Assembly: GCA_021811615.1 (NCBI GenBank)
Contig: JAJZNW010000031.1
Span: 1-64,000, forward strand
DNA length: 64,000 nucleotides
Reading direction: 5' to 3'
From: Bacteroidota bacterium
Lineage (GTDB): Bacteria; Bacteroidota; Ignavibacteria; Kryptoniales; JAKASW01
Position numbers and translations under genes: made by a program
The notes under the pieces: generated by a model
What the model was told of the DNA's origin: nothing
Databases searched by the model: none
The model's input: the letters and a program-made list of their open reading frames with translations, nothing else
In this document: positions 1 to 64,000 of the stretch, piece by piece
How the letters are laid out: each line of letters opens with the position of its first letter
Position numbering within the stretch: the stretch's first letter is position 1

Positions 1-1825
<1,825 letters not shown>

Positions 1826-1834
1826 CTACCTCAT

Positions 1835-2119
1835 CTAAATGAAAAAAATGTCGTGTACTCCTGAATCGGGAAAACTTTCCCTTATCTTCTTCAGTATCGA
1901 CGGCTTCATGAACACGAGCTCGTTTCGCCATGCGCTCGTGGCAACCTTTACATACAGAGTGCCGTTCTCGATGCGGGATATTTCTGTATTCCTGGCGATC
2001 GCCTCGCCGACAATTTTCTCCCAATCGCCGACGACCTGGTACGCTCTGAGTTTTTCGGAAACGTTCTCCTGTTGAGAGAACTCTTTGATCAATTCGCCGA
2101 TGCTTTTCGCTTCAGGCAT
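1835..2119 (-). CDS. DUF721 (DciA-like) protein
   Basis: 94 aa, IGELIKEF...VVGDWEKIVGEAIARNTEISRIENGTLYVKVATSAWRNELVFMKPSILKKI; located between recF and gyrB. Confidence 0.85.
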   Translation of the reverse strand: MPEAKSIGELIKEFSQQENVSEKLRAYQVVGDWEKIVGEAIARNTEISRIENGTLYVKVATSAWRNELVFMKPSILKKIRESFPDSGVHDIFFI

Positions 2120-3230
2120 GCTCGTATACGACGCTGCCGTCCTTCACGGAATGGTATTTTACATCCTGCATATCGACCATCCTTTCGTCGAAACTAAGCA
2201 TGTCGGTCGCGGTTATGAAGACCTGTCCGAGCCCGGCGACCGTCCGTATCGTCTTCGTAGCCCGTGTGAAGTCCAGTTCCGTCATCACATCGTCGAGTAG
2301 CATGGCCGGTGTCTCGCCAAGCTTATGCTTGATATAGTGGAACTCAGCAACTTTCAGCGCGACAAGAAACGTCTTATGCTGTCCCTGCGACGCGAACTCC
2401 TTGATCGGCATGTCGTTCAGAAAAAAACCGATATCGTCACGGTGCGGACCCGCCAGCGTCGACCCGCGCGCCCTCTCAATCTTTGAGAGACCTGTCAGCG
2501 TATTCCGGAATGCGGCGTCGACATCGCCTTCGAGTGCGAATGACGGTTCGTACTTGAGGCTCGGGCTCTCCCCCGATTCGATAAGGGACCTGTAAGCCGC
2601 AGAAAAGATTCCGCTGAATTCATCGACAAACGAATTCCGTCTCGCCACAATCTTTTTTCCGTGCGATATGAGGGCGTCCGTCCAGGCAGAAAGGAGATCG
2701 CCGTCAAGATAGTTATTCAATTTTCCATCGAGAAGTATCTTGTTTCTTTGTTTGAGTGCGCGCCGGTACTCAGTCAACTCCTCGAGATACGATCTTGAAA
2801 CCTGCGAAAGCACGATATCGATAAAGACCCTTCGTTCCGACGGAGCGCCTCCTGTAAGCGCAAAGTCGCCGGGTGAAAGGACGACTATCGGAAACAACCC
2901 GATAACATCTGAGCTTCTTCTTACCTCGTTGGAGTCAAGCAGGTACTTTCTGCCGGTACCGGTTTCGTAAGCAACCCGCACCTTGTTTACAACATTCTTG
3001 TCCGTTTCGATTGCAGCGTCGACGGCAAAGTTGTCGCCACCCAGCCTGGCCACACTCGAATCGGATTGTTGAAGAAAGCTTCTCGTCAGGCAGACGTACG
3101 AGAGCGCCTCCAGTATACTGGTTTTTCCCTGCGCGTTTGCTCCGGTGATGAAGTTCACCCCTTCGCTAAACTCAAGGGACGATTCGTTGTGGTTCCTGAA
3201 ATTTGTCAGCTGGACTCTCTTAATTCGCAT
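2112..3230 (-). CDS. recF: DNA replication and repair protein RecF
   Basis: MRIKRVQLTNFRNHNESSLEF...NAQGKTSILEALSYV...LLDDVMTELD; origin-region context. Confidence 0.95.
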   Translation of the reverse strand: MRIKRVQLTNFRNHNESSLEFSEGVNFITGANAQGKTSILEALSYVCLTRSFLQQSDSSVARLGGDNFAVDAAIETDKNVVNKVRVAYETGTGRKYLLDSNEVRRSSDVIGLFPIVVLSPGDFALTGGAPSERRVFIDIVLSQVSRSYLEELTEYRRALKQRNKILLDGKLNNYLDGDLLSAWTDALISHGKKIVARRNSFVDEFSGIFSAAYRSLIESGESPSLKYEPSFALEGDVDAAFRNTLTGLSKIERARGSTLAGPHRDDIGFFLNDMPIKEFASQGQHKTFLVALKVAEFHYIKHKLGETPAMLLDDVMTELDFTRATKTIRTVAGLGQVFITATDMLSFDERMVDMQDVKYHSVKDGSVVYEHA

Positions 3231-3233
3231 GCT

Positions 3234-4382
3234 TCAGCTGAGTCTCAGCGGCATCACGAGAATGAGTATGTCTTGTTCAGACGCCGCACCTTTTTTTTCC
3301 TCATGGATAGGCTTGATAGTGGCGGCACGCGTCGCGGACGAAAGAGCAAACCTGACTTTGGGCGCATCGATGCTCCCCATCGCTTCCGTTATGTAGGTGG
3401 AATTGAAGCCGATGTTCATTGAATCGCCGCCGCTCCATTGGACCTGGAGTTTTTCTTCTCCCATCTCACCGCGATCTGCGTCTTCGGCTGATATGGTCAG
3501 GACGTCCTTGTCGACAGTGAACTTTACGAGGTGATTGACCGTATCGGACAGAATCGAGACGCGCCGCACCTTGTCGAGAAGTTCGCCTCTTGTGACTGTC
3601 ATCAGCTTATTGTTGTCGATGTCGCTCGGTATGACTGCCTCGTAGTCGGGGTGCGGCTCCTTGATGAGTCTTGTAATCAGCTCGGTATCGGCATTCTTCA
3701 GGCGGATGTGGTCATCGGTAATGGTTATTTCCACAGCGGATGTTTTGAAACTTTTAGCTGCGAGCGAAAGCGCCTTCTCCTGGATATTGGCCTCTTTCTT
3801 CAACGGTTTGTCTACGAGAGATTTGTCTTCTATGCGGACCAGCCTGTGCCCATCTGTAGAATATATCCTCGCCGCTTTGCCCGAGAAGAGAAACAGGACG
3901 CCATTCATCGATCTCCTGTGTTCATCTTTCGATACGGCAAAGATGGTCCTCTCTATGACTGTCTTCAGTGTTTCTGCCGCGATCGTCGAAGTCTCTGCCG
4001 CTTCGGCGAGTGTCGGGAGAGTAGGATATTCGTCTGCAGGCGAACAAGCAAACTTGTAAGAGCCCGATTTTGTTTTAAGAGTCAGCTTCAGACTCTCATC
4101 GACATTAACATCGATCTCAGAATCCTCCAGGTTTCTTACAATGTCGAAGAACTCTTTCGCGTTGACGGTCACCTTGCCGTCGGTCGCATCCATGACATCT
4201 GTCTCTGTCGACATCGAGATTTCCAGGTCCGTTGCGGAAACGGTAAGTTTCTTCTTGCTCGTTTCCAGCAACAGGTTTTCTATTGCCGGAATCGTGGTGC
4301 GAACAGGTACGACTCCGATAACACGACCGATGACATCGCGGAGTTCCCTGCTGTTAGCTTTAAACCTCATTTCCGCCTCCAT
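3234..4382 (-). CDS. dnaN: DNA polymerase III beta subunit (sliding clamp)
   Basis: 382 aa, beta-clamp type sequence (ATDLEISMST, VNAKEFFDIVRNL, TDGHRLVRIE, LVMPLRLS C-terminus); adjacent to recF and dnaA. Confidence 0.95.
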   Translation of the reverse strand: MEAEMRFKANSRELRDVIGRVIGVVPVRTTIPAIENLLLETSKKKLTVSATDLEISMSTETDVMDATDGKVTVNAKEFFDIVRNLEDSEIDVNVDESLKLTLKTKSGSYKFACSPADEYPTLPTLAEAAETSTIAAETLKTVIERTIFAVSKDEHRRSMNGVLFLFSGKAARIYSTDGHRLVRIEDKSLVDKPLKKEANIQEKALSLAAKSFKTSAVEITITDDHIRLKNADTELITRLIKEPHPDYEAVIPSDIDNNKLMTVTRGELLDKVRRVSILSDTVNHLVKFTVDKDVLTISAEDADRGEMGEEKLQVQWSGGDSMNIGFNSTYITEAMGSIDAPKVRFALSSATRAATIKPIHEEKKGAASEQDILILVMPLRLS

Positions 4383-4773
4383 TATTTGCAGAATTTTCCA
4401 AGTTCGACTTGTTTGATTTTAATGTAAATTTAGCTTTTTTGGGGCTAACTTTCAATTTAGAAGTACACCGGCGATGGCCCCGACGTGTGCATAACTATCT
4501 ATTACTATAATAATAGATATATATATTTAAGAAAGAATAGTAATAAGATAGCCTGTGGATATGTTGATAATTCTGTTGGTATTTACTAAGCCATATTCAC
4601 ACAACGAATTACGACTTCCATGATGGATAAAATTGTCAACGTCATGAACCATCACGTCTGTTGGGAAGAAAGAGTATATCAACACCGACCACCAGCACGA
4701 CGGTTTTCTGTTGATATCGCGCACGTAATCAACATCCGGTATTTCCTTTTCAACACAGATACCAACAAGTTCT

Positions 4774-6171
4774 TCACAATCCTATCGTTTCAATTTTCTT
4801 CTTGATCCTGTCGTACTTTTCCCGAAACCTGTCGTCGTTCGCGAGTTGGTCGGAAATTACCTGGCAGGCGTAAATGACGGTTGAGTGGTCGCGGCCACCG
4901 AACTGACTCCCGATAGTCTTCAGGGGGAGTTGTGTCATCTCTTTCGTAAGATACATTGCCGTCTGCCTGGCGATAACGATTTCCGCCTTGCGCGTCTTTC
5001 CGCGGAGTTGTTCTTCAGTGACATCGAAGACATCGGCGACGATCTTCTGGATATCTTCGACTGTAACGGCCGTCTTCCGGCTTACTGCGAGGCTGCGAAC
5101 CACCTCTTTTGCCAGATCGACGGATATTTCCCTATTGTTGAGACTCGCCTTGGCGAGTATACTGATAAGGCTTCCTTCGAGCTCGCGGATGTTGGATGTG
5201 ACGTTTGCCGCTACGTACTCGATCACATCCTCCGGCATGTGAATCCCATCGTCCTCGCTCTTCTTCCGGAGTATCGCTATGCGGGTCTCGAGGTCCGGCG
5301 GCTGGACATCCACTGTCAATCCCCACGTGAATCTGCTGACGAGACGATCGTCAACACCCTTCAGTTCTTTCGGTGGCCTGTCCGACGACAGGATGATTTG
5401 TTTTCCCGATTGGTGCAACGCGTTGAACGTGTGGAAGAAATTGTCCTGCGTCTTTTCCTTCCCCGCGAAGAACTGGATATCGTCGACGATGAGTATGTCC
5501 ATGCTTCTGTAGAAGTTTGAGAACTCGTTGGCGCGATCCTTCTGTATCGCATCCACGAAGTCGACTGTGAACCGCTCGCTGGAGACGTACAGGACCCTCT
5601 CAGCCTTTCCGGATTGTCTCGCGAAGTTTCCGATAGCCTGGATGAGGTGAGTCTTACCAAGCCCGACTCCTCCGTATACGACAAGCGGGTTGAAGGAGGT
5701 ACCGGCCGGGTTGTTTGCGACGGCATAGGCAGCCGCACGTGCGAACTGGTTGCTGTCCCCCTTGATGAAGTTATCGAACGTGTAACGAGGGTTTATGTTG
5801 CTCTCGAATGGCGGTTTCGCACTCAGCTTCGTCGTGGTGAAGTGTTGCTGCTGGTTCAACTGGCCTGGCTGCGGCGGTCTGTAGAATTGAGGTTCCGACT
5901 CAGAGACGTCTTCATCCGAAATCGTGTACTCCACCCTGGCGTTGTCACCCATTACCAGCTTGACAGACTCCGTGACGACGCTGGAGTAATGTTCCTCCAG
6001 CCAGTCGTGAAAGAATTGACTTGGGACTTTTACGACCAAGCTGTCGCTGTCGAGGCTCACCGGTACGACAGGTTCGAACCAGGTCTTGTAACTAAGATTG
6101 TTGACCCGCCCCTGAATATGTTTCATGCATTCTTGCCAGATCCCTTTGGCGTCAGTAGCAGTTTCCATCAA
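4774..6171 (-). CDS. dnaA: Chromosomal replication initiator protein DnaA
   Basis: 465 aa, NPRYTFDNFIKGDSNQFARAAAYAVANNPAGTSFNPLVVYGGVGLGKTHLIQAIGN...FGGRDHSTVIYACQVI. Confidence 0.98.
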   Translation of the reverse strand: MMETATDAKGIWQECMKHIQGRVNNLSYKTWFEPVVPVSLDSDSLVVKVPSQFFHDWLEEHYSSVVTESVKLVMGDNARVEYTISDEDVSESEPQFYRPPQPGQLNQQQHFTTTKLSAKPPFESNINPRYTFDNFIKGDSNQFARAAAYAVANNPAGTSFNPLVVYGGVGLGKTHLIQAIGNFARQSGKAERVLYVSSERFTVDFVDAIQKDRANEFSNFYRSMDILIVDDIQFFAGKEKTQDNFFHTFNALHQSGKQIILSSDRPPKELKGVDDRLVSRFTWGLTVDVQPPDLETRIAILRKKSEDDGIHMPEDVIEYVAANVTSNIRELEGSLISILAKASLNNREISVDLAKEVVRSLAVSRKTAVTVEDIQKIVADVFDVTEEQLRGKTRKAEIVIARQTAMYLTKEMTQLPLKTIGSQFGGRDHSTVIYACQVISDQLANDDRFREKYDRIKKKIETIGL

Positions 6172-6189
6172 CAGGCTCCCTTGAGATAT

Positions 6190-6640
6190 TCAGGATTTTC
6201 TCCACATTTCCAACAGAGTTATTAACATGACGACGGATTATATAGTCCGCTAAAAATCAGCAACTTACAACGTGAAGTAACATACACTTAACACACCTGT
6301 GGAAAACGTATAGGTGTAAAGTAAAGAAGCACATTCGAGTTTCGGCAGAAAATCAGGCGTTTTGCACAAGTTATCCACACCACACCAGCCAACCGGCTGG
6401 AGGTGAATATTAATAAAGCAACTGTGGAAAAACAAGCTTGTGGTCCCCTGTGGAAAGTTTTGTAAGTCGTTATTTGGTGGGTTGTTACGATGTTTTTTGG
6501 CGTTATGTGGAAAACTTTAGGATTGGTGGAAACTCGATGAAAACACGTGTTATTTTGGATGTTTTTCGCCAGATGTGGAAAAGTTGAACAGAATTGTGGA
6601 AAACATGGGAGCTTTTGTTGAAATAATCCTGTGGATGGGT
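6190..6640. other. Putative oriC with DnaA-box cluster
   Basis: TTATCCACA at 6371-6379 (+). TTTTCCACA on the minus strand at 6298-6306, 6423-6431, 6506-6514, 6574-6582 and 6595-6603. CTTTCCACA at 6449-6457 (-), plus degenerate variants. Lies between divergent dnaA and rpmH. Confidence 0.88.
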
Positions 6641-6752
6641 GGCGGAAAAAGAATATTGATGGTGTCACAAATCAAAACGGTCGATGATCCTTGAATTTTG
6701 TTGGCATTGAGACTAACTTGTCGGGCAAAATATAAAATCAGAGGAGTTTTTG

Positions 6753-6899
6753 ATGAAGAGGACATTTCAGCCTCACAACACCAGAAGAAGGAGAACGCAC
6801 GGGTTCCGCTCGAAAATGAAGAGCAAGACGGGCAGGAAGGTTTTGGCCCGCAGGCGTGCAAAGGGTCGTTGGCGGCTTACGGTCAGCGACGAGAAGTAA
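6753..6899 (+). CDS. rpmH: 50S ribosomal protein L34
   Basis: Translates [48 protein letters not shown]; below the track length cutoff. Confidence 0.97.
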
Positions 6900-6962
6900 T
6901 ATCCCGGCGTTACCATCCCGGAGGGCTCTATCCGACGCTTCACTCTCCCGAAAAGCGACATA

Positions 6963-7325
6963 ATGAAGTCATCCAGAGAGATAGGTGAAGTTATCAGAAG
7001 AGGAAGGCGCTTTACCGGGAGAAACCTTTCTGTGTTTTATGAATCTAGCCCGTTGCCCGAAGCGGGCACAAAGATAAGAGTTGCGTTCACCGTATCGAAG
7101 AGAATCCGCAGTGCGGCAGACCGCAACAGGCTCAAGCGCCTGATGAGAGAAGTTTACAGGATCAACAGGGAGAATACGATCTCCATCTTCGGGGCGGGCG
7201 GAATGAGACCTAGTGTTGTAATGAGCTGCGGTTATGAAGTCCGCACTGCAGCTATATCCCTGAAAGATATTGAAGAAGATTTCAAACAGTTTCTGCGTAG
7301 AATTAGCGTCGACATTGCCGGCTGA
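6963..7325 (+). CDS. rnpA: Ribonuclease P protein component
   Basis: 120 aa with [27 protein letters not shown]; located rpmH-rnpA-yidD-yidC. Confidence 0.93.
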
Positions 7326-7560
7326 TGCGGCCATCGCGATCATAAAACTCTACAAGAAATTCATCTCGCCACTTTTTCCGCCGTCATGCAGGTTCTATCC
7401 GAGTTGTTCCTCGTATTCGATAGATGCCTTTCGCATGCATGGATTCTTCAATGGGGTGCTTCTGAGCATCTGGAGAGTCCTTCGCTGTAACCCATTCAAC
7501 GCGGGCGGATATGATCCCGTTCGGGAAACACATCCCTTCCGGAGAAGCAGAGGAATATAG
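7315..7560 (+). CDS. yidD: Membrane protein insertion efficiency factor YidD
   Basis: [65 protein letters not shown]. The track starts at 7270 inside rnpA; an in-frame TTG at 7315 is a more plausible start. Confidence 0.9.
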
Positions 7561-9399
7561 ATGGGGAAGAAAGAAACAATCGGAATTGTACTTATAACGC
7601 TTGTGCTGTTCGTGTGGATGTACTTCAACACACCGAAGGCTCCGGTGCAGACGCCTCAGTCGAAGGCTTCGAGCGAGCAGTCTGTTGATACGAACACGAC
7701 CGCCGGTAAGCAGGCATCCCCGCAAACGATGGTACAGACTTCTAAGGAAGGGGCTGCGCTCGGAACGGCAGACACCGCCGCCATCAATCGGTATGGGACG
7801 GCCTTCGCGCGTCTCGCTTCAGGCACACAGAAGACTATTACTATCGAGACCGGTCTTTACACCGCGGTCCTCACGACGCAGGGTGGAATGATCAAAGACT
7901 GGACGCTTACAAAGTATAAAACATGGAACGGCGGCCCGCTTGAGCTGGTCAACTACAAGCACGCCGGTGACTACAGCTTGCTTTTCCAGTCGATGAGCGG
8001 GAAGCTTGTCGACACTAAAGATCTCTTTTTCACAGCTCCGTTCACGAACGGGGAAGTTGTGAAGTTGAAGAACGGGCAGACATTCAACATAGCCTTTACA
8101 CTGAACGTGAACGATTCTTCGAAGATCGTCCGGGAGTACACTTTCAAGGGCGGCGTTTATGATTTCGGGTCGAACGTCGTTTTCGAACACATGTCGAGAT
8201 ACATCGCCAACTACCAGTACCAGGTAACGTGGGAGCATGGCCTGAATTACACCGAGGAGAACAGCGTCGACGAATCGAGCTTCTCGACGGCATACGCATA
8301 CAGCGGAGGCGAAGCTGTGACGCTGGATGCGACCAAGCCGGGCGAGCAGGTGAAGCAGCAGGTAAGTGGTAACACGAAGTGGGTAGCCCAGACGACCAAA
8401 TATTTCACGGCGGCGATCGTTCCGGAAACGAGGCCGGCTGACGGCGCTTATCTCCGCGGAACCGAACTTCATCTTCCCAACAACGGTCTTTACAGGGATT
8501 ACTATACCGCCCTCGAGATGAGGTTCGAAGGGAGACCGGTTCAGTCCGATTCGTTCATGGTTTATATTGGGCCGCTCGAATACAATCTTCTGAAATCTTA
8601 TCACATAGGGCTTGAGCAGATGGTCGGTCTCGGATGGAAGTGGGTGATACGGCCGATTGCAGAGTACGTCATGCTTCCCGCGTTCCAGTTCATTCACAGG
8701 TACGTTCCGAACTACGGCCTCGTCATCATCATCTTCGCTATTCTCCTTAAGCTTCTCCTGAATCCCCTGACAATATCCAGCATGAAGTCGATGCGTAAGA
8801 TGCAGGCGCTCCAGCCGATGATGGAGGAGATCAAGGAGAAATACAAGGAAGACCAGCAGAAGATGAACCAGGCGATCATGAACTTGTACAAGGAGTACAA
8901 GATCAACCCGCTGGGTGGCTGTCTTCCGATGTTTCTTCAGCTTCCTATCCTTTACGCGCTCTGGGCCATCTTCCGGAGCGACATTGTCCTTCGTCAATCG
9001 AACTTCATCTGGTGGATCAAGGACCTTTCTATTCCGGACACTATTCTCAGGCTTCCGTTCACGCTGCCGTTTTTCGGAATGAACCAGATCAGCGGCCTCG
9101 CCACACTAATGGCGGTCACTCAGTTTATCCAGACCAAGATGACCACAACGGACCCGAGGCAGAAGTTTATAATCTACTTCATGCCGATAATGATGTGGCT
9201 GATCTTCAATAATTTCCCGGCAGGGCTGAACCTGTATTATTTCGTTTACAACCTCCTGGCGATCGGGCAGCAATACATGCTGAACCGAAAGCCTATGGAA
9301 GAGATGCTCGTAAAGGCGACTCCGAAACAGAAGAAGAATAAGCCTACTCGCCCCACAAGGCCGCCCATGGGCAACAGGGCGATGAGAAGGAGCTCCTGA
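7561..9399 (+). CDS. yidC: Membrane protein insertase YidC
   Basis: 612 aa; N-terminal TM and periplasmic domain, then YGLVIIIFAILLKLLLNPLTISSMKSMRKMQALQPMMEEIKEKYKEDQQKMNQAIMNLYKEYKINPLGGCLPMFLQLPILYALW. Confidence 0.97.
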   Translation: MGKKETIGIVLITLVLFVWMYFNTPKAPVQTPQSKASSEQSVDTNTTAGKQASPQTMVQTSKEGAALGTADTAAINRYGTAFARLASGTQKTITIETGLYTAVLTTQGGMIKDWTLTKYKTWNGGPLELVNYKHAGDYSLLFQSMSGKLVDTKDLFFTAPFTNGEVVKLKNGQTFNIAFTLNVNDSSKIVREYTFKGGVYDFGSNVVFEHMSRYIANYQYQVTWEHGLNYTEENSVDESSFSTAYAYSGGEAVTLDATKPGEQVKQQVSGNTKWVAQTTKYFTAAIVPETRPADGAYLRGTELHLPNNGLYRDYYTALEMRFEGRPVQSDSFMVYIGPLEYNLLKSYHIGLEQMVGLGWKWVIRPIAEYVMLPAFQFIHRYVPNYGLVIIIFAILLKLLLNPLTISSMKSMRKMQALQPMMEEIKEKYKEDQQKMNQAIMNLYKEYKINPLGGCLPMFLQLPILYALWAIFRSDIVLRQSNFIWWIKDLSIPDTILRLPFTLPFFGMNQISGLATLMAVTQFIQTKMTTTDPRQKFIIYFMPIMMWLIFNNFPAGLNLYYFVYNLLAIGQQYMLNRKPMEEMLVKATPKQKKNKPTRPTRPPMGNRAMRRSS

Positions 9400-9922
9400 T
9401 ACTGTTTCCGCATTTCGTTGCGGATCATGGGTTCGGTCGAGGTTGAAGATCCGGACTGGATATTGTTATAGCGGCCGCCTCATAGCCGGGGCGGCTTTCT
9501 TGTAGTGCGCCGATGGGATCTGACTTGCCGGAAGAATGCCGTGGAATACCGGGGTAACCGGCAATATTTCAATAACGAAATTCGCAGACGTGGGATCGAG
9601 CATGTTTCCGCCAATCGCGTGTGAGTTGCGATCGTCGTGTGCTCATGAGCTTGACTTTTCCTCTGTTCCACTTTAGATTTCTGTACTCTCATACGTTCAT
9701 CGCGAAGCAGGAATTCTTCGCGGTGAACCACCAATTGGCGGGAGCTGGTATTCCCGAAGAGGTACAAAAGAACCTTCCTTTTTAGCATTTCACGCGGTTA
9801 TTGGGTCATAGGATAATTGGCCGGCGCAAATAGATCGGTTAAGGTCCGTGCATCGATCCTTGCAGGCTGATCTTCGACTGGAGTGACGGTGTGTCACCAG
9901 GCCATGTCAAAATGGATTCTGA

Positions 9923-11203
9923 ATGGAAGAAGACGGTCAACTGCGTGAAGAGAACCAGCGCCTGAAAAGGGCGGTCGAGGAGCTTTCTATCCTGAACGAA
10001 CTCGCAGCCTCGATCGGAGGGCTGAGCAGTTCGGAAGAAGTTGTCAGGAAGATACTGAGCCGTGCGCTCCGCGCTTTGAATGCAGAACAAGGTGTCGTAA
10101 CTCTCGTTGCGGAACGGACGGACAATCCGATGAGGACTCTGGTGAGAAGCATGATTACATCCTCCGATCATCCGGCGTTTCACTTCAACAGCGTCCTGCT
10201 GGGCTGGATGACGTTATACAAGAGGCCCATCACCATCAACGATCCGGCATCTGATCAACGCTTCGGAGGCGCAGTATGGGATCCCATGGTCCGGTCGCTC
10301 GTTTGTGTCCCGATGCTTATCAGGGGAGGGTTAAAAGGGATTCTTACGGTTTACAACAAGAGAAACAGTGACAAATTTACGGACGACGATCAGCGGCTTC
10401 TGTCCATAATAGGAGCACAATCGGCGCAGGTGATTGAGAACGCCAGGCTTTATGAAGAGGAACGTGCGCTGATGAAAATTCAGCGAGAACTCGAACTCGC
10501 ATCTCAGATACAGAGCGATCTTCTGCCGAGGGGGGAGCCGAAAATGCCGGGGTACGACATAGCCGGTGCGACGTTTCCAGCAAGGTCTGTCGGCGGGGAT
10601 TTTTTCGACTTTATCCCGATTGAGGAGAGAAAGCTTGCGCTTTGCGTCGGCGACGTCTCCGGTAAAGGGCTTCCCGCAGCACTTCTCATGACAAACATAC
10701 AGGCGTCCCTCAGGAGCGAAGCCTTCCTCGGGAAACGTGCGCAGGAATGCGTCGAGAGAATGAACAGGCAATTGTACCATACTACAGGCCCCGAGAAGTT
10801 CGCGACTTTGTTCTACGGCATATTGGACGGCGCAAACAACACGCTCTTCTACTGCAATGCCGGTCACGAGCAGCCATACATGTTTTCAGGCACAGGCGAG
10901 CCGCGGAGGCTCGATATCGGCGGAACGGTCATAGGGGCTGTCGATTCCATGAGCTTTGAAGGAGCATCCGTAGCATTCGACCGTGGAGATTTCCTTGTGG
11001 CTTACTCGGACGGCGTTACCGAAGCTATGGACCCCAATATGGTACAATTCGGGGATGCGAGGCTGTCGCGCTTGATTAGAGACAATGCCGGGTTAAGGGC
11101 AGCCGAACTTGTGAAGCTGATAGCAGACGCCGTGATGGCACACGCTGGAAATGCACCTCAGCACGACGATATTACCGCTCTGGTGATAAAGAGGGTGAAA
11201 TGA
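9923..11203 (+). CDS. GAF-domain PP2C/SpoIIE-type (RsbU-like) serine phosphatase
   Basis: Coiled coil plus GAF-like region, then LASQIQSDLLPRGEPKMPGYDIAGATFPARSVGGDFFDFIPI...LCVGDVSGKGLPAALLMTNIQASLR...VAYSDGVTEAMD. Confidence 0.9.
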   Translation: MEEDGQLREENQRLKRAVEELSILNELAASIGGLSSSEEVVRKILSRALRALNAEQGVVTLVAERTDNPMRTLVRSMITSSDHPAFHFNSVLLGWMTLYKRPITINDPASDQRFGGAVWDPMVRSLVCVPMLIRGGLKGILTVYNKRNSDKFTDDDQRLLSIIGAQSAQVIENARLYEEERALMKIQRELELASQIQSDLLPRGEPKMPGYDIAGATFPARSVGGDFFDFIPIEERKLALCVGDVSGKGLPAALLMTNIQASLRSEAFLGKRAQECVERMNRQLYHTTGPEKFATLFYGILDGANNTLFYCNAGHEQPYMFSGTGEPRRLDIGGTVIGAVDSMSFEGASVAFDRGDFLVAYSDGVTEAMDPNMVQFGDARLSRLIRDNAGLRAAELVKLIADAVMAHAGNAPQHDDITALVIKRVK

Positions 11204-11306
11204 GATTGGGAAGTGTGAGCGAAGGATTTCGATTATTCCTTATGGTTATGATCTTTGATGAAGACGTTCGGCCGCATAGCAGGACGACCTTCTGGAGGGA
11301 ATTGAA

Positions 11307-13880
11307 ATGGTAGGTGAAACGGTATCGCACTACAGGATTCTCAGCAAGCTGGGTGAAGGCGGGATGGGTGTGGTATACAAAGCGGAGGATACTGTACTCA
11401 AGCGGGCCGTGGCTTTGAAATTTCTCCCGGCAGATTTGACTTTAGACGCGGCAGCGAAGGCGAGCTTTGTACACGAGGCACAGGCGGCATCCGCGCTGGA
11501 TCATCCTAATATAGGTGCCGTACACGAGGTGGATGAAAGCGAGGATGGGCGGTCGTTCATCTGCATGGCGCTGTACGACGGGGAGACTCTAAAGCAGAAG
11601 ATAGCACACGGCCCTCTCGATATTGATGAAGCACTGGGAATTATCGAGCAAGTCGCAACAGGATTAAAGAAAGCGCACGAATCAGGGATAATCCACCGTG
11701 ACATAAAACCGGCCAACATAATAGTGACGGCCGACGGCCTCGTCAAGATAGTCGACTTCGGGCTTGCGAAGCTGAATGCAGAAACGCGAGGTGCGACGGA
11801 AGCTTCACGCGCAGGTACGGCCGCTTACATGGCTCCCGAACAGATACAGAACGGAATTACAGACGCGCGCAGCGATCTTTTTTCGGTCGGGATGGTGATG
11901 TATGAAATGCTGACCGGTGTGAGACCTTTCGCGGGTGAACATGAAGCGTCTTTATTCTACTCCATAGTCTATAATGAACCTGATCTTCCGACAGCGCTCC
12001 GTCCGGAATTGAGCGACGATATCGGCAGGATCGTGATGACGCTTCTCCAGAAGGATCCGGAAAAGAGATTTCAATCATGCGGCGAACTAATCGGAGCGCT
12101 GGAAAGCGTGCGGACTGGAACACAAATGTGGAGGCCGCGACTTCTTGCGAACCGAATGAGTCGCCAGGTCCGCCGGCACAAGCTTGCAGTCGTTCTTGGA
12201 ACATCGCTAGTTGCCATAGTGATCGTGGTCCTGTTTTCCGGCCGTGATTTCATGGCCGGCCTGATAAGCAGGGTATGGATTCCTTCAGAGAAGCATATTG
12301 CCGTCCTGCCTTTCAAGTGTATCACCGGGGGAGCAAGCGAGACCGTTCTGGCCGACGGCCTGATGGAAATGCTGACGAGCAAACTGACCCAGTTCAGACG
12401 GACCGAGGGGACTTTGTGGGTCGTCGACGCCAGCGAGATTAGGACCCAGAGAGTGGCGAGCCCGAGCCAAGCGATGCGGACCTTCGGTGTTACGCTCGCC
12501 GTGACGGGAAGCATCCAGAGGATCGACAACGGGATCCGGTTAACCCTGAACCTTGTAGATACTAAGACATCCAGGGTTCTCGGCTCGCGCATCATAGACG
12601 AACCTGATGGGGACTTTGCCGGACTTCAAGACGATGTCCTGGAGTCCCTGACTTCGTTGCTCGATATAAAGCTGCATCCCGGAGATTACAGGCGTATGAC
12701 CGCCGGCGGGACGCTTGTGTCTGATGCGTATGAAAAATATTTGTCGGGCCGCGGCTACATCTACAGATACGATTTCTCCTCGGCGATACAAATGTTCCGA
12801 AAGGCCGTACAGGCCGATTCCACCTACACGCTGGCATACGTCGGCCTCGGGGAGGCATACTGGCTCTACTACAAGGAAAATTCCGATCCGAGGATGGCAG
12901 ACAGCGCGATTGTTTTCTCCTTAAAGGCAACGAAGCTTGAGGACCAACTGGCTCCTGTGCGTGCGGCGCTCGGAAACGTTTATGCAGGTACCGGACATTT
13001 TGCAGACGCGATTCATGAGTTCTCAGTGGCCATGACTTTCGATTCGTTAGACATTCGAACAATGATCGGACTTGCGGGAGCATATAGCGCGGTGGGAGAT
13101 GCGAGGAACGCGGAACTGATGTACAAGAAAGCGATCTCGGTGGACACGACCTTTTACGGCGGTTACAACGAGCTCGGGAAGTTCTACTACCTCCATGGCC
13201 GGACGGCGGCGGCACTCGAAGAGTATAAGAAGGTGGTACGGCTGATGCCGCATGTCACTCTCGGATATAACAATCTCGGGGCGATGTACTTCTATTTGAA
13301 TCGCTGGGCGGATGCCCGCAAAGAGTTCGACAGATCGCTGGAAATACAACCCAACTACCCGGGATATTCCAATTTGGGTACGCTTCTCTATTACCAGGGA
13401 CATTACTCCGAGGCCGCCCGGGCATACGAGAGCGCACTGAAGATCGACGATCACAATCAGCAGGTTTGGTCTAATCTTGCCGAAGCATACAGGCAAGCCG
13501 GAGATACACTTCGGTCCAGGCAAGCGTCAGATATGGCGTTGAAACGCGCCGAGGATAACCTGAGACTGAACCCGAATGATCCGGCGCTGCTTGTTTCACT
13601 TGCGGGCAAGTATGCGGGACGGGGTGATAAGGGAAAAGCAAAGACCATGATCGAAAGGGCCATATCTATCTCGCCGGACAATGTCGTTCTGATGGGAAGG
13701 GCGGCGATGGTCTACGAGCAGGCAGGCGACCGTCATGAAGCACTTATGCTTCTCGCCAGAGCATTCAGGAACGGCTATTCACCCGCAGAGATAGAGAACT
13801 CGCCCGAAATGAAAGGAATTCGGAGTGACCCGCTTTACAGGAAGATACTGAAAGAGAGGGGAGGGAAGAATCGCCGTTGA
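11307..13880 (+). CDS. Serine/threonine protein kinase with TolB/FlgO-like segment and TPR repeats
   Basis: YRILSKLGEGGMGVVYKAEDTVLKRAVALKFL...IIHRDIKPANI...VDFGLAKL...GTAAYMAPEQ; one TM; HIAVLPFKCITGG...GLMEMLTSKLTQ; C-terminal TPRs. Confidence 0.93.
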   Translation: MVGETVSHYRILSKLGEGGMGVVYKAEDTVLKRAVALKFLPADLTLDAAAKASFVHEAQAASALDHPNIGAVHEVDESEDGRSFICMALYDGETLKQKIAHGPLDIDEALGIIEQVATGLKKAHESGIIHRDIKPANIIVTADGLVKIVDFGLAKLNAETRGATEASRAGTAAYMAPEQIQNGITDARSDLFSVGMVMYEMLTGVRPFAGEHEASLFYSIVYNEPDLPTALRPELSDDIGRIVMTLLQKDPEKRFQSCGELIGALESVRTGTQMWRPRLLANRMSRQVRRHKLAVVLGTSLVAIVIVVLFSGRDFMAGLISRVWIPSEKHIAVLPFKCITGGASETVLADGLMEMLTSKLTQFRRTEGTLWVVDASEIRTQRVASPSQAMRTFGVTLAVTGSIQRIDNGIRLTLNLVDTKTSRVLGSRIIDEPDGDFAGLQDDVLESLTSLLDIKLHPGDYRRMTAGGTLVSDAYEKYLSGRGYIYRYDFSSAIQMFRKAVQADSTYTLAYVGLGEAYWLYYKENSDPRMADSAIVFSLKATKLEDQLAPVRAALGNVYAGTGHFADAIHEFSVAMTFDSLDIRTMIGLAGAYSAVGDARNAELMYKKAISVDTTFYGGYNELGKFYYLHGRTAAALEEYKKVVRLMPHVTLGYNNLGAMYFYLNRWADARKEFDRSLEIQPNYPGYSNLGTLLYYQGHYSEAARAYESALKIDDHNQQVWSNLAEAYRQAGDTLRSRQASDMALKRAEDNLRLNPNDPALLVSLAGKYAGRGDKGKAKTMIERAISISPDNVVLMGRAAMVYEQAGDRHEALMLLARAFRNGYSPAEIENSPEMKGIRSDPLYRKILKERGGKNRR

Positions 13881-13976
13881 TATTTCGATGAGCAGGCTAG
13901 ACGCTGCGCATCGCAGCCTTGCGGGCTTCGATGGACGCGGCAATTCAATAATTGCTTCAACAGAAAGGAGAATCCT

Positions 13977-14279
13977 ATGACATCGAACAGACAGTGTACG
14001 ATTACAAAGGCCAGTGGAGTCTATAATGCGCCGCAGTTTGAGGCCGGTCCCGGCGATTCCGTGATGTGGCAGACGGCGGACCTTACCGAATTCACAATCT
14101 GGTTTCATCCGGGACGGTGCCCTCTTGAAGGAGAAAACATTCTGAATAGCGCCGGGGGAAGTATTAGCGCGAGACTTCGCACAGGCGTTGAGAAGGGGGT
14201 GTACGAGTACACGATACATTGCCATGGAAACAACCTGCTGGCGAGGGGAGGTAGTCCGCCGACAATGATAGTCATATAG
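13977..14279 (+). CDS. Small cupredoxin-like protein
   Basis: 100 aa; possible ligand pattern H...(GVYEYTIHCHGNN)...PPTMIVI, no obvious signal peptide. AGAAAGGAGAATCCT precedes the ATG. Confidence 0.55.
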   Translation: MTSNRQCTITKASGVYNAPQFEAGPGDSVMWQTADLTEFTIWFHPGRCPLEGENILNSAGGSISARLRTGVEKGVYEYTIHCHGNNLLARGGSPPTMIVI

Positions 14280-14458
14280 AAAATGAGTTCGGGTGCGGCA
14301 GGAACCAAGCAGAGATATGCGGGACCTGGAGCTATCCTGGTCTGCTTGAAAGGAGCAGTTCGCAGATTCTAGGAAGGAACCGGGGGAATGAAAACAAGCC
14401 GGGGCCGTCGGAGCACTCCGCCCACGCAGAGGAGGAGACTGAGCGACTCAGGTCTGCT

Positions 14459-16630
14459 GTGCGCGAGCTGGCGCTGCTCAACGACCTGGCGGTTTCTGTT
14501 GCGACGGAACAGGACCTGGATAAGGCGCTGGATGCCGTCGTCCGCGGAGCAACCAAGGCCGTCAAAGCGGAACAAGGAACCGTTTCCCTTATAACCGACG
14601 ACCCATCATTACCTCTTAAGACTCTCGTCAGGCAGGACGAGAACAGTAAACTGAGGAAAAGATGCAGGATCGGGGACTATGTAACCGGGTGGGTGCTCCT
14701 GAACCGTGAGTCCGTCAGAATAGATGATCTCTCGAAAGACAAAAGATTCCGCTCCTCGAAGGAGGAAGAAGAGCTTATCAGATCCCTGCTGTGCATACCC
14801 GTCGTCGTCAAGGGTGAGATGGTCGGTGTCCTCCAGGTGATCAACAAAGCCGGAGGAGGCATCTTTACCGACGGGGACTTGAGATTTCTGAATATCGTCG
14901 CGTCGCAGTCCGGGCAGCTGATTAGGATCAAACAACTCCAGGAGGAAACTTATGCGAAACGGCTGGAGGCCGAGAGGGCGAGAGCCGAATCGGAGAAGCT
15001 GCAGGAGCTGAACGAGCTGAAATCGAGGTTCACCGCTAACATTTCTCATGATCTGAGAACGCCGCTCACGCTTATGATCGGGCCGCTGAGAGACATGCTG
15101 GCCGGATCTTCAGGCGAGTCGAGAGAAGAGCTTGGACTCATTTACAGGAATGCCGAACGGCTTATGAAGCTGGTAGATGAGCTCCTCGATCTATCCAGGC
15201 TCGACGAGGGCAATATGAGGCTCTCGGTAACTCGCCGCGACATTGTGAAGTTCGTATCGGACATCCTGGATAGCTTTCGGCCAATGGCGGAGCGGCTGAG
15301 GTTATCACTTCGTTTAAGCGAGTCGCTGACTGAGCCGGAAGTCTGTTTTGATTGTGAAAAATTGGAGAAGGTTCTCAGTAATCTTCTTTCGAATGCGTTC
15401 AAATTCACGCCCGCAGGAGGAGAAGTTTCCGTTTCACTTTCGTCCGTCGCGGATACGAGGAAGCTTCCCGCCGTCGCCGGAACATCCCCTCCGGTCCCGA
15501 GAAGTTTCGTTGAAATAGTTGTCTCAGACAACGGCATCGGAATACCTCAGGACCAGATCGGCAAGATATTCGACAGGTTCTACCGGGCCAACAATGTCTT
15601 GAGGTCTGGCGACGGCTGCGGGATCGGGCTGTCGCTTGTGAAGGAGCTGGTTGAACTTCATCATGGAGATGTAAAAGTCACAAGCATGTCCGGGAAGGGA
15701 ACGTCGTTCGCGGTTCGGCTTCCCGCAGAACCGGAAGCGTATGAAAAGGATGAGCTTGCCGAAGGGGTAATCGCGGATTTGCACCCGCGCTCAATTTTAC
15801 CCGAGTCAATATTTCAAGAAAACGAAGAGAAATATTCTTCGGCTTCTTCTGATGATGGGGAAAGGAAAGATAAACCTTCCGTTCTAATCATCGATGATAA
15901 CAGTGACGTGCTGCGTTTTATCAGGAAATGCATCTCGCATCGCTACAGGATCCTTTCAGCATACGACGGAGAAGACGGATTGCATGCTGCGATGGAGAAG
16001 ATACCGGACCTCGTATTAAGCGATGTGATGATGCCGGGGATGGATGGATTCGAGCTGTGCAGAAGACTGAAAACCGACGAGAGAACGAGTCACATACCGG
16101 TCGTCCTTCTTACCGCAAGGGCAGCTGCCGGCGATAAGATAGTCGGGCTTGAGACGGGGGCGGATGACTACATTACCAAACCTTTTGATCGGCAGGAGCT
16201 TCTTGCCCGTATTGGCAATCTTATCGAGCAGCGAAGGAGATTGAGAGAGAAGTTTGCGCAGCAGATGGTGCTGGAGCCAAGCGACCTTGCAGTTACGCCG
16301 GTCGATGCGAATTTCCTCGAAAAGCTTGTGAATCTCGTCGATAAGAACATTGCAGACATTCACTTCGGTGTCGAGCGTCTCAGCAGTGAAATGGGTATGA
16401 GCCGCGTACAATTGTACAGGAAAATAAGAGCTCTGACGGACCAGTCCGTGAACGAGTTCATACAAACGATGCGGCTCAAGAGAGCTGCAAAGCTTCTCGT
16501 AAGGCGCGGCGGAAACGTGGCGGAGATTTCCTATTCGGTTGGTTTCGACAACCCTTCGTATTTCGCAAAGTGTTTCAGGGGGTTATACGGTAAATCCCCT
16601 TCCGAATACATGAATAGTTCCGGCGGTTAG
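14459..16630 (+). CDS. Hybrid two-component protein: GAF, HisKA/HATPase, receiver, AraC-type HTH
   Basis: FTANISHDLRTPLTLMIGPL...SDNGIGIPQDQIGKIFDRFYR...VLIIDDNSDVLRFIRKCI...LVLSDVMMPGMDGFELCRRLK...AAKLLVRRGGNVAEISYSVGFDNPSYFAKCFRGLYGKSPSEY. The true start is probably upstream. Confidence 0.93.
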   Translation: MRELALLNDLAVSVATEQDLDKALDAVVRGATKAVKAEQGTVSLITDDPSLPLKTLVRQDENSKLRKRCRIGDYVTGWVLLNRESVRIDDLSKDKRFRSSKEEEELIRSLLCIPVVVKGEMVGVLQVINKAGGGIFTDGDLRFLNIVASQSGQLIRIKQLQEETYAKRLEAERARAESEKLQELNELKSRFTANISHDLRTPLTLMIGPLRDMLAGSSGESREELGLIYRNAERLMKLVDELLDLSRLDEGNMRLSVTRRDIVKFVSDILDSFRPMAERLRLSLRLSESLTEPEVCFDCEKLEKVLSNLLSNAFKFTPAGGEVSVSLSSVADTRKLPAVAGTSPPVPRSFVEIVVSDNGIGIPQDQIGKIFDRFYRANNVLRSGDGCGIGLSLVKELVELHHGDVKVTSMSGKGTSFAVRLPAEPEAYEKDELAEGVIADLHPRSILPESIFQENEEKYSSASSDDGERKDKPSVLIIDDNSDVLRFIRKCISHRYRILSAYDGEDGLHAAMEKIPDLVLSDVMMPGMDGFELCRRLKTDERTSHIPVVLLTARAAAGDKIVGLETGADDYITKPFDRQELLARIGNLIEQRRRLREKFAQQMVLEPSDLAVTPVDANFLEKLVNLVDKNIADIHFGVERLSSEMGMSRVQLYRKIRALTDQSVNEFIQTMRLKRAAKLLVRRGGNVAEISYSVGFDNPSYFAKCFRGLYGKSPSEYMNSSGG

Positions 16631-16818
16631 ACTCCTCTTTCGGGCAGACATATCCTTCGATGTAACATTTGTTGCATTAAATGATACAATTTTGCTACCT
16701 ATCGCCTCTCCGTTCTTTATAATTTTGTATCGGAACCTGCGGCTAGCAATTCCACATTAAGATTGCAGCGAGTCGACAAACTATTTCGGCAGGAACGAAC
16801 AAAAAGGAGGTTAGGGCG

Positions 16819-16896
16819 ATGAAGAAGAAGGTCTGGATTATCGCGGCGTGTACGCTCGCCGGAGCGGCACTGATAGCCTATCGCATATGGAGGTGA
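16819..16896 (+). CDS. Putative 25-aa single-TM microprotein
   Basis: AAAAAGGAGG SD, then ATG translating MKKKVWIIAACTLAGAALIAYRIWR*. Confidence 0.5.
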   Translation: MKKKVWIIAACTLAGAALIAYRIWR

Positions 16897-17078
16897 GCTA
16901 CCGTCCGGGGGTAAGTGCGATGTGAAAGGGAGCGAAAAGACTGTTGAGGGTCGGTGCACGGGTTGATTGACGTCCACCGGTTTAAGCGATACGGAATGCC
17001 GGGACCGGCTGGGTTTACAAACGGGGGGTAAGATCGCATGCCGGGCTAGAGGGGGGTCCGGTGGCTCCACGACAGAAG

Positions 17079-17110
17079 GGCACGCTTTTTCAGATGCGTG
17101 CCTTTTTTTT
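17079..17110 (+). terminator. Rho-independent terminator
   Basis: GGCACGC (17079-17085) / GCGTGCC (17096-17102) stem followed by an uninterrupted T run. Confidence 0.8.
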
Positions 17111-17240
17111 CCTTATTAGCATCAGTTATGTTCTTCACCTGATCCGACGGATGAAAATTCACGACCCTACATTTCGGAGCGGGTCATGGAATTTATGCCT
17201 TACGTTGGTATGTTGAATATTAGCAAGTAAAAGGTGATCG

Positions 17241-17765
17241 ATGGAAGACTTGAGTTATCCTATAGGACGCTTCACCCCTGAATCGGAATTGACAGAAGGT
17301 AAGCGCATCACACTGATAAACGAAATAACGGCCGCACCCGCAGCTCTACGGGAGGCGGTGCATGGAATGACCAAGGCGCAGCTTGACACACCGTATCGTC
17401 CCGGCGGATGGACGGTACGCCAGGTGGTCCACCATCTTCCCGACAGCCACATGAACGCGTACATGAGGTTCCGGCTGGCACTGACCGAAGACGAACCGAC
17501 AATCAAACCTTACGATCAGGCCGGGTGGGCCAATCTCCCCGATGCGACATCTGCGGATGTGGAGATCTCCCTGAAACTCTTCGAGAACCTCCATCACAGG
17601 TGGGTCTTTCTATTGAGGAGCATGAAGCCGGAAGAGTTCATGCGCTCATTTCGTCATCCGGAAAGCGGTGTTCAGAAGCTCGACACTACGCTGCAGATGT
17701 ACGCCTGGCATGGGAAGCACCACATAGCGCACATTACTTCGTTGCGGAAGCGGATGGGGTGGTAG
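17241..17765 (+). CDS. YfiT/BstA-like DinB-fold putative metal-dependent hydrolase
   Basis: YPIGRF...PGGWTVRQVVHHLPDSHMNAYMRFRLALTEDEPTIKPYDQAGWANLPD...MYAWHGKHHIAHI. Confidence 0.88.
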   Translation: MEDLSYPIGRFTPESELTEGKRITLINEITAAPAALREAVHGMTKAQLDTPYRPGGWTVRQVVHHLPDSHMNAYMRFRLALTEDEPTIKPYDQAGWANLPDATSADVEISLKLFENLHHRWVFLLRSMKPEEFMRSFRHPESGVQKLDTTLQMYAWHGKHHIAHITSLRKRMGW

Positions 17766-17788
17766 TCTGTCGCGGCTGCCGCCGGACC

Positions 17789-18088
17789 CTACACGATTCT
17801 TTCGAGCGGCACCTGGAAGAGCCTGATGTGATCGTCCGGACGAGGGATCTCTTTGTTGGCGGTGTTGATTTCCTGTACCAGCACTTCCAGTTTCGCCTCC
17901 TCCTCGAACGCTATCATGAACACCGCGTTTGTCCCGGGAAAGCTTCGCGTGTCAAGGTGCGGATCTGTACCATGGCCTTTGCCCTTGACGTGTTCCCACC
18001 GGGTGTAGTAATCGATGCCCGCCTCTTCGAGGAGCTTCATCACCCGCGGCGAAACGACATCGTTGCAGACGACGAACACTATTTTCAT
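17789..18088 (-). CDS. PG0541-like small protein linked to RND transporters
   Basis: 99 aa MKIVFVVCNDVVSPRVMKLLEEAGIDYYTRWEHVKGKGHGTDPHLDTRSFPGTNAVFMIAFEE; directly downstream of the RND pump gene. Confidence 0.7.
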   Translation of the reverse strand: MKIVFVVCNDVVSPRVMKLLEEAGIDYYTRWEHVKGKGHGTDPHLDTRSFPGTNAVFMIAFEEEAKLEVLVQEINTANKEIPRPDDHIRLFQVPLERIV

Positions 18089-18120
18089 TTAGCCTCCCAT
18101 CTCGGGAATTGAACACGCGT

Positions 18121-21100
18121 TCATTTCTCAGCCTTTTTGCTGCTGTTGCCGCGGCGAAGGAAGCCGAATGCTCTCCTGAAGGAGAGATCGTCGAGGACGG
18201 AATACACCACGGGGACCACAAACAGTGTCAGGAGAGTCGAAGTGATAAGCCCGCCGATGACCGCCTGTCCCATCGGCGCACGGAACTCGCTCCCTTCGCT
18301 CACGGCAAACGCAACCGGCATCATTCCGAATATCATCGCGAAAGTGGTCATGAGTATGGGACGAAGCCGCGTCGCCCCCGCGTTGATAAGCGCCTCTGTC
18401 CGTTCCTGCCCCCGGTCCCGAAGCACGTTGGCGTAATCGACGAGCAGAATGCCGTTCTTTGTGACAAGGCCCATCAGCATTATTATCCCGATCATCGACA
18501 TCATGGAAATAGCGCTGTTGAAGACAAGCAGGCCGAGCACCGCACCGATGAGCGACATCGGAAGAGCCAGCATGATCGCGAATGGATAAGTGAAACTCTC
18601 AAACTGAGCGGCGAGCACGATGTATACGAAAATGACTGCGAGCGCGAGCGAAAGAAGAATGTTCATGAACGACTCTGACTGCATTTGTCCCTGCCCGACG
18701 ACCGCGACATTGTAACCCGGCGGCAGAGCGAGCCTGTTGGTCCTGTTCTGAATGTCCGTGAGAACTTCGCCGAGCAGTCTGCCGGAGAGGTTCGCGTCGA
18801 TACGGATCTCTCGCTGGCGGTCGAACCGGTTGATCTGCGACGGACCGGAGCTCTGGCGGATTTCCGCCACGTAGCTTACCGGTATCAGGAGATTCTCACC
18901 GTTCCCTGCCGTCTTGTTGCTCTTGATGGAGAGGTTGTTCACGTTTTCAAACGAAGTCCTGTCTTCCTTGCGGAGCTGAACCCGTACGTCATACTGTTCG
19001 TCGCCTTCCTGATATTTCGTGGCAACATATCCGTCCACAAGGGCTCTTGCCGTCGTGGCAATCTGAGCGACGTTCACTCCGAGATCCGACGCCTTCTCGC
19101 GGTCTATCCTGATCCTGACCTCCGGCTTGGATGTTTCCAGGCTGTTCTCAATGTCGACGGCACCCGGGGTCGACCTGACGATGTTCTCGACCCTGTCGGC
19201 AATAGTCTTCAGCGTCGTCATGTTATCGCCGCGGACGCTCATCACTACGGGTTTCTGATTCCCGCCGGGGCCGCCCTGAGTCCCGTAGGAGATGTTCACC
19301 CCGGGCGTATTCCGAAGATTTTCCCGGAGATAGTTCATGATTTGCCAGATGCTCCGCGTGCGCTCGTTCTTCTTCACGAGTTTCACCAGGATATTCCCTG
19401 TGGTAACCGGGTCGTTTCCCGCTCCAATCGTCAGAAGTGTGGTGGTGACTTCCGGTTGTTTCTCCAGGACGTTTTCAATATATGACCCGATTGCGGCAGT
19501 CTGTTCCAGTGAGCTTCCTGGAGCCGCGTGTATGCCGATGTTGAATTCGCTTTCGTCAGTGTCGGGAAAGAAGGATGTCCCGAGAAGTCCCATCAGGAAA
19601 AAGCTCGAAAAGAATACCGCGATTGAACCGAAGATAACGGTCTTCCGATGACGCAGCGACCACGTGATAGCCTTCCTGTATTTCTGGCTTAAGATCTGGA
19701 AGAAGTAGTTGAAGTAGTAGAGTCCACGCCGGAGAGGAGAGCCTTTGTTTTCGAGCTCCTCATCGGCCGCCGTGAGCCAGCGCGAGGAGAGCATGGGGGT
19801 GAGTGTGAATGCCACGAAGAGCGAGACCAGCACTGCGACGGACACGGTGAGTCCGAACTGGTAAAAGAAGCGGCCGACTATTCCGGGCGTGAAAGCTATC
19901 GGAACGAACACCGCTACAATTGTGAAGGTCGTAGCCATCACCGCCAACCCGATCTCCGCAGTTGCCGCCTTCGCGGCCTCCATTGGCGACTCGCCCTGCT
20001 GCATGTGCCTGAATATGTTTTCGATGACCACTATCGCATCGTCGATCAGGAGACCGACGGCCAGCGAGAGTGCGAGAAGCGAGACCATGTTCAGGGTGAA
20101 GTTGAGCGCGTACATTATGATAAAGCTCGCGATGATGGATGTGGGAAGAGCGATGGCGCTTATTATCGTAGATCTCATGTTTGCGAGAAAGAGGAACACA
20201 ACTATGACAGCCAGCAGGCCTCCGTAGAAGATGTCGAACAGGACGTCGTTTACCTCTTCGACTATAAAGGTGCTGTTGTCCTGCGCCACCGTGATCTTGA
20301 GGTCCGGTGGAATTTCTTTCTCCAACGCGGCGAGCTGCTGCTGAATCCCCTCCGCGACGCGAACCGTGTTGCTGCCCGACTGCTTCAATATGCTGAGACC
20401 GACCGCAGGTTTGCCGTTCACGCGCGTGAGACTTGTCTGCTCCTTCACCCCATCGACGACCTGTGCCACGTCGGACAAATATACGGGTTTGCCGCCAGGA
20501 GTCGCGACTATCACCCGGTTGAAGTCGCTGACGTTGGTGTATTTCCCCATGGTGCGGAGGAGGATCTGGCGCGGTCCCTGAGTAAGGTTACCTGCGGGTA
20601 CTTCCATGTTCGATGCTGCGACCGCCTGTATGACGTCGTTTATGGAAAGGTTGTACGCCTTCAGTCTCGAAGCGTCCGCCGATATCCGTATCTCCCTTTC
20701 GGCGCCGCCGACGAGGTCCACACGTCCAACGCCGGGTACATTCTCGAGTCTTTTCCTGATTACGTTCTTCGCGAAGGTCGTGATTTCCTTGTCTGGCCGC
20801 GGCCCGGAAACCGTAAGCGTGAACATCGGAATACTCGCGGGGTCGATGCGCTGGACTACAGGCTCCTCCAGGTCGGTCGGCAGATCTGCCCGCACCGCGG
20901 CGATCTTTTCGCGGACCTCCTGTGCTGCCTGTCTTCCCTCCACCTCGAGCTTGAACTGGACTATCACGAACGATACGCCCTCGCGGGATATCGACGTGAT
21001 GTGTTCGATGCCGCCGATCGTGTTCACCGCGTCTTCGATCTTCTTCGTCACGTCTGTCTCCATCTGCTCGGGCCCCGCGCCGGGAAGAACGCTCGTGACT

Positions 21101-21237
21101 GTGACGTACGGAAAATCGATGTCGGGGAACTGATCGATGTTCAGTTTCATGAATGAGAACAGCCCGAGGACGATGAGAGCGAGTATCATCATCGTCGCGA
21201 ATACGGGACGTTCGATCGAAGTATCGGCAAGTTTCAT
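18121..21237 (-). CDS. RND-family efflux pump inner-membrane subunit (AcrB/HAE1 type)
   Basis: 1038 aa; MKLADTSIERPVFATMMILALIVLGLFSFMKLNIDQFPDIDFPYVTVTSVLPGAGPEQMETDVTKKIEDAV. Confidence 0.96.
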   Translation of the reverse strand: MKLADTSIERPVFATMMILALIVLGLFSFMKLNIDQFPDIDFPYVTVTSVLPGAGPEQMETDVTKKIEDAVNTIGGIEHITSISREGVSFVIVQFKLEVEGRQAAQEVREKIAAVRADLPTDLEEPVVQRIDPASIPMFTLTVSGPRPDKEITTFAKNVIRKRLENVPGVGRVDLVGGAEREIRISADASRLKAYNLSINDVIQAVAASNMEVPAGNLTQGPRQILLRTMGKYTNVSDFNRVIVATPGGKPVYLSDVAQVVDGVKEQTSLTRVNGKPAVGLSILKQSGSNTVRVAEGIQQQLAALEKEIPPDLKITVAQDNSTFIVEEVNDVLFDIFYGGLLAVIVVFLFLANMRSTIISAIALPTSIIASFIIMYALNFTLNMVSLLALSLAVGLLIDDAIVVIENIFRHMQQGESPMEAAKAATAEIGLAVMATTFTIVAVFVPIAFTPGIVGRFFYQFGLTVSVAVLVSLFVAFTLTPMLSSRWLTAADEELENKGSPLRRGLYYFNYFFQILSQKYRKAITWSLRHRKTVIFGSIAVFFSSFFLMGLLGTSFFPDTDESEFNIGIHAAPGSSLEQTAAIGSYIENVLEKQPEVTTTLLTIGAGNDPVTTGNILVKLVKKNERTRSIWQIMNYLRENLRNTPGVNISYGTQGGPGGNQKPVVMSVRGDNMTTLKTIADRVENIVRSTPGAVDIENSLETSKPEVRIRIDREKASDLGVNVAQIATTARALVDGYVATKYQEGDEQYDVRVQLRKEDRTSFENVNNLSIKSNKTAGNGENLLIPVSYVAEIRQSSGPSQINRFDRQREIRIDANLSGRLLGEVLTDIQNRTNRLALPPGYNVAVVGQGQMQSESFMNILLSLALAVIFVYIVLAAQFESFTYPFAIMLALPMSLIGAVLGLLVFNSAISMMSMIGIIMLMGLVTKNGILLVDYANVLRDRGQERTEALINAGATRLRPILMTTFAMIFGMMPVAFAVSEGSEFRAPMGQAVIGGLITSTLLTLFVVPVVYSVLDDLSFRRAFGFLRRGNSSKKAEK

Positions 21238-21504
21238 GTTTAGCTTCTCCTCCGCGCCGAATAGGAAATGTTCATCTCCTTTACCTGGAAACCGATCGAG
21301 ATCTTCGGTTCTTCGGGCGGCCTTAGTATTTCGGGAAGTGCATCAATTTCAACATTTGTTGATTCGAAAAATCTGTTTGAACCTATACCGCCAAGGCATG
21401 CCGGGTTCATTTTCATCGAGGTGCCTTATGGCTTATTACGAACGTTTCGACCAGGGATAAAGAGGATCGAATTCTCGATCCGGTCCGCAGGGATTGGCAT
21501 GCCC

Positions 21505-22599
21505 TCAGTTGTCTTTTTCATTTTCCAAATTGGCGATGCTGACGTAGCCGCTGTCGCGTGCGTTCGTAGCGCCGGTTGTCACTACCGTGTCCTTATCTTC
21601 GAGACCGTCGAGCACTTCGAACATATTCCCGTCTGTCAAACCTGTCTGCACAACTCGCTGGAATGACCGGCCATTCCTCACGATGAAGACCCGGCTCGTG
21701 ACACCGTCGCTCTGTATCGCGGTCGCGGGGACGACGATGGGCGTGTCGCGCGACGAGACGGGCACGTTGACCCTGCAGAACATCCCGGGCCTGAACCAGT
21801 TGTCGGGCGTGTTGTCGAAGAGCGCCTTGATCTGGAACGTACGCGATCGAACGTCTGCCGATTTGGAAAGCTGGACGATCTCTCCGGTTATCTTCACGTC
21901 GGGCCTCACCTCGGAGTATACTTGCACCTTTTGGCCTGTGGACAGGCTGCCGAGATCGGTCTCATTCACATCGAAGTCGACTTTCATTTTTCCGATCCTG
22001 GCGACAGTCATGAGTACTCCTCCCGGCGAAGTAAGATCCCCGACGCTGACGTTGACTGCGGTTACCACACCCGGAATCGGGGTGGTGAGCTCAACTGCGC
22101 TTTTGGCGGCGTCGAAATTCGCCCTGGCGACTTCGTATGCTGTCTGGGCGCCATCGAGCGATTGCCGGGAAATTGCTCCCTCGCCAAACAGGGCTTTCAT
22201 GCGCTCATAAGTCTTCTCAGCGTTTTTGAAGGCCGCCTGTGCCTGATAGTATTGAGACGTCGCACCGCTCCTGTCTAGCACAACGAGCACCTGGCCTGCC
22301 TTCACCGTCTGTCCGACCTGTGCATTGATGGAAGTTACGCGTTCCGGTATTTTCGCGACTATGTTAGCCTGCTCTTGTCCCTCGAGCGTACCCGAGAATT
22401 GTCTGGTGACCGAAAGCTTCTGTCTGTGTGCGATTGCTATCTCGACGGGGACGCGGGAGAATGTCAAATTCCCCGCTTTCTTTTCGGCGTTAGGAGTTCT
22501 TCCGCAGCCGCTGAAGAAAGTGGCGGCCAGGGTGGTCGAGATGATTATTTGCATCGGAAGTAATTTGTTCCTCAATTTCAGCCTCATCTTAGTCTCCAT
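21505..22599 (-). CDS. RND efflux periplasmic adaptor subunit
   Basis: Lipobox-like FFSGCG; VGQTVKAGQVLVVLDRS...GVVTAVNVSVGDLTSPGGVLMTVA. Confidence 0.93.
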   Translation of the reverse strand: METKMRLKLRNKLLPMQIIISTTLAATFFSGCGRTPNAEKKAGNLTFSRVPVEIAIAHRQKLSVTRQFSGTLEGQEQANIVAKIPERVTSINAQVGQTVKAGQVLVVLDRSGATSQYYQAQAAFKNAEKTYERMKALFGEGAISRQSLDGAQTAYEVARANFDAAKSAVELTTPIPGVVTAVNVSVGDLTSPGGVLMTVARIGKMKVDFDVNETDLGSLSTGQKVQVYSEVRPDVKITGEIVQLSKSADVRSRTFQIKALFDNTPDNWFRPGMFCRVNVPVSSRDTPIVVPATAIQSDGVTSRVFIVRNGRSFQRVVQTGLTDGNMFEVLDGLEDKDTVVTTGATNARDSGYVSIANLENEKDN

Positions 22600-22661
22600 C
22601 TCTTATATCGCGGAGCCGGCGGTTCAAAATCTTGGACAACCGGCCGCGGGAATTCCTTTGG

Positions 22662-24017
22662 TTACTTCTCTCTTCCTATGGCGTACTCCCAGTCGGCTTT
22701 GGCGACCAGGTAATCGTAGATGGCCTGGGCGTAGTTCGTCTGTGCGAGAGTCATCGCCACCTGTGCGTCGAGCAATTCGAGCTGGGTGCCTACGCCGCTT
22801 TTGAATCTCGTCTCAGAAATTGCCACCGCTCTCTTCGCCTGCTCTATGTTTTTCTCCTGTCCCTGGACGCGCTGTTCGGCTTCGTTCATCTTAAGCCGCG
22901 CCGATTGGATCTGTATTGTTAATCCCTCTTCCGCCTTCAGCCGCGTCAGTTTCGTTTTCCTGAGATCTATCCTTGCCTCCTCCACCCGGGCAGGAGTGCG
23001 CAGTCCGTCGAACAGATTCCAGGAAAGGGTCACGCCGACGTTCAGTATCTTCGCCCAGTAGTAGTTGCTGAATTGAAACGTGTTGTCCTGTGTCTGCCAC
23101 TGGTACGCTCCGAACGCATAGACGGAAGGGAAGTAGCCGGATTGCTCTATGTTGATGTTTTTTTCGAGCATCGATTCCTGGAAGGCAAGCTGCTGCAGAC
23201 CGGGGTTTGTCTCGATCGCGTTGACGGAACCGGCGTCCAGAACCGACTGAGGCACCTCTGTGAATGTGAAATCTCCTTCGAGGTCGATTTCTCTGTCGAG
23301 CGGAATCGCGAGAAGCGACTTGAGTCCGTTCTTGGCGAGGGCCAGGCTATTTTCGACCGAGATGAGGACGGGCTCTGTGTTTGCAACCTGTACCTCGGCG
23401 CGTAGCAAATCGAACTCCGCTGCGTTGCCGTGTTTATAAAGCGACTGCACGTTAGTTAGGTTTGCCTTCACGACTTCGAGCCCCTGTCGGTTTGCCTCTA
23501 CGAGCTTTTTCATGAGAAGAACGCCGTAGAACGCCTTCTTCACTTGAAGAATTACACCCGATTTCGTCGCAGCCAGTCCCGCTTCGGAAAAATCTCTATA
23601 GGTGTTTGCGATTTCGAGCGCGACTCCCACCTGCCTGCTATACAAAGCCTGAGTGAGCTGGCCGCCCCACTGGTATGAATTGTTCGAACCGATCGGAAAC
23701 GTCTGTACGTTCGGAGTCGGGTTGAACGCAGAATTTGCCGGGAGGAACAGTACGGGAAGTTGAATGTTCCTCATATACTGACCAGAGAATGAGAGTTGCG
23801 GGAAGGCTCCCGACCTTGCTTCGGCGATCTGAGCATCCGCCCTCAATCGATCCTGACCGGATATGAGGACGTCTCTGTTTTGAGCCAGCGCTATCGATAT
23901 CGCTTTGTCGAGCGATAGATGCAAAGTGTCTTGCGCCGAGGCTCTGCCGGAAAAGAAGATGACAGCCGCAAGTGCGGCGACAATTCTCCTACCGTTACAT
24001 AATATCATAGTTCGCAT
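22662..24017 (-). CDS. TolC-family outer membrane efflux protein
   Basis: Signal peptide; LSLDKAISIALAQNRDV...AEARSGAFPQLSFSGQY...SWNLFDGLRTPARVEEARIDLRKTK. Confidence 0.93.
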   Translation of the reverse strand: MRTMILCNGRRIVAALAAVIFFSGRASAQDTLHLSLDKAISIALAQNRDVLISGQDRLRADAQIAEARSGAFPQLSFSGQYMRNIQLPVLFLPANSAFNPTPNVQTFPIGSNNSYQWGGQLTQALYSRQVGVALEIANTYRDFSEAGLAATKSGVILQVKKAFYGVLLMKKLVEANRQGLEVVKANLTNVQSLYKHGNAAEFDLLRAEVQVANTEPVLISVENSLALAKNGLKSLLAIPLDREIDLEGDFTFTEVPQSVLDAGSVNAIETNPGLQQLAFQESMLEKNINIEQSGYFPSVYAFGAYQWQTQDNTFQFSNYYWAKILNVGVTLSWNLFDGLRTPARVEEARIDLRKTKLTRLKAEEGLTIQIQSARLKMNEAEQRVQGQEKNIEQAKRAVAISETRFKSGVGTQLELLDAQVAMTLAQTNYAQAIYDYLVAKADWEYAIGREK

Positions 24018-24277
24018 GCCCTGGAATTTTGATATGATTATATAACGTATTGTGAAAACCGGGACTTAAGCCACCTGACAATGACTGATTAGCCGCCCTG
24101 AAAACGAAAACAACAGTCTTTTATACGGAAGCACGATTTCCGTGTTACGACTATCGATATATAAGCTAAACGGGGGAGAAGTGAGATTCAAGGAGGGCGT
24201 GGTGTAATTAGTTTGCACTTCCGCCGCCGGCGGAATATCTTCGAATATCAACATTCACAGCGGAGGAGAGGACAGAT

Positions 24278-24994
24278 ATGAAAACGCTCGGACTTATCGG
24301 CGGGACAGGCTGGGTTTCGACGGTGGAATATTACAGGATTATCAACAGAGAAGTAAACGCGCGTCTCGGTGGACTCAATTCCGCGAAGATGATTCTGTAC
24401 TCCGTCAACCAGCATGAACTAAGGCCGGCGACCGACGAACCGGGGTTGAGCGAATTCGCCTCTTACATAAAGGGCATTGCGAAACGCCTTGAAAACGCGG
24501 AGGCCGATTGTCTGGTTTTCTGTGCGAACACCGTACACCTTGTAGCCGGCATTGTCCAGAAGAACATCGGCATTCCCATAATCCATATAGCCGATGCTAC
24601 AGGGAAGGCGATTCTCGATCAGAACATGAAAACCGTCGGACTCCTCGGCACCAAGATTACCATGGAACAGGCATTCTATAAGGACAGGTTGAAGAAGTCC
24701 GGGATCACTACACTCGTTCCGGATCAGTCTCAGCGTGAATACATAAACAGGACCATCATGACCGAGCTCGAGCTTGCTGTGCTCAAGGACGAAACACGAA
24801 AGAAGTACCTGGAGATAATCGACAGCCTTGTTGCTCGCGGCGCGGAAGGGATTATACTCGGCTGCACGGAGATCCCGCTGCTCATCAAGCAATCGGATTG
24901 TAAATTCCCCGTATTCGATACGACGACGCTGCATGCCATGGCGGCTGTGGAGTTCGCCCTGTCCGATGAGAATCCGGCAAACGGATCGCGTTGA
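24278..24994 (+). CDS. Aspartate/glutamate racemase family protein
   Basis: MKTLGLIGGTGWVSTVEYYRIINREVNARLGG...CANTVHLVA...GIILGCTEIPLLIKQ. Confidence 0.92.
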   Translation: MKTLGLIGGTGWVSTVEYYRIINREVNARLGGLNSAKMILYSVNQHELRPATDEPGLSEFASYIKGIAKRLENAEADCLVFCANTVHLVAGIVQKNIGIPIIHIADATGKAILDQNMKTVGLLGTKITMEQAFYKDRLKKSGITTLVPDQSQREYINRTIMTELELAVLKDETRKKYLEIIDSLVARGAEGIILGCTEIPLLIKQSDCKFPVFDTTTLHAMAAVEFALSDENPANGSR

Positions 24995-25284
24995 GGCCGC
25001 GGATTTCCGGGGCGATTTCCTCTTCTAAAAAGTGTCTTGCCAAAAGCTATTTTCGAATCGCAGCAACTCCGAGAACACTGGCAATCCTGTCGTCTTATCG
25101 ATGAGACGGTCAAATCAGCCTACCCCTTCATCTGTTTGCACTTGCGGGATATGGCCGATAAATTTCGGGACTTAAGCTTCAGAAGATTCTACCGGAGGCC
25201 TTTTTTTGATGTTGCCGTTCGTTCACCTCGAAGCACGATTCGTCGGAACATCCACTGAAGTAATTAAAAATGTTGGAGGAATAG

Positions 25285-27138
25285 ATGGATCACCCAGTTC
25301 GTTACAACTTCAAGGCGGCTACTGCCGCGCTGCTTATTTCGATATTACTCGGTGCCGGGTCGCTGTCGGCCCAGACCCAGGCCGAAAGTCATCACGGATG
25401 GAAGCATCTCAAGTATGCGATTTTTTTCACCTCATACGATATGGAGAACCTTCTCGCCGATCCCGCCCAGTTCAAAAAGACTATGGAGTACTTTGGTCCG
25501 GTCATGCCGGACAGAGTCTACATTGACGGAGTGGGCCGCGGGGGTAAAGTAGACGTTCCGCTTCTCAAGGAGATAGCCGCGAGGTTCCGCGCGATGGGAA
25601 TAGAAGCGGACGGTGCCATGGTCGCGACTTCACTCCGCGGCGGACCTTCAGCGTACAACAATCCGGAGGACCTTGCATCCCTCAAAGAAAGGATGCAGGG
25701 GCTGGCGCAGGTTTTCAACAGGATCATACTCGACGACTGGCTTTTTACAAATGCGACAGACCCGAAGAGCGTTGCCGACAGAGGCAACATGACCTGGGCG
25801 GAGTACCGGACAAAATTGATCCTGGAACAATCGAAGAAATATATCATCGACGCCGCGAAGGAGGTCAATCCGAAAGTCCAGGTCGTTATAAAATTCCCCA
25901 ACTGGTACGAAGGATTTGCCGAGAACGGCTACGATGTGAAGGATGAGGTCAAGCAATTCGACAAGATGGCGATAGGAATTGAGACCCGTGTGCCCGAGAC
26001 GCAGCACCAGCACATCCCGATATACACCGGTTACTTTCTTCAGAAATGGGAATCGAGCGCCGATCCCGCGAAGTGGGTCGGATCGTGGCTCGACAACTAC
26101 GGGATGGAAGGGCAGTCGAACGACTACAACGCGCAGGTGTGGCAGGCAGTCCTCGCACGAACGCCCGAGATCATACTCTGGTGCGCAGGCCAGCTCTGGC
26201 CGACAAATCCATCAAGCAACGTCTACCCCGATTTCGTGGCAAAACTTCCGGAGTTCAACCGTGTTGCAGGACTGTTGAACGGCAAAGCCCGCGGCGTGCC
26301 GATGTACATGCCGTTCGGATCTACCGGGGAGTACAACATAGCCGGCTATTTCGGCATGGCCGGGATACCGCTCGATCCGGTGACGACGTTTCCGAAAGAG
26401 AGCCCGATTTCCATATTCTGTTTGAACTCCGCGAAAGACCCCAACCTGGCTTCCGAACTCCTTGGACAACTTACCGACGGCAAAAACATATTCATCACTT
26501 ACGGACTTTGGAAGAAGCTTGCCGAAGAGGGAACGGAGTTCAAGAATGTCCTCAGTCTCCTTCCATACAGCGGCCAGGTGAGCGGCTCGACGTTCGGGTT
26601 GCTCCAGGGATACCGCGAAACAACTGTCAAGGCGGACAGGAAATTCACTTTCCCCGGCATCGAGGTGACCACCTGGCCGGAGACACGCGACGTCACGCTG
26701 TCACGGGAGGATTTCGATTTCCCCGTGCTCATGCGGGTGCACTACCTCAACGGTACGATTTTCATACTCAACATGCCGAGCAATTTCTACGATCTTCTCC
26801 GGCTCCCGGTGCCAGTTCTGGACGCCATCCGTCAGCCTTTCGAGAAGGAGCTCGGCGTGCAGCTCGATGGGTCCGGACATATAGCTATGTACCTTTTCGG
26901 CGAAAAGCAGTATGTCCTGTACAACATGAGCAACAGGATAGAGCCGGTCTCCCTGAGATTCGACACGACGATTCAGACTCAAGGATGGAAAGAACTTGTC
27001 CGCAACGAGCAGGTGAAGGCGACTGTCGATTCTTCCTTCGCGCATTTCCCCGGCTACCCTCATTTTCACGGGCCGGTTTTCAGCAACGTCTCGTTGACAC
27101 TGCAGCCTTACGAGATCACAGTAGTTCAAGCGCCGTAA
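25285..27138 (+). CDS. Secreted protein of unknown function, possible glycosidase-like barrel
   Basis: 617 aa with signal peptide (ISILLGAGSLSAQ); RVYIDGVGRGG, IILDDWLFTNATD, VVIKFPNWYEGF. Confidence 0.6.
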   Translation: MDHPVRYNFKAATAALLISILLGAGSLSAQTQAESHHGWKHLKYAIFFTSYDMENLLADPAQFKKTMEYFGPVMPDRVYIDGVGRGGKVDVPLLKEIAARFRAMGIEADGAMVATSLRGGPSAYNNPEDLASLKERMQGLAQVFNRIILDDWLFTNATDPKSVADRGNMTWAEYRTKLILEQSKKYIIDAAKEVNPKVQVVIKFPNWYEGFAENGYDVKDEVKQFDKMAIGIETRVPETQHQHIPIYTGYFLQKWESSADPAKWVGSWLDNYGMEGQSNDYNAQVWQAVLARTPEIILWCAGQLWPTNPSSNVYPDFVAKLPEFNRVAGLLNGKARGVPMYMPFGSTGEYNIAGYFGMAGIPLDPVTTFPKESPISIFCLNSAKDPNLASELLGQLTDGKNIFITYGLWKKLAEEGTEFKNVLSLLPYSGQVSGSTFGLLQGYRETTVKADRKFTFPGIEVTTWPETRDVTLSREDFDFPVLMRVHYLNGTIFILNMPSNFYDLLRLPVPVLDAIRQPFEKELGVQLDGSGHIAMYLFGEKQYVLYNMSNRIEPVSLRFDTTIQTQGWKELVRNEQVKATVDSSFAHFPGYPHFHGPVFSNVSLTLQPYEITVVQAP

Positions 27139-27149
27139 CAGGGCTTGCC

Positions 27150-27190
27150 GGGTAGTCCGGAATTCTCTCCGGACTACCCGTTCGGTTTTT
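27150..27190 (+). terminator. Putative intrinsic terminator
   Basis: GGGTAGTCCGGA (27150-27161) / TCCGGACTACCC (27168-27179), a 12-bp perfect stem followed by a T-rich stretch. Confidence 0.65.
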
Positions 27191-27326
27191 CGGGCTCTCC
27201 CCAAACGCCGTCCGGCGCACATTACATTTCCGCAAAGCAGCAGTCGGGGCCATGACGGCAGCTTTTCTTGCAGGACGAAATCATTCTTCGTAGTATTTCA
27301 TAGATCACAGCACAGGAGGAGGAACA

Positions 27327-27914
27327 ATGAGCGATGCAGCTATACCCGTGAATCAACCCGCCGACATACCGGAAATAAAATGGCGAAACATTATTTGGGC
27401 GCTGATTGCGATCGGCATCATGGTAGTGGTAATTCTCATAAGAGATTTCCGTCTGCTGAATTTCGTACACGTGCTTGCAGGCCTTCTTTGGACGGGCACG
27501 GATTTGTTCATGGGGTTCGTGATCGGTCCAATAATGCGAAGGCTCGACTTGCAGGCACGCAGGGGCATGATCCTGCGCCTGATGCCGAAGATGATTTTCT
27601 ACATGCCGACGCTCGCGATCATCACTCCGACGGCGGGATTCTATCTCGCGTCCATGATGGGTTATCTCAATGTCGGCTATCCGCAGTACTGGTGGATGAT
27701 CGCGGTATATTTCATTCTTGCAGTGCTGACGATACAAGGTCTCGGCATCCTTCTCCCGACGAACCTCAGGGTGTATTTCGAGATGAGGAAGGAAAGACCG
27801 GACGGCGAGAAGATACAGAGGCTGATGAAGAGCTATTTCCGTACCGTGGCAATCCAGGGTGCCATGCAGATAGCAATCATATTTGTGATGTCGCACCTCG
27901 CTACCGGGATTTAA
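27327..27914 (+). CDS. Multi-pass membrane protein, unknown function
   Basis: 195 aa with about four to five hydrophobic segments; FVHVLAGLLWTGTDLFMGFVIGPIMRRLD. Confidence 0.7.
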   Translation: MSDAAIPVNQPADIPEIKWRNIIWALIAIGIMVVVILIRDFRLLNFVHVLAGLLWTGTDLFMGFVIGPIMRRLDLQARRGMILRLMPKMIFYMPTLAIITPTAGFYLASMMGYLNVGYPQYWWMIAVYFILAVLTIQGLGILLPTNLRVYFEMRKERPDGEKIQRLMKSYFRTVAIQGAMQIAIIFVMSHLATGI

Positions 27915-28181
27915 TTTACATGGCGGCAGTTTTTTCAGTGAACGAGGATCTCGCGGATGGGTTATCACGGATCGCCAGGGAGTTCGTTTAAAGACACGCG
28001 ACCGGACCGCGGGGAGGCGTCTACTTGCGCGCGCTCCCTGTTCGGACCCGGGAACGATTGCATTTGAACGAAGATGCGGATAATTTAGCCAAGTCAGGCG
28101 GCTGTGACGAAATCCGCGGTTCAAGGCGATCCGCCATCCCGGATTCTTCTCCAGCCGGGAAAACCGTCAGGAGGATTTGTC

Positions 28182-28343
28182 ATGGAAAAGATCAAAGTCG
28201 AAAATTCCAGCTTCGGAATTATCTGGGTAATCGGTTGGCTGTTTACAATCGGATTCCTCAAGCTGTTGTTTTGGCAGGGAGTATTGGCGATCATAATCTG
28301 GCCGTACTATCTTGGTTCTGCGCTCAGCGGGCTGTTGAAATAG
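28182..28343 (+). CDS. Small membrane protein (53 aa)
   Basis: MEKIKVENSSFGIIWVIGWLFTIGFLKLLFWQGVLAIIIWPYYLGSALSGLLK; SD-like AGGAGGA upstream. The track start at 28104 is probably too early. Confidence 0.65.
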   Translation: MEKIKVENSSFGIIWVIGWLFTIGFLKLLFWQGVLAIIIWPYYLGSALSGLLK

Positions 28344-28368
28344 CGAGCTAATCCATCCCGGTTCCACT

Positions 28369-28833
28369 GTGGCATCCCTCTCGGAACACACCGTAAAATC
28401 CGTGGCCGTTTTCGCAGCCGTGTGCGCACTCTCTCTGCCCACACCCTTACCGGCTCAGATGGACTCATGCGATATCTGTGTCAACATAATCCATCTTAGA
28501 AACGACCGTGGTGCGGTCGAAGTCGCCCTTTACAATTCCAGGGATACTTTTCTCGGCGATTCTTCTAAAGTCTTTCGTACCGCGGAGGGGCGATCGAAAG
28601 CGGGGATGTCTAAGGTCTTCTTCAGGCGTGTCCCATTCGGAACATACGCTATCGCGGTGTTTCACGATGAGAACCTGAACATGAAGATGGACAAGGGAAT
28701 GTTCGGAATACCGAAAGAAGGATACGGCTTTTCGAACGACGCCACGGGCTTTATGGGAGCACCGGATTTCGATCAGGCGAAATTTGTTTGCGACCGGGAT
28801 TCGATTCCGGTGACCATCAAAATGAGATACTAG
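28369..28833 (+). CDS. DUF2141 domain-containing secreted protein
   Basis: Signal peptide; NDRGAVEVALYNSRDTFL...VPFGTYAIAVFHDENLNMKMDKGMFGIPKEGYGFSNDA. Confidence 0.85.
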   Translation: MASLSEHTVKSVAVFAAVCALSLPTPLPAQMDSCDICVNIIHLRNDRGAVEVALYNSRDTFLGDSSKVFRTAEGRSKAGMSKVFFRRVPFGTYAIAVFHDENLNMKMDKGMFGIPKEGYGFSNDATGFMGAPDFDQAKFVCDRDSIPVTIKMRY

Positions 28834-28885
28834 GCTTGTTGACGGGCGATCCCGCGGGAGATACCCACACGTTTTGGGAAGGGCC

Positions 28886-30367
28886 TTAAGCCTGCAGTCG
28901 GTCTCCGATTCTTACCGTTTCCCTGACGAACTCGTCGAAATCCTCCTTCCTGCTCCTGTGGTTCGTGTTGGCGACACGTATCGCGTATTTACCTCCGAGT
29001 ATTGTCGAAGAGGGTGAAGCGATTCCGGCCTCTTGAAGAGACATCACGATCTCTTTGTTCAGGCTGTTGAGGCGTTCGTCTGAGAAATCCTTCCTTCTAT
29101 ATCTGAAGCAAACCACGTTCATGCTTACAGGCGTCAGTAGTTCGAGACGCTCTTCCCGTTCAATGAGTTTTCCCAGATAGAAAGCCTGGGCAATGTTCTG
29201 ACGTATGGCAGCGGCATATTTCTGAATGCCGTGCTCTTTCAGGGACATCCACACCTTGAGTGCCTTGAATCCCCGCGACAGCTCGAGTCCGTAATTTCCC
29301 ATAGGGTCGGGACCGGCGGCGAGTCCTCTTTCATGGTTCATCAGGTAGTTCGGCTCGCTCGAAAAAGCGTCTCTATGTGCAGTCGCATCTCTAATCAGCA
29401 CACATCCGACCTCGAACGGCATGTACATCCACTTGTGGAGGTCGAAAGCCACGCTGTCGGCTTCTTCAATCGCGCTCAGTCTGTTCGCGTATTCCGGGAC
29501 CATCTTAGCCAGGGCTCCGAACGCCCCGTCGATGTGAAACCACAATCCGTGTTTCCTGGCAACAGAGAGAAGCTCTTCGAGCGGATCTATCGCGCCTGTG
29601 TTCACGGTTCCGGCGTTTCCTATCACGCAGAATGGTGAATTGCCGGATGCGAGATCCGATTCGATGGCCCGTTTCAGCTCATCTGTATTTATCCGGTAGT
29701 TTTCGTCGACTGAAATCTTTCTCAATGAATTCGATCCGATGCCCATGACCTCCACGGCCTTTTCGACGCAGCTATGAGTCTCGGTTGAACAATAGAGAGT
29801 GAGGTTGCCCTTCACCGCCCGAACGCCATCTTTTCGGATGTTCTTTCCGGTTTGATGATTTCTCGCCACCATGAGCGCGGTGATGTTTGCCATGGAACCG
29901 CCGCTGACTAGAATGCCGGAAGATGATTGCGGATAATTCATCATCTCTTTGCACCAGTTCAGGACTTGCTGCTCGACGTACATCGCTGCGTGTTCGCCCA
30001 GCGCCGTGTTCGGGTTCATCGCAGCCGCCAGCATCTCTGCGAGCATCCCGAACGGTGTTCCCGTTCCCTGCACCCAAGCCCAGAAACGCGGATGGATGTT
30101 CCCGCTCGGATAGGGAAGGATGTGTCGCCTGAATTCGCCATAGATCTTCTCGATCTCCTGCGGCGATTGCGGAATGTTCGTTTTCAGGAATTCTTTTGTC
30201 TCGTCGGGAATTTTTCGCCAGGAGGGTTCGTGTCGGACCTTTTGCAGACGGTCCATCATGTCGTCGACCATTCTATGACCGAGCCTGCGCATCGCTTCCC
30301 AGTCGATCGGGTCGAGAGAGACCTCATCGGAAAGGAGTTTGTGATAATCCTTCATTTCTTTCTTCAT
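28886..30367 (-). CDS. PLP-dependent amino-acid decarboxylase (aromatic-L-amino-acid decarboxylase family)
   Basis: 493 aa; HPRFWAWVQGTGTPFGMLAEMLAAAMNPN...GILVSGGSMANITALMVAR...WFHIDGAFGALA...DSVAFDLHKWMYMPFEVGCVLIRD. Confidence 0.93.
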   Translation of the reverse strand: MKKEMKDYHKLLSDEVSLDPIDWEAMRRLGHRMVDDMMDRLQKVRHEPSWRKIPDETKEFLKTNIPQSPQEIEKIYGEFRRHILPYPSGNIHPRFWAWVQGTGTPFGMLAEMLAAAMNPNTALGEHAAMYVEQQVLNWCKEMMNYPQSSSGILVSGGSMANITALMVARNHQTGKNIRKDGVRAVKGNLTLYCSTETHSCVEKAVEVMGIGSNSLRKISVDENYRINTDELKRAIESDLASGNSPFCVIGNAGTVNTGAIDPLEELLSVARKHGLWFHIDGAFGALAKMVPEYANRLSAIEEADSVAFDLHKWMYMPFEVGCVLIRDATAHRDAFSSEPNYLMNHERGLAAGPDPMGNYGLELSRGFKALKVWMSLKEHGIQKYAAAIRQNIAQAFYLGKLIEREERLELLTPVSMNVVCFRYRRKDFSDERLNSLNKEIVMSLQEAGIASPSSTILGGKYAIRVANTNHRSRKEDFDEFVRETVRIGDRLQA

Positions 30368-30399
30368 CTGGTTTTAGCCGATTGCTGCGGGGAGACGGT

Positions 30400-30654
30400 T
30401 CACTTGTGTCTTATTTTCATTCCCAGTATTGCTACCGTGAGAATGAAGGTAATTCCATTCGCAAGGATGATAGGCAGCGATCTGAGCCGGACACCGAAGA
30501 CAAGCCACAGGAAAACTCCCGAGCACATCATCAGGTACATTCTAAGGCTTATGTCTTTAGCCGAGCGCGTCTTCCATACCTTCAGGAATTGGGGAATGTA
30601 TGCGGCCGTGGTCAGTACCGCGGCCAGGTAACCTATCGTTTCAGTCAGTGTCAT
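30400..30654 (-). CDS. SemiSWEET-type PQ-loop transporter
   Basis: 84 aa, IGYLAAVLTTAAYIPQFLKVWKTRSAKDISLRMYLMMCSGVFLWLVFGV. Confidence 0.9.
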   Translation of the reverse strand: MTLTETIGYLAAVLTTAAYIPQFLKVWKTRSAKDISLRMYLMMCSGVFLWLVFGVRLRSLPIILANGITFILTVAILGMKIRHK

Positions 30655-30665
30655 GGGTGTCTGAT

Positions 30666-31289
30666 CTATTTTACCTTCCTTATTTGCGACATCTTTGCTG
30701 CCACCATCTTTGCGTTGTAATTTTCCAGCTTCTCGAGCTCCGCTATGATATTCCTGTAATCTTCATCATCCCTGTTCTGGCTCATCTTCCAGGAGGCCTC
30801 GACCTTCTCGATATCTATTTCGAATCCGACAATTCCCCCTATCTGTTTCTCGATTTCGCTTTGCAGGACACCCTGTGTCAGCGGATGTGAAGAGACCCGC
30901 TCATGGAGACGTGTCATCTTCTCGAGAGAGTTACGCAAACGCTCCCCTTCGACGACCCTCAGGCGGCCGTAGACATGAACGCTCATGTAGTTCCAGGTGG
31001 GAACGTTCGGATGATTGTACCATGAAGATGAAATATAATGCTGGACCGGTGAAAGGAAAATCGCCAGGACTTCCGGCTGTGATTCGAAAAGTTTCCATTG
31101 TGCGTTTGCTTTTGCGACGTGGCCGGACAAAACCGTTTCACCGTGCGCGTTCTCTTCCAATTCCAGCGGACAATGGGTCGCGACCGGGTACTCGTTTCCC
31201 CGGCTGACGAGCGACGCGAGCGGGTTCTCCTTTATGAACCGCGCTGTCTCCGGCCAGTCCTTTGTCTCGAAAAATCTCGGAACGTACAT
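30666..31289 (-). CDS. PaiB-like FMN-binding negative transcriptional regulator
   Basis: From internal ATG: MYVPRFFETKDWPETARFIKENPLASLVSRGNEYPVATHCPLELEEN...WYNHPNVPTWNYMSVHVYGRLRVVE. Confidence 0.88.
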   Translation of the reverse strand: MYVPRFFETKDWPETARFIKENPLASLVSRGNEYPVATHCPLELEENAHGETVLSGHVAKANAQWKLFESQPEVLAIFLSPVQHYISSSWYNHPNVPTWNYMSVHVYGRLRVVEGERLRNSLEKMTRLHERVSSHPLTQGVLQSEIEKQIGGIVGFEIDIEKVEASWKMSQNRDDEDYRNIIAELEKLENYNAKMVAAKMSQIRKVK

Positions 31290-31505
31290 TTCCAACGTAT
31301 CCTTTCCTGTATTCGCTAAACGGCGGTCTCTTCCATGACTAAAAATAGTCACGAATCTCCCTCCCATTCAAATGCCAGCGCCCGGACAACGGCATGGATT
31401 CAAATTGCTTCGGTGACAAGGTGAGGGATGCGATGCTTGTCGTTTGCAGCGAAGGGGCTTCCTCAAATCCCTTGGATAGATTTTTGTCATTTCGTAAGTT
31501 TTGAC

Positions 31506-34500
31506 ATGTCGGGCAGCAGAAGGGCAATGCGGGCACGAACGGTGCTGTGGGCGATAATATTGCTGGTGGTAAACCTGGCGTGTCGTATTGAGATCGCAGT
31601 CGGCCAGGGCCTTAATCCCGGGAAACGGCTGACGCAGTACATCCACGATTCATGGGAGGGCAAGGACGGTCTGCCGCAGAATTCCGTCCAGGCCATCTGC
31701 CAGACTCGCGACGGCTATCTGTGGCTGGGGACTTATGAAGGGCTCGCGAGATTCGACGGGTTTACGTTCAAGGTGTATGACAGGAACAACACGCCTGAGC
31801 TTCTCAGCAACAGGATCATGTCTCTCACCGAAGACCATGAGGGACATTTATGGATAGGGACTTACGGCGGGGGGCTCACCGAAATGATTCCAGGGGCGTT
31901 CGGCGCCCACGATTCTTTCAGGACATACACCAGGGGTGACGGACTCGAAAGCATGTTTTTCGCCGTCAACGAGATGGCCTGCGACTCGATGGACAACATT
32001 TGGTTCCTGACCGATCGGGAAGAAATTACAAGATTCAATCACAAGACTTTTGAGAATTATCGCCCGTGGAGGAGATCGGCAAATCCGAACTACGCGTGGC
32101 GTGCCATCACGGTGGATCGCGGCGGGAAGTTGTGGTGCCTGTGTGAAGGGGATATTTATGTGTACCAGGAAGGTGTCTTCAGGAGGTTGCCTGGAATCAC
32201 CGCCTTCAGGAAAGTCGTGACAATCGGTCCGGGGGCTGTCGAGGGAATCTGGGCCGCCGGCGCCGCGAAAGACGGCACTCTTCGGCTCGTGCATATTGTC
32301 GGAGACAGCCTGAGGGTCGCGCCACCCCTGAACCTTCACTTCCCTTCAGAATACGCGGGCCCTTTCGTACGGATATTCGAAGACAAGAACGGGGCCGTCT
32401 GGGTCGGAATGCCGGTCGGGAAGCTCGTCCGAAATTATGGGAATCGCGCGGAATTGATGACGGTTCGTGATGGGCTTACGAGCCAGTACATCCAGGCACT
32501 GTTCCAGGATCGCGAAGGCTCGCTCTGGATCGGCGCGGACGGTGGAGGCCTTAACCGTCTCCGTGACGCGCCGTTCGCTACCATCGGGAAACCCGAAGGG
32601 CTGATTCATGAGAATATTGAAATGCTCTTCGCGGACAGCAAGGAAAATGTCTGGGTAGGAGCGCTCGATCATTCTCTCTATTCCATCGACGCGGGGCGGT
32701 CCCGGAACCCGGCAGCTGCGCCCGTCTCCAACGCGCCGGTTGGGAAGTACACGTGTGCCGCTGAAGACGGCAGCGGTAACATTTTCTTTTCGGGTACTGC
32801 GATCCTTACGCACGACGGGAGAATGAAGAAAGACACGATGTTTGGCAATCCCAATCTTCTCGTGACACAAGTCGATCGTCGAAACGTCTTCTGGGCGGGC
32901 GGGCAGGGAGAGGGGCTCTACAGGTTTGAGAACGGGGTGCGCGAACACTTCGAAATGTCGGATGGACTGGTCGGCAACGACGTGCGCTCACTGCTTGTCG
33001 ACGACCAGAATATCCTGTATGTCGGAACACAGGAAGGCTTGTCGGTCTTTGACGGAAAATCTTTCAGAAACTACACGACGAAGGACGGCCTTCCGAACGA
33101 TTGGATACGATCCATGTACATGGACGCCGAAGGAAGTCTCTGGCTTGCTACCGACGGCGGGCTTGGCAGATTGAAAGGAAATCGGTTCAGGTCATACGGA
33201 AAAGCAAGCAGAGAATTGTCAGGCATCATTCATGTCGTTCTCGAGGACGATTCGAGCCGGCTGTGGATGAGCAGCAACAAAGGTGTCTTTCTGGTTTCGA
33301 AGCGCGACCTCGATGGGTTCGATGCAGGCAGAGTTTCCAGCGTGGCCGTCCGGGTGTACGACGAATCCGACGGGATGCGCAGCGCGGAAGGGAACGGGAC
33401 ATTTCCTGAAGGAGGATGCCGCACTGCTGACGGGCAGCTGTGGTTCGCAACAGTGAAGGGAGTCGTCGAGGTCAATCCCAACGATATTCCCGCGAACGAT
33501 GTCGTCCCGCCGGTGGTGATCGAGCGGGTGATCGCGCAGGATCATGAAGTCTCCCTGTCTGAGCACCCGGCCTTCCCTTACGGTACTAAGAAAATGGAGT
33601 TCGATTTTGCGGCCCTGAGCTACCGCAACGTCAACCGCAATACTTACCGTTATCGGCTGGACGGTTACGATAGAGGATGGACGGAGGAGAAACACCGGAC
33701 GCGAGTTACATATCTCGGGCTGTCCCCGGGCACCTATACTTTTCGCGTAACGGGCGCAAACGACGACGGATTATGGAATCCTCAGGGAGCGAAGGTCACA
33801 TTTACGATAGCTGCACCGTTTTGGATGACGTGGTGGTTCAGGGGAATGATGCTTTTCTTCGCCCTGAGTGTCATTGCCTGGATCATTAAGCACGTTGAAG
33901 TGCGCCGGATCAAGCTTCAGCTTCGTCGCATGGAGCATGAACACGCGCTGGAACGGGAACGCAGCAGAATTTCGAAAGACTTGCATGACGATGTCGGGTC
34001 TATGTTAACCAAGATTCTTTTCCTGAGCACGGCCGCCTGCAAATCTTCGGCGGACGGGACGCGGTCCATGGAAAAGATTTCGACCACAGCCGAAGAAGCC
34101 GTGAAGAAAATGGACGAGATCGTGTGGGCGGTTAATCCGCGCAACGATAATCTGAAAAATCTCTGGGCATATATAACCGAATATGCCGCAGAACTCTTCG
34201 ATTCGACGCCGGTTGCCCCGCGTTTCGAATTCCCGGCCGAGATTCCCGACATGGTGCTCGCTTCAGACCTCCGGCATAACGTGTTCCTCGTAGTCAAGGA
34301 GTCCCTGTCGAACGTCTTGAAGCATTCACGGGCAGAGACCGTCCGTCTAAGACTCGATGTGATGAAAGGCCTGATAAGAATCGTAGTCTCCGACAACGGC
34401 GTCGGGATCGATCACCGCGCGAAAAACGGGTTGGGAAACGGGCTGAAGAACATGGCGGAAAGAATTGAAAAGATCGGCGGAGGTCTGCAGATTCGACAGG

Positions 34501-34559
34501 CAGAACCTTCGGGAACAGAGATAGCCGTGGAATTCAAGGCGAATTCCTGGAAAGGATAG
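31506..34559 (+). CDS. Two-component sensor with regulator-propeller, Y_Y_Y and HisKA_3/HATPase domains
   Basis: Repeated propeller motifs (DSWEGKDGLPQNSVQAICQTRDGYLWLGTYEGLARFDG), YRYRLDGYDRGWTEEK, TM, ERSRISKDLHDDVGSMLTKILFLS. Confidence 0.93.
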   Translation: MSGSRRAMRARTVLWAIILLVVNLACRIEIAVGQGLNPGKRLTQYIHDSWEGKDGLPQNSVQAICQTRDGYLWLGTYEGLARFDGFTFKVYDRNNTPELLSNRIMSLTEDHEGHLWIGTYGGGLTEMIPGAFGAHDSFRTYTRGDGLESMFFAVNEMACDSMDNIWFLTDREEITRFNHKTFENYRPWRRSANPNYAWRAITVDRGGKLWCLCEGDIYVYQEGVFRRLPGITAFRKVVTIGPGAVEGIWAAGAAKDGTLRLVHIVGDSLRVAPPLNLHFPSEYAGPFVRIFEDKNGAVWVGMPVGKLVRNYGNRAELMTVRDGLTSQYIQALFQDREGSLWIGADGGGLNRLRDAPFATIGKPEGLIHENIEMLFADSKENVWVGALDHSLYSIDAGRSRNPAAAPVSNAPVGKYTCAAEDGSGNIFFSGTAILTHDGRMKKDTMFGNPNLLVTQVDRRNVFWAGGQGEGLYRFENGVREHFEMSDGLVGNDVRSLLVDDQNILYVGTQEGLSVFDGKSFRNYTTKDGLPNDWIRSMYMDAEGSLWLATDGGLGRLKGNRFRSYGKASRELSGIIHVVLEDDSSRLWMSSNKGVFLVSKRDLDGFDAGRVSSVAVRVYDESDGMRSAEGNGTFPEGGCRTADGQLWFATVKGVVEVNPNDIPANDVVPPVVIERVIAQDHEVSLSEHPAFPYGTKKMEFDFAALSYRNVNRNTYRYRLDGYDRGWTEEKHRTRVTYLGLSPGTYTFRVTGANDDGLWNPQGAKVTFTIAAPFWMTWWFRGMMLFFALSVIAWIIKHVEVRRIKLQLRRMEHEHALERERSRISKDLHDDVGSMLTKILFLSTAACKSSADGTRSMEKISTTAEEAVKKMDEIVWAVNPRNDNLKNLWAYITEYAAELFDSTPVAPRFEFPAEIPDMVLASDLRHNVFLVVKESLSNVLKHSRAETVRLRLDVMKGLIRIVVSDNGVGIDHRAKNGLGNGLKNMAERIEKIGGGLQIRQAEPSGTEIAVEFKANSWKG

Positions 34560-34566
34560 CATCTTT

Positions 34567-35241
34567 GTGCTATTGAACCACATTGTCTCGAGAGACAGCT
34601 TGTTACAAATGCCTATCAGGGTCGCGCTGGTCGAAGACAATGTTGAGATTAGAGAGAGTCTAACCAACTTGCTGAACGATGCCGACGGGTTCGACTGCGT
34701 GGGGGGCTTCTCAAGTCCCAGGAAAGCCATCGTCGAAGTCCCGAAGTGCAATGTGGACGTGGTATTGATGGATATCAATCTGAATCTTGCCGACACCGAC
34801 GGGATCGAGTGTACCAGGAAATTGAAGGAGATCGAACCGGCAATACAGATTCTCATGCTCACGGTTTACGAAGACAGCGAGAAAATCTTCGAATCGTTGA
34901 AGGCGGGAGCAAGCGGCTACATGTTGAAGAGGACCGCTCCATCGAGACTTCTTGACGCGATCCGAGAGGTCCACGAAGGCGGTGCGCCCATGACGAGCCA
35001 CATTGCAAGGATGGTTGTCGAATCATTTAGAACTCCACCGGCGGTCCAGGGCGGCGATCGGTTACTTTCGAGGAGAGAAGCCGAAATACTCGACCTTCTC
35101 GCGAGCGGATACAGGTACAAAGAAATATCGGAAACACTCAGCATAAGTCTCGATACAGTCCGGAGCCACATCAGGAATATATATGACAAGCTCCATGTCC
35201 GGTCCCGCACGGAAGCCGTCGTCAAGTTCCTGAAAAAATAG
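34567..35241 (+). CDS. NarL/FixJ-family response regulator
   Basis: RVALVEDNVEIRESLTNLL...VVLMDINLNLADTDGIECTRKLKE...LSRREAEILDLLASGYRYKEISETLSISLDTVRSHIRNIYDKLHVRSRTEAVVKF. Confidence 0.95.
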   Translation: MLLNHIVSRDSLLQMPIRVALVEDNVEIRESLTNLLNDADGFDCVGGFSSPRKAIVEVPKCNVDVVLMDINLNLADTDGIECTRKLKEIEPAIQILMLTVYEDSEKIFESLKAGASGYMLKRTAPSRLLDAIREVHEGGAPMTSHIARMVVESFRTPPAVQGGDRLLSRREAEILDLLASGYRYKEISETLSISLDTVRSHIRNIYDKLHVRSRTEAVVKFLKK

Positions 35242-35483
35242 CAGCTTCTTCCCGCCCCATAAAATCACACAAAGATGCTATTGAAGCTTCGGCCGCCGAC
35301 CTGCACTTTGACGCGGGAAACCAGCCGGCCAAAAGCGTCAGAGGGTCTGGAAACACGGTTGGCATGATTTCCTGAGAGCTTCCCCCGGTCTTAAATCAGG
35401 GTTCGTATTTCACGGAGAGTGTCAAATCCAGAGTCAGGGATGAACTGATCCCAACAAACCAATAAGTCAAAAAGAGGGCTGAT

Positions 35484-36581
35484 ATGTCTAAGCGGTTAAC
35501 AAAAGTGTTACTGATGTCATTGTTATTGATGACTCTTTCCGGCGGGCGTGTCTTTGCGCAGGACAACACGGGAAGCAGTGATCTTCAATCAACGTTAGGG
35601 AAGCTCGCTTCGTCTGCGGCAAAGGGATACGTGGCACCTATCGTTTCCGGTTTCGGCGCCGATTTGAATTCCGGGTGGGTTCACCGGACGCCTTCCGCTG
35701 TCAAACTTTCGTTCGATCTCGAGATAGGGGTTGTCGCGATGGGGTCATTCTTCACCAATCCGAATAAGAGCTTCAATGTGAGTGCGCCTTACAACTTCGA
35801 CTATAATTCTGCCGACCGTATCCTGCCGGCGAGCTACACCGGGGCGTTCAGGGATTCAGTGAGACAGCAGATAATGAACATCCCGTTCACGGTCTCGATC
35901 TCCGGTCCGACAATCGTCGGCACCAAAACAGATTCAATAAGTGTCAGCTTCTCCGGCGGAACCGCGACGGTGAACTATCAGGGCCGGCAGCAGAGCGTGA
36001 CTGTCAACCCAATCGTGATAAATACGGGCGTTTCCGGCTATCTCGAAAACCTTCCGGCTCTTCCGATGGGCGCGCCTCAGATTACACTCGGAACGGTGTT
36101 CGGAACTTCGCTCGCGTTCAGGTTCCTTCCGAGCGTCGCTCTCGACAGCAAGCTGGGAAGACTCTCCTACTTCGGTTTTGGCTTGCAGCACAACCCCGCG
36201 ATTTGGTTCAACACCGCACTTCCGGTCGATCTCTCGGCATCCTTCTTCACTCAGACTCTGAAAGTCGGTTCGATATTCAAGAGCACTGCCAGCGATTTTG
36301 GAATCTTCGCCAGCAAAAGGTTCGGCCCGGGCGCTGTCAACGTCACCCCATACGTCGGCCTATCTTTGGAGACTTCGAAGATGACCGTTTCTTACAATTT
36401 TGAGACAACCGGACCGGATGGCCGGCCGATCACTACGCCGGTATCGTTCGATCTTAAGGGAGAGAATTCGACGAGGCTCACCGCGGGGCTGTCCATAAAA
36501 CTCCTGTTCATAGATTTGAGCGCGGACTACTCTTTCGCGAAGTACAGCACGGCAAGCCTCGGTGTGGGAATAATAATCTGA
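35484..36581 (+). CDS. Outer-membrane/secreted beta-rich protein, unknown function (DUF6588-like)
   Basis: Signal peptide; repeated beta-strand pattern (GRLSYFGFGLQHNPAIWFN, KSTASDFGIFASKRFG), terminal SLGVGIII. Confidence 0.65.
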   Translation: MSKRLTKVLLMSLLLMTLSGGRVFAQDNTGSSDLQSTLGKLASSAAKGYVAPIVSGFGADLNSGWVHRTPSAVKLSFDLEIGVVAMGSFFTNPNKSFNVSAPYNFDYNSADRILPASYTGAFRDSVRQQIMNIPFTVSISGPTIVGTKTDSISVSFSGGTATVNYQGRQQSVTVNPIVINTGVSGYLENLPALPMGAPQITLGTVFGTSLAFRFLPSVALDSKLGRLSYFGFGLQHNPAIWFNTALPVDLSASFFTQTLKVGSIFKSTASDFGIFASKRFGPGAVNVTPYVGLSLETSKMTVSYNFETTGPDGRPITTPVSFDLKGENSTRLTAGLSIKLLFIDLSADYSFAKYSTASLGVGIII

Positions 36582-36667
36582 TGGCGTGTGCCATGATGCC
36601 TGGAGGGCATTCTTCTCTCGGGCGTCATCGGCGCCGTAAATAGACCAAACGAAACAAGGAAATTGCA

Positions 36668-37768
36668 ATGAAAATTATGAAACTCTCCCTTGTCCTCGCC
36701 GTCTGCGCAGGTATGTTGGCCGGATCCCCAAAGGCAGCACTCTCGCAGATTACGATAGGGAATAACGATCTTGAAAATTACTTCGGTGTAGGAAAGTCCT
36801 GGATGCTTTATGAGAATAGCGGAGGCGCAAAGGGAATCTACGTCGGCGTCCCTTCAACTTCGGCAGCTCAAACGTGGACCGTGCCCGCCATGACCTTCAC
36901 AGATTCTTCCAGGAGCGACAATGTGTCTCTTTCATCTTGTGCATACTCCGCCAATTTCCCTGGAGCCACTTATGTGCAGAAAACCATCAGCGGTTTGACC
37001 GGCGGGACCAGGGAAGTCTTCCGGTTCGTTAGAGTGTCGAACGACACTCTCTACACGTTGGGAGGCGCGGAACACCTGTTCGGGACTCACAACGGGCTGC
37101 CGGTGGACACATCTCTTGTCGATCACTCATCGGATATAATGGACGTTCTTCCCTGGAAGCTGGGCCAGAGCAGAATCTCGTCGCTTGATACGACGGAGGA
37201 AGCGGGCGGGATGACGAAGATCGAAAAGGTCATTAAAGCCTGCGATGCCTTCGGGACATTGAACCTCCCGAGAGGATCGTTCCAGGCACTGAGAATGAAA
37301 TCCACCGACATTAATTACTATTACTCCGGTTCCACGTTGGTGTCTGTCGATACAAGCTACTATTTCGAGTTCATGACCCGCGAAGGGCAAAGAGTCGAAG
37401 TGGACGGGGTCAGCGAGAATTCAGAGACGGTGGATGCGGGCTCGATAACGATTACATATGTCGTCAATACTCCTACCGCCGTCACTCACCGGCGTCCAAC
37501 CCCCGCGACATTTTCGCTCGGACAGAATTATCCCAACCCGTTCAATCCGACTACGTCCGTCAGTTTTGAAATACCGGCGACTTCCCATGTCACGCTGCGG
37601 GTTTACGATGCCCTGGGCAGAGAGGTGAGGACACTCGTGAATGAGGTAAAGCAGCCCGGTAAATACCGCGTAAGGTTCGACGCTGCCGGGTTGCCGAGCG
37701 GGATGTATTTGTACCGTCTCGTTGCGGGCACGTACTCGGCGACAAAGAAACTCATGCTGACGAAGTAA
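36668..37768 (+). CDS. Secreted protein with T9SS type A sorting domain
   Basis: Signal peptide; C-terminus FSLGQNYPNPFNPTTSVSFEIPATSHVTLRVYDALGREVRTLVNEVKQPGKYRVRFDAAGLPSGMYLYRLVAGTYSATKKLMLTK. Confidence 0.93.
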   Translation: MKIMKLSLVLAVCAGMLAGSPKAALSQITIGNNDLENYFGVGKSWMLYENSGGAKGIYVGVPSTSAAQTWTVPAMTFTDSSRSDNVSLSSCAYSANFPGATYVQKTISGLTGGTREVFRFVRVSNDTLYTLGGAEHLFGTHNGLPVDTSLVDHSSDIMDVLPWKLGQSRISSLDTTEEAGGMTKIEKVIKACDAFGTLNLPRGSFQALRMKSTDINYYYSGSTLVSVDTSYYFEFMTREGQRVEVDGVSENSETVDAGSITITYVVNTPTAVTHRRPTPATFSLGQNYPNPFNPTTSVSFEIPATSHVTLRVYDALGREVRTLVNEVKQPGKYRVRFDAAGLPSGMYLYRLVAGTYSATKKLMLTK

Positions 37769-37784
37769 CACCATTCTGCAATGC

Positions 37785-37815
37785 TCGCCGGCGTGATTAG
37801 GATTCACGCCGGCGA
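37785..37815 (+). terminator. Strong hairpin after the T9SS cargo gene (possible terminator)
   Basis: TCGCCGGCGTGA (37785-37796) / TCACGCCGGCGA (37804-37815), perfect stem; no strong T tract. Confidence 0.5.
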
Positions 37816-37867
37816 AGATGTGCTGTTGTTCCGCCCGAGTTGTCCCTTCATATCAGCTTAACCGACT

Positions 37868-38716
37868 TCACAAGGTATCGTCCGGGCCGAGGCCGGACTC
37901 CAACTTGGCCGCCTCCCATCCGATGATCGCAGCCTTCCGCTCGTCTCCCCAATGGTATTCTCCAAGGATACCCGTGGACCGGATGATTCTGTGGCAAGGG
38001 ATCAGGTAGGCGACAGGGTTTCTTCCGATCGCTGCACCGACGGCTCGTAATGCAGTTGGTCGGCCGATCGAGTCGGCAATTTCTGTGTATGATGAGATTC
38101 GTCCGAACGGCACCTTCAACAGCGCCTCCCACACCTTTATCTGGAACGGTGTGCCTTTCAGATGAAGCCTGATCTTCGAAAGGTCGCTCCAATCGTCCTC
38201 GAATATTCCCGTGGCCGCGCGTTGAACCGGATCGCGTTTCTCTTCGATTACCGCGTTCGGGAATCTCTCCCTCAACCGACGGAGGGCGCGTCTCTCGTTG
38301 TCCGCAAACATCAGGTGACAAATCCCTTTGGCGGTGGATGCCGAGATTATATCTCCGAAAGGCGTGGCTGAAAAACTGTAATTGATATGAAGGTTTTCGC
38401 CTCCGTTCTTGAATTCACCCGGCGTCATTCCTTCTATCTTGATGAAGAGATCGTGAAGTCGGCCGGTTCCGGAGAGTCCGGCCTCGAAACCGGCCTCCGA
38501 CAAAGAAGCCTGTTCCTTCAGCAGCACCTTCGCACGCTCGATGCTGGTGTATTCGAGGAACTTCTTGGGGCTTACCCCGGCCCATTTCCTGAAGAGCCGC
38601 TGGAAATGATAAGGGCTGAGATGGATTTCTCTTGCGATTCGTTCAAGGTCGGGCTGCTCCCTGTAATGTTCCCTGATGTATGAAATAGCTTTCGCTACGC
38701 GCTCGTAATCACTCAT
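37868..38716 (-). CDS. Ada-like protein: AraC-type HTH fused to methylated-DNA-protein cysteine methyltransferase
   Basis: MSDYERVAKAISYIREHYREQPDLERIAREIHLSPYHFQRLFRKWAGVSPKKFLEY...TPFQIKVWEALLKVPFGRISSYTEIADSIGRPTALRAVGAAIGRNPVAYLIPCHRIIRSTG. Confidence 0.94.
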   Translation of the reverse strand: MSDYERVAKAISYIREHYREQPDLERIAREIHLSPYHFQRLFRKWAGVSPKKFLEYTSIERAKVLLKEQASLSEAGFEAGLSGTGRLHDLFIKIEGMTPGEFKNGGENLHINYSFSATPFGDIISASTAKGICHLMFADNERRALRRLRERFPNAVIEEKRDPVQRAATGIFEDDWSDLSKIRLHLKGTPFQIKVWEALLKVPFGRISSYTEIADSIGRPTALRAVGAAIGRNPVAYLIPCHRIIRSTGILGEYHWGDERKAAIIGWEAAKLESGLGPDDTL

Positions 38717-38967
38717 CGTTTCCTCCTTGTGTAAATTAACCGGCGGCATGGATTCGGGGAAACCCGATTCTTGCTGAATTGAAGAAGGTCCCATACGGTC
38801 GGAAGTTTAGGGACGAAATATTAAATTCTACTGCCTGAGCCGGTATTTCAGGTTCCGATGTTTTTCGGTTTCATCCTTTTTCAATTGCGATTCGCAGGAA
38901 ACGGGCGGACGATGCGAAACATGGTCGCCGCGGATTCCGTTAACGATTCAAGAAAAGAGGAGCACGA

Positions 38968-39897
38968 ATGGGACTATCACGGAACATCCTTCTGTGGGCT
39001 TCGGAAAATCAATATCTGCTCAAACATGTTCCCAACTACCGGTTTGTCCGCAGCGCGCTGAATAGGTTCATGCCGGGGGAGGAGCTTGACGACGCCGTCG
39101 GGGCTGCGAGAACTTTCCAGGGTAATGGCATCCCCACTGTCTTTACTTTTCTCGGTGAAAGCATTACCGACCTCTCAGAAGCCGTAAAGGTTCGCGATCA
39201 TTACATCGCTCTGCTGGAACGTATCGCGAGAGAGAAACTGGACATCGAAGTGTCAGTGAAGCTCACCCAGCTCGGGCTCGATCTTTCAGCCGACCATGCC
39301 TATGAAAACTTCAAGGCTCTCGCGATCAAGGCAAAGGAGCTTAACAATGTGGTTTGGATAGACATGGAGCGGAGCAACTATGTGGACGCAACTCTCGATC
39401 TGTACCGGAAAGCAAGGAAGGACTATTCGAACGCGGGTGTCTGCCTGCAATCGTATCTTCGGCGAACGAAGAAGGATGTCGAAAGTCTCATAGGCGGCTC
39501 ACCTATGATCCGTCTCGTGAAAGGGGCGTACAACGAACCGGCTGACATCGCGTTCCCTGACAAGGAGGATGTGGACAAGAACTACTTCGAGCTCTCGACG
39601 ATTCTCCTGAAGGCGATACGCGATCACGGTGCGAGAGCGGCGTTCGGGACCCATGACACCGATCTGCTCGGCAAGATCATGAAAGTAGCCGGCGACCTGG
39701 GCGTGCCGAAAGAGAATGTCGAGCTGCAGATGCTCTACGGGATCAAGGCAAATGAGCAGAAGAGGCTTGCAGGCGAAGGCTACAATGTTCGTGTCCTCAT
39801 CAGCTACGGCAAGGCGTGGTACAAGTGGTACGTCCGCCGTCTCGCCGAAAGACCGGCCAATGTGGGATTTGTGATCAGGAATGTCTTTTCTAAGTGA
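38968..39897 (+). CDS. Proline dehydrogenase-family protein
   Basis: 309 aa; GIPTVFTFLGESITDLSEA...EVSVKLTQLGLDLS...WIDMERSNYVDATLDLYRKA...LVKGAYNEPADIAFPDKEDVDKNYFEL...RRLAERPANVGFVIRNVF. Confidence 0.93.
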   Translation: MGLSRNILLWASENQYLLKHVPNYRFVRSALNRFMPGEELDDAVGAARTFQGNGIPTVFTFLGESITDLSEAVKVRDHYIALLERIAREKLDIEVSVKLTQLGLDLSADHAYENFKALAIKAKELNNVVWIDMERSNYVDATLDLYRKARKDYSNAGVCLQSYLRRTKKDVESLIGGSPMIRLVKGAYNEPADIAFPDKEDVDKNYFELSTILLKAIRDHGARAAFGTHDTDLLGKIMKVAGDLGVPKENVELQMLYGIKANEQKRLAGEGYNVRVLISYGKAWYKWYVRRLAERPANVGFVIRNVFSK

Positions 39898-39930
39898 GTG
39901 ACATTTTGCTTATCAGCGAGGATTGGTTAA

Positions 39931-40059
39931 ATACTAAATTCGAAACTCCAAATCCCAAACAAATTTAAATTACCAAAACTCGAAACTATCGAACACGGCA
40001 ATTGTGATTTTGAGTTTTCGGCATTGTTTAGAGTTTAGGATTTAGAATTTAGAACTTCG
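39931..40059. repeat. Heptad-periodic imperfect inverted repeat (copy A)
   Basis: Left arm ctaaattcgaaactccaaatcccaaacaa; right arm gtttagagtttaggatttagaatttagaac. 7-nt period in each arm. Confidence 0.8.
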
Positions 40060-40085
40060 TCCTATTGACGTAAGGAAATCAAACG

Positions 40086-40967
40086 ATGATTAAAGGTATA
40101 ATGCCTCCCGTTACCACCCCTTTCATTAAAGGCGAGGTGGCTTACGATAAACTCGCGGACAACATCCAGCGCTGGAACAAGACCGGGCTTCGCGGCTACG
40201 TGGTCATGGGTTCAAACGGTGAGAGCGCGTACCTGACGCGGGAAGAGAAGCTGAAATTGGTCGAGACGGCGAAGAAATACCTTTCGCCCGGGATGCTGCT
40301 CCTTGCCGGAACAGGATCGGACTCGATCAGGGAGACCGTCGCGTTGTCTGATGATGCGGCGGACCGCGGTGCCGATTATGCGCTCGTTCTGACTCCGTCT
40401 TTCTACAAAGGTCAGATGAACGGTGCCGCATTCGTGAGGTATTTCACTGAAGTCGCCGACGGGATAAAAATTCCGCTTGTCATATATAACGTGCCGAAGT
40501 TTACCGGCGTCGATATCCAGGCGGATGCAGTATCCGAACTTGCCAATCACGGTAACATTGTCGGACTGAAGAACAGCTCGGAAAACGCGGCGCAGACTGC
40601 CGAGATTATCGCTTCTGTTCCTAAAGAATTCTCAGTCCTTGTCGGGACCGCGTCCGTGCTGTATCCCGGGCTCGCATCGGGTGCGACCGGAGGCATACTC
40701 GCGCTGGCGAACATCGCACCTGAGGAATGCGTGGAGCTTCAGCGGCTGCACGATGCCGGAAAGCACGCGGAGGCGTCGGCTCTGCAGAAAAAGTTGATTC
40801 CGGTCAACAAGGCTGTGACCTCCAGGTACGGAGTCCCCGGGTTGAAGGTCGCCATGGACATGCTCAGCTATTTCGGTGGCGAGCCGAGAAGCCCGCTTGA
40901 ACCGCTCGGCGAAACGGAACGGGACAACATGAAAAAGATTCTGAAGACTGCTGAAATACTGAAATGA
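40086..40967 (+). CDS. DapA-superfamily lyase, HOGA1-like (4-hydroxy-2-oxoglutarate aldolase candidate)
   Basis: GIMPPVTTPF...GYVVMGSNGESAYLTREEKLKLVE...LLAGTGSDS...LVIYNVPKFTGVDI...NIVGLKNSS...RYGVPGLKVAMDMLSYFGGEPRSPLEPL; resembles recalled human HOGA1 along its length. Confidence 0.8.
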   Translation: MIKGIMPPVTTPFIKGEVAYDKLADNIQRWNKTGLRGYVVMGSNGESAYLTREEKLKLVETAKKYLSPGMLLLAGTGSDSIRETVALSDDAADRGADYALVLTPSFYKGQMNGAAFVRYFTEVADGIKIPLVIYNVPKFTGVDIQADAVSELANHGNIVGLKNSSENAAQTAEIIASVPKEFSVLVGTASVLYPGLASGATGGILALANIAPEECVELQRLHDAGKHAEASALQKKLIPVNKAVTSRYGVPGLKVAMDMLSYFGGEPRSPLEPLGETERDNMKKILKTAEILK

Positions 40968-40978
40968 CTATATCATAT

Positions 40979-41125
40979 AAGCTCCAAGTTCCAAACATCA
41001 AGCTCCAAACAAGAGCTAAAACACAAATGTCAAATCAAAAGGCTTATTTCCGGCACTTATCCCTGGGATTTTGTCTTTTGAGCTTAGTTCTTGCTTGGAA
41101 CTTGGAAGTTGGTGTTTGGAGCTTT
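40979..41125. repeat. Heptad-periodic imperfect inverted repeat (copy B)
   Basis: Left aagctccaagttccaaacatcaagctccaaacaag; right cttgcttggaacttggaagttggtgtttggagctt. Confidence 0.85.
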
Positions 41126-41145
41126 CCAACATCCAGGAGATTCAA

Positions 41146-42270
41146 ATGAAAATCAATTCCTTTCATCCGCCCGACAGGATCCTTATGGGTCCCGGACCTT
41201 CCAACGTTCATCCGCGAGTTCTCGGAGCGATGGCGCGGCCCACCGTGGGACACCTCGATCCAGAATTCATCAGGATGATGGACGAACTCAAAACACTCCT
41301 GCGAGACACGTTTCTTACGAAGAACGACGTCACTTTCCCGATTTCCGGACCGGGCTCGCTCGGGATGGAGACCGCCGTCGTTAATATGGTCGAACCAGGC
41401 ATGAAGGTCGCGGTTTGCGTGAACGGCGCTTTCGGCGGACGCATTAGAGAGATGGTGGAGCGTTACGGCGGCGTACCGGTCGTCGTCGATGCGCCATGGG
41501 GACGGCCGATCGATCCGGCTAAACTTGAGGACACGCTGTCCAAAAACAAAGATGTGAAAGTTGTCGCTTTCGTTCACGCCGAGACTTCGACAGGTGCCCG
41601 GTCAGACATTGCGGCCCTGTCCAAAGTCGCGCACAAGTACGGCTGTCTCACGATTGCCGACACCGTCACTTCGCTCGGCGGAATTCCGGTCAGGGTCGAC
41701 GACTGGGAGCTCGATGTCGTTTATTCCGGGAGCCAGAAGTGCCTGTCGTGCCCGCCGGGCCTTTCCCCGATCACGTTCAATGACCGGGCGGTTGATTTTG
41801 TGAAGAAAAGAAAAAGCAAAGTCAGCAGCTGGTTCATGGACATCAGCCTCGTGGTGAGTTACTGGAGCGGTGCGAAGCGGACGTACCATCATACCGCGCC
41901 GATCAACGCGCTTTACGGCCTGCATGAAGCTCTCCTTCTCGTGCAGGAAGAGGGTCTTGAAAAAGCATGGGCGCGTCACGTGAAAAACTCCGAAATGTTC
42001 CGCGCCGGGCTTGATAAGATCGGCCTGAAGACTTTTGTATCGGGTGAGTCCAGTCTGCCGGAACTTGTAATAGTCAGCGTCCCCGACGGAGTGAACGAAG
42101 CGGCGGTGCGGGATCATTTGTTGAACAAGTTCAATATCGAGGTAGGCGCGGGACTCGGCCAGCTCGCCGGAAAAATATGGAGGATCGGCCTGATGGGATA
42201 CACTTCGAACGAGAAGAATATTAAATTGTGTCTTGAAGCACTTCAGGCTGCAATAGAGAAGAATTCTTAA
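41146..42270 (+). CDS. Class V aminotransferase, alanine-glyoxylate/serine-pyruvate aminotransferase type
   Basis: From ATG 41146: ILMGPGPSNVHPRVLGAMARPTVGHLDPEFIRMMDELK...HAETSTGARSDI...DVVYSGSQKCLSCPPGLSPITF...RTYHHTAPINALYGLHEAL. Confidence 0.9.
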   Translation: MKINSFHPPDRILMGPGPSNVHPRVLGAMARPTVGHLDPEFIRMMDELKTLLRDTFLTKNDVTFPISGPGSLGMETAVVNMVEPGMKVAVCVNGAFGGRIREMVERYGGVPVVVDAPWGRPIDPAKLEDTLSKNKDVKVVAFVHAETSTGARSDIAALSKVAHKYGCLTIADTVTSLGGIPVRVDDWELDVVYSGSQKCLSCPPGLSPITFNDRAVDFVKKRKSKVSSWFMDISLVVSYWSGAKRTYHHTAPINALYGLHEALLLVQEEGLEKAWARHVKNSEMFRAGLDKIGLKTFVSGESSLPELVIVSVPDGVNEAAVRDHLLNKFNIEVGAGLGQLAGKIWRIGLMGYTSNEKNIKLCLEALQAAIEKNS

Positions 42271-42286
42271 GAAATACCGAGGAGGC

Positions 42287-42423
42287 AAATTCTAAATTCG
42301 AGACTCTAAATCCTAAACAAACTCTAAAACTGAAATTCTAAAATCTAAAATACCGGAGTTGCTCTTTGGGGATTTAGAGGTTTTGAACATTGTTTAGGAT
42401 TTCGAATTTAGGATTTAGAGTTT
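42287..42423. repeat. Heptad-periodic imperfect inverted repeat (copy C)
   Basis: Left aaattctaaattcgagactctaaatcctaaacaaa; right attgtttaggatttcgaatttaggatttagagttt. Confidence 0.85.
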
Positions 42424-42466
42424 CACTTCGGCTTTGTTTAGAAAACCCACAAGGAGACAATCAGAA

Positions 42467-44101
42467 ATGCCAAACGCAAAGTACGAAATACCGCTTCCGC
42501 CGAACGAGCCGACAAAAAGCTATCTTCCCGGTTCACCGGAGCGCGCATCTCTGAAAGCAAAACTCGAAGAGATGCAGAGCAAGCAAATCGAGATACCGCT
42601 GATAATCGGGGGCGAAGAAATCAAGACGGGCAAACTCGGAAAGTGCGTTCTCCCTCACGATCACAAAACCGTGATCGCTACTTACCACCAGGCGGGTGAA
42701 AAGGAAGTCGAGATGGCTATCAAGGCGGCGCTTGCCGCGCGGACGGCATGGGCGGCTCTCGACTGGGAAGAACGCCTGTCTATATTCATGAAAGCCGCGG
42801 CACTTCTCTCAGGACCGTGGCGGGATACTTTGAACGCGTCGACGATGCTCGGTCAAAGCAAGAACGCCTTTCAAGCCGAGATCGATTCTGCGGCGGAGCT
42901 GACCGACTTCTTCAGGTTCAACGCATACTACGCGATGCAACTCTTCGAGCAGCAGCCTCCGCATTCTCCGATGGACGTCCGCAACAAGATGGAGTACCGC
43001 CCACTCGAAGGTTTTGTTTTTGCGGTCTCGCCTTTCAACTTCACGTCGATAGCAGGCAATCTGCCGACGGCACCGGCGATGGTCGGCAATGTGGTTCTCG
43101 ATAAGCCGGCATCCAGCGCCGTTTATTCGGCGTATCATATAATGAAGCTGCTCCAGGAGGCGGGAGTTCCTCCCGGCGTCATCAACTTCGTTCCCGGTCC
43201 CGGCGGAGCGGTTGGGCGCCCCGCGATGACATCTCCCCATCTTGCGGGGATCCACTTTACCGGCAGCACGGCGGTGTTCCAGGATATGTGGAAGACCGTC
43301 GGTACTAACATCGCCAATTACAAATCATATCCGAGAATTGTCGGCGAAACGGGTGGAAAGGATTTCATATTCGCACACAAGAGTGCGGATGTCGAAGAGC
43401 TCGGTGCTGCGATAATACGCGGCGCGTTCGAGTACCAGGGCCAGAAGTGCTCCGCCGCCTCGCGCTCGTACATTCCTAAGTCGATGTGGGCCGATCTCAA
43501 GGACTATCTTGTCAGGGAAGTAAAGACCATCAGGATGGGCGACCCGCGCGACTTCAGTAACTTCATGAACGCCGTCATAGACAAGGGCGCGTTCGCAACT
43601 ATTACCGGCTACATCGATTTCGCGAAGAAGTCGGGCGACGCGGAGATCGTGTCCGGCGGCAACTACGACGACTCAAAGGGCTACTTCATCGAGCCGACCG
43701 TGATACTCGCGAAGACCCCGCATTTCAAAACGATGGAAGAGGAAATCTTTGGACCTGTCATGACGGTCTACATTTTCGACGACGACAAGTACGAAGAGAC
43801 TCTTCACCTCTGCGACGAGACTTCGCCTTACGCATTGACGGGGGCAATCTTCGCGCACGACCGTTACGCTGTGGCGACCGCGAACAAGATACTCGTGAAT
43901 TCATCCGGCAACTTCTACATCAACGACAAGCCGACCGGCGCTGTCGTCGGGCAGCAGCCTTTCGGCGGTGCGCGCGCGAGCGGCACGAACGACAAGGCCG
44001 GCAGCTTCCTCAACATGGTACGCTGGATGTCGCCCCGAAGCACGAAGGAAAACCTGGTTCCGCCGAAGAATTACAGGTATCCGTTTATGAGTGAAAAATA
44101 G
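42467..44101 (+). CDS. L-glutamate gamma-semialdehyde (P5C) dehydrogenase, ALDH4A1-like
   Basis: SD AAGGAGA then MPNAKYEIPLPPNEP...AAELTDFFRFNAYYAMQL...MEYRPLEGFVFAVSPFNFTSIAGNL...EYQGQKCSAASRSYIP...NFYINDKPTGAVVGQQPFGGARASGTNDKAG. Confidence 0.93.
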   Translation: MPNAKYEIPLPPNEPTKSYLPGSPERASLKAKLEEMQSKQIEIPLIIGGEEIKTGKLGKCVLPHDHKTVIATYHQAGEKEVEMAIKAALAARTAWAALDWEERLSIFMKAAALLSGPWRDTLNASTMLGQSKNAFQAEIDSAAELTDFFRFNAYYAMQLFEQQPPHSPMDVRNKMEYRPLEGFVFAVSPFNFTSIAGNLPTAPAMVGNVVLDKPASSAVYSAYHIMKLLQEAGVPPGVINFVPGPGGAVGRPAMTSPHLAGIHFTGSTAVFQDMWKTVGTNIANYKSYPRIVGETGGKDFIFAHKSADVEELGAAIIRGAFEYQGQKCSAASRSYIPKSMWADLKDYLVREVKTIRMGDPRDFSNFMNAVIDKGAFATITGYIDFAKKSGDAEIVSGGNYDDSKGYFIEPTVILAKTPHFKTMEEEIFGPVMTVYIFDDDKYEETLHLCDETSPYALTGAIFAHDRYAVATANKILVNSSGNFYINDKPTGAVVGQQPFGGARASGTNDKAGSFLNMVRWMSPRSTKENLVPPKNYRYPFMSEK

Positions 44102-44126
44102 GCGTTTGACATATCCATACCGCATC

Positions 44127-44157
44127 AAAAGGGGGACTCAGCCGGTCCCCCTTTTTT
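44127..44157. terminator. Bidirectional rho-independent terminator
   Basis: AAAAGGGGGAC TCAGCCG GTCCCCCTTTTTT following the P5C dehydrogenase. Confidence 0.88.
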
Positions 44158-44310
44158 AGTTGTGTCCTGAATCAACTTGCTTTTTTAAGTTATCCCCCTA
44201 ATTTGTTAAAACAAAAACCGGTTCAAATTTTCAAATTTATTGCACAATTCTTGGGTTTTTTTTCTTAACTTATTGAAAACGGACCGCAAAACTCCATTAG
44301 AAGGTTGTGA

Positions 44311-45804
44311 ATGTTTACACTAGGATTTGATGTAGGAAGCTCGTCTATCAAAGCAGCGCTCTTCGATGCTGGGAAGGGGGTGACGGTCGCGCAGAGTACC
44401 TTTCCGAAAAACGAGATGCCAATTACCGCTGCGAAGGCAGGATGGGCGGAACAGGATCCCGCAATGTGGTGGGACGCGGCGAAGAGTGCGACGCGCGAAA
44501 TACTTTCCTCATCACGAGTGAATCCTTCCGACGTCAAAGCAATCGGAATTTCCTACCAGATGCACGGGCTCGTCGTGGTTGACAAAAAGCAGAACGTGCT
44601 CAGACCTTCGATCATCTGGTGCGACAGCAGGGCGGTAGAGATCGGGGAGAAGGCTTTCGATTCGATAGGTCACAGGAAATGCCTCGAGCGGATGCTGAAC
44701 TCTCCTGGCAACTTCACCGCGTCGAAACTGAGATGGGTGAAGGAGAACGAGCCGGAGCTCTTCGCGAAGATCGATAAGTTCATGCTCCCGGGAGATTACC
44801 TCGCGATGAAGTTGACAGGCGAAGCCGGGACTACTATGTCGGGACTGTCGGAGGGAATATTGTGGGACTTTGTCTCCAACACGGTCTCGGACTCTGTGCT
44901 TTCCCAATACCAGATCGGAAAGAATCTCGTATCGGATATCGTGCCGACTTTCGGCGATCAGGGTGAACTTACCGCTGCCGCTGCCGCAGAGCTCGGACTG
45001 AAAGCGGGGACTAAAGTCACTTATCGCGCAGGCGACCAACCGAACAACGCTTTCTCCCTCAACGTGCTCGATCCGGGACAGGTCGCTTCGACGGCGGGGA
45101 CATCGGGTGTAGTCTACGGGATCAGTGAAGCGATCAAGTACGATCCCGAGACGAGGGTAAACACGTTCGCTCATGTGAACCATTCGAAAGAGAAAAACCG
45201 GTTCGGAATACTCCTTTGCATCAACGGGACCGGAATTTCTTACAGCTGGATACGAAGGCTTGCCGGCAATTCTGTCTCATACCCGGAGTTAAACGAGATT
45301 GCCGGTGAGTCTCCGGTCGGCTCGAAGGGACTTCGCTTCATCAACTTCGGAAACGGCGCGGAGAGGATGCTCGTCAACAAGGATCCGGGCGCATCGCTCG
45401 AGGGCTTGAACTTCAACATTCACGGGAGAGCCGAGACGGTCCGTGCCGTCATCGAGGGTGTCGCGTTCTCGTTCAAGTACGGCATCGATATCATGGAACA
45501 GCTCGAGATGAAAGCGGCTGAGATAAACGCCGGACATGCCAACATGTTCCTGAGTCCGGTGTTCACGAAGACTCTGGCAACACTTTCCGGTGCGACGATA
45601 AGCCTTTACGACACAGACGGCTCGGTAGGTGCGGCGAGAGCGGCAGCAATGGGAGCGGGTATCTATAAGAGTTTCAAGGAAGCATTCACGAATTTAAAGA
45701 AGATCATGACAGTGGAGCCGGACAAGCCAAATCAAGACACTTATTTGTCCGCCTACTCGGACTGGCTGGGTTTACTGAATTCAAAACTAAAATCAAAGGG
45801 TTAA
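44311..45804 (+). CDS. xylB: Xylulokinase
   Basis: 497 aa FGGY kinase; LGFDVGSSSIKAALFD...GISYQMHGLVVVDKKQNVLRPSIIWCDSRAVEIG; followed directly by xylA. Confidence 0.92.
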   Translation: MFTLGFDVGSSSIKAALFDAGKGVTVAQSTFPKNEMPITAAKAGWAEQDPAMWWDAAKSATREILSSSRVNPSDVKAIGISYQMHGLVVVDKKQNVLRPSIIWCDSRAVEIGEKAFDSIGHRKCLERMLNSPGNFTASKLRWVKENEPELFAKIDKFMLPGDYLAMKLTGEAGTTMSGLSEGILWDFVSNTVSDSVLSQYQIGKNLVSDIVPTFGDQGELTAAAAAELGLKAGTKVTYRAGDQPNNAFSLNVLDPGQVASTAGTSGVVYGISEAIKYDPETRVNTFAHVNHSKEKNRFGILLCINGTGISYSWIRRLAGNSVSYPELNEIAGESPVGSKGLRFINFGNGAERMLVNKDPGASLEGLNFNIHGRAETVRAVIEGVAFSFKYGIDIMEQLEMKAAEINAGHANMFLSPVFTKTLATLSGATISLYDTDGSVGAARAAAMGAGIYKSFKEAFTNLKKIMTVEPDKPNQDTYLSAYSDWLGLLNSKLKSKG

Positions 45805-45810
45805 GAGAAA

Positions 45811-47145
45811 ATGGCAGTGAAGGTAACGACAGGAGACAAGGAGTTTTTTCCCGGGATCGGGAAGATAAATTTCGAGGGCAAAGATTCGAAAAATCCGCTT
45901 GCCTTCAAGTATTACGATCCGGAAAAGGTTGTCGCAGGCAAGAAGATGCAGGATCATTTCCGGTTCGCAGTAGCGTACTGGCACTCTTTCGGCGAGAGCG
46001 GGGCCGACCCGTTCGGACCGAGTGCGCGCGAGCTTCCCTGGCTGAAGCATGAAAACCCGATCGGCCGCGCGAAAGAGAAGATGGATGCCGCCTTCGAGTT
46101 CATCACGAAGCTGGGCGCTCCGTTTTACTGCTTCCACGATTTCGACCTCGTGCAGGAAGGGGAGACGGTTGCCGAGTCGGAGAAGAGGCTAGCCGAGATT
46201 GTGGATTATGCAAAGGCGAAGCAAAAAGCCTCGGGCGTGAAGCTTCTATGGGGAACCTCAAATCTCTTCTCGAACATCCGCTACATGAACGGCGCAGGCA
46301 CCAACCCCGATTTTTCGGTCGTCGCCTACGCGGGCGCGCAATTGAAGAACGCCATCGATGCCACGATAGCATTGGGCGGAGCGAACTATGTCTTCTGGGG
46401 CGGCCGCGAAGGATACATGTCGCTCCTCAATACCGACATGAGGCGCGAGCTCGAGCATTTCGCCACTTTCCTTCGTATGGCGAGGGATTACGCGCGGAAG
46501 CAAGGCTTCAAGGGACCGTTCCTCATCGAGCCGAAGCCGATGGAGCCGATGAAGCATCAGTATGACTTCGACGCCGCAACCGTGATAGGTTTCCTGCGCC
46601 AGTTCGACCTGACTAAAGACTTCAAACTGAACATCGAAGTTAACCACGCTACTCTCGCATCGCACACGTTCCAGCACGAGCTGCAGTTCGCAGCGAACGC
46701 AGGCCTGCTCGGAAGCATCGACGCGAACCGCGGCGACTACCAGAACGGCTGGGATACCGACCAGTTCCCGACGAACATATATGAGCTTACCGAAGCTCTC
46801 CTCACCATCATCGACATGGGCGGCTTCACAACGGGCGGCACGAACTTCGACGCGAAAGTCAGAAGGAATTCGACCGACCTCGAAGATATGTTCATCGCGC
46901 ATATCACCGGCATGGACAACTTCGCCCGCGCGCTGATCACGGCCGACAAGGTCCTGAAGGAGACCGACTACGTGAAGCTTCGCAAGCAGAGATACGCCTC
47001 GTTCGATTCCGGCAAGGGCGCCGATTTCGAGAAGGGGAAGATGAAGCTCGAGGACCTGCACGCTTACGCATCGAAGAACGGCGAGCCGAAGAAGACAAGC
47101 GGCAAGCAGGAGCTCTTCGAGTCGTTCATAAACCAGGTGCTGTAG
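45811..47145 (+). CDS. xylA: Xylose isomerase
   Basis: 444 aa; [21 protein letters not shown]...[18 protein letters not shown]...[22 protein letters not shown]...[16 protein letters not shown]. Confidence 0.97.
47071..47145. repeat. 75-nt repeat, copy 1 (3' end of xylA)
   Basis: 66 of 75 positions match 47511-47585 by hand alignment. Confidence 0.93.
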
Positions 47146-47163
47146 CCGCCCGCCATAATTTTC

Positions 47164-47225
47164 ACCGCTGAGACGCGGAGGCGCAAGGAGATTTTCGTCC
47201 CTTTCCCTCCGCGTTTCTGTGTATT
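47164..47225. repeat. GA-rich inverted repeat (possible copy E of the heptad class)
   Basis: ctgagacgcggaggcgcaagg paired with ctttccctccgcgtttctgtg; arm reads as gctgaga/cgcggag/gcgcaag. Confidence 0.5.
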
Positions 47226-47255
47226 GGCAGCTATATCTGGTGGAGAGGACTTGAA

Positions 47256-47474
47256 GTGGAGACATTCACATATAGCGAGGCGAGGCAGAAACTGGCCAAG
47301 TTGCTGGACAAGGCAAAGAAGGAAGGAAGCGTCCTCATCAAGAGGCGGGATGGATCTGTCTTCGAGCTGAGGCCCGTCAACGGGAAAAAGTCGCCTCTTG
47401 ACGTAAAGGGGGTGGACCTAGGCCTGAACAGCAAGGAGATTTCTGAGATACTTAGAGAGATAAGGGAGAGATAA
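47256..47474 (+). CDS. Phd/YefM-family antitoxin, apparently orphan
   Basis: 72 aa METFTYSEARQKLAKLLDKAKKEGSVLIKRRDGSVFELRPVN...; no toxin ORF follows. Confidence 0.82.
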   Translation: METFTYSEARQKLAKLLDKAKKEGSVLIKRRDGSVFELRPVNGKKSPLDVKGVDLGLNSKEISEILREIRER

Positions 47475-47510
47475 CGGCTCACCCTCCGCCGTATGTTTAA
47501 CCGGCACGTT

Positions 47511-47585
47511 TCGAGGAACGCTGGGCCGAAGAAGACGAGCGGCAAGCAGGAGCTCTTTGAGTCGCTAATAAACCAGGTGCTATAG
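47511..47585 (+). pseudogene. 3' remnant of a second xylA (75 nt)
   Basis: Encodes [24 protein letters not shown] against the XylA end [24 protein letters not shown]; copy 2 of the repeat. Confidence 0.88.
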
Positions 47586-47704
47586 ACAGCCGGTCCTTCG
47601 GACTTCTCAGTCCGATCCTTGAACTATCCTCACCGCCTGCCGCGCGTTCTTTCGCTCAGACTACTACAAGGGGCTTGAGGTAACAGCTCGCCGAGATTTG
47701 CACG

Positions 47705-47800
47705 TTATTTGATGAAAAGCTTCAAGGCAATGTATGTTACAAAAACCGTAACAAACCACCGAACGAACTCTCTCAGATAAGGGGATTTAATCCGGTACAT
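47705..47800 (-). CDS. Micro-peptide 1 (31 aa)
   Basis: SD AAAGGAATT then MYRIKSPYLREFVRWFVTVFVTYIALKLFIK*; shares its first 14 residues with 47939-48028. Confidence 0.65.
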   Translation of the reverse strand: MYRIKSPYLREFVRWFVTVFVTYIALKLFIK

Positions 47801-47938
47801 CTTGCTAATTCCTTTCTTAAATCAAATCACCGCCATCATCCGGCTCACTCAAGCGCATGCGTTAGGTTTGGCGACAAAAGGGGTAGCTATTGACCTCCCC
47901 GATCCCAATCGGTAGAAGAGGCCTTTGCTATCGGTCAC

Positions 47939-48028
47939 TTAACCAAGAAGTTGATGGTCAATTACATCCCCAGTGGTTATAGGAATTCTTACAAACTCTC
48001 TGAGATAAGGTGATTTTATGCGATACAT
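47939..48028 (-). CDS. Micro-peptide 2 (29 aa)
   Basis: SD AAGGAGAA then MYRIKSPYLREFVRIPITTGDVIDHQLLG*; N-terminal 14 aa identical to micro-peptide 1. Confidence 0.65.
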   Translation of the reverse strand: MYRIKSPYLREFVRIPITTGDVIDHQLLG

Positions 48029-48042
48029 AGAAGTTCTCCTTC

Positions 48043-48522
48043 TCAGTCCGCGAGTCCAGTTTGACTCTTCGTTTTGATCAACTCGTCGATACTCCACCTG
48101 TGAGTTCTTATCGTCGACAGCCGCATCCCAATGGAAAGCAAGACTAGATCTATGGCGGCCGAGGTGAGGCCAATATTTTCGCGGACGACGGACCCGAAGC
48201 ATCCGCAAGCAACGTTGTTCCCTCGTATGATCTCGACTATCACGGCGAGCAGGAAGATCAGAGAAAGAAATGACAGCACGGCGGCCGAGAGTCTACTGAA
48301 GAAGCCTGCGGCGAGGGAGAGCCCAAAAGAGATTTCTGATGAGACGACTGCAACTGCGAAAGCGGGCACGAGACGTATCGGCAGGATATTGTACGCATTG
48401 ACGGTTAGAATGAAACCGTGCATTGAGGCGGCTTTCAATATTCCGGCGGCGGCGAATATGGCGCCGAGCAGTACTCTCGCCGCAAAGGCGATGGCATCCC
48501 GTCTTGAATCTCCGCCGGGCAA
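48043..48522 (-). CDS. MauE/DoxX-like redox-associated membrane protein
   Basis: Four-TM pattern; ARVLLGAIFAAAGILKAASMHGF...CGCFGSVVRENIG with the CGCFG motif. Confidence 0.85.
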   Translation of the reverse strand: MPGGDSRRDAIAFAARVLLGAIFAAAGILKAASMHGFILTVNAYNILPIRLVPAFAVAVVSSEISFGLSLAAGFFSRLSAAVLSFLSLIFLLAVIVEIIRGNNVACGCFGSVVRENIGLTSAAIDLVLLSIGMRLSTIRTHRWSIDELIKTKSQTGLAD

Positions 48523-48532
48523 ATGGCGACCG

Positions 48533-49246
48533 TCAGTTCATCGGATGTAAAGGAGAGCCGCTCGATACGGCGCTTATCACCATCTGGAAAGCAACGCCGA
48601 GAAGCCAGGCTCCTGTGACAATCAAAGTGGATTTAATCTTTCGGAAGCCGGTTACGACACTAATGCCGATAGCCAGCGTGGTCACATACCAGATTGTAAA
48701 GACATTGATGCTGTTCAGGAATATGAAAAGCGGGAGATTCGACATTTTGTTCTTCATCAAGAAATCCAGGCCGATGATGGCCTGCAAATCCGTCGCGCGG
48801 TGTATGGATCCGGTTCCTTTAATGTATAAAACAAGCAGGTTCACCAAGCTCATTAAGAGGAGTATCATCTCTGAATACGCCACTATTGAAAAGACCGTTC
48901 TGTAATTCAATTTCGGAGGCGCATCGAGAAGGATGCATGTAAAATAAAGGAGGGCGGCAAGGAATCCCCATTTGATCAGCACGACAATCGGGACAAGGAG
49001 CAATCCTACGTACTCGAATCGTTCCGAAAGTGCCAGCGCTCTGCCGGCCTCCTGGGCACTCAACTTGCTCAAAAGCATTTGGCCGGCAATTTCGTTTGAG
49101 AACGGCAGCGTGAACCACGCGACAACTATTGAGATCATTGATATTGTCGCAAAGGCAAGGACCCACCGAGGTTGTTCTTTTAAATTTTCAAAGACGTCCG
49201 TGGGAGTTGCAAAAACGTTTACAAGGTTCGACAGCTTCAGAGCCAT
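48533..49246 (-). CDS. Yip1-domain membrane protein
   Basis: 237 aa; LVNVFATPTDVFENLKEQPRWVLAFATISMISIVVAW..., several TM segments. Confidence 0.82.
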   Translation of the reverse strand: MALKLSNLVNVFATPTDVFENLKEQPRWVLAFATISMISIVVAWFTLPFSNEIAGQMLLSKLSAQEAGRALALSERFEYVGLLLVPIVVLIKWGFLAALLYFTCILLDAPPKLNYRTVFSIVAYSEMILLLMSLVNLLVLYIKGTGSIHRATDLQAIIGLDFLMKNKMSNLPLFIFLNSINVFTIWYVTTLAIGISVVTGFRKIKSTLIVTGAWLLGVAFQMVISAVSSGSPLHPMN

Positions 49247-50022
49247 GACAACTTCTTCTTTTCCTTTTGCTCGCCGTCTTTCGAGACAACGTCGATGAAG
49301 ATCTCTTCCAGGGACTGATACGTTTCCTGGCTCACCTCATCTTTAATTTTCTTCCTAATATCTTCGGTCCTGGACTGGAAGACCAACTTGCCTTTATTGA
49401 TAATTGCGACCTCGTCACAGAGCTTTTCGACAGTGTCAAGATTATGAGAACTCAAAAGAATGGAGGTTCCACCACGGGACATTTCGCCAAGCATGTCTTT
49501 GATCTGCCTGGCAGCCACAGGGTCGGTCCCTTCAAGTGGTTCATCCAAGATCAAGAGCTTTGGTCTATGGATGACTGCAGCCGCAAGAGAGAGTTTCTTC
49601 TTCATACCTGCAGAATAGGTTTCGATGAAATCACGCCCCTTGTCTTCCAATTCGAAGAATTCTATAAGATCATTTGAGCGTTCTTCGATCTCTTGCCTTT
49701 CGAGTCGATACATCATACCAACGAACGTCAAATATTCTTTTGCCGTTAATTTCTCTATGTAGACAGGTTGATCAAGAACAAAACCGGCATTGCGTTTATA
49801 TCTGTAGTCGGATTTGGTCACGCTCTTGCCAAAAAAGCGAATCTCTCCTGATTCGGGCTTGAGCAGCCCCGCCAATATGTTGATGGTTGTACTCTTTCCG
49901 GCGCCATTTGGGCCCAAGAACCCCATTAACGCGCCCTCCTTCACTTCGAGAGCCAGGCCCGTCAAGGCGTGCGTCCGGGACTTGTAAATTTTACGCAGCC
50001 CGTCTATTTCCAATACGTTCAT
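49237..50022 (-). CDS. ABC transporter ATP-binding protein
   Basis: MGFLGPNGAGKSTTINILAGLLKPESGEI...YSAGMKKKLSLAAAVIHRPKLLILDEPLEGTDPVAARQIKDML. Confidence 0.95.
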   Translation of the reverse strand: MNVLEIDGLRKIYKSRTHALTGLALEVKEGALMGFLGPNGAGKSTTINILAGLLKPESGEIRFFGKSVTKSDYRYKRNAGFVLDQPVYIEKLTAKEYLTFVGMMYRLERQEIEERSNDLIEFFELEDKGRDFIETYSAGMKKKLSLAAAVIHRPKLLILDEPLEGTDPVAARQIKDMLGEMSRGGTSILLSSHNLDTVEKLCDEVAIINKGKLVFQSRTEDIRKKIKDEVSQETYQSLEEIFIDVVSKDGEQKEKKKLSWL

Positions 50023-50681
50023 GAAACACCATCCATAAGTTCAAACCTTTTGTCAAGCAGCAAAGTGGTCCACCTCGGAATCAGAAGGATGTGAAAAACT
50101 AAGATCGCTGAAACAAGCAATGCGAGACATACGAGAGGCTGAATGATCGCCGAGATGACGAATGCAAATGTAAAGAGACCGATGATAATACCTGAAAACA
50201 GGAAAGTGAGAATGTCATACTCTTCGGGAGCGGTCCATTCTAAGACGAACAGATTGCGCGTGAAGATTGCAGCGAACGAAATATAGACAGAATACATCAA
50301 ACTCCTGATAAGAACGATGAAAGGAAGTCTGAACCAGATGAACGAGAACCATGAAATCACAATGGTGAACAGCAGGACGACAATTATCCCAGAGTAGTTC
50401 TTAACTATCACAAATTCTCTATAGTCAATTGGAAGCGGAGAGACTTCTCTAAGGGTTATTCCCAGAGACCGATAGTGTTGTCTTAGTGTAGAACTCAATA
50501 CGATTGCGGTCACGAAGCTCAGCGAAATCGGGTTTCGTATTGCGATTTGGGTTACGTTTCGGGAGTGTGTATAGTGGGCTAACAGGGCCACAGCTACCGG
50601 AATGAGGGCGGCTGCCAATAGTATTCGATCTTGCCGGTTCAGCAGACGCACGTCAAGAAGGATTGGCTGAAAAATCAACAC
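50019..50681 (-). CDS. Multi-TM protein, probable ABC permease component
   Basis: 220 aa, several TM segments; overlaps the ATPase start. Confidence 0.7.
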   Translation of the reverse strand: MLIFQPILLDVRLLNRQDRILLAAALIPVAVALLAHYTHSRNVTQIAIRNPISLSFVTAIVLSSTLRQHYRSLGITLREVSPLPIDYREFVIVKNYSGIIVVLLFTIVISWFSFIWFRLPFIVLIRSLMYSVYISFAAIFTRNLFVLEWTAPEEYDILTFLFSGIIIGLFTFAFVISAIIQPLVCLALLVSAILVFHILLIPRWTTLLLDKRFELMDGVS

Positions 50682-50685
50682 CGGA

Positions 50686-51402
50686 TCAATATCCTATCTT
50701 AAGAAGGTTCAGTGCCAAAGAGTACATCGACTTAATCACAGAGGAGATAATTCCGATTCGTAAAAACAGGAACACCATGATAAGGAACAACATGGGGAGT
50801 GTTTGACTGACAATTTTGCCAAACTTCTCTGCTGTCCTGGTAATTACAATTAGCAGGTAAGAGATAAGTGTGTTTTCCATGAGAAGCATCAGCGAGAACA
50901 GCAATGTCAATCTGAGAAGTGAATCGGTGTTATTACAGATGGTGTATACAGCAATTACAAAAAAGGGAAGGAGATAGACCAGTATCCTGGAATCCGTAAG
51001 CAACACAAAGAACACAGTGCCGAAATATCTTGGTTTGGACAGTGGGTACAACTTCATTCTTCTGGGCGATATCACAGTGTCAAAGCTCGCCCTTGCGGTA
51101 GTGTTGATTACCCAAGCTCCAAAGAAAATGACGAGGAGCAAATCCATGCTGTACGCGATGTTTCTCTCGAGCAGGTTAGCCGGAGACAACAGAAAAGCCA
51201 TTGCGACCAGCGTTGCATTTAAGACCCCTAATAACAAATTTATTATTACTATGCTTCCGCGATTTCTTTTCAGAACGGCTACATATAGACCTCGCAAAAC
51301 AACCAGGTTGTTGCGATGAGTTATTTCACTCGGTATAGAAGGCATTTTGCTCTTTAGGGTTAGATCAAACTCACTTATTACATCGGAGTTCAAGCAAACC
51401 AA
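50686..51402 (-). CDS. Multi-TM protein, probable ABC permease component
   Basis: 238 aa, several TM segments; adjacent to the preceding gene. Confidence 0.7.
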   Translation of the reverse strand: MVCLNSDVISEFDLTLKSKMPSIPSEITHRNNLVVLRGLYVAVLKRNRGSIVIINLLLGVLNATLVAMAFLLSPANLLERNIAYSMDLLLVIFFGAWVINTTARASFDTVISPRRMKLYPLSKPRYFGTVFFVLLTDSRILVYLLPFFVIAVYTICNNTDSLLRLTLLFSLMLLMENTLISYLLIVITRTAEKFGKIVSQTLPMLFLIMVFLFLRIGIISSVIKSMYSLALNLLKIGY

Positions 51403-51446
51403 ATCTATGCTTGAACTCCTGCAACGGCAGATGCTACCAGATTACT

Positions 51447-51746
51447 TCAGAGCGGTTGCGGAATACACGCGGCCGCTATTCCCGTACCTGCTTGGGCTAC
51501 TATGACTCCAAATAGAACCCATCCAACAGGGCCTGAAAGTCCTGCTGCTATCAATCCTAGCCCTTCACCGGCTAGTCCAAGTGCGCATGCGAGGGTTCCT
51601 CCAGTCACAGCTGCCAAAGTGGCGCTGGATAGCACATGCGAGTCTAATGTGGTTTGCGCTGATCTTGCTGGCGTAAGAGGTGTGGCCGACGCCAAGACTG
51701 TAAGTGCCAGCGACAAAAGCAGTGTTAGGCTGATTACCTTTCTCAT
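51447..51746 (-). CDS. Candidate bacteriocin-like precursor with Sec-like signal and double-glycine leader
   Basis: SD GAGG then MRKVISLTLLLSLALTVLASATPLTPARSAQTTLDSHVLSSATLAAVTGG|TLACALGLAGEGLGLIAAGLSGPVGWVLFGVIVAQAGTGIAAACIPQPL*. Confidence 0.7.
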   Translation of the reverse strand: MRKVISLTLLLSLALTVLASATPLTPARSAQTTLDSHVLSSATLAAVTGGTLACALGLAGEGLGLIAAGLSGPVGWVLFGVIVAQAGTGIAAACIPQPL

Positions 51747-51921
51747 ATTTACCTCAACGTTCATGGTGTTTTTGTTTGGTTAATTAATTCTTGCTCACTG
51801 CGGCCTGCCTGTCTTTCGCAGACCTGGAAAGCACGGTGCGGCGGCCGAACCGCATCATACTTCCCGCATCCGCAATCGACAGTCCAGTGAGCGAGTTGTG
51901 TGCACACAAAACTCATCGCTT

Positions 51922-52539
51922 CTACTTTATCCTCGTGATCTTGAAAATCAAAGTCTGTCCGTTCCATATCTTTCTGAAATCGGCGAGGCTCATTTCTATC
52001 CTCCCGAGAGAGGGGTCCGATAGTATGACATTCCCGTCCTTCGTGACACTGTCCGCCACCACGAAATGATCGCCATGGACGAATACGATTGCCGGCATCG
52101 GCGCCTTGACGAAGTCGGCTAAAGTATACGTCCAACCCTCTGCGCCGAGCCCCCTGGTCTCAGCCATCTCTTTGAGTGAGAGCATGCTTGATCCTTTTGC
52201 TGTAAGCCCGACATGTCTGTCGATCCCGGATAGGGTTGAACGTATGCCGAAGTGGTCGAAAATCATCTTCAGCGATGCCGGCCCGCAATTGTTTGACATC
52301 GTCTGCATGGTCACCCCTTTTGTGCCGAGGTATTTCGCGCCCATCCACCACGTCTCTGCCCTTCTGAGTGCGGCAGGTGAACTCGTGATGTATACCGTAC
52401 CGACCAGGCCCGCGGCAAGGAAGAGCAATAGCGTCAAACCCGCAAAGGCGATGACTTTTCTACTTTTCGAAGATGCGAGCCTTTCCGACATTACGGCAAA
52501 AAACTCCTCTTTAGGTTTTTCATCGCACCCAGCTTTCAA
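51922..52539 (-). CDS. Stand-alone membrane-anchored C39-family (double-glycine) cysteine peptidase
   Basis: SSKSRKVIAFAGLTLLLFLAAGLVGTVYI TM; MQTMSNNCGPASLKMIFDHFGI (Cys motif), VFVHGDHFVVADSV (His), LSDPSLGRIEM (Asp). Confidence 0.87.
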   Translation of the reverse strand: MKAGCDEKPKEEFFAVMSERLASSKSRKVIAFAGLTLLLFLAAGLVGTVYITSSPAALRRAETWWMGAKYLGTKGVTMQTMSNNCGPASLKMIFDHFGIRSTLSGIDRHVGLTAKGSSMLSLKEMAETRGLGAEGWTYTLADFVKAPMPAIVFVHGDHFVVADSVTKDGNVILSDPSLGRIEMSLADFRKIWNGQTLIFKITRIK

Positions 52540-53105
52540 TTCGCATAATGCTTTGTAAATGATTCTATGGACCGATCCAGAATCTCCGTCTTTACCTCCC
52601 CGAATACTTCGTTCCTGAGGATGAGATTGCTGTCTGCGAAAAGCGTAACCGGGACGAGGGTAATTCTGAATGCCTTTTCAATTTCCGCGCTGTTTCCCAC
52701 GTATACCGGGAACGACACGCCGCTCGCCGCAACTAGAGCTTCCGTCGTATCCGGTCGGCTCACCGATATCCCGACAAAGCGAAGTGCATCTTCGTACTTC
52801 AGCTTCATTCGGTTGAATTCCGACAGCATAGCGATGCAGTGAGGACACCTCGCGCTGAAGACTAAGACGACAGTGGCATTGTCCCGTAGACTTCGGGTAG
52901 TGGTTGGCTTTCCGGCAAGATTTCTAAGACCGATTAACGGGATGCGTGTTCCGATCCGTAGGGGTGTGGCATCTACGCTATTGTGGAGATAAGTCAGGAG
53001 AATGACTGGTATCGTGATTATTACGACTAACCCAGCCAGCGCGATCCACTTTTTTATGAGCCTTTTTTTCACGTCGGCTCCGCACGCATGTTCAGCCAGC
53101 ATCAC
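52536..53105 (-). CDS. Membrane-anchored thioredoxin-like (TlpA/AhpC-TSA) protein
   Basis: TM IALAGLVVIITIPVILLTYL; RIGTRIPLIGLRNLAGKPTTTRSLRDNATVVLVFSARCPHCIAMLSEFNRM (CPHC). Confidence 0.88.
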   Translation of the reverse strand: MMLAEHACGADVKKRLIKKWIALAGLVVIITIPVILLTYLHNSVDATPLRIGTRIPLIGLRNLAGKPTTTRSLRDNATVVLVFSARCPHCIAMLSEFNRMKLKYEDALRFVGISVSRPDTTEALVAASGVSFPVYVGNSAEIEKAFRITLVPVTLFADSNLILRNEVFGEVKTEILDRSIESFTKHYAN

Positions 53106-53228
53106 TATGCCTTCCTTCGCAGCTAAGTCTAGCCTGATTCTACGTTCGGATGGCGGTTACCCTGCTTAAATGTCTTCCCTGTCTTCTTGTACTACCGCCA
53201 GCACTTTGCTGTACTATCTCTTTTCAGG

Positions 53229-53257
53229 ATTATAGCTCGTTCGTTTTAATATGTCAA
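53229..53257 (-). promoter_or_regulatory. Consensus sigma70-type promoter
   Basis: Minus strand TTGACA-TATTAAAACGAACGAGC(17)-TATAAT, about 120 nt upstream of the thioredoxin-like gene. Confidence 0.85.
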
Positions 53258-53501
53258 GAGGCCAGGGCAAATTTCTTACGGTGAAACTTAAGATCCCCTT
53301 GATGAGGTGATTGTGCCATGATGTCATGAGGATAGTAGGCTTGCAAGCTCAGATTGTTTTTGCAAAGCAATCTAATTATCATGGTTCAGATGAACCGGGA
53401 ATGCCTCCCGTTCAGCGATTCGTCTTTTGTTTCTTAAGCACAAATAGAATCCGAAGGAACACGAAACTCCCTGCCGAACCTTCGGGAAAGGAATTGGCTT
53501 C

Positions 53502-55940
53502 ATGAAAAAGTCTCTTACCCTGCTTTTATCATTTCTTATGCTGGGCGGAATCGCATTTGCCGAAATGTCTGCACCGGCTTCATTCCCCACGATACAGCAA
53601 AAAACCGCCGGGATGAAAAAGTACTCCGGCTTTTTCACGTTCTACTGGGACGCGAAGGAAGGAAAGATCTGGCTGCAGATAGACAGGCTCGACAGCGAGT
53701 TCCTCTTCGTCAACGAGCTCGCGCACGGCGTCGGCTCCAACGACATCGGCCTCGACCGCGGCCAGATTGGAAACGAAAGGATCGTCAAGTTCATCAGGAG
53801 CGGACCGAAGATCCTCATGCTCGAACCCAATCTCAACTTCAGGGCGACAAAAGGCGACGAAGCGGCGAAGGCCGCTGTCCGCGACGCGTTCGCGCAGTCT
53901 GTCCTTTGGGGATTCAAGGTCGCTGCCGAGAACGGAGATACGATTCTCGTCGACGCGACGGATTTCTTCCTCCACGACTGGCATCACGTCGACCGCACCC
54001 TTCGCGAGGAGAGCCAGGGCGACTACCGGATCGATCTCAGCCGGTCCGCAATGTTTCTCCCGCGGACGAAGGATTTTCCGGACAATTCTGAGTTCGAGGC
54101 AGTTCTCACCTATAAAGGCACGAACCCCGGCAAGTATGTTATGGAAGTTGTACCGAGCCCGAACTTCATGACCGTCCACGAACATTATTCCTTCGTGAGA
54201 CTTCCGAACGATGGCTACCAGCCGCGCGCTTTCGATCCTCGGGCAGGATACTTCGACGTCGAGTACATGGATTTTTCCGCGCCGCTCGGCTCGACATTAC
54301 ACAAGAGGCTGATCATTCGTCACTGGCTTCAGAAGAAAGATCCCAACGCCGCCGTCAGCGAGCCGGTCAGGCCGCTCGTCTACTACGTCGACAACGGCGC
54401 GCCGAAGGACGTCCGCGATGCGCTCATCGAAGGTGCAAGCTGGTGGAGCAAGGCGTTCGAGGCGGCCGGTTTCAAGAACGCGTTCATCGTGAAGGTACTC
54501 CCAGACAGCGTCGACCCGATGGATATAAGATATAACGTCATACAGTGGGTCGATCGCTACACCAGAGGCTGGTCTTACGGTGCTTCCATCGTCGACCCGC
54601 GCACCGGCGAAATCATAAAAGGTCAGGTTACGCTCGGCGCGCTGAGAGTCAGGCAGGATTATCTCATCGCGGAAGGGCTCCTCGCCCCGTATGCGAAGGG
54701 AAAACATCTTAAGGAGTTGATACACCAGTTCGTACTCGCGAGGATACGCCAGCTCGCCGCGCACGAAACGGGACACACGCTCGGTCTCTGCCACAACTTC
54801 GCCGCGAGTTCGGATCACCGCGCCTCGGTCATGGATTATCCGTATCCGAAGGTCGAGATCAAGGATGGTAAACTCGATCTGTCCGACGCGTACGCCGTGG
54901 GTATCGGCAAATGGGACATCGACGCGATCAAGTACGGTTACGAGGAATTCCCGAACGGTACAAACGAGAAAGAAGCGCTGGATAAGATTATCGAGGAGCG
55001 GATAAAGAGCGGAATTCCCTTCCTGTCCGATGAAGCCGCTCGTCCTGCCGGGAGCGCGAGTCCGATAGCGCATCTCTGGGACAACGGCTCGAACGCGGTG
55101 ACGGAGCTCGATCATGTCATGCAGGTCCGCGCGATCGCGCTGAAGAATTTCGGCGAGGACAACATACAGACCGGCCGCCCGCTCGCACATCTCGAGGACG
55201 TGCTCGTGCCGATATATATGTTTCAGCGATACCAGGTCGTCGCGGCTTCCAAGGTTCTCGGCGGTCTTACATACACATACGCGGTTAGAGGCGACGGACA
55301 AACTCCGACTACCATGGTACCGCCCGCGGAACAGAGGAGCGCGCTCACGGCATTGTTGAACACGATAAAGCCGGACGTACTCGCGCTGCCGGAGAGCCTG
55401 CTGAAGATCATTCCGCCTCAGCCCGACGGCTACATGCGTACCAGAGAGGACTTCAAGGGAAAGACCGGAGTGACATTCGACGCGCTTGCGCCGGCGAGAG
55501 CCGCGGCACAGCTGACGGTCAGCCAGATACTCAACCCTGAGCGTGACCTGCGCCTTATCGAGTATCACTCGGAGAATCCGGAATACCCCGGCTTGAATGA
55601 AGTCATAAGCGATCTTCTCAGTTCCACCTGGAAGTCGGATCCCGGAACCGGCTATCTTGCTGCGATACATCGAACGGTCGACAACGTCGTCCTCTACAAT
55701 CTCATGCGGCTGGCCGAAAACCCGGAGGCGCCGGAACAGGTGAGAGGAATCGCATACTACTATGTCAACGGGCTGAAAGAGTGGATTCAAACTCAGGTGA
55801 ACGACGTCAAAGACCAGGATCTGAAGGACCAGTACGTGTACGCGCTCTGGCAGATCGGTCAATTCCAGGAACATCCGGAAAAATTCAAGGTGCCTGCGCC
55901 CGTGGTTCTGCCGCCCGGCGATCCGATAGGAGAGAAATGA
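53502..55940 (+). CDS. Secreted zinc-dependent metalloprotease (DUF5117/DUF5118 family)
   Basis: Signal peptide; RQLAAHETGHTLGLCHNFAASSDHRASVMDYPYPK (HExxHxxGxxH). Confidence 0.93.
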   Translation: MKKSLTLLLSFLMLGGIAFAEMSAPASFPTIQQKTAGMKKYSGFFTFYWDAKEGKIWLQIDRLDSEFLFVNELAHGVGSNDIGLDRGQIGNERIVKFIRSGPKILMLEPNLNFRATKGDEAAKAAVRDAFAQSVLWGFKVAAENGDTILVDATDFFLHDWHHVDRTLREESQGDYRIDLSRSAMFLPRTKDFPDNSEFEAVLTYKGTNPGKYVMEVVPSPNFMTVHEHYSFVRLPNDGYQPRAFDPRAGYFDVEYMDFSAPLGSTLHKRLIIRHWLQKKDPNAAVSEPVRPLVYYVDNGAPKDVRDALIEGASWWSKAFEAAGFKNAFIVKVLPDSVDPMDIRYNVIQWVDRYTRGWSYGASIVDPRTGEIIKGQVTLGALRVRQDYLIAEGLLAPYAKGKHLKELIHQFVLARIRQLAAHETGHTLGLCHNFAASSDHRASVMDYPYPKVEIKDGKLDLSDAYAVGIGKWDIDAIKYGYEEFPNGTNEKEALDKIIEERIKSGIPFLSDEAARPAGSASPIAHLWDNGSNAVTELDHVMQVRAIALKNFGEDNIQTGRPLAHLEDVLVPIYMFQRYQVVAASKVLGGLTYTYAVRGDGQTPTTMVPPAEQRSALTALLNTIKPDVLALPESLLKIIPPQPDGYMRTREDFKGKTGVTFDALAPARAAAQLTVSQILNPERDLRLIEYHSENPEYPGLNEVISDLLSSTWKSDPGTGYLAAIHRTVDNVVLYNLMRLAENPEAPEQVRGIAYYYVNGLKEWIQTQVNDVKDQDLKDQYVYALWQIGQFQEHPEKFKVPAPVVLPPGDPIGEK

Positions 55941-55948
55941 CAGAATCA

Positions 55949-55970
55949 GCCCCGGCTTTTACGCCGGGGC
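55949..55970. repeat. REP-like palindrome
   Basis: GCCCCGGC TTTTAC GCCGGGGC. Confidence 0.7.
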
Positions 55971-56044
55971 AAGCCGCAACACGTGTAATCCCTCGAAGGT
56001 TTGCACGTGTTATTCTTTCGGCGTAATTTTCTTCCGAGAGAAGG

Positions 56045-56314
56045 ATGAACAGGAAGGGCAACATGAATACGAAACTCACGCTGACTATCGAGAAATCGAC
56101 CATAAGAAAGGCAAAACTGTACGCGAGGAAGAAAGGCAAAAGCCTTTCGGGCATCGTTCAGAATTACCTGGAGATAGTCGCAAGAGATTCCAACGAGACA
56201 GATATAGAGCTCACTCCAATTGTGCGTTCCTTGAAGGGCGCTTTCACCGCGCCGGCGGATTTCGATTACAGGAAAGCGTTGTCGGGAGAGTTGTCCAAGA
56301 AGTACCGCCGATGA
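56045..56314 (+). CDS. DUF6364-like antitoxin of a VapBC-type module
   Basis: KLTLTIEKSTIRKAKLYARKKGKSLSGIVQNYLE; stop overlaps the downstream PIN gene start. Confidence 0.82.
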   Translation: MNRKGNMNTKLTLTIEKSTIRKAKLYARKKGKSLSGIVQNYLEIVARDSNETDIELTPIVRSLKGAFTAPADFDYRKALSGELSKKYRR

Positions 56315-56733
56315 TTAACGTCCTGATAGATACGGACGTCATTCTGGATTTCTTTTTCGATCGAAAGCCGTTTTCGGAAGACGCCGCAAAGATTCTTACT
56401 CTGTGCGAGTCGAAGAACGTGCACGGGTACGTTACACCGGTGAGCTGCAGCAACATCTATTACCTGCTTCGACGTACAGCGCCGCACGGAAAAGTATTGG
56501 AGAAGATAAAGCAGCTGCTGATGATAACGGATGTGCTGCAGATGGACAGAAACGTGGTAATCCACGCGCTCAATTCGGGATTCTCTGATTTTGAAGACGG
56601 CCTCCAGTATGCTGCAGCAGTTGACAACGGCGGTGTGAGCGCTATTATCACCCGCAATGTGTCTGATTACAAGAAGAGCAAGATACCGGTGATGACACCT
56701 GACAGCTTTGTCAGGTCCAGAGGAGAATACTAG
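56311..56733 (+). CDS. PIN-domain toxin (VapC-like)
   Basis: MINVLIDTDVILDFFFDRKPFSEDAAKIL...SGFSDFEDGLQYAAAVDNGGVSAIITRNVSDYKKSKIPVMTPDSFV. Confidence 0.9.
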   Translation: MINVLIDTDVILDFFFDRKPFSEDAAKILTLCESKNVHGYVTPVSCSNIYYLLRRTAPHGKVLEKIKQLLMITDVLQMDRNVVIHALNSGFSDFEDGLQYAAAVDNGGVSAIITRNVSDYKKSKIPVMTPDSFVRSRGEY

Positions 56734-56765
56734 GACGGGTTGTTGACCGACGAAAACTTTCAATA

Positions 56766-57557
56766 CTAAAGGAGCCAGTCGATTACTTCGGGATCGTCGT
56801 TACTATCTTTTCTGGTAATATTCACGAATATCTCCTCCAGCGAACCGTAAGTCTCTTTCGTGATTTCATCTTTGATTCTGGTCCGTAGTTCTGCCGTTTT
56901 CGAACGGAAGACCACGCGTCCCCTGTCGATGATCGCCACCTCATCAGTCAGGTCTTCGATGAACGAAAGTATGTGAGAGGTGATCAGTATCGTCTTCCCG
57001 CTCTCCTGCATTTTCATCAGGATTTTCTTCACCTTCACCGCTGAGAGCGCATCCAGCCCGTCGAACGGCTCGTCCAGAACGATCAGCTTCGGGTTGTGAA
57101 TCAGGATGGAGGCGAGCGCGAGCTTCTTCCGCATTCCCTTCGAGTATTCCTCGATCAGCATCCACCTGTGAGATTCCAGCCCGAAGTATTCGAAGAGTAT
57201 GTCCATCCTTTCCTCTATCGCGGCGCGGTCGAGGCCGTAAATCTCTCCGACGAACCGAAGATGTTCCTCGCCGCTCAGGTACACGAAGAGGTCCGCCGTG
57301 TTCTCGAAGAGGACTCCCATGTCTTTCTTTATCGCGATCCCGTCGAGTTTCAGATCCTTCCCGAATACCCTTATGGATCCGCTGTCCGGCACGAGGAGGT
57401 CGGCGATGCAGTTTATCGTGGTCGTTTTTCCCGCCCCGTTCGGACCGATCAGCCCGAAGATCGTCCCTTCCGGGATTTTCAGATTCAGATTGTCGAGAGC
57501 CACCAGGTTTCCAAAGGTCCTGTCGACAGAATCGATCTCGATAATATCTACCGGCAT
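56766..57557 (-). CDS. ABC transporter ATP-binding protein, paralogue of 49237-50022
   Basis: FGLIGPNGAGKTTTINCIADLLVPDSGSI...YSKGMRKKLALASILIHNPKLIVLDEPFDGLD; C-terminal IKDEITKETYGSLEEIFV...DWLL. Confidence 0.95.
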   Translation of the reverse strand: MPVDIIEIDSVDRTFGNLVALDNLNLKIPEGTIFGLIGPNGAGKTTTINCIADLLVPDSGSIRVFGKDLKLDGIAIKKDMGVLFENTADLFVYLSGEEHLRFVGEIYGLDRAAIEERMDILFEYFGLESHRWMLIEEYSKGMRKKLALASILIHNPKLIVLDEPFDGLDALSAVKVKKILMKMQESGKTILITSHILSFIEDLTDEVAIIDRGRVVFRSKTAELRTRIKDEITKETYGSLEEIFVNITRKDSNDDPEVIDWLL

Positions 57558-59209
57558 TTTGCTATCACCCTTTCTTTCCGGTTAAAAAGAATATGCCCGA
57601 TGCTGTTTTCGAATCTTGCCCGAAATCGAAGAAAGAGTAAACCCAGAATTACCTCGGCGAACATGCCCGCAATTTGTGCCGGAAGGTTCCGGTTCAGATT
57701 CATCATCAGAAACATCGCAGCTCCGAAAGCTCCGGCGACAGGAAGGGAGACTATTAATGAATATGCCGAGGCGTCGATTTGCCCCACCGCCGCCGAGAAA
57801 CGGAAAGGGACAGGCTTTACGAAATAGACCGATAGAAGAAGTCCTGTTTCGATCAGAGCAAACCCGGCAAGGAGCATCATCGTGCCGAGGACGATGGATG
57901 AAATCGCGTCGTCCTTCAGCAGCATTGCCAGCGCGAAGAACATGATTCCACCGAGCAATGCCATGTATCCCGCCACGGTTCTCTTCGAACTGAGAATTGC
58001 CGCGGTGCCGACCGGCCGGATGAAGTAATTAACGATCCCGTGATAATCATTGCTGAAGACGGAGCCCGAATACGATATCAAAACGACTGTTTGTATCCAG
58101 TACACCAGGAGGAGAACGGCGCCACCGTGGAACGCGCTGAACCCGGTTCGATGAGAATTCAGGAGAAAGTACGCCGGAAGATAGACCCAGAAGAAAAGCA
58201 GTATCGGTGTCCGGACCATGTTACGCGAAGAACGCAGGGCGTATATGATGTTCTTCTTCGCGAGAGGACTTAACCGCAGCGGCGCTACCCAGCCGGGAAA
58301 AGGGCGGCGTCCGTTCCTGCTTTCCGGGGAAGAGCGGGAGAACATTCGCCTCTTCAACGCCGGCGCTGTTCGGACACTCAACCAGGCCGCCACGAGATTG
58401 GCCCAGACAAGATAAACAATGGCGAGCGACAGGTAACGGACTTCATGGGAGGAACCGATCGCAAAAATTCCATTTACAAATGCGCCGGACGGAAAGTAAT
58501 CCAGGACACCACTCACCGCCAGGATGTGTCCCCTCGTTGGGATGTATCGACCGAACAGCCTGACAGAGACTAACGCGACCGAGGTAAGCGCGAACATGAA
58601 AGGAGCGAATAATCTTCTCATTCTCCTGGAAGAGGCAATCGCCGTCAGGGTGATTCTTGCGATTAACGAAATGCCGCTCACAAACATGAAGAAGAGGAAA
58701 ACAAGAAGGAGAGTTCCGAGCACTGTGGCGGGAGTGAACGGGTTCTTCGGAAGGAAGCATGCGGCGAAGTAAAGAGGAAGAAAGACCAGGTTGAGCGGTT
58801 CCAGCATGCCGGTTGTGATTTCCATCGAAACCCCTTTCCACGTCTCGATCGGATAATACACAAGCTTGTCGAAGAGGAGAACCCTCGATCCGCCGATGAA
58901 CACGACCGCGAGCACGTTCGAAATGAAGATGAAAAAGAGTACGAGGTCTGTGAGAGGCAGCAGAAGCGACGGGTCGCGTCGCGCCATGAGATTAAGCGCG
59001 GCGAACAGGCCGCTCCCCGCGAGAGCGGAGTACATGGAAATAATGAGCACAAGAACGGCGACGGCAACTTTTCCGACGAAGCTCACGTCGCGGATGGCGT
59101 TCATGAAGATGCTCTTCTTCAGCCGTACCAGGATCGCAGTGGAGCGCGCAAAATCGCCGGTTGTCCGGGTAAATACCCTTAACGAGTCAGCTATCCTTAA
59201 TTCAGGCAT
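57548..59209 (-). CDS. Large multi-TM protein, probable ABC permease
   Basis: From MPELRIADSLRVF; many hydrophobic segments; overlaps the ATPase start. Confidence 0.78.
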   Translation of the reverse strand: MPELRIADSLRVFTRTTGDFARSTAILVRLKKSIFMNAIRDVSFVGKVAVAVLVLIISMYSALAGSGLFAALNLMARRDPSLLLPLTDLVLFFIFISNVLAVVFIGGSRVLLFDKLVYYPIETWKGVSMEITTGMLEPLNLVFLPLYFAACFLPKNPFTPATVLGTLLLVFLFFMFVSGISLIARITLTAIASSRRMRRLFAPFMFALTSVALVSVRLFGRYIPTRGHILAVSGVLDYFPSGAFVNGIFAIGSSHEVRYLSLAIVYLVWANLVAAWLSVRTAPALKRRMFSRSSPESRNGRRPFPGWVAPLRLSPLAKKNIIYALRSSRNMVRTPILLFFWVYLPAYFLLNSHRTGFSAFHGGAVLLLVYWIQTVVLISYSGSVFSNDYHGIVNYFIRPVGTAAILSSKRTVAGYMALLGGIMFFALAMLLKDDAISSIVLGTMMLLAGFALIETGLLLSVYFVKPVPFRFSAAVGQIDASAYSLIVSLPVAGAFGAAMFLMMNLNRNLPAQIAGMFAEVILGLLFLRFRARFENSIGHILFNRKERVIAKCR

Positions 59210-59310
59210 TCTGTGGTCCCGATAAATTGCATCACCGTCGATTCCACGATAGTGGAAAATTGATCTGCTGGGATTATAATTGTGGAAATAGATATCAATG
59301 TCAAGTAAGT

Positions 59311-59449
59311 TTTCCCCGGCATAAATGCCGGGGAAATTATGATTGTATGCAGTTATAATTTCTGCAAAAAGCATTAGTGACAGCTGGTTTTGCCCCGACA
59401 TTTATGTCGGGGTAAATGAATCTCCAGGTATTTCCGGGCTTAAGCCCGG
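59311..59449. repeat. Three REP-like palindromes
   Basis: TTTCCCCGGCATAAATGCCGGGGAAA (59311-59336), CCCCGACATTTATGTCGGGG (59393-59412), CCGGGCTTAAGCCCGG (59434-59449). Confidence 0.82.
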
Positions 59450-59477
59450 CTAACATGGCTGCATCAGGAGGTTGGGC

Positions 59478-59897
59478 ATGAGTAAGGGCATATTCACCGA
59501 CAAGACGAGGAAACCTGCCGCGAAGGAGATCGAGACGGCGGTCGGCCGCGCGGGGAAAAACTGGAAAGAGCTGAATGATTACTTCGGCTCAACCCTGAAA
59601 CTCAGGGGAGAACTGAGATTCTACGGCGTGAACTACGGCTGGGCTATCCGGTTCGCAAAATCGGGAAGGTCAGTCGTTGCGCTTTATCCTGACAGGGACG
59701 GTTTTACCGCCCAGGTGATTCTGAAACGCGATCAGATCGAAGCGGCATACGAACATGGCGTCTCGGCCGCCACAAAAGAGGCCGTCGATCGCGCGACCGA
59801 GTTCAAAGAAGGGCGATGGGTCTTCATTCATGTCGATGCGAAAAGCGGTATCGGGGATGCCGTGACACTCGTGAAAGCGAGACTCAACATCGGGTAA
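59478..59897 (+). CDS. DUF3788-like protein
   Basis: From ATG 59478 (SD AGGAGG): MSKGIFTDKTRKPAAKEIETAVGRAGKNWKELNDYF...WAIRFAKSGRSVVALYPDRDGFTAQVIL. Confidence 0.75.
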   Translation: MSKGIFTDKTRKPAAKEIETAVGRAGKNWKELNDYFGSTLKLRGELRFYGVNYGWAIRFAKSGRSVVALYPDRDGFTAQVILKRDQIEAAYEHGVSAATKEAVDRATEFKEGRWVFIHVDAKSGIGDAVTLVKARLNIG

Positions 59898-59912
59898 TGT
59901 TGGCCAGGCGGC

Positions 59913-60048
59913 AAGCTCCAATTTCCGGACTTCAAGCTCCAAACAAGCTCTAATACGTAGGAACAAATCTCAAACCCCGGTTTTTTGTGGCTCTTGATCG
60001 TTGGAGATTTGTTTTTGTTTGGAATTTGGAACTTGGTGTTTGGAGCTT
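59913..60048. repeat. Heptad-periodic imperfect inverted repeat (copy D)
   Basis: Left aagctccaatttccggacttcaagctccaaacaagctc; right tttgtttggaatttggaacttggtgtttggagctt. Confidence 0.85.
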
Positions 60049-60216
60049 TCTACTGTTGGTTGCTTTTCTCTCCCGTTCGGAATAGCTTTCCCTTGTCGGA
60101 GGCTGATCATGGACCTATCCCTGTCAATTTATCGGGCATATACCCTATCTTCCCACGCATTTTACCCTCGTAGATTCCGATCGCACACCCAACGCCTCCG
60201 TCAGGAGGGACGATAA

Positions 60217-62547
60217 ATGTACAAGCCTACCTATGAAGAACTCGAAGAGCGTGTCTCGGATCTCGAGAAAGAGAAGACGCAGCTCCGCGTTCAGGCGATT
60301 TACCTGGAAAGACTCTTCAACAGTGCGCCGGAGGCTATCATCTGGCATGACAACGACGATGTCGTGATCAACGTTAACGATGAGTTCACAAGGATGTTTG
60401 GATACTCGCGCGAAGAGTCGATCGGCAAACGAATAAACGATCTTGTCGCTCCGAAGGAATACCGCGACCACGCGGAGATGTTCTCCGATATGGTTCTGCA
60501 CGGACAAAGGATAGAGGGAGACTCCAGGCGCCGGCGGAAGGACGGGACGGTCTTCGACGTCTCGATACTCGGCGCGCCGATCATCCACGAAGGAAAACAG
60601 ATGGGCGTTTTCGCGATTTACCGCGACATCACGGAACGAAAAAGAACCGAGGAGGAGATTCTGCTTCAGAAGATATATCTCGAGAGGCTCTTCAATAGCG
60701 CGCCCGAGGCGATCGTCTGGCATGACAAGACTGACTGCATCGTCAACGTAAACGACGAATTTGTGAGAATGTTCGGTTACACGAGAGATGAAGCGGTTGG
60801 AAAACCGATTAACGATCTGCTCGTACCCTGTGAGTTATTGGATGAAGGAAAAGAGTTCTCACGAAAAGTGATCGACGGAGAAAGGATCGAGGCCGATACC
60901 AGGAGAAGGCGCAAGGACGGTACTCTCATGGATGTGTGGGTCATCGGCTCGCCGATCATGCACGGCGGGAAGCCGATAGGAGACTACGCGATCTACCGGG
61001 ACATCACCGAGAGAAAGAAGGCCGAGGAAGAAATCCTCCTGCAGAAGTCTTATTTGGAAAATTTGTTCAACAGCGCTCCCGAGGCGATAATATGGCACGA
61101 CAACCATGATATCGTCGTGAATGTGAATGAAGAGTTCACAAGGATGTTCGGCTACTTGCGCGAAGAAGCCGTCGGGAGAAAGATAAACGATCTCGTCGCG
61201 CCTGAAGAGCTCAGGAACGAAGCGGCTATGTTCTCACACATGGTAAATAACGGGGACAGAGTCGCCGCCGATTCGAGAAGAAGAAGAAAAGACGGAACGG
61301 TCTTCGACGTCTCGATACTCGGCGCGCCGATCTTTCAGGAGGGAAGACAAATCGGTGTCTATGCCATTTACAGGGATATTACGGAACGAAAGAAGGCCGA
61401 GGAGGAAATACTCCTGCAGAAGACCTATCTCGAGAGGCTCTTCAACAGCGCGCCGGAAGCGATCGTGCTCCACGATAACGAAGACCGCATCCTGAACGTG
61501 AACGACGAGTTCACGAGAATGTTCGGATATGAAAGACAGGAGGCGATCGGGAAGCAAATAAACGACCTTGTGACTTCCGACGAGCTGCGGCAGGAAGCCG
61601 CGGCAGTATCGGCCAGGATCAGGAACGGCGAGTGGGTGGAGACGGAATCGAAGCGGAACAGGAAGGACGGCAGGCTGTTCGACGTCTCGATCCTCTGCGC
61701 GCCGATCATCTACAACAACAAACAGGTCGGCGATTACGCGATATACCGTGACATAACCGAGAAAAAGAAGGCGGAGGAGGCGCGCATACGCGCGGAGGCG
61801 GAGGCGCGAACCGCGAGAGAGATTCAGATGAATTTCCTTCCGGATTCCGATCCCGTTATCGCCGGGTATTCCATTGCAGGCAGAAGTATCCCCGCCCTTA
61901 ACGTCGGCGGCGATTACTACGACTTCATCCGCCTCGACGATCACAGGCTCGCGATCGGACTCGGCGACGTAAGCGGTCACGGCCTTCCTTCGGCGCTGGT
62001 CATGGCCAACCTTCAGGCCACGATCCGCAGCCAGGCCGCATTCGATCCGGATCCCGCGAGATGCCTCGAGAGAGCCAACAGGCTGCTGTACCACAGTACC
62101 GATGCGCACACATTCGTCTCGCTCTTCTACGGCATACTCGATGACCGAAATCACTCGTTGATATACGCCAATGCCGGTCAGAACTGGCCGATTCTCTTCC
62201 CTTCCGTAGGAGAACCGAGGACATTGATGAGCCACGGACTGGTATTAGGCGTCCGGGAAAACATCGAATATGAGAACGAAGAGATCAATGTGAATGAAGG
62301 CGACCGTCTGGTTCTCTACTCCGATGGCGTAACGGAAGCGATGAACGCGGAAAGGGAACAGTTCGGAGATGAAAGACTCGTCGAGGCGGTCATGCATGCG
62401 CCGCAGGCACTGTCTCGATCTCTAATCGATCATATTGTCGGGACGGTCGGTGCTCATGTGGGAAGGATTCCTCAGGCCGATGATATGACTCTGATCGTTG
62501 CTGCGCGGAAGCCGATCACATGGACCGGGCCTCGAAGCGCGCTTTGA
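60217..62547 (+). CDS. Four-PAS-domain PP2C/SpoIIE-type serine phosphatase
   Basis: Four PAS units beginning YLE.LFNSAPEAI.(W/L)HD and ending YAIYRDITE(R/K)KKAEE, then REIQMNFLPDSDPVIAGYSIAGRSIPALNVGGDYYDFIRLDD...VLYSDGVTEAMN. Confidence 0.94.
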   Translation: MYKPTYEELEERVSDLEKEKTQLRVQAIYLERLFNSAPEAIIWHDNDDVVINVNDEFTRMFGYSREESIGKRINDLVAPKEYRDHAEMFSDMVLHGQRIEGDSRRRRKDGTVFDVSILGAPIIHEGKQMGVFAIYRDITERKRTEEEILLQKIYLERLFNSAPEAIVWHDKTDCIVNVNDEFVRMFGYTRDEAVGKPINDLLVPCELLDEGKEFSRKVIDGERIEADTRRRRKDGTLMDVWVIGSPIMHGGKPIGDYAIYRDITERKKAEEEILLQKSYLENLFNSAPEAIIWHDNHDIVVNVNEEFTRMFGYLREEAVGRKINDLVAPEELRNEAAMFSHMVNNGDRVAADSRRRRKDGTVFDVSILGAPIFQEGRQIGVYAIYRDITERKKAEEEILLQKTYLERLFNSAPEAIVLHDNEDRILNVNDEFTRMFGYERQEAIGKQINDLVTSDELRQEAAAVSARIRNGEWVETESKRNRKDGRLFDVSILCAPIIYNNKQVGDYAIYRDITEKKKAEEARIRAEAEARTAREIQMNFLPDSDPVIAGYSIAGRSIPALNVGGDYYDFIRLDDHRLAIGLGDVSGHGLPSALVMANLQATIRSQAAFDPDPARCLERANRLLYHSTDAHTFVSLFYGILDDRNHSLIYANAGQNWPILFPSVGEPRTLMSHGLVLGVRENIEYENEEINVNEGDRLVLYSDGVTEAMNAEREQFGDERLVEAVMHAPQALSRSLIDHIVGTVGAHVGRIPQADDMTLIVAARKPITWTGPRSAL

Positions 62548-62682
62548 CGGGAGTGACGTTCCTGCTCTTTTTCAGTTCGAATGACAGGCACCATCATAAT
62601 GTTGCACGGCAAAATCGAGGGGCAATAAACGTTCATGTTTGTTAAATTTCTATCTGGTTGAAATACATAGGTCGATTGTGCG

Positions 62683-63177
62683 ATGAAGAAAGTAACGATA
62701 CATACCGACGGCGGCTGCCGCGGAAACCCCGGACCCGGCGGATGGGCTGCTACACTGGATTACGGCGGACATCATCGGGAGATAAGCGGCGGCAACCCCG
62801 CTACGACAAACAACCGTATGGAGCTGCAAGCCGCCATCGAGGCACTCGGGGCGTTGAAGGAAGAGTGCGAAATAGATTTCTATACAGATTCCATATATTT
62901 GAAAAGCGGAATGACGACCTGGCTTGCGACATGGAAGCGCAATGGCTGGAAAACCAAATCGAAGAAGCCGGTGAAGAACGAAGACCTCTGGCGAAGACTC
63001 GACTCGCTGGCTTCGAAACACATTGTAAACTGGCACTGGCTCAAGGGTCATAACGGGCACGCAGGCAACGAGCGCTGCGATGTCCTTGCGAATATGGAGA
63101 TGTCGAAGATGGAAAAGGAGTTCACTCCCGCCGAGCTAAGGAAAAAACTTGCGGAGTTCGCGGCGGGGAATCAGTGA
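62683..63177 (+). CDS. rnhA: Ribonuclease HI
   Basis: [52 protein letters not shown]...[21 protein letters not shown]. Confidence 0.96.
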
Positions 63178-63264
63178 ATTAATGCCCGTTGATCTCCCTG
63201 CGGAGCCATTGTGTTCGGGACGATCTGATCGCATTTCACATCAAAAAGACGACGAAAGGAATTT

Positions 63265-63828
63265 ATGAACGACGCATCATTCAATAATCTCGGGCCCTTG
63301 AAGACGCTTGCAGGGACATGGGAAGGCGCGACGGGCGACGATACTGCGCCGTCGGACAATCGCGAAACCGAGAACAACAAGTTCAGGGAACTTATGATTA
63401 TTGAGCCGACCGGCCTCATCGAAAATCATGAGCAGTATCTGTACGGTCTTCGGTACCGGATGCAGGCCTGGAGGTTCGGCGAGACTGATCCTTTTCACGA
63501 TGAGACAGGCTACTGGCTGTGGGATGCCGGAGCGAAACAGGTCATGAAATGCGTGACGATACCGAGAGGAGTGGCTTTGATCGCCGGTGGTCACGCCGAA
63601 CCCGACTCGAAACATTTCAAACTTACAGCCAAGCTGGGCGACTCCGATTTCGGGATCTGTTCCAATCCGTTTCTGGATAGAGAATTCAAAACGGTGAGGT
63701 TCGATTTTGAAATGACGTTCAATGACGACGGAAGCTTTACCTACGACGAAGTGACCGTAATTCAAATCAAGGGTCAGAAGAATCTTTTCGAACACAGAGA
63801 CAGGAATACTCTAAAACGCGTCAAATAG
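63265..63828 (+). CDS. Heme-binding-like/nitrobindin-type beta-barrel protein
   Basis: LGPLKTLAGTWEGATGDDTAPSDNR...ENHEQYLYGLRYRMQAWRFGETDPFHDETGYWLWDAGAKQVMKCVTIPRGVALIAGG. Confidence 0.78.
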   Translation: MNDASFNNLGPLKTLAGTWEGATGDDTAPSDNRETENNKFRELMIIEPTGLIENHEQYLYGLRYRMQAWRFGETDPFHDETGYWLWDAGAKQVMKCVTIPRGVALIAGGHAEPDSKHFKLTAKLGDSDFGICSNPFLDREFKTVRFDFEMTFNDDGSFTYDEVTVIQIKGQKNLFEHRDRNTLKRVK

Positions 63829-63973
63829 ATCTTTGATGAAGGAATTGAGGAAGTAATCGCCGGATCCAATTCTCGCGGAAACTGACAAAGAGTCGCACAT
63901 AAAGACGGGGTGCTGTTTCCGGCGAAGTGCGGGTCAGGAACAAGCGCGAGACTCTTTTCGTTCTGAAGGTGCA

Positions 63974-64000
63974 ATGAGAACGATGCTTGTTTTGCTTGCT
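63974..64000 (+). CDS. Start of a CDS running off the right edge
   Basis: ATG AGA ACG ATG CTT GTT TTG CTT GCT (MRTMLVLLA...), signal-peptide-like; only nine codons visible. Confidence 0.3.

What the first reader, a model, noticed from the sequence alone, without database searches (positions are those of the whole stretch)
47700..53260. Candidate new peptide-maturation/export operon (bacteriocin-like) combining periplasmic C39 peptidase, thioredoxin and MauE redox partners, ABC transporter and several small peptides
Seen directly: nine close-packed minus-strand genes in the order thioredoxin-like (CPHC), C39 peptidase, hydrophobic precursor, two multi-TM proteins, ABC ATPase, Yip1, MauE, then two micro-peptides. 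Established: C39 peptidases cleave double-glycine leaders and are usually fused to the exporting ABC transporter; MauE proteins often pair with periplasmic thioredoxin-fold proteins. Inference: the basic residues before the single TM of both the C39 and thioredoxin proteins predict that their catalytic domains face the periplasm. Processing and disulfide formation of the two-Cys precursor would then occur after export, with the ABC/Yip1 proteins acting in export or self-immunity. I do not recognise this exact gene set as a described system.
Basis: partly seen in the sequence, partly recalled or inferred. Interest (0 to 1): 0.87.

Follow-up and report, generated by a model that had tools for sequence, protein, structure and literature searches.

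The report
Sec-exported double-glycine peptide system with RNA
A little-known group of bacteria carries a small gene cluster that appears to send a short, cysteine-paired greasy peptide out through the general export route, trim it outside the cell membrane with a protease normally found inside, and control it with a previously uncatalogued folded RNA placed just before the peptide gene.

Summary
The operon is real and conserved. Thioredoxin, C39 protease and small precursor recur side by side in about two dozen loci of the class (Ignavibacteria by record titles), in one Holophagales genome and, re-ordered, in other Bacteroidota. The C39 protein is a membrane-anchored double-glycine protease with intact Gln/Cys/His/Asp. 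(1) The precursor is a Sec signal peptide followed by a canonical double-glycine leader and a hydrophobic core with 2, 4 or 6 cysteines (even in 20 of 20). It needs no ABC exporter; in 16 loci the ABC genes are replaced by one secreted protein family. (2) The Yip1 protein resembles YknW, part of the pump that protects Bacillus from the Sec-exported disulfide toxin SDP. (3) A ~110-nt pseudoknotted RNA, matching no Rfam family, lies directly upstream of the precursor. 30 of its 33 pairs show compensatory change, and a search of 391 genomes found it only with this system. Best reading: a Sec-routed double-glycine peptide, cut and disulfide-bonded in the periplasm, probably a toxin with Yip1 and ABC (or the alternative protein) as protection. 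I found no description of it. Toxicity, cleavage and RNA function are untested.

The parts
53229..53257 (-). promoter-like site TTGACA-17-TATAAT before the operon
   Evidence: 12 of 12 consensus match; pattern match only
52536..53102 (-). membrane-anchored TlpA/thioredoxin-like protein, CPHC
   Evidence: Pfam AhpC-TSA E 8e-11; orthologues in the same position in 20+ loci
51922..52491 (-). membrane-anchored C39 double-glycine protease, not fused to an ABC transporter; Q63 C69 H142 D159
   Evidence: Pfam E 2e-27; A5 alignment; AlphaFold model pLDDT 88.7 matches 6mpz, rmsd 1.0 A
51787..51898 (-). conserved pseudoknotted RNA element in the 5' leader of the precursor gene
   Evidence: MFE z -6.2; 30 of 33 pairs with double-sided compensation; pseudoknot 0/10000 shuffles; model R1; no Rfam match
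51447..51746 (-). precursor: signal peptide, double-glycine leader (VLSSATLAAVTGG), 49-aa core
   Evidence: sequence; same design next to C39 in 20 of 24 loci
51450..51596 (-). predicted mature peptide after GG: TLACALGLAGEGLGLIAAGLSGPVGWVLFGVIVAQAGTGIAAACIPQPL
   Evidence: sequence; even cysteine number in 20 of 20 cores
51385..51419 (-). 12-bp hairpin just after the precursor stop codon, no T-run
   Evidence: 14 of 22 loci have a stem of at least 9 bp here against 13% of random stretches
50686..51402 (-). permease half A (multi-TM)
   Evidence: no Pfam/NCBIfam match; homologous to L017 half A and to the single permease of L015
50019..50681 (-). permease half B (multi-TM)
   Evidence: as above
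49237..50022 (-). ABC ATPase (drug/lantibiotic-protection type)
   Evidence: Pfam ABC_tran E 2e-28; best NCBIfam DrrA, GldA, galliderm_ABC, all below cut-off
48533..49246 (-). Yip1-family membrane protein, nearest NCBIfam family YknW
   Evidence: 73 bits, cut-off 110; all 5 aligned orthologues match YknW_fam
48043..48522 (-). MauE/DoxX-type redox membrane protein with CGC motif
   Evidence: Pfam MauE E 2e-20; CxC conserved
47705..47800 (-). 31-aa single-TM micro-peptide
   Evidence: relatives in G010 (two copies, flanking the operon) and probably G009 only
47939..48028 (-). degenerate copy of the micro-peptide (first 14 residues shared)

Best explanation
This is a peptide-maturation operon in which the usual double-glycine peptide pathway has been moved outside the cytoplasm. 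The precursor is exported by Sec through its N-terminal signal; a membrane-anchored C39 protease facing the periplasm recognises the double-glycine leader that follows the signal and cuts after GG; the thioredoxin-like protein and the MauE protein form the disulfides of the even-cysteine, hydrophobic core. The mature peptide is most likely a membrane-active toxin against neighbours or siblings. Yip1 plus either an ABC transporter (as here) or a secreted protein family most likely protects the producer. A pseudoknotted RNA upstream and a hairpin downstream bound the precursor cistron and probably set its expression relative to the processing genes. Shown here: the gene set, its conservation, catalytic residues, the signal-plus-GG design, even cysteines, the RNA structure and its linkage. 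Inferred: cleavage site use, topology, disulfides, toxicity, immunity and what the RNA does.
For: Standalone C39 in 23 of 391 class genomes, with TRX-C39-precursor order. Signal+GG+Cys small ORF within 1.2 kb downstream of C39 in 20 of 24 loci, 0.69/kb against 0.007/kb elsewhere. Leaders fit the published LSx2ELx2IxGG motif (PMC3897388), e.g. SLSADEMQSIRGG, RLSSVEMISISGG, QLTSDEMVQITGG. C39 model: top PDB match is a double-glycine protease with bound leader peptide, 6mpz, rmsd 1.0 A. Even cysteines in 20 of 20 cores. CxxC in 23 of 24 thioredoxins, CxC in 12 of 12 MauE. ABC (8 loci) and secreted protein X (16 loci) never together. Yip1 matches YknW family; YknWXYZ protects against the disulfide toxin SDP (PMC4887032); Yip1 proteins occur in circular and leaderless bacteriocin clusters (PMC11580447, PMC10707071, PMC8659200). 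A periplasmic C39 protease has precedent in FapD (PMC5557850). RNA. Test on loci outside the RNA model: it found G098 (TRX, RNA, signal+GG+4-Cys precursor, C39 49 kb away) and G183 (TRX, RNA, signal+Cys peptide without GG, no C39 found).
Against: No experiment. Cores are neutral to acidic (charge 0 to -6), unlike most cationic bacteriocins. In one genus the operon sits at a fixed place beside dnaX and the core is at least as conserved as the leader (49% against 43%), which fits a stable physiological role as well as a toxin. MauE is missing from many loci. No dedicated outer-membrane exit is encoded. Most genomes are MAGs; the G010 copy seems frame-shifted between signal and GG. Signal peptides were judged by eye and hydropathy, not by SignalP.
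Confidence: 0.7

Rival explanations
1. The same Sec-plus-C39 maturation, but the peptide is not a toxin: it is a signal or an envelope-resident structural or redox peptide kept by the producer; Yip1, ABC or X handle or sense it.
For: Fixed chromosomal site and conserved CCxDLWIxxxC core in one genus; neutral or acidic cores.
Against: Cores differ widely between loci (27% mean identity); patchy presence in the home genus (3 of 13) with an empty site in G011; YknW-like Yip1 and drug-protection-type ABC.
Confidence: 0.3
2. One reading: the ABC transporter exports the precursor, as in ordinary double-glycine systems with the C39 domain split off.
For: ABC genes lie next to the precursor here and in other loci (8 in all); C39 is related to PCAT peptidases.
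Against: Precursors have Sec-type signals; 16 loci have no ABC genes at the site; the ATPase groups with ABC-2/drug-protection types, not PCAT.
Confidence: 0.08
3. The C39 protein does not cut the small peptide but another envelope protein, as suggested for FapD; linkage to the peptide is for other reasons.
For: FapD substrate is still uncertain (PMC5557850).
Against: Canonical GG leader in the adjacent gene in nearly all loci; the RNA-found locus without C39 has a peptide without GG.
Confidence: 0.07
4. The intergenic element works as DNA (for example a recombination hairpin that exchanges peptide cassettes), not as RNA.
For: It travels with the precursor gene and cores are diverse.
Against: 119 G-U against 18 A-C cells at paired columns, the bias expected for the sense RNA strand; a conserved pseudoknot; nearly fixed distance to the start codon in most loci.
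Confidence: 0.06

Closest known systems
PCAT / AMS-type double-glycine peptide export (class II bacteriocins, ComA, LahT; C39-ABC fusions)
   Same: C39 domain fold, catalytic residues and leader motif
   Different: C39 is a separate, membrane-anchored, probably periplasmic protein; precursor carries a Sec signal; ABC is not PCAT type and often absent
Sporulation-delaying protein (SDP) and its protection by YknWXYZ, Bacillus subtilis
   Same: exported, processed, hydrophobic disulfide peptide; YknW-like Yip1 protein and ABC transporter (PMC4887032)
   Different: no SdpA/SdpB/SdpI seen; processing by C39; no YknX-type adaptor gene in the operon
FapD, periplasmic C39 protease of Pseudomonas functional amyloid
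   Same: C39 protease working outside the cytoplasm (PMC5557850)
   Different: soluble periplasmic protein of an amyloid operon; no small GG-leader peptide; window protein far below NCBIfam FapD cut-off (41 of 330 bits)
Circular and leaderless bacteriocin clusters with ABC plus Yip1
   Same: small hydrophobic peptide with ABC and Yip1 genes (PMC8659200, PMC10707071, PMC11580447)
   Different: those clusters are not described with Sec signal plus GG leader or the C39/thioredoxin/MauE set
Bufferins and other MNIO-modified RiPPs with Sec signals and DoxX proteins
   Same: Sec-signal precursor rich in Cys, DoxX/MauE-type membrane protein (PMC12452194)
   Different: no MNIO enzyme or DUF2063 partner found in this operon; C39 cleavage instead
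MauD-MauE pair of methylamine dehydrogenase maturation (own knowledge)
   Same: thioredoxin-like plus MauE membrane protein
   Different: different substrate and operon

Membership tests
C39 double-glycine protease | Gln/Cys/His/Asp catalytic set and C39 fold | tested here: met
   23 sequences; 6mpz rmsd 1.0 A
C39 double-glycine protease | cleaves after GG of a leader | not testable with these tools
   GG leader present in the adjacent precursor
PCAT / class II bacteriocin export | C39 domain fused to the exporting ABC transporter | tested here: not met
   189-aa standalone protein; only one C39 in the home genome
PCAT / class II bacteriocin export | leader without Sec signal | tested here: not met
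   signal-like N-terminus in the precursors; no SignalP available
YknW family (NCBIfam NF052650) | score above curated cut-off 110 bits | tested here: not met
   73 bits; 5 of 5 orthologues hit it
SDP-type toxin | SdpA/SdpB maturation proteins | tested here: not met
   no such families among operon proteins
SDP-type toxin | secreted disulfide peptide kills siblings | not testable with these tools
   even cysteines only
Bufferin/MNIO RiPP | MNIO enzyme and partner gene in the cluster | tested here: not met
FapD | NCBIfam C39_FapD cut-off 330 bits | tested here: not met
   41 bits
Any Rfam RNA family | match at gathering score | tested here: not met
Known anti-phage defence system | PADLOC system proteins | tested here: not met
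   only generic ATPase matches

The most novel reading that the evidence does not exclude
A new class of ribosomal peptide system in which export (Sec) and leader removal (periplasmic C39) are uncoupled, with an exchangeable protection module (ABC or secreted protein X) and a new pseudoknotted cis-regulatory RNA dedicated to the peptide cistron, possibly sensing the envelope redox or peptide state.
Probability: 0.4. Interest if true: 0.9.

Novelty: new variant of a known kind. Interest (0 to 1): 0.78.

Why it matters
Double-glycine peptides are thought to be cut by the cytosolic face of the transporter that exports them. Here leader removal appears to follow Sec export, so the two steps can be studied apart, and the substrate question open for periplasmic C39 proteases such as FapD gets a clear candidate leader. 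Signal plus GG next to a standalone C39 gives a search rule for peptides that present miners would miss. The RNA is a strongly covarying, pseudoknotted motif absent from Rfam and tied to one peptide system, which can be tested directly.

Tried and rejected
Single-protein scan of genome contigs with the C39 protein found nothing; the alignment scan found 11 loci. Plasmid search gave only distant matches, mostly C39-ABC fusions. Precursor searches against Pfam and NCBIfam gave no family above cut-off; weak hits to JUQZ_fam_ocin (E 0.002-0.05) lie in the signal or leader part and were not used. Standalone C39 proteins of other Bacteroidota (L105-L108) lie in unrelated contexts and were left out. 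AlphaFold of protein X gave a moderate model (pLDDT 72.5) with no PDB match below E 0.001, so no function is claimed. A twister-like ribozyme was considered for the RNA because of the loop-to-base pseudoknot, but Rfam scans gave no match. Micro-peptides rejected as core parts: seen only in G000, G010 and probably G009.
Full report
What is there. The minus-strand block 53102-47705 holds a TlpA/thioredoxin-like protein (CPHC), a C39 peptidase, a 99-aa precursor, two permease halves, an ABC ATPase, a Yip1 protein, a MauE protein and a 31-aa single-TM micro-peptide, with a degenerate copy of the last between it and MauE. Genes overlap or nearly touch except for about 175 bp between the C39 stop and the precursor start. 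A perfect TTGACA-17-TATAAT site lies at 53257-53229. The home genome has only one C39 domain.

Conservation. The C39 protein was searched in 60 relatives and then, as an alignment, in 391 genomes of the class. Besides ordinary C39-ABC fusions (open frames above 700 aa), 23 genomes hold a short, standalone, membrane-anchored C39 protein. Neighbourhoods of these loci show TRX-C39-precursor together with either permease+ATPase or a 170-200 aa secreted protein (called X here), then usually Yip1 and in about half of the loci MauE. Record titles of matching contigs name Ignavibacteria/Ignavibacteriales and one Holophagales genome. Two further Bacteroidota genomes (L103, L104) carry TRX, MauE, a signal+GG precursor and C39 in another order, L103 with Yip1 and ABC too. 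ABC and X never occur together among 24 loci that can be scored (8 and 16); related genomes make this less than 24 independent cases, but ABC loci come from at least five families.

Precursors. A detector for a small ORF with a signal-like N-terminus, a GG-type motif and at least two cysteines after it fires within 1.2 kb downstream of C39 in 20 of 24 loci (0.69 per kb) and five times in 705 strand-kb elsewhere (0.007 per kb). The detector was written after reading candidate precursors, so its exact rate is optimistic; the hundredfold contrast is not. Leaders end in forms such as SLSADEMQSIRGG, RLSSVEMISISGG and QLTSDEMVQITGG, the published LSx2ELx2IxGG pattern (PMC3897388). Cores of 26-55 aa are hydrophobic, neutral or acidic, and hold 2, 4 or 6 cysteines; the number is even in 20 of 20 (some rows are close relatives). 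One group shares a CCxDLWIxxxC core.

Protease. In 23 aligned proteins Q63, C69 and H142 are invariant and D159 is kept in 22. The best solved relative by sequence is 6mpz, a double-glycine protease domain, and the AlphaFold model (pLDDT 88.7) matches 6mpz, solved with a leader peptide, at rmsd 1.0 A and TM 0.87 of the target. Basic residues before the single TM predict that the domain faces the periplasm. A periplasmic C39 protease with uncertain substrate, needed for secretion, is known in the Pseudomonas Fap system (PMC5557850).

Redox and protection genes. The thioredoxin-like protein keeps CxxC in 23 of 24 loci and MauE keeps CxC in all 12 examined. All five aligned Yip1 proteins hit the YknW family as the only matching NCBIfam family, the window's below its strict cut-off. 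YknWXYZ protects Bacillus against SDP, a processed 42-aa disulfide toxin (PMC4887032); Yip1 proteins also recur in circular and leaderless bacteriocin clusters and are thought to act in immunity or transport (PMC11580447, PMC10707071, PMC8659200). This favours protection over export for Yip1/ABC, since the precursors have their own Sec route. It is an argument from analogy.

The RNA. The stretch between the C39 gene (or X where X comes first) and the precursor holds a 104-114 nt element (138 nt in G010, which has an insertion) in 22 of 24 loci, ending 33-48 nt before the precursor start in most. It folds as one long hairpin of four stacked helices; in the window z = -6.2. In 20 sequences 89% of cells pair, 30 of 33 pairs show changes on both sides, and every measure exceeds all 500 shuffles and all slid controls. 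The apical loop pairs with a bulge at the base of the stem: the loop and bulge of the same sequence give a mean Watson-Crick helix of 5.5 bp, shuffled partners 3.95, never reached in 10000 trials, with helices such as CGGCC/GGCCG, CGGGC/GCCCG, TGGGC/GCCCA, CTGTCC/GGACAG, CGGTCC/GGACCG and GGCTCC/GGAGCC. G-U cells outnumber A-C cells 119 to 18, so the sense transcript is the functional strand. No Rfam family matches. A hairpin follows the precursor stop in 14 of 22 loci against 13% of random stretches, so the peptide cistron is often bounded by structures on both sides.

Specificity of the RNA. Model R1, searched in 391 class genomes, hits 23 genomes and 24 places; 22 of these genomes also hold the standalone C39 and no genome has an unlinked extra copy. 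A draw of 296 genomes of the phylum gives no hit outside the class. Most of these loci were used to build the model. Four were not: G010, G286, G098 and G183. G098 has TRX, the RNA and a signal+GG+4-Cys precursor, with its C39 gene 49 kb away; G183 has TRX, the RNA, a signal-bearing cysteine peptide without GG, X, and no C39 found. So GG goes with C39, as the mechanism predicts.

Mobility. In the home genus 3 of 13 genomes have the operon. In G000 and G010 it lies between xylA and a large metalloprotease-like gene; in G011 those two genes are adjacent with 265 bp between them, an empty site; in G009 the operon is elsewhere, near polA. In another genus it sits at a fixed place beside dnaX.

Verdict. 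The anatomy and conservation are well established; the maturation route is strongly implied; toxin function is likely but open (about 0.5-0.6); the RNA is real as a structure, and its function is unknown, with control or stabilisation of the precursor mRNA the simplest guess. Literature searches in the held library found no description of this combination, but that library lacks most subscription papers.

Noticed in passing
window 47256-47585: A Phd-like antitoxin ORF (47256-47474) is followed by a second copy of the last ~20 codons of xylA (47493-47585, [20 protein letters not shown]), as if an insertion had duplicated the xylA 3' end; G010 has a related fused remnant (L015:3896-4069).
   Followed up: partly
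L015:9933-10838 (G010): 301-aa protein beside the upstream micro-peptide copy, with a signal-like start and a glycine-rich, two-cysteine, bacteriocin-like C-terminal stretch.
   Followed up: no
window 56766-59401: A second ABC ATPase and 617-aa permease pair, the ATPase related to the operon's ATPase (231 bits), just beyond the divergent metalloprotease-like gene.
   Followed up: no
L017:12657-13967 (G026): MauE seems split, with a membrane-anchored rhodanese-like ORF between a short MauE-like piece and a whole MauE.
   Followed up: no
L015:8045-8529 (G010): Signal peptide and GG-core of the precursor lie in different frames, and the RNA element has an insertion in P1; this copy may be decaying or mis-assembled.
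   Followed up: partly
L149:7247-8996 (G183): Variant locus with thioredoxin, the RNA, a signal-bearing cysteine peptide without GG, and protein X, but no C39.
   Followed up: partly
L018, L064, L067, L069-L073, L075, L077-L081, L149, L150: Protein X, a diverse secreted family with no Pfam match, takes the place of the ABC genes; AlphaFold gives a moderate alpha/beta model without a PDB match.
   Followed up: partly
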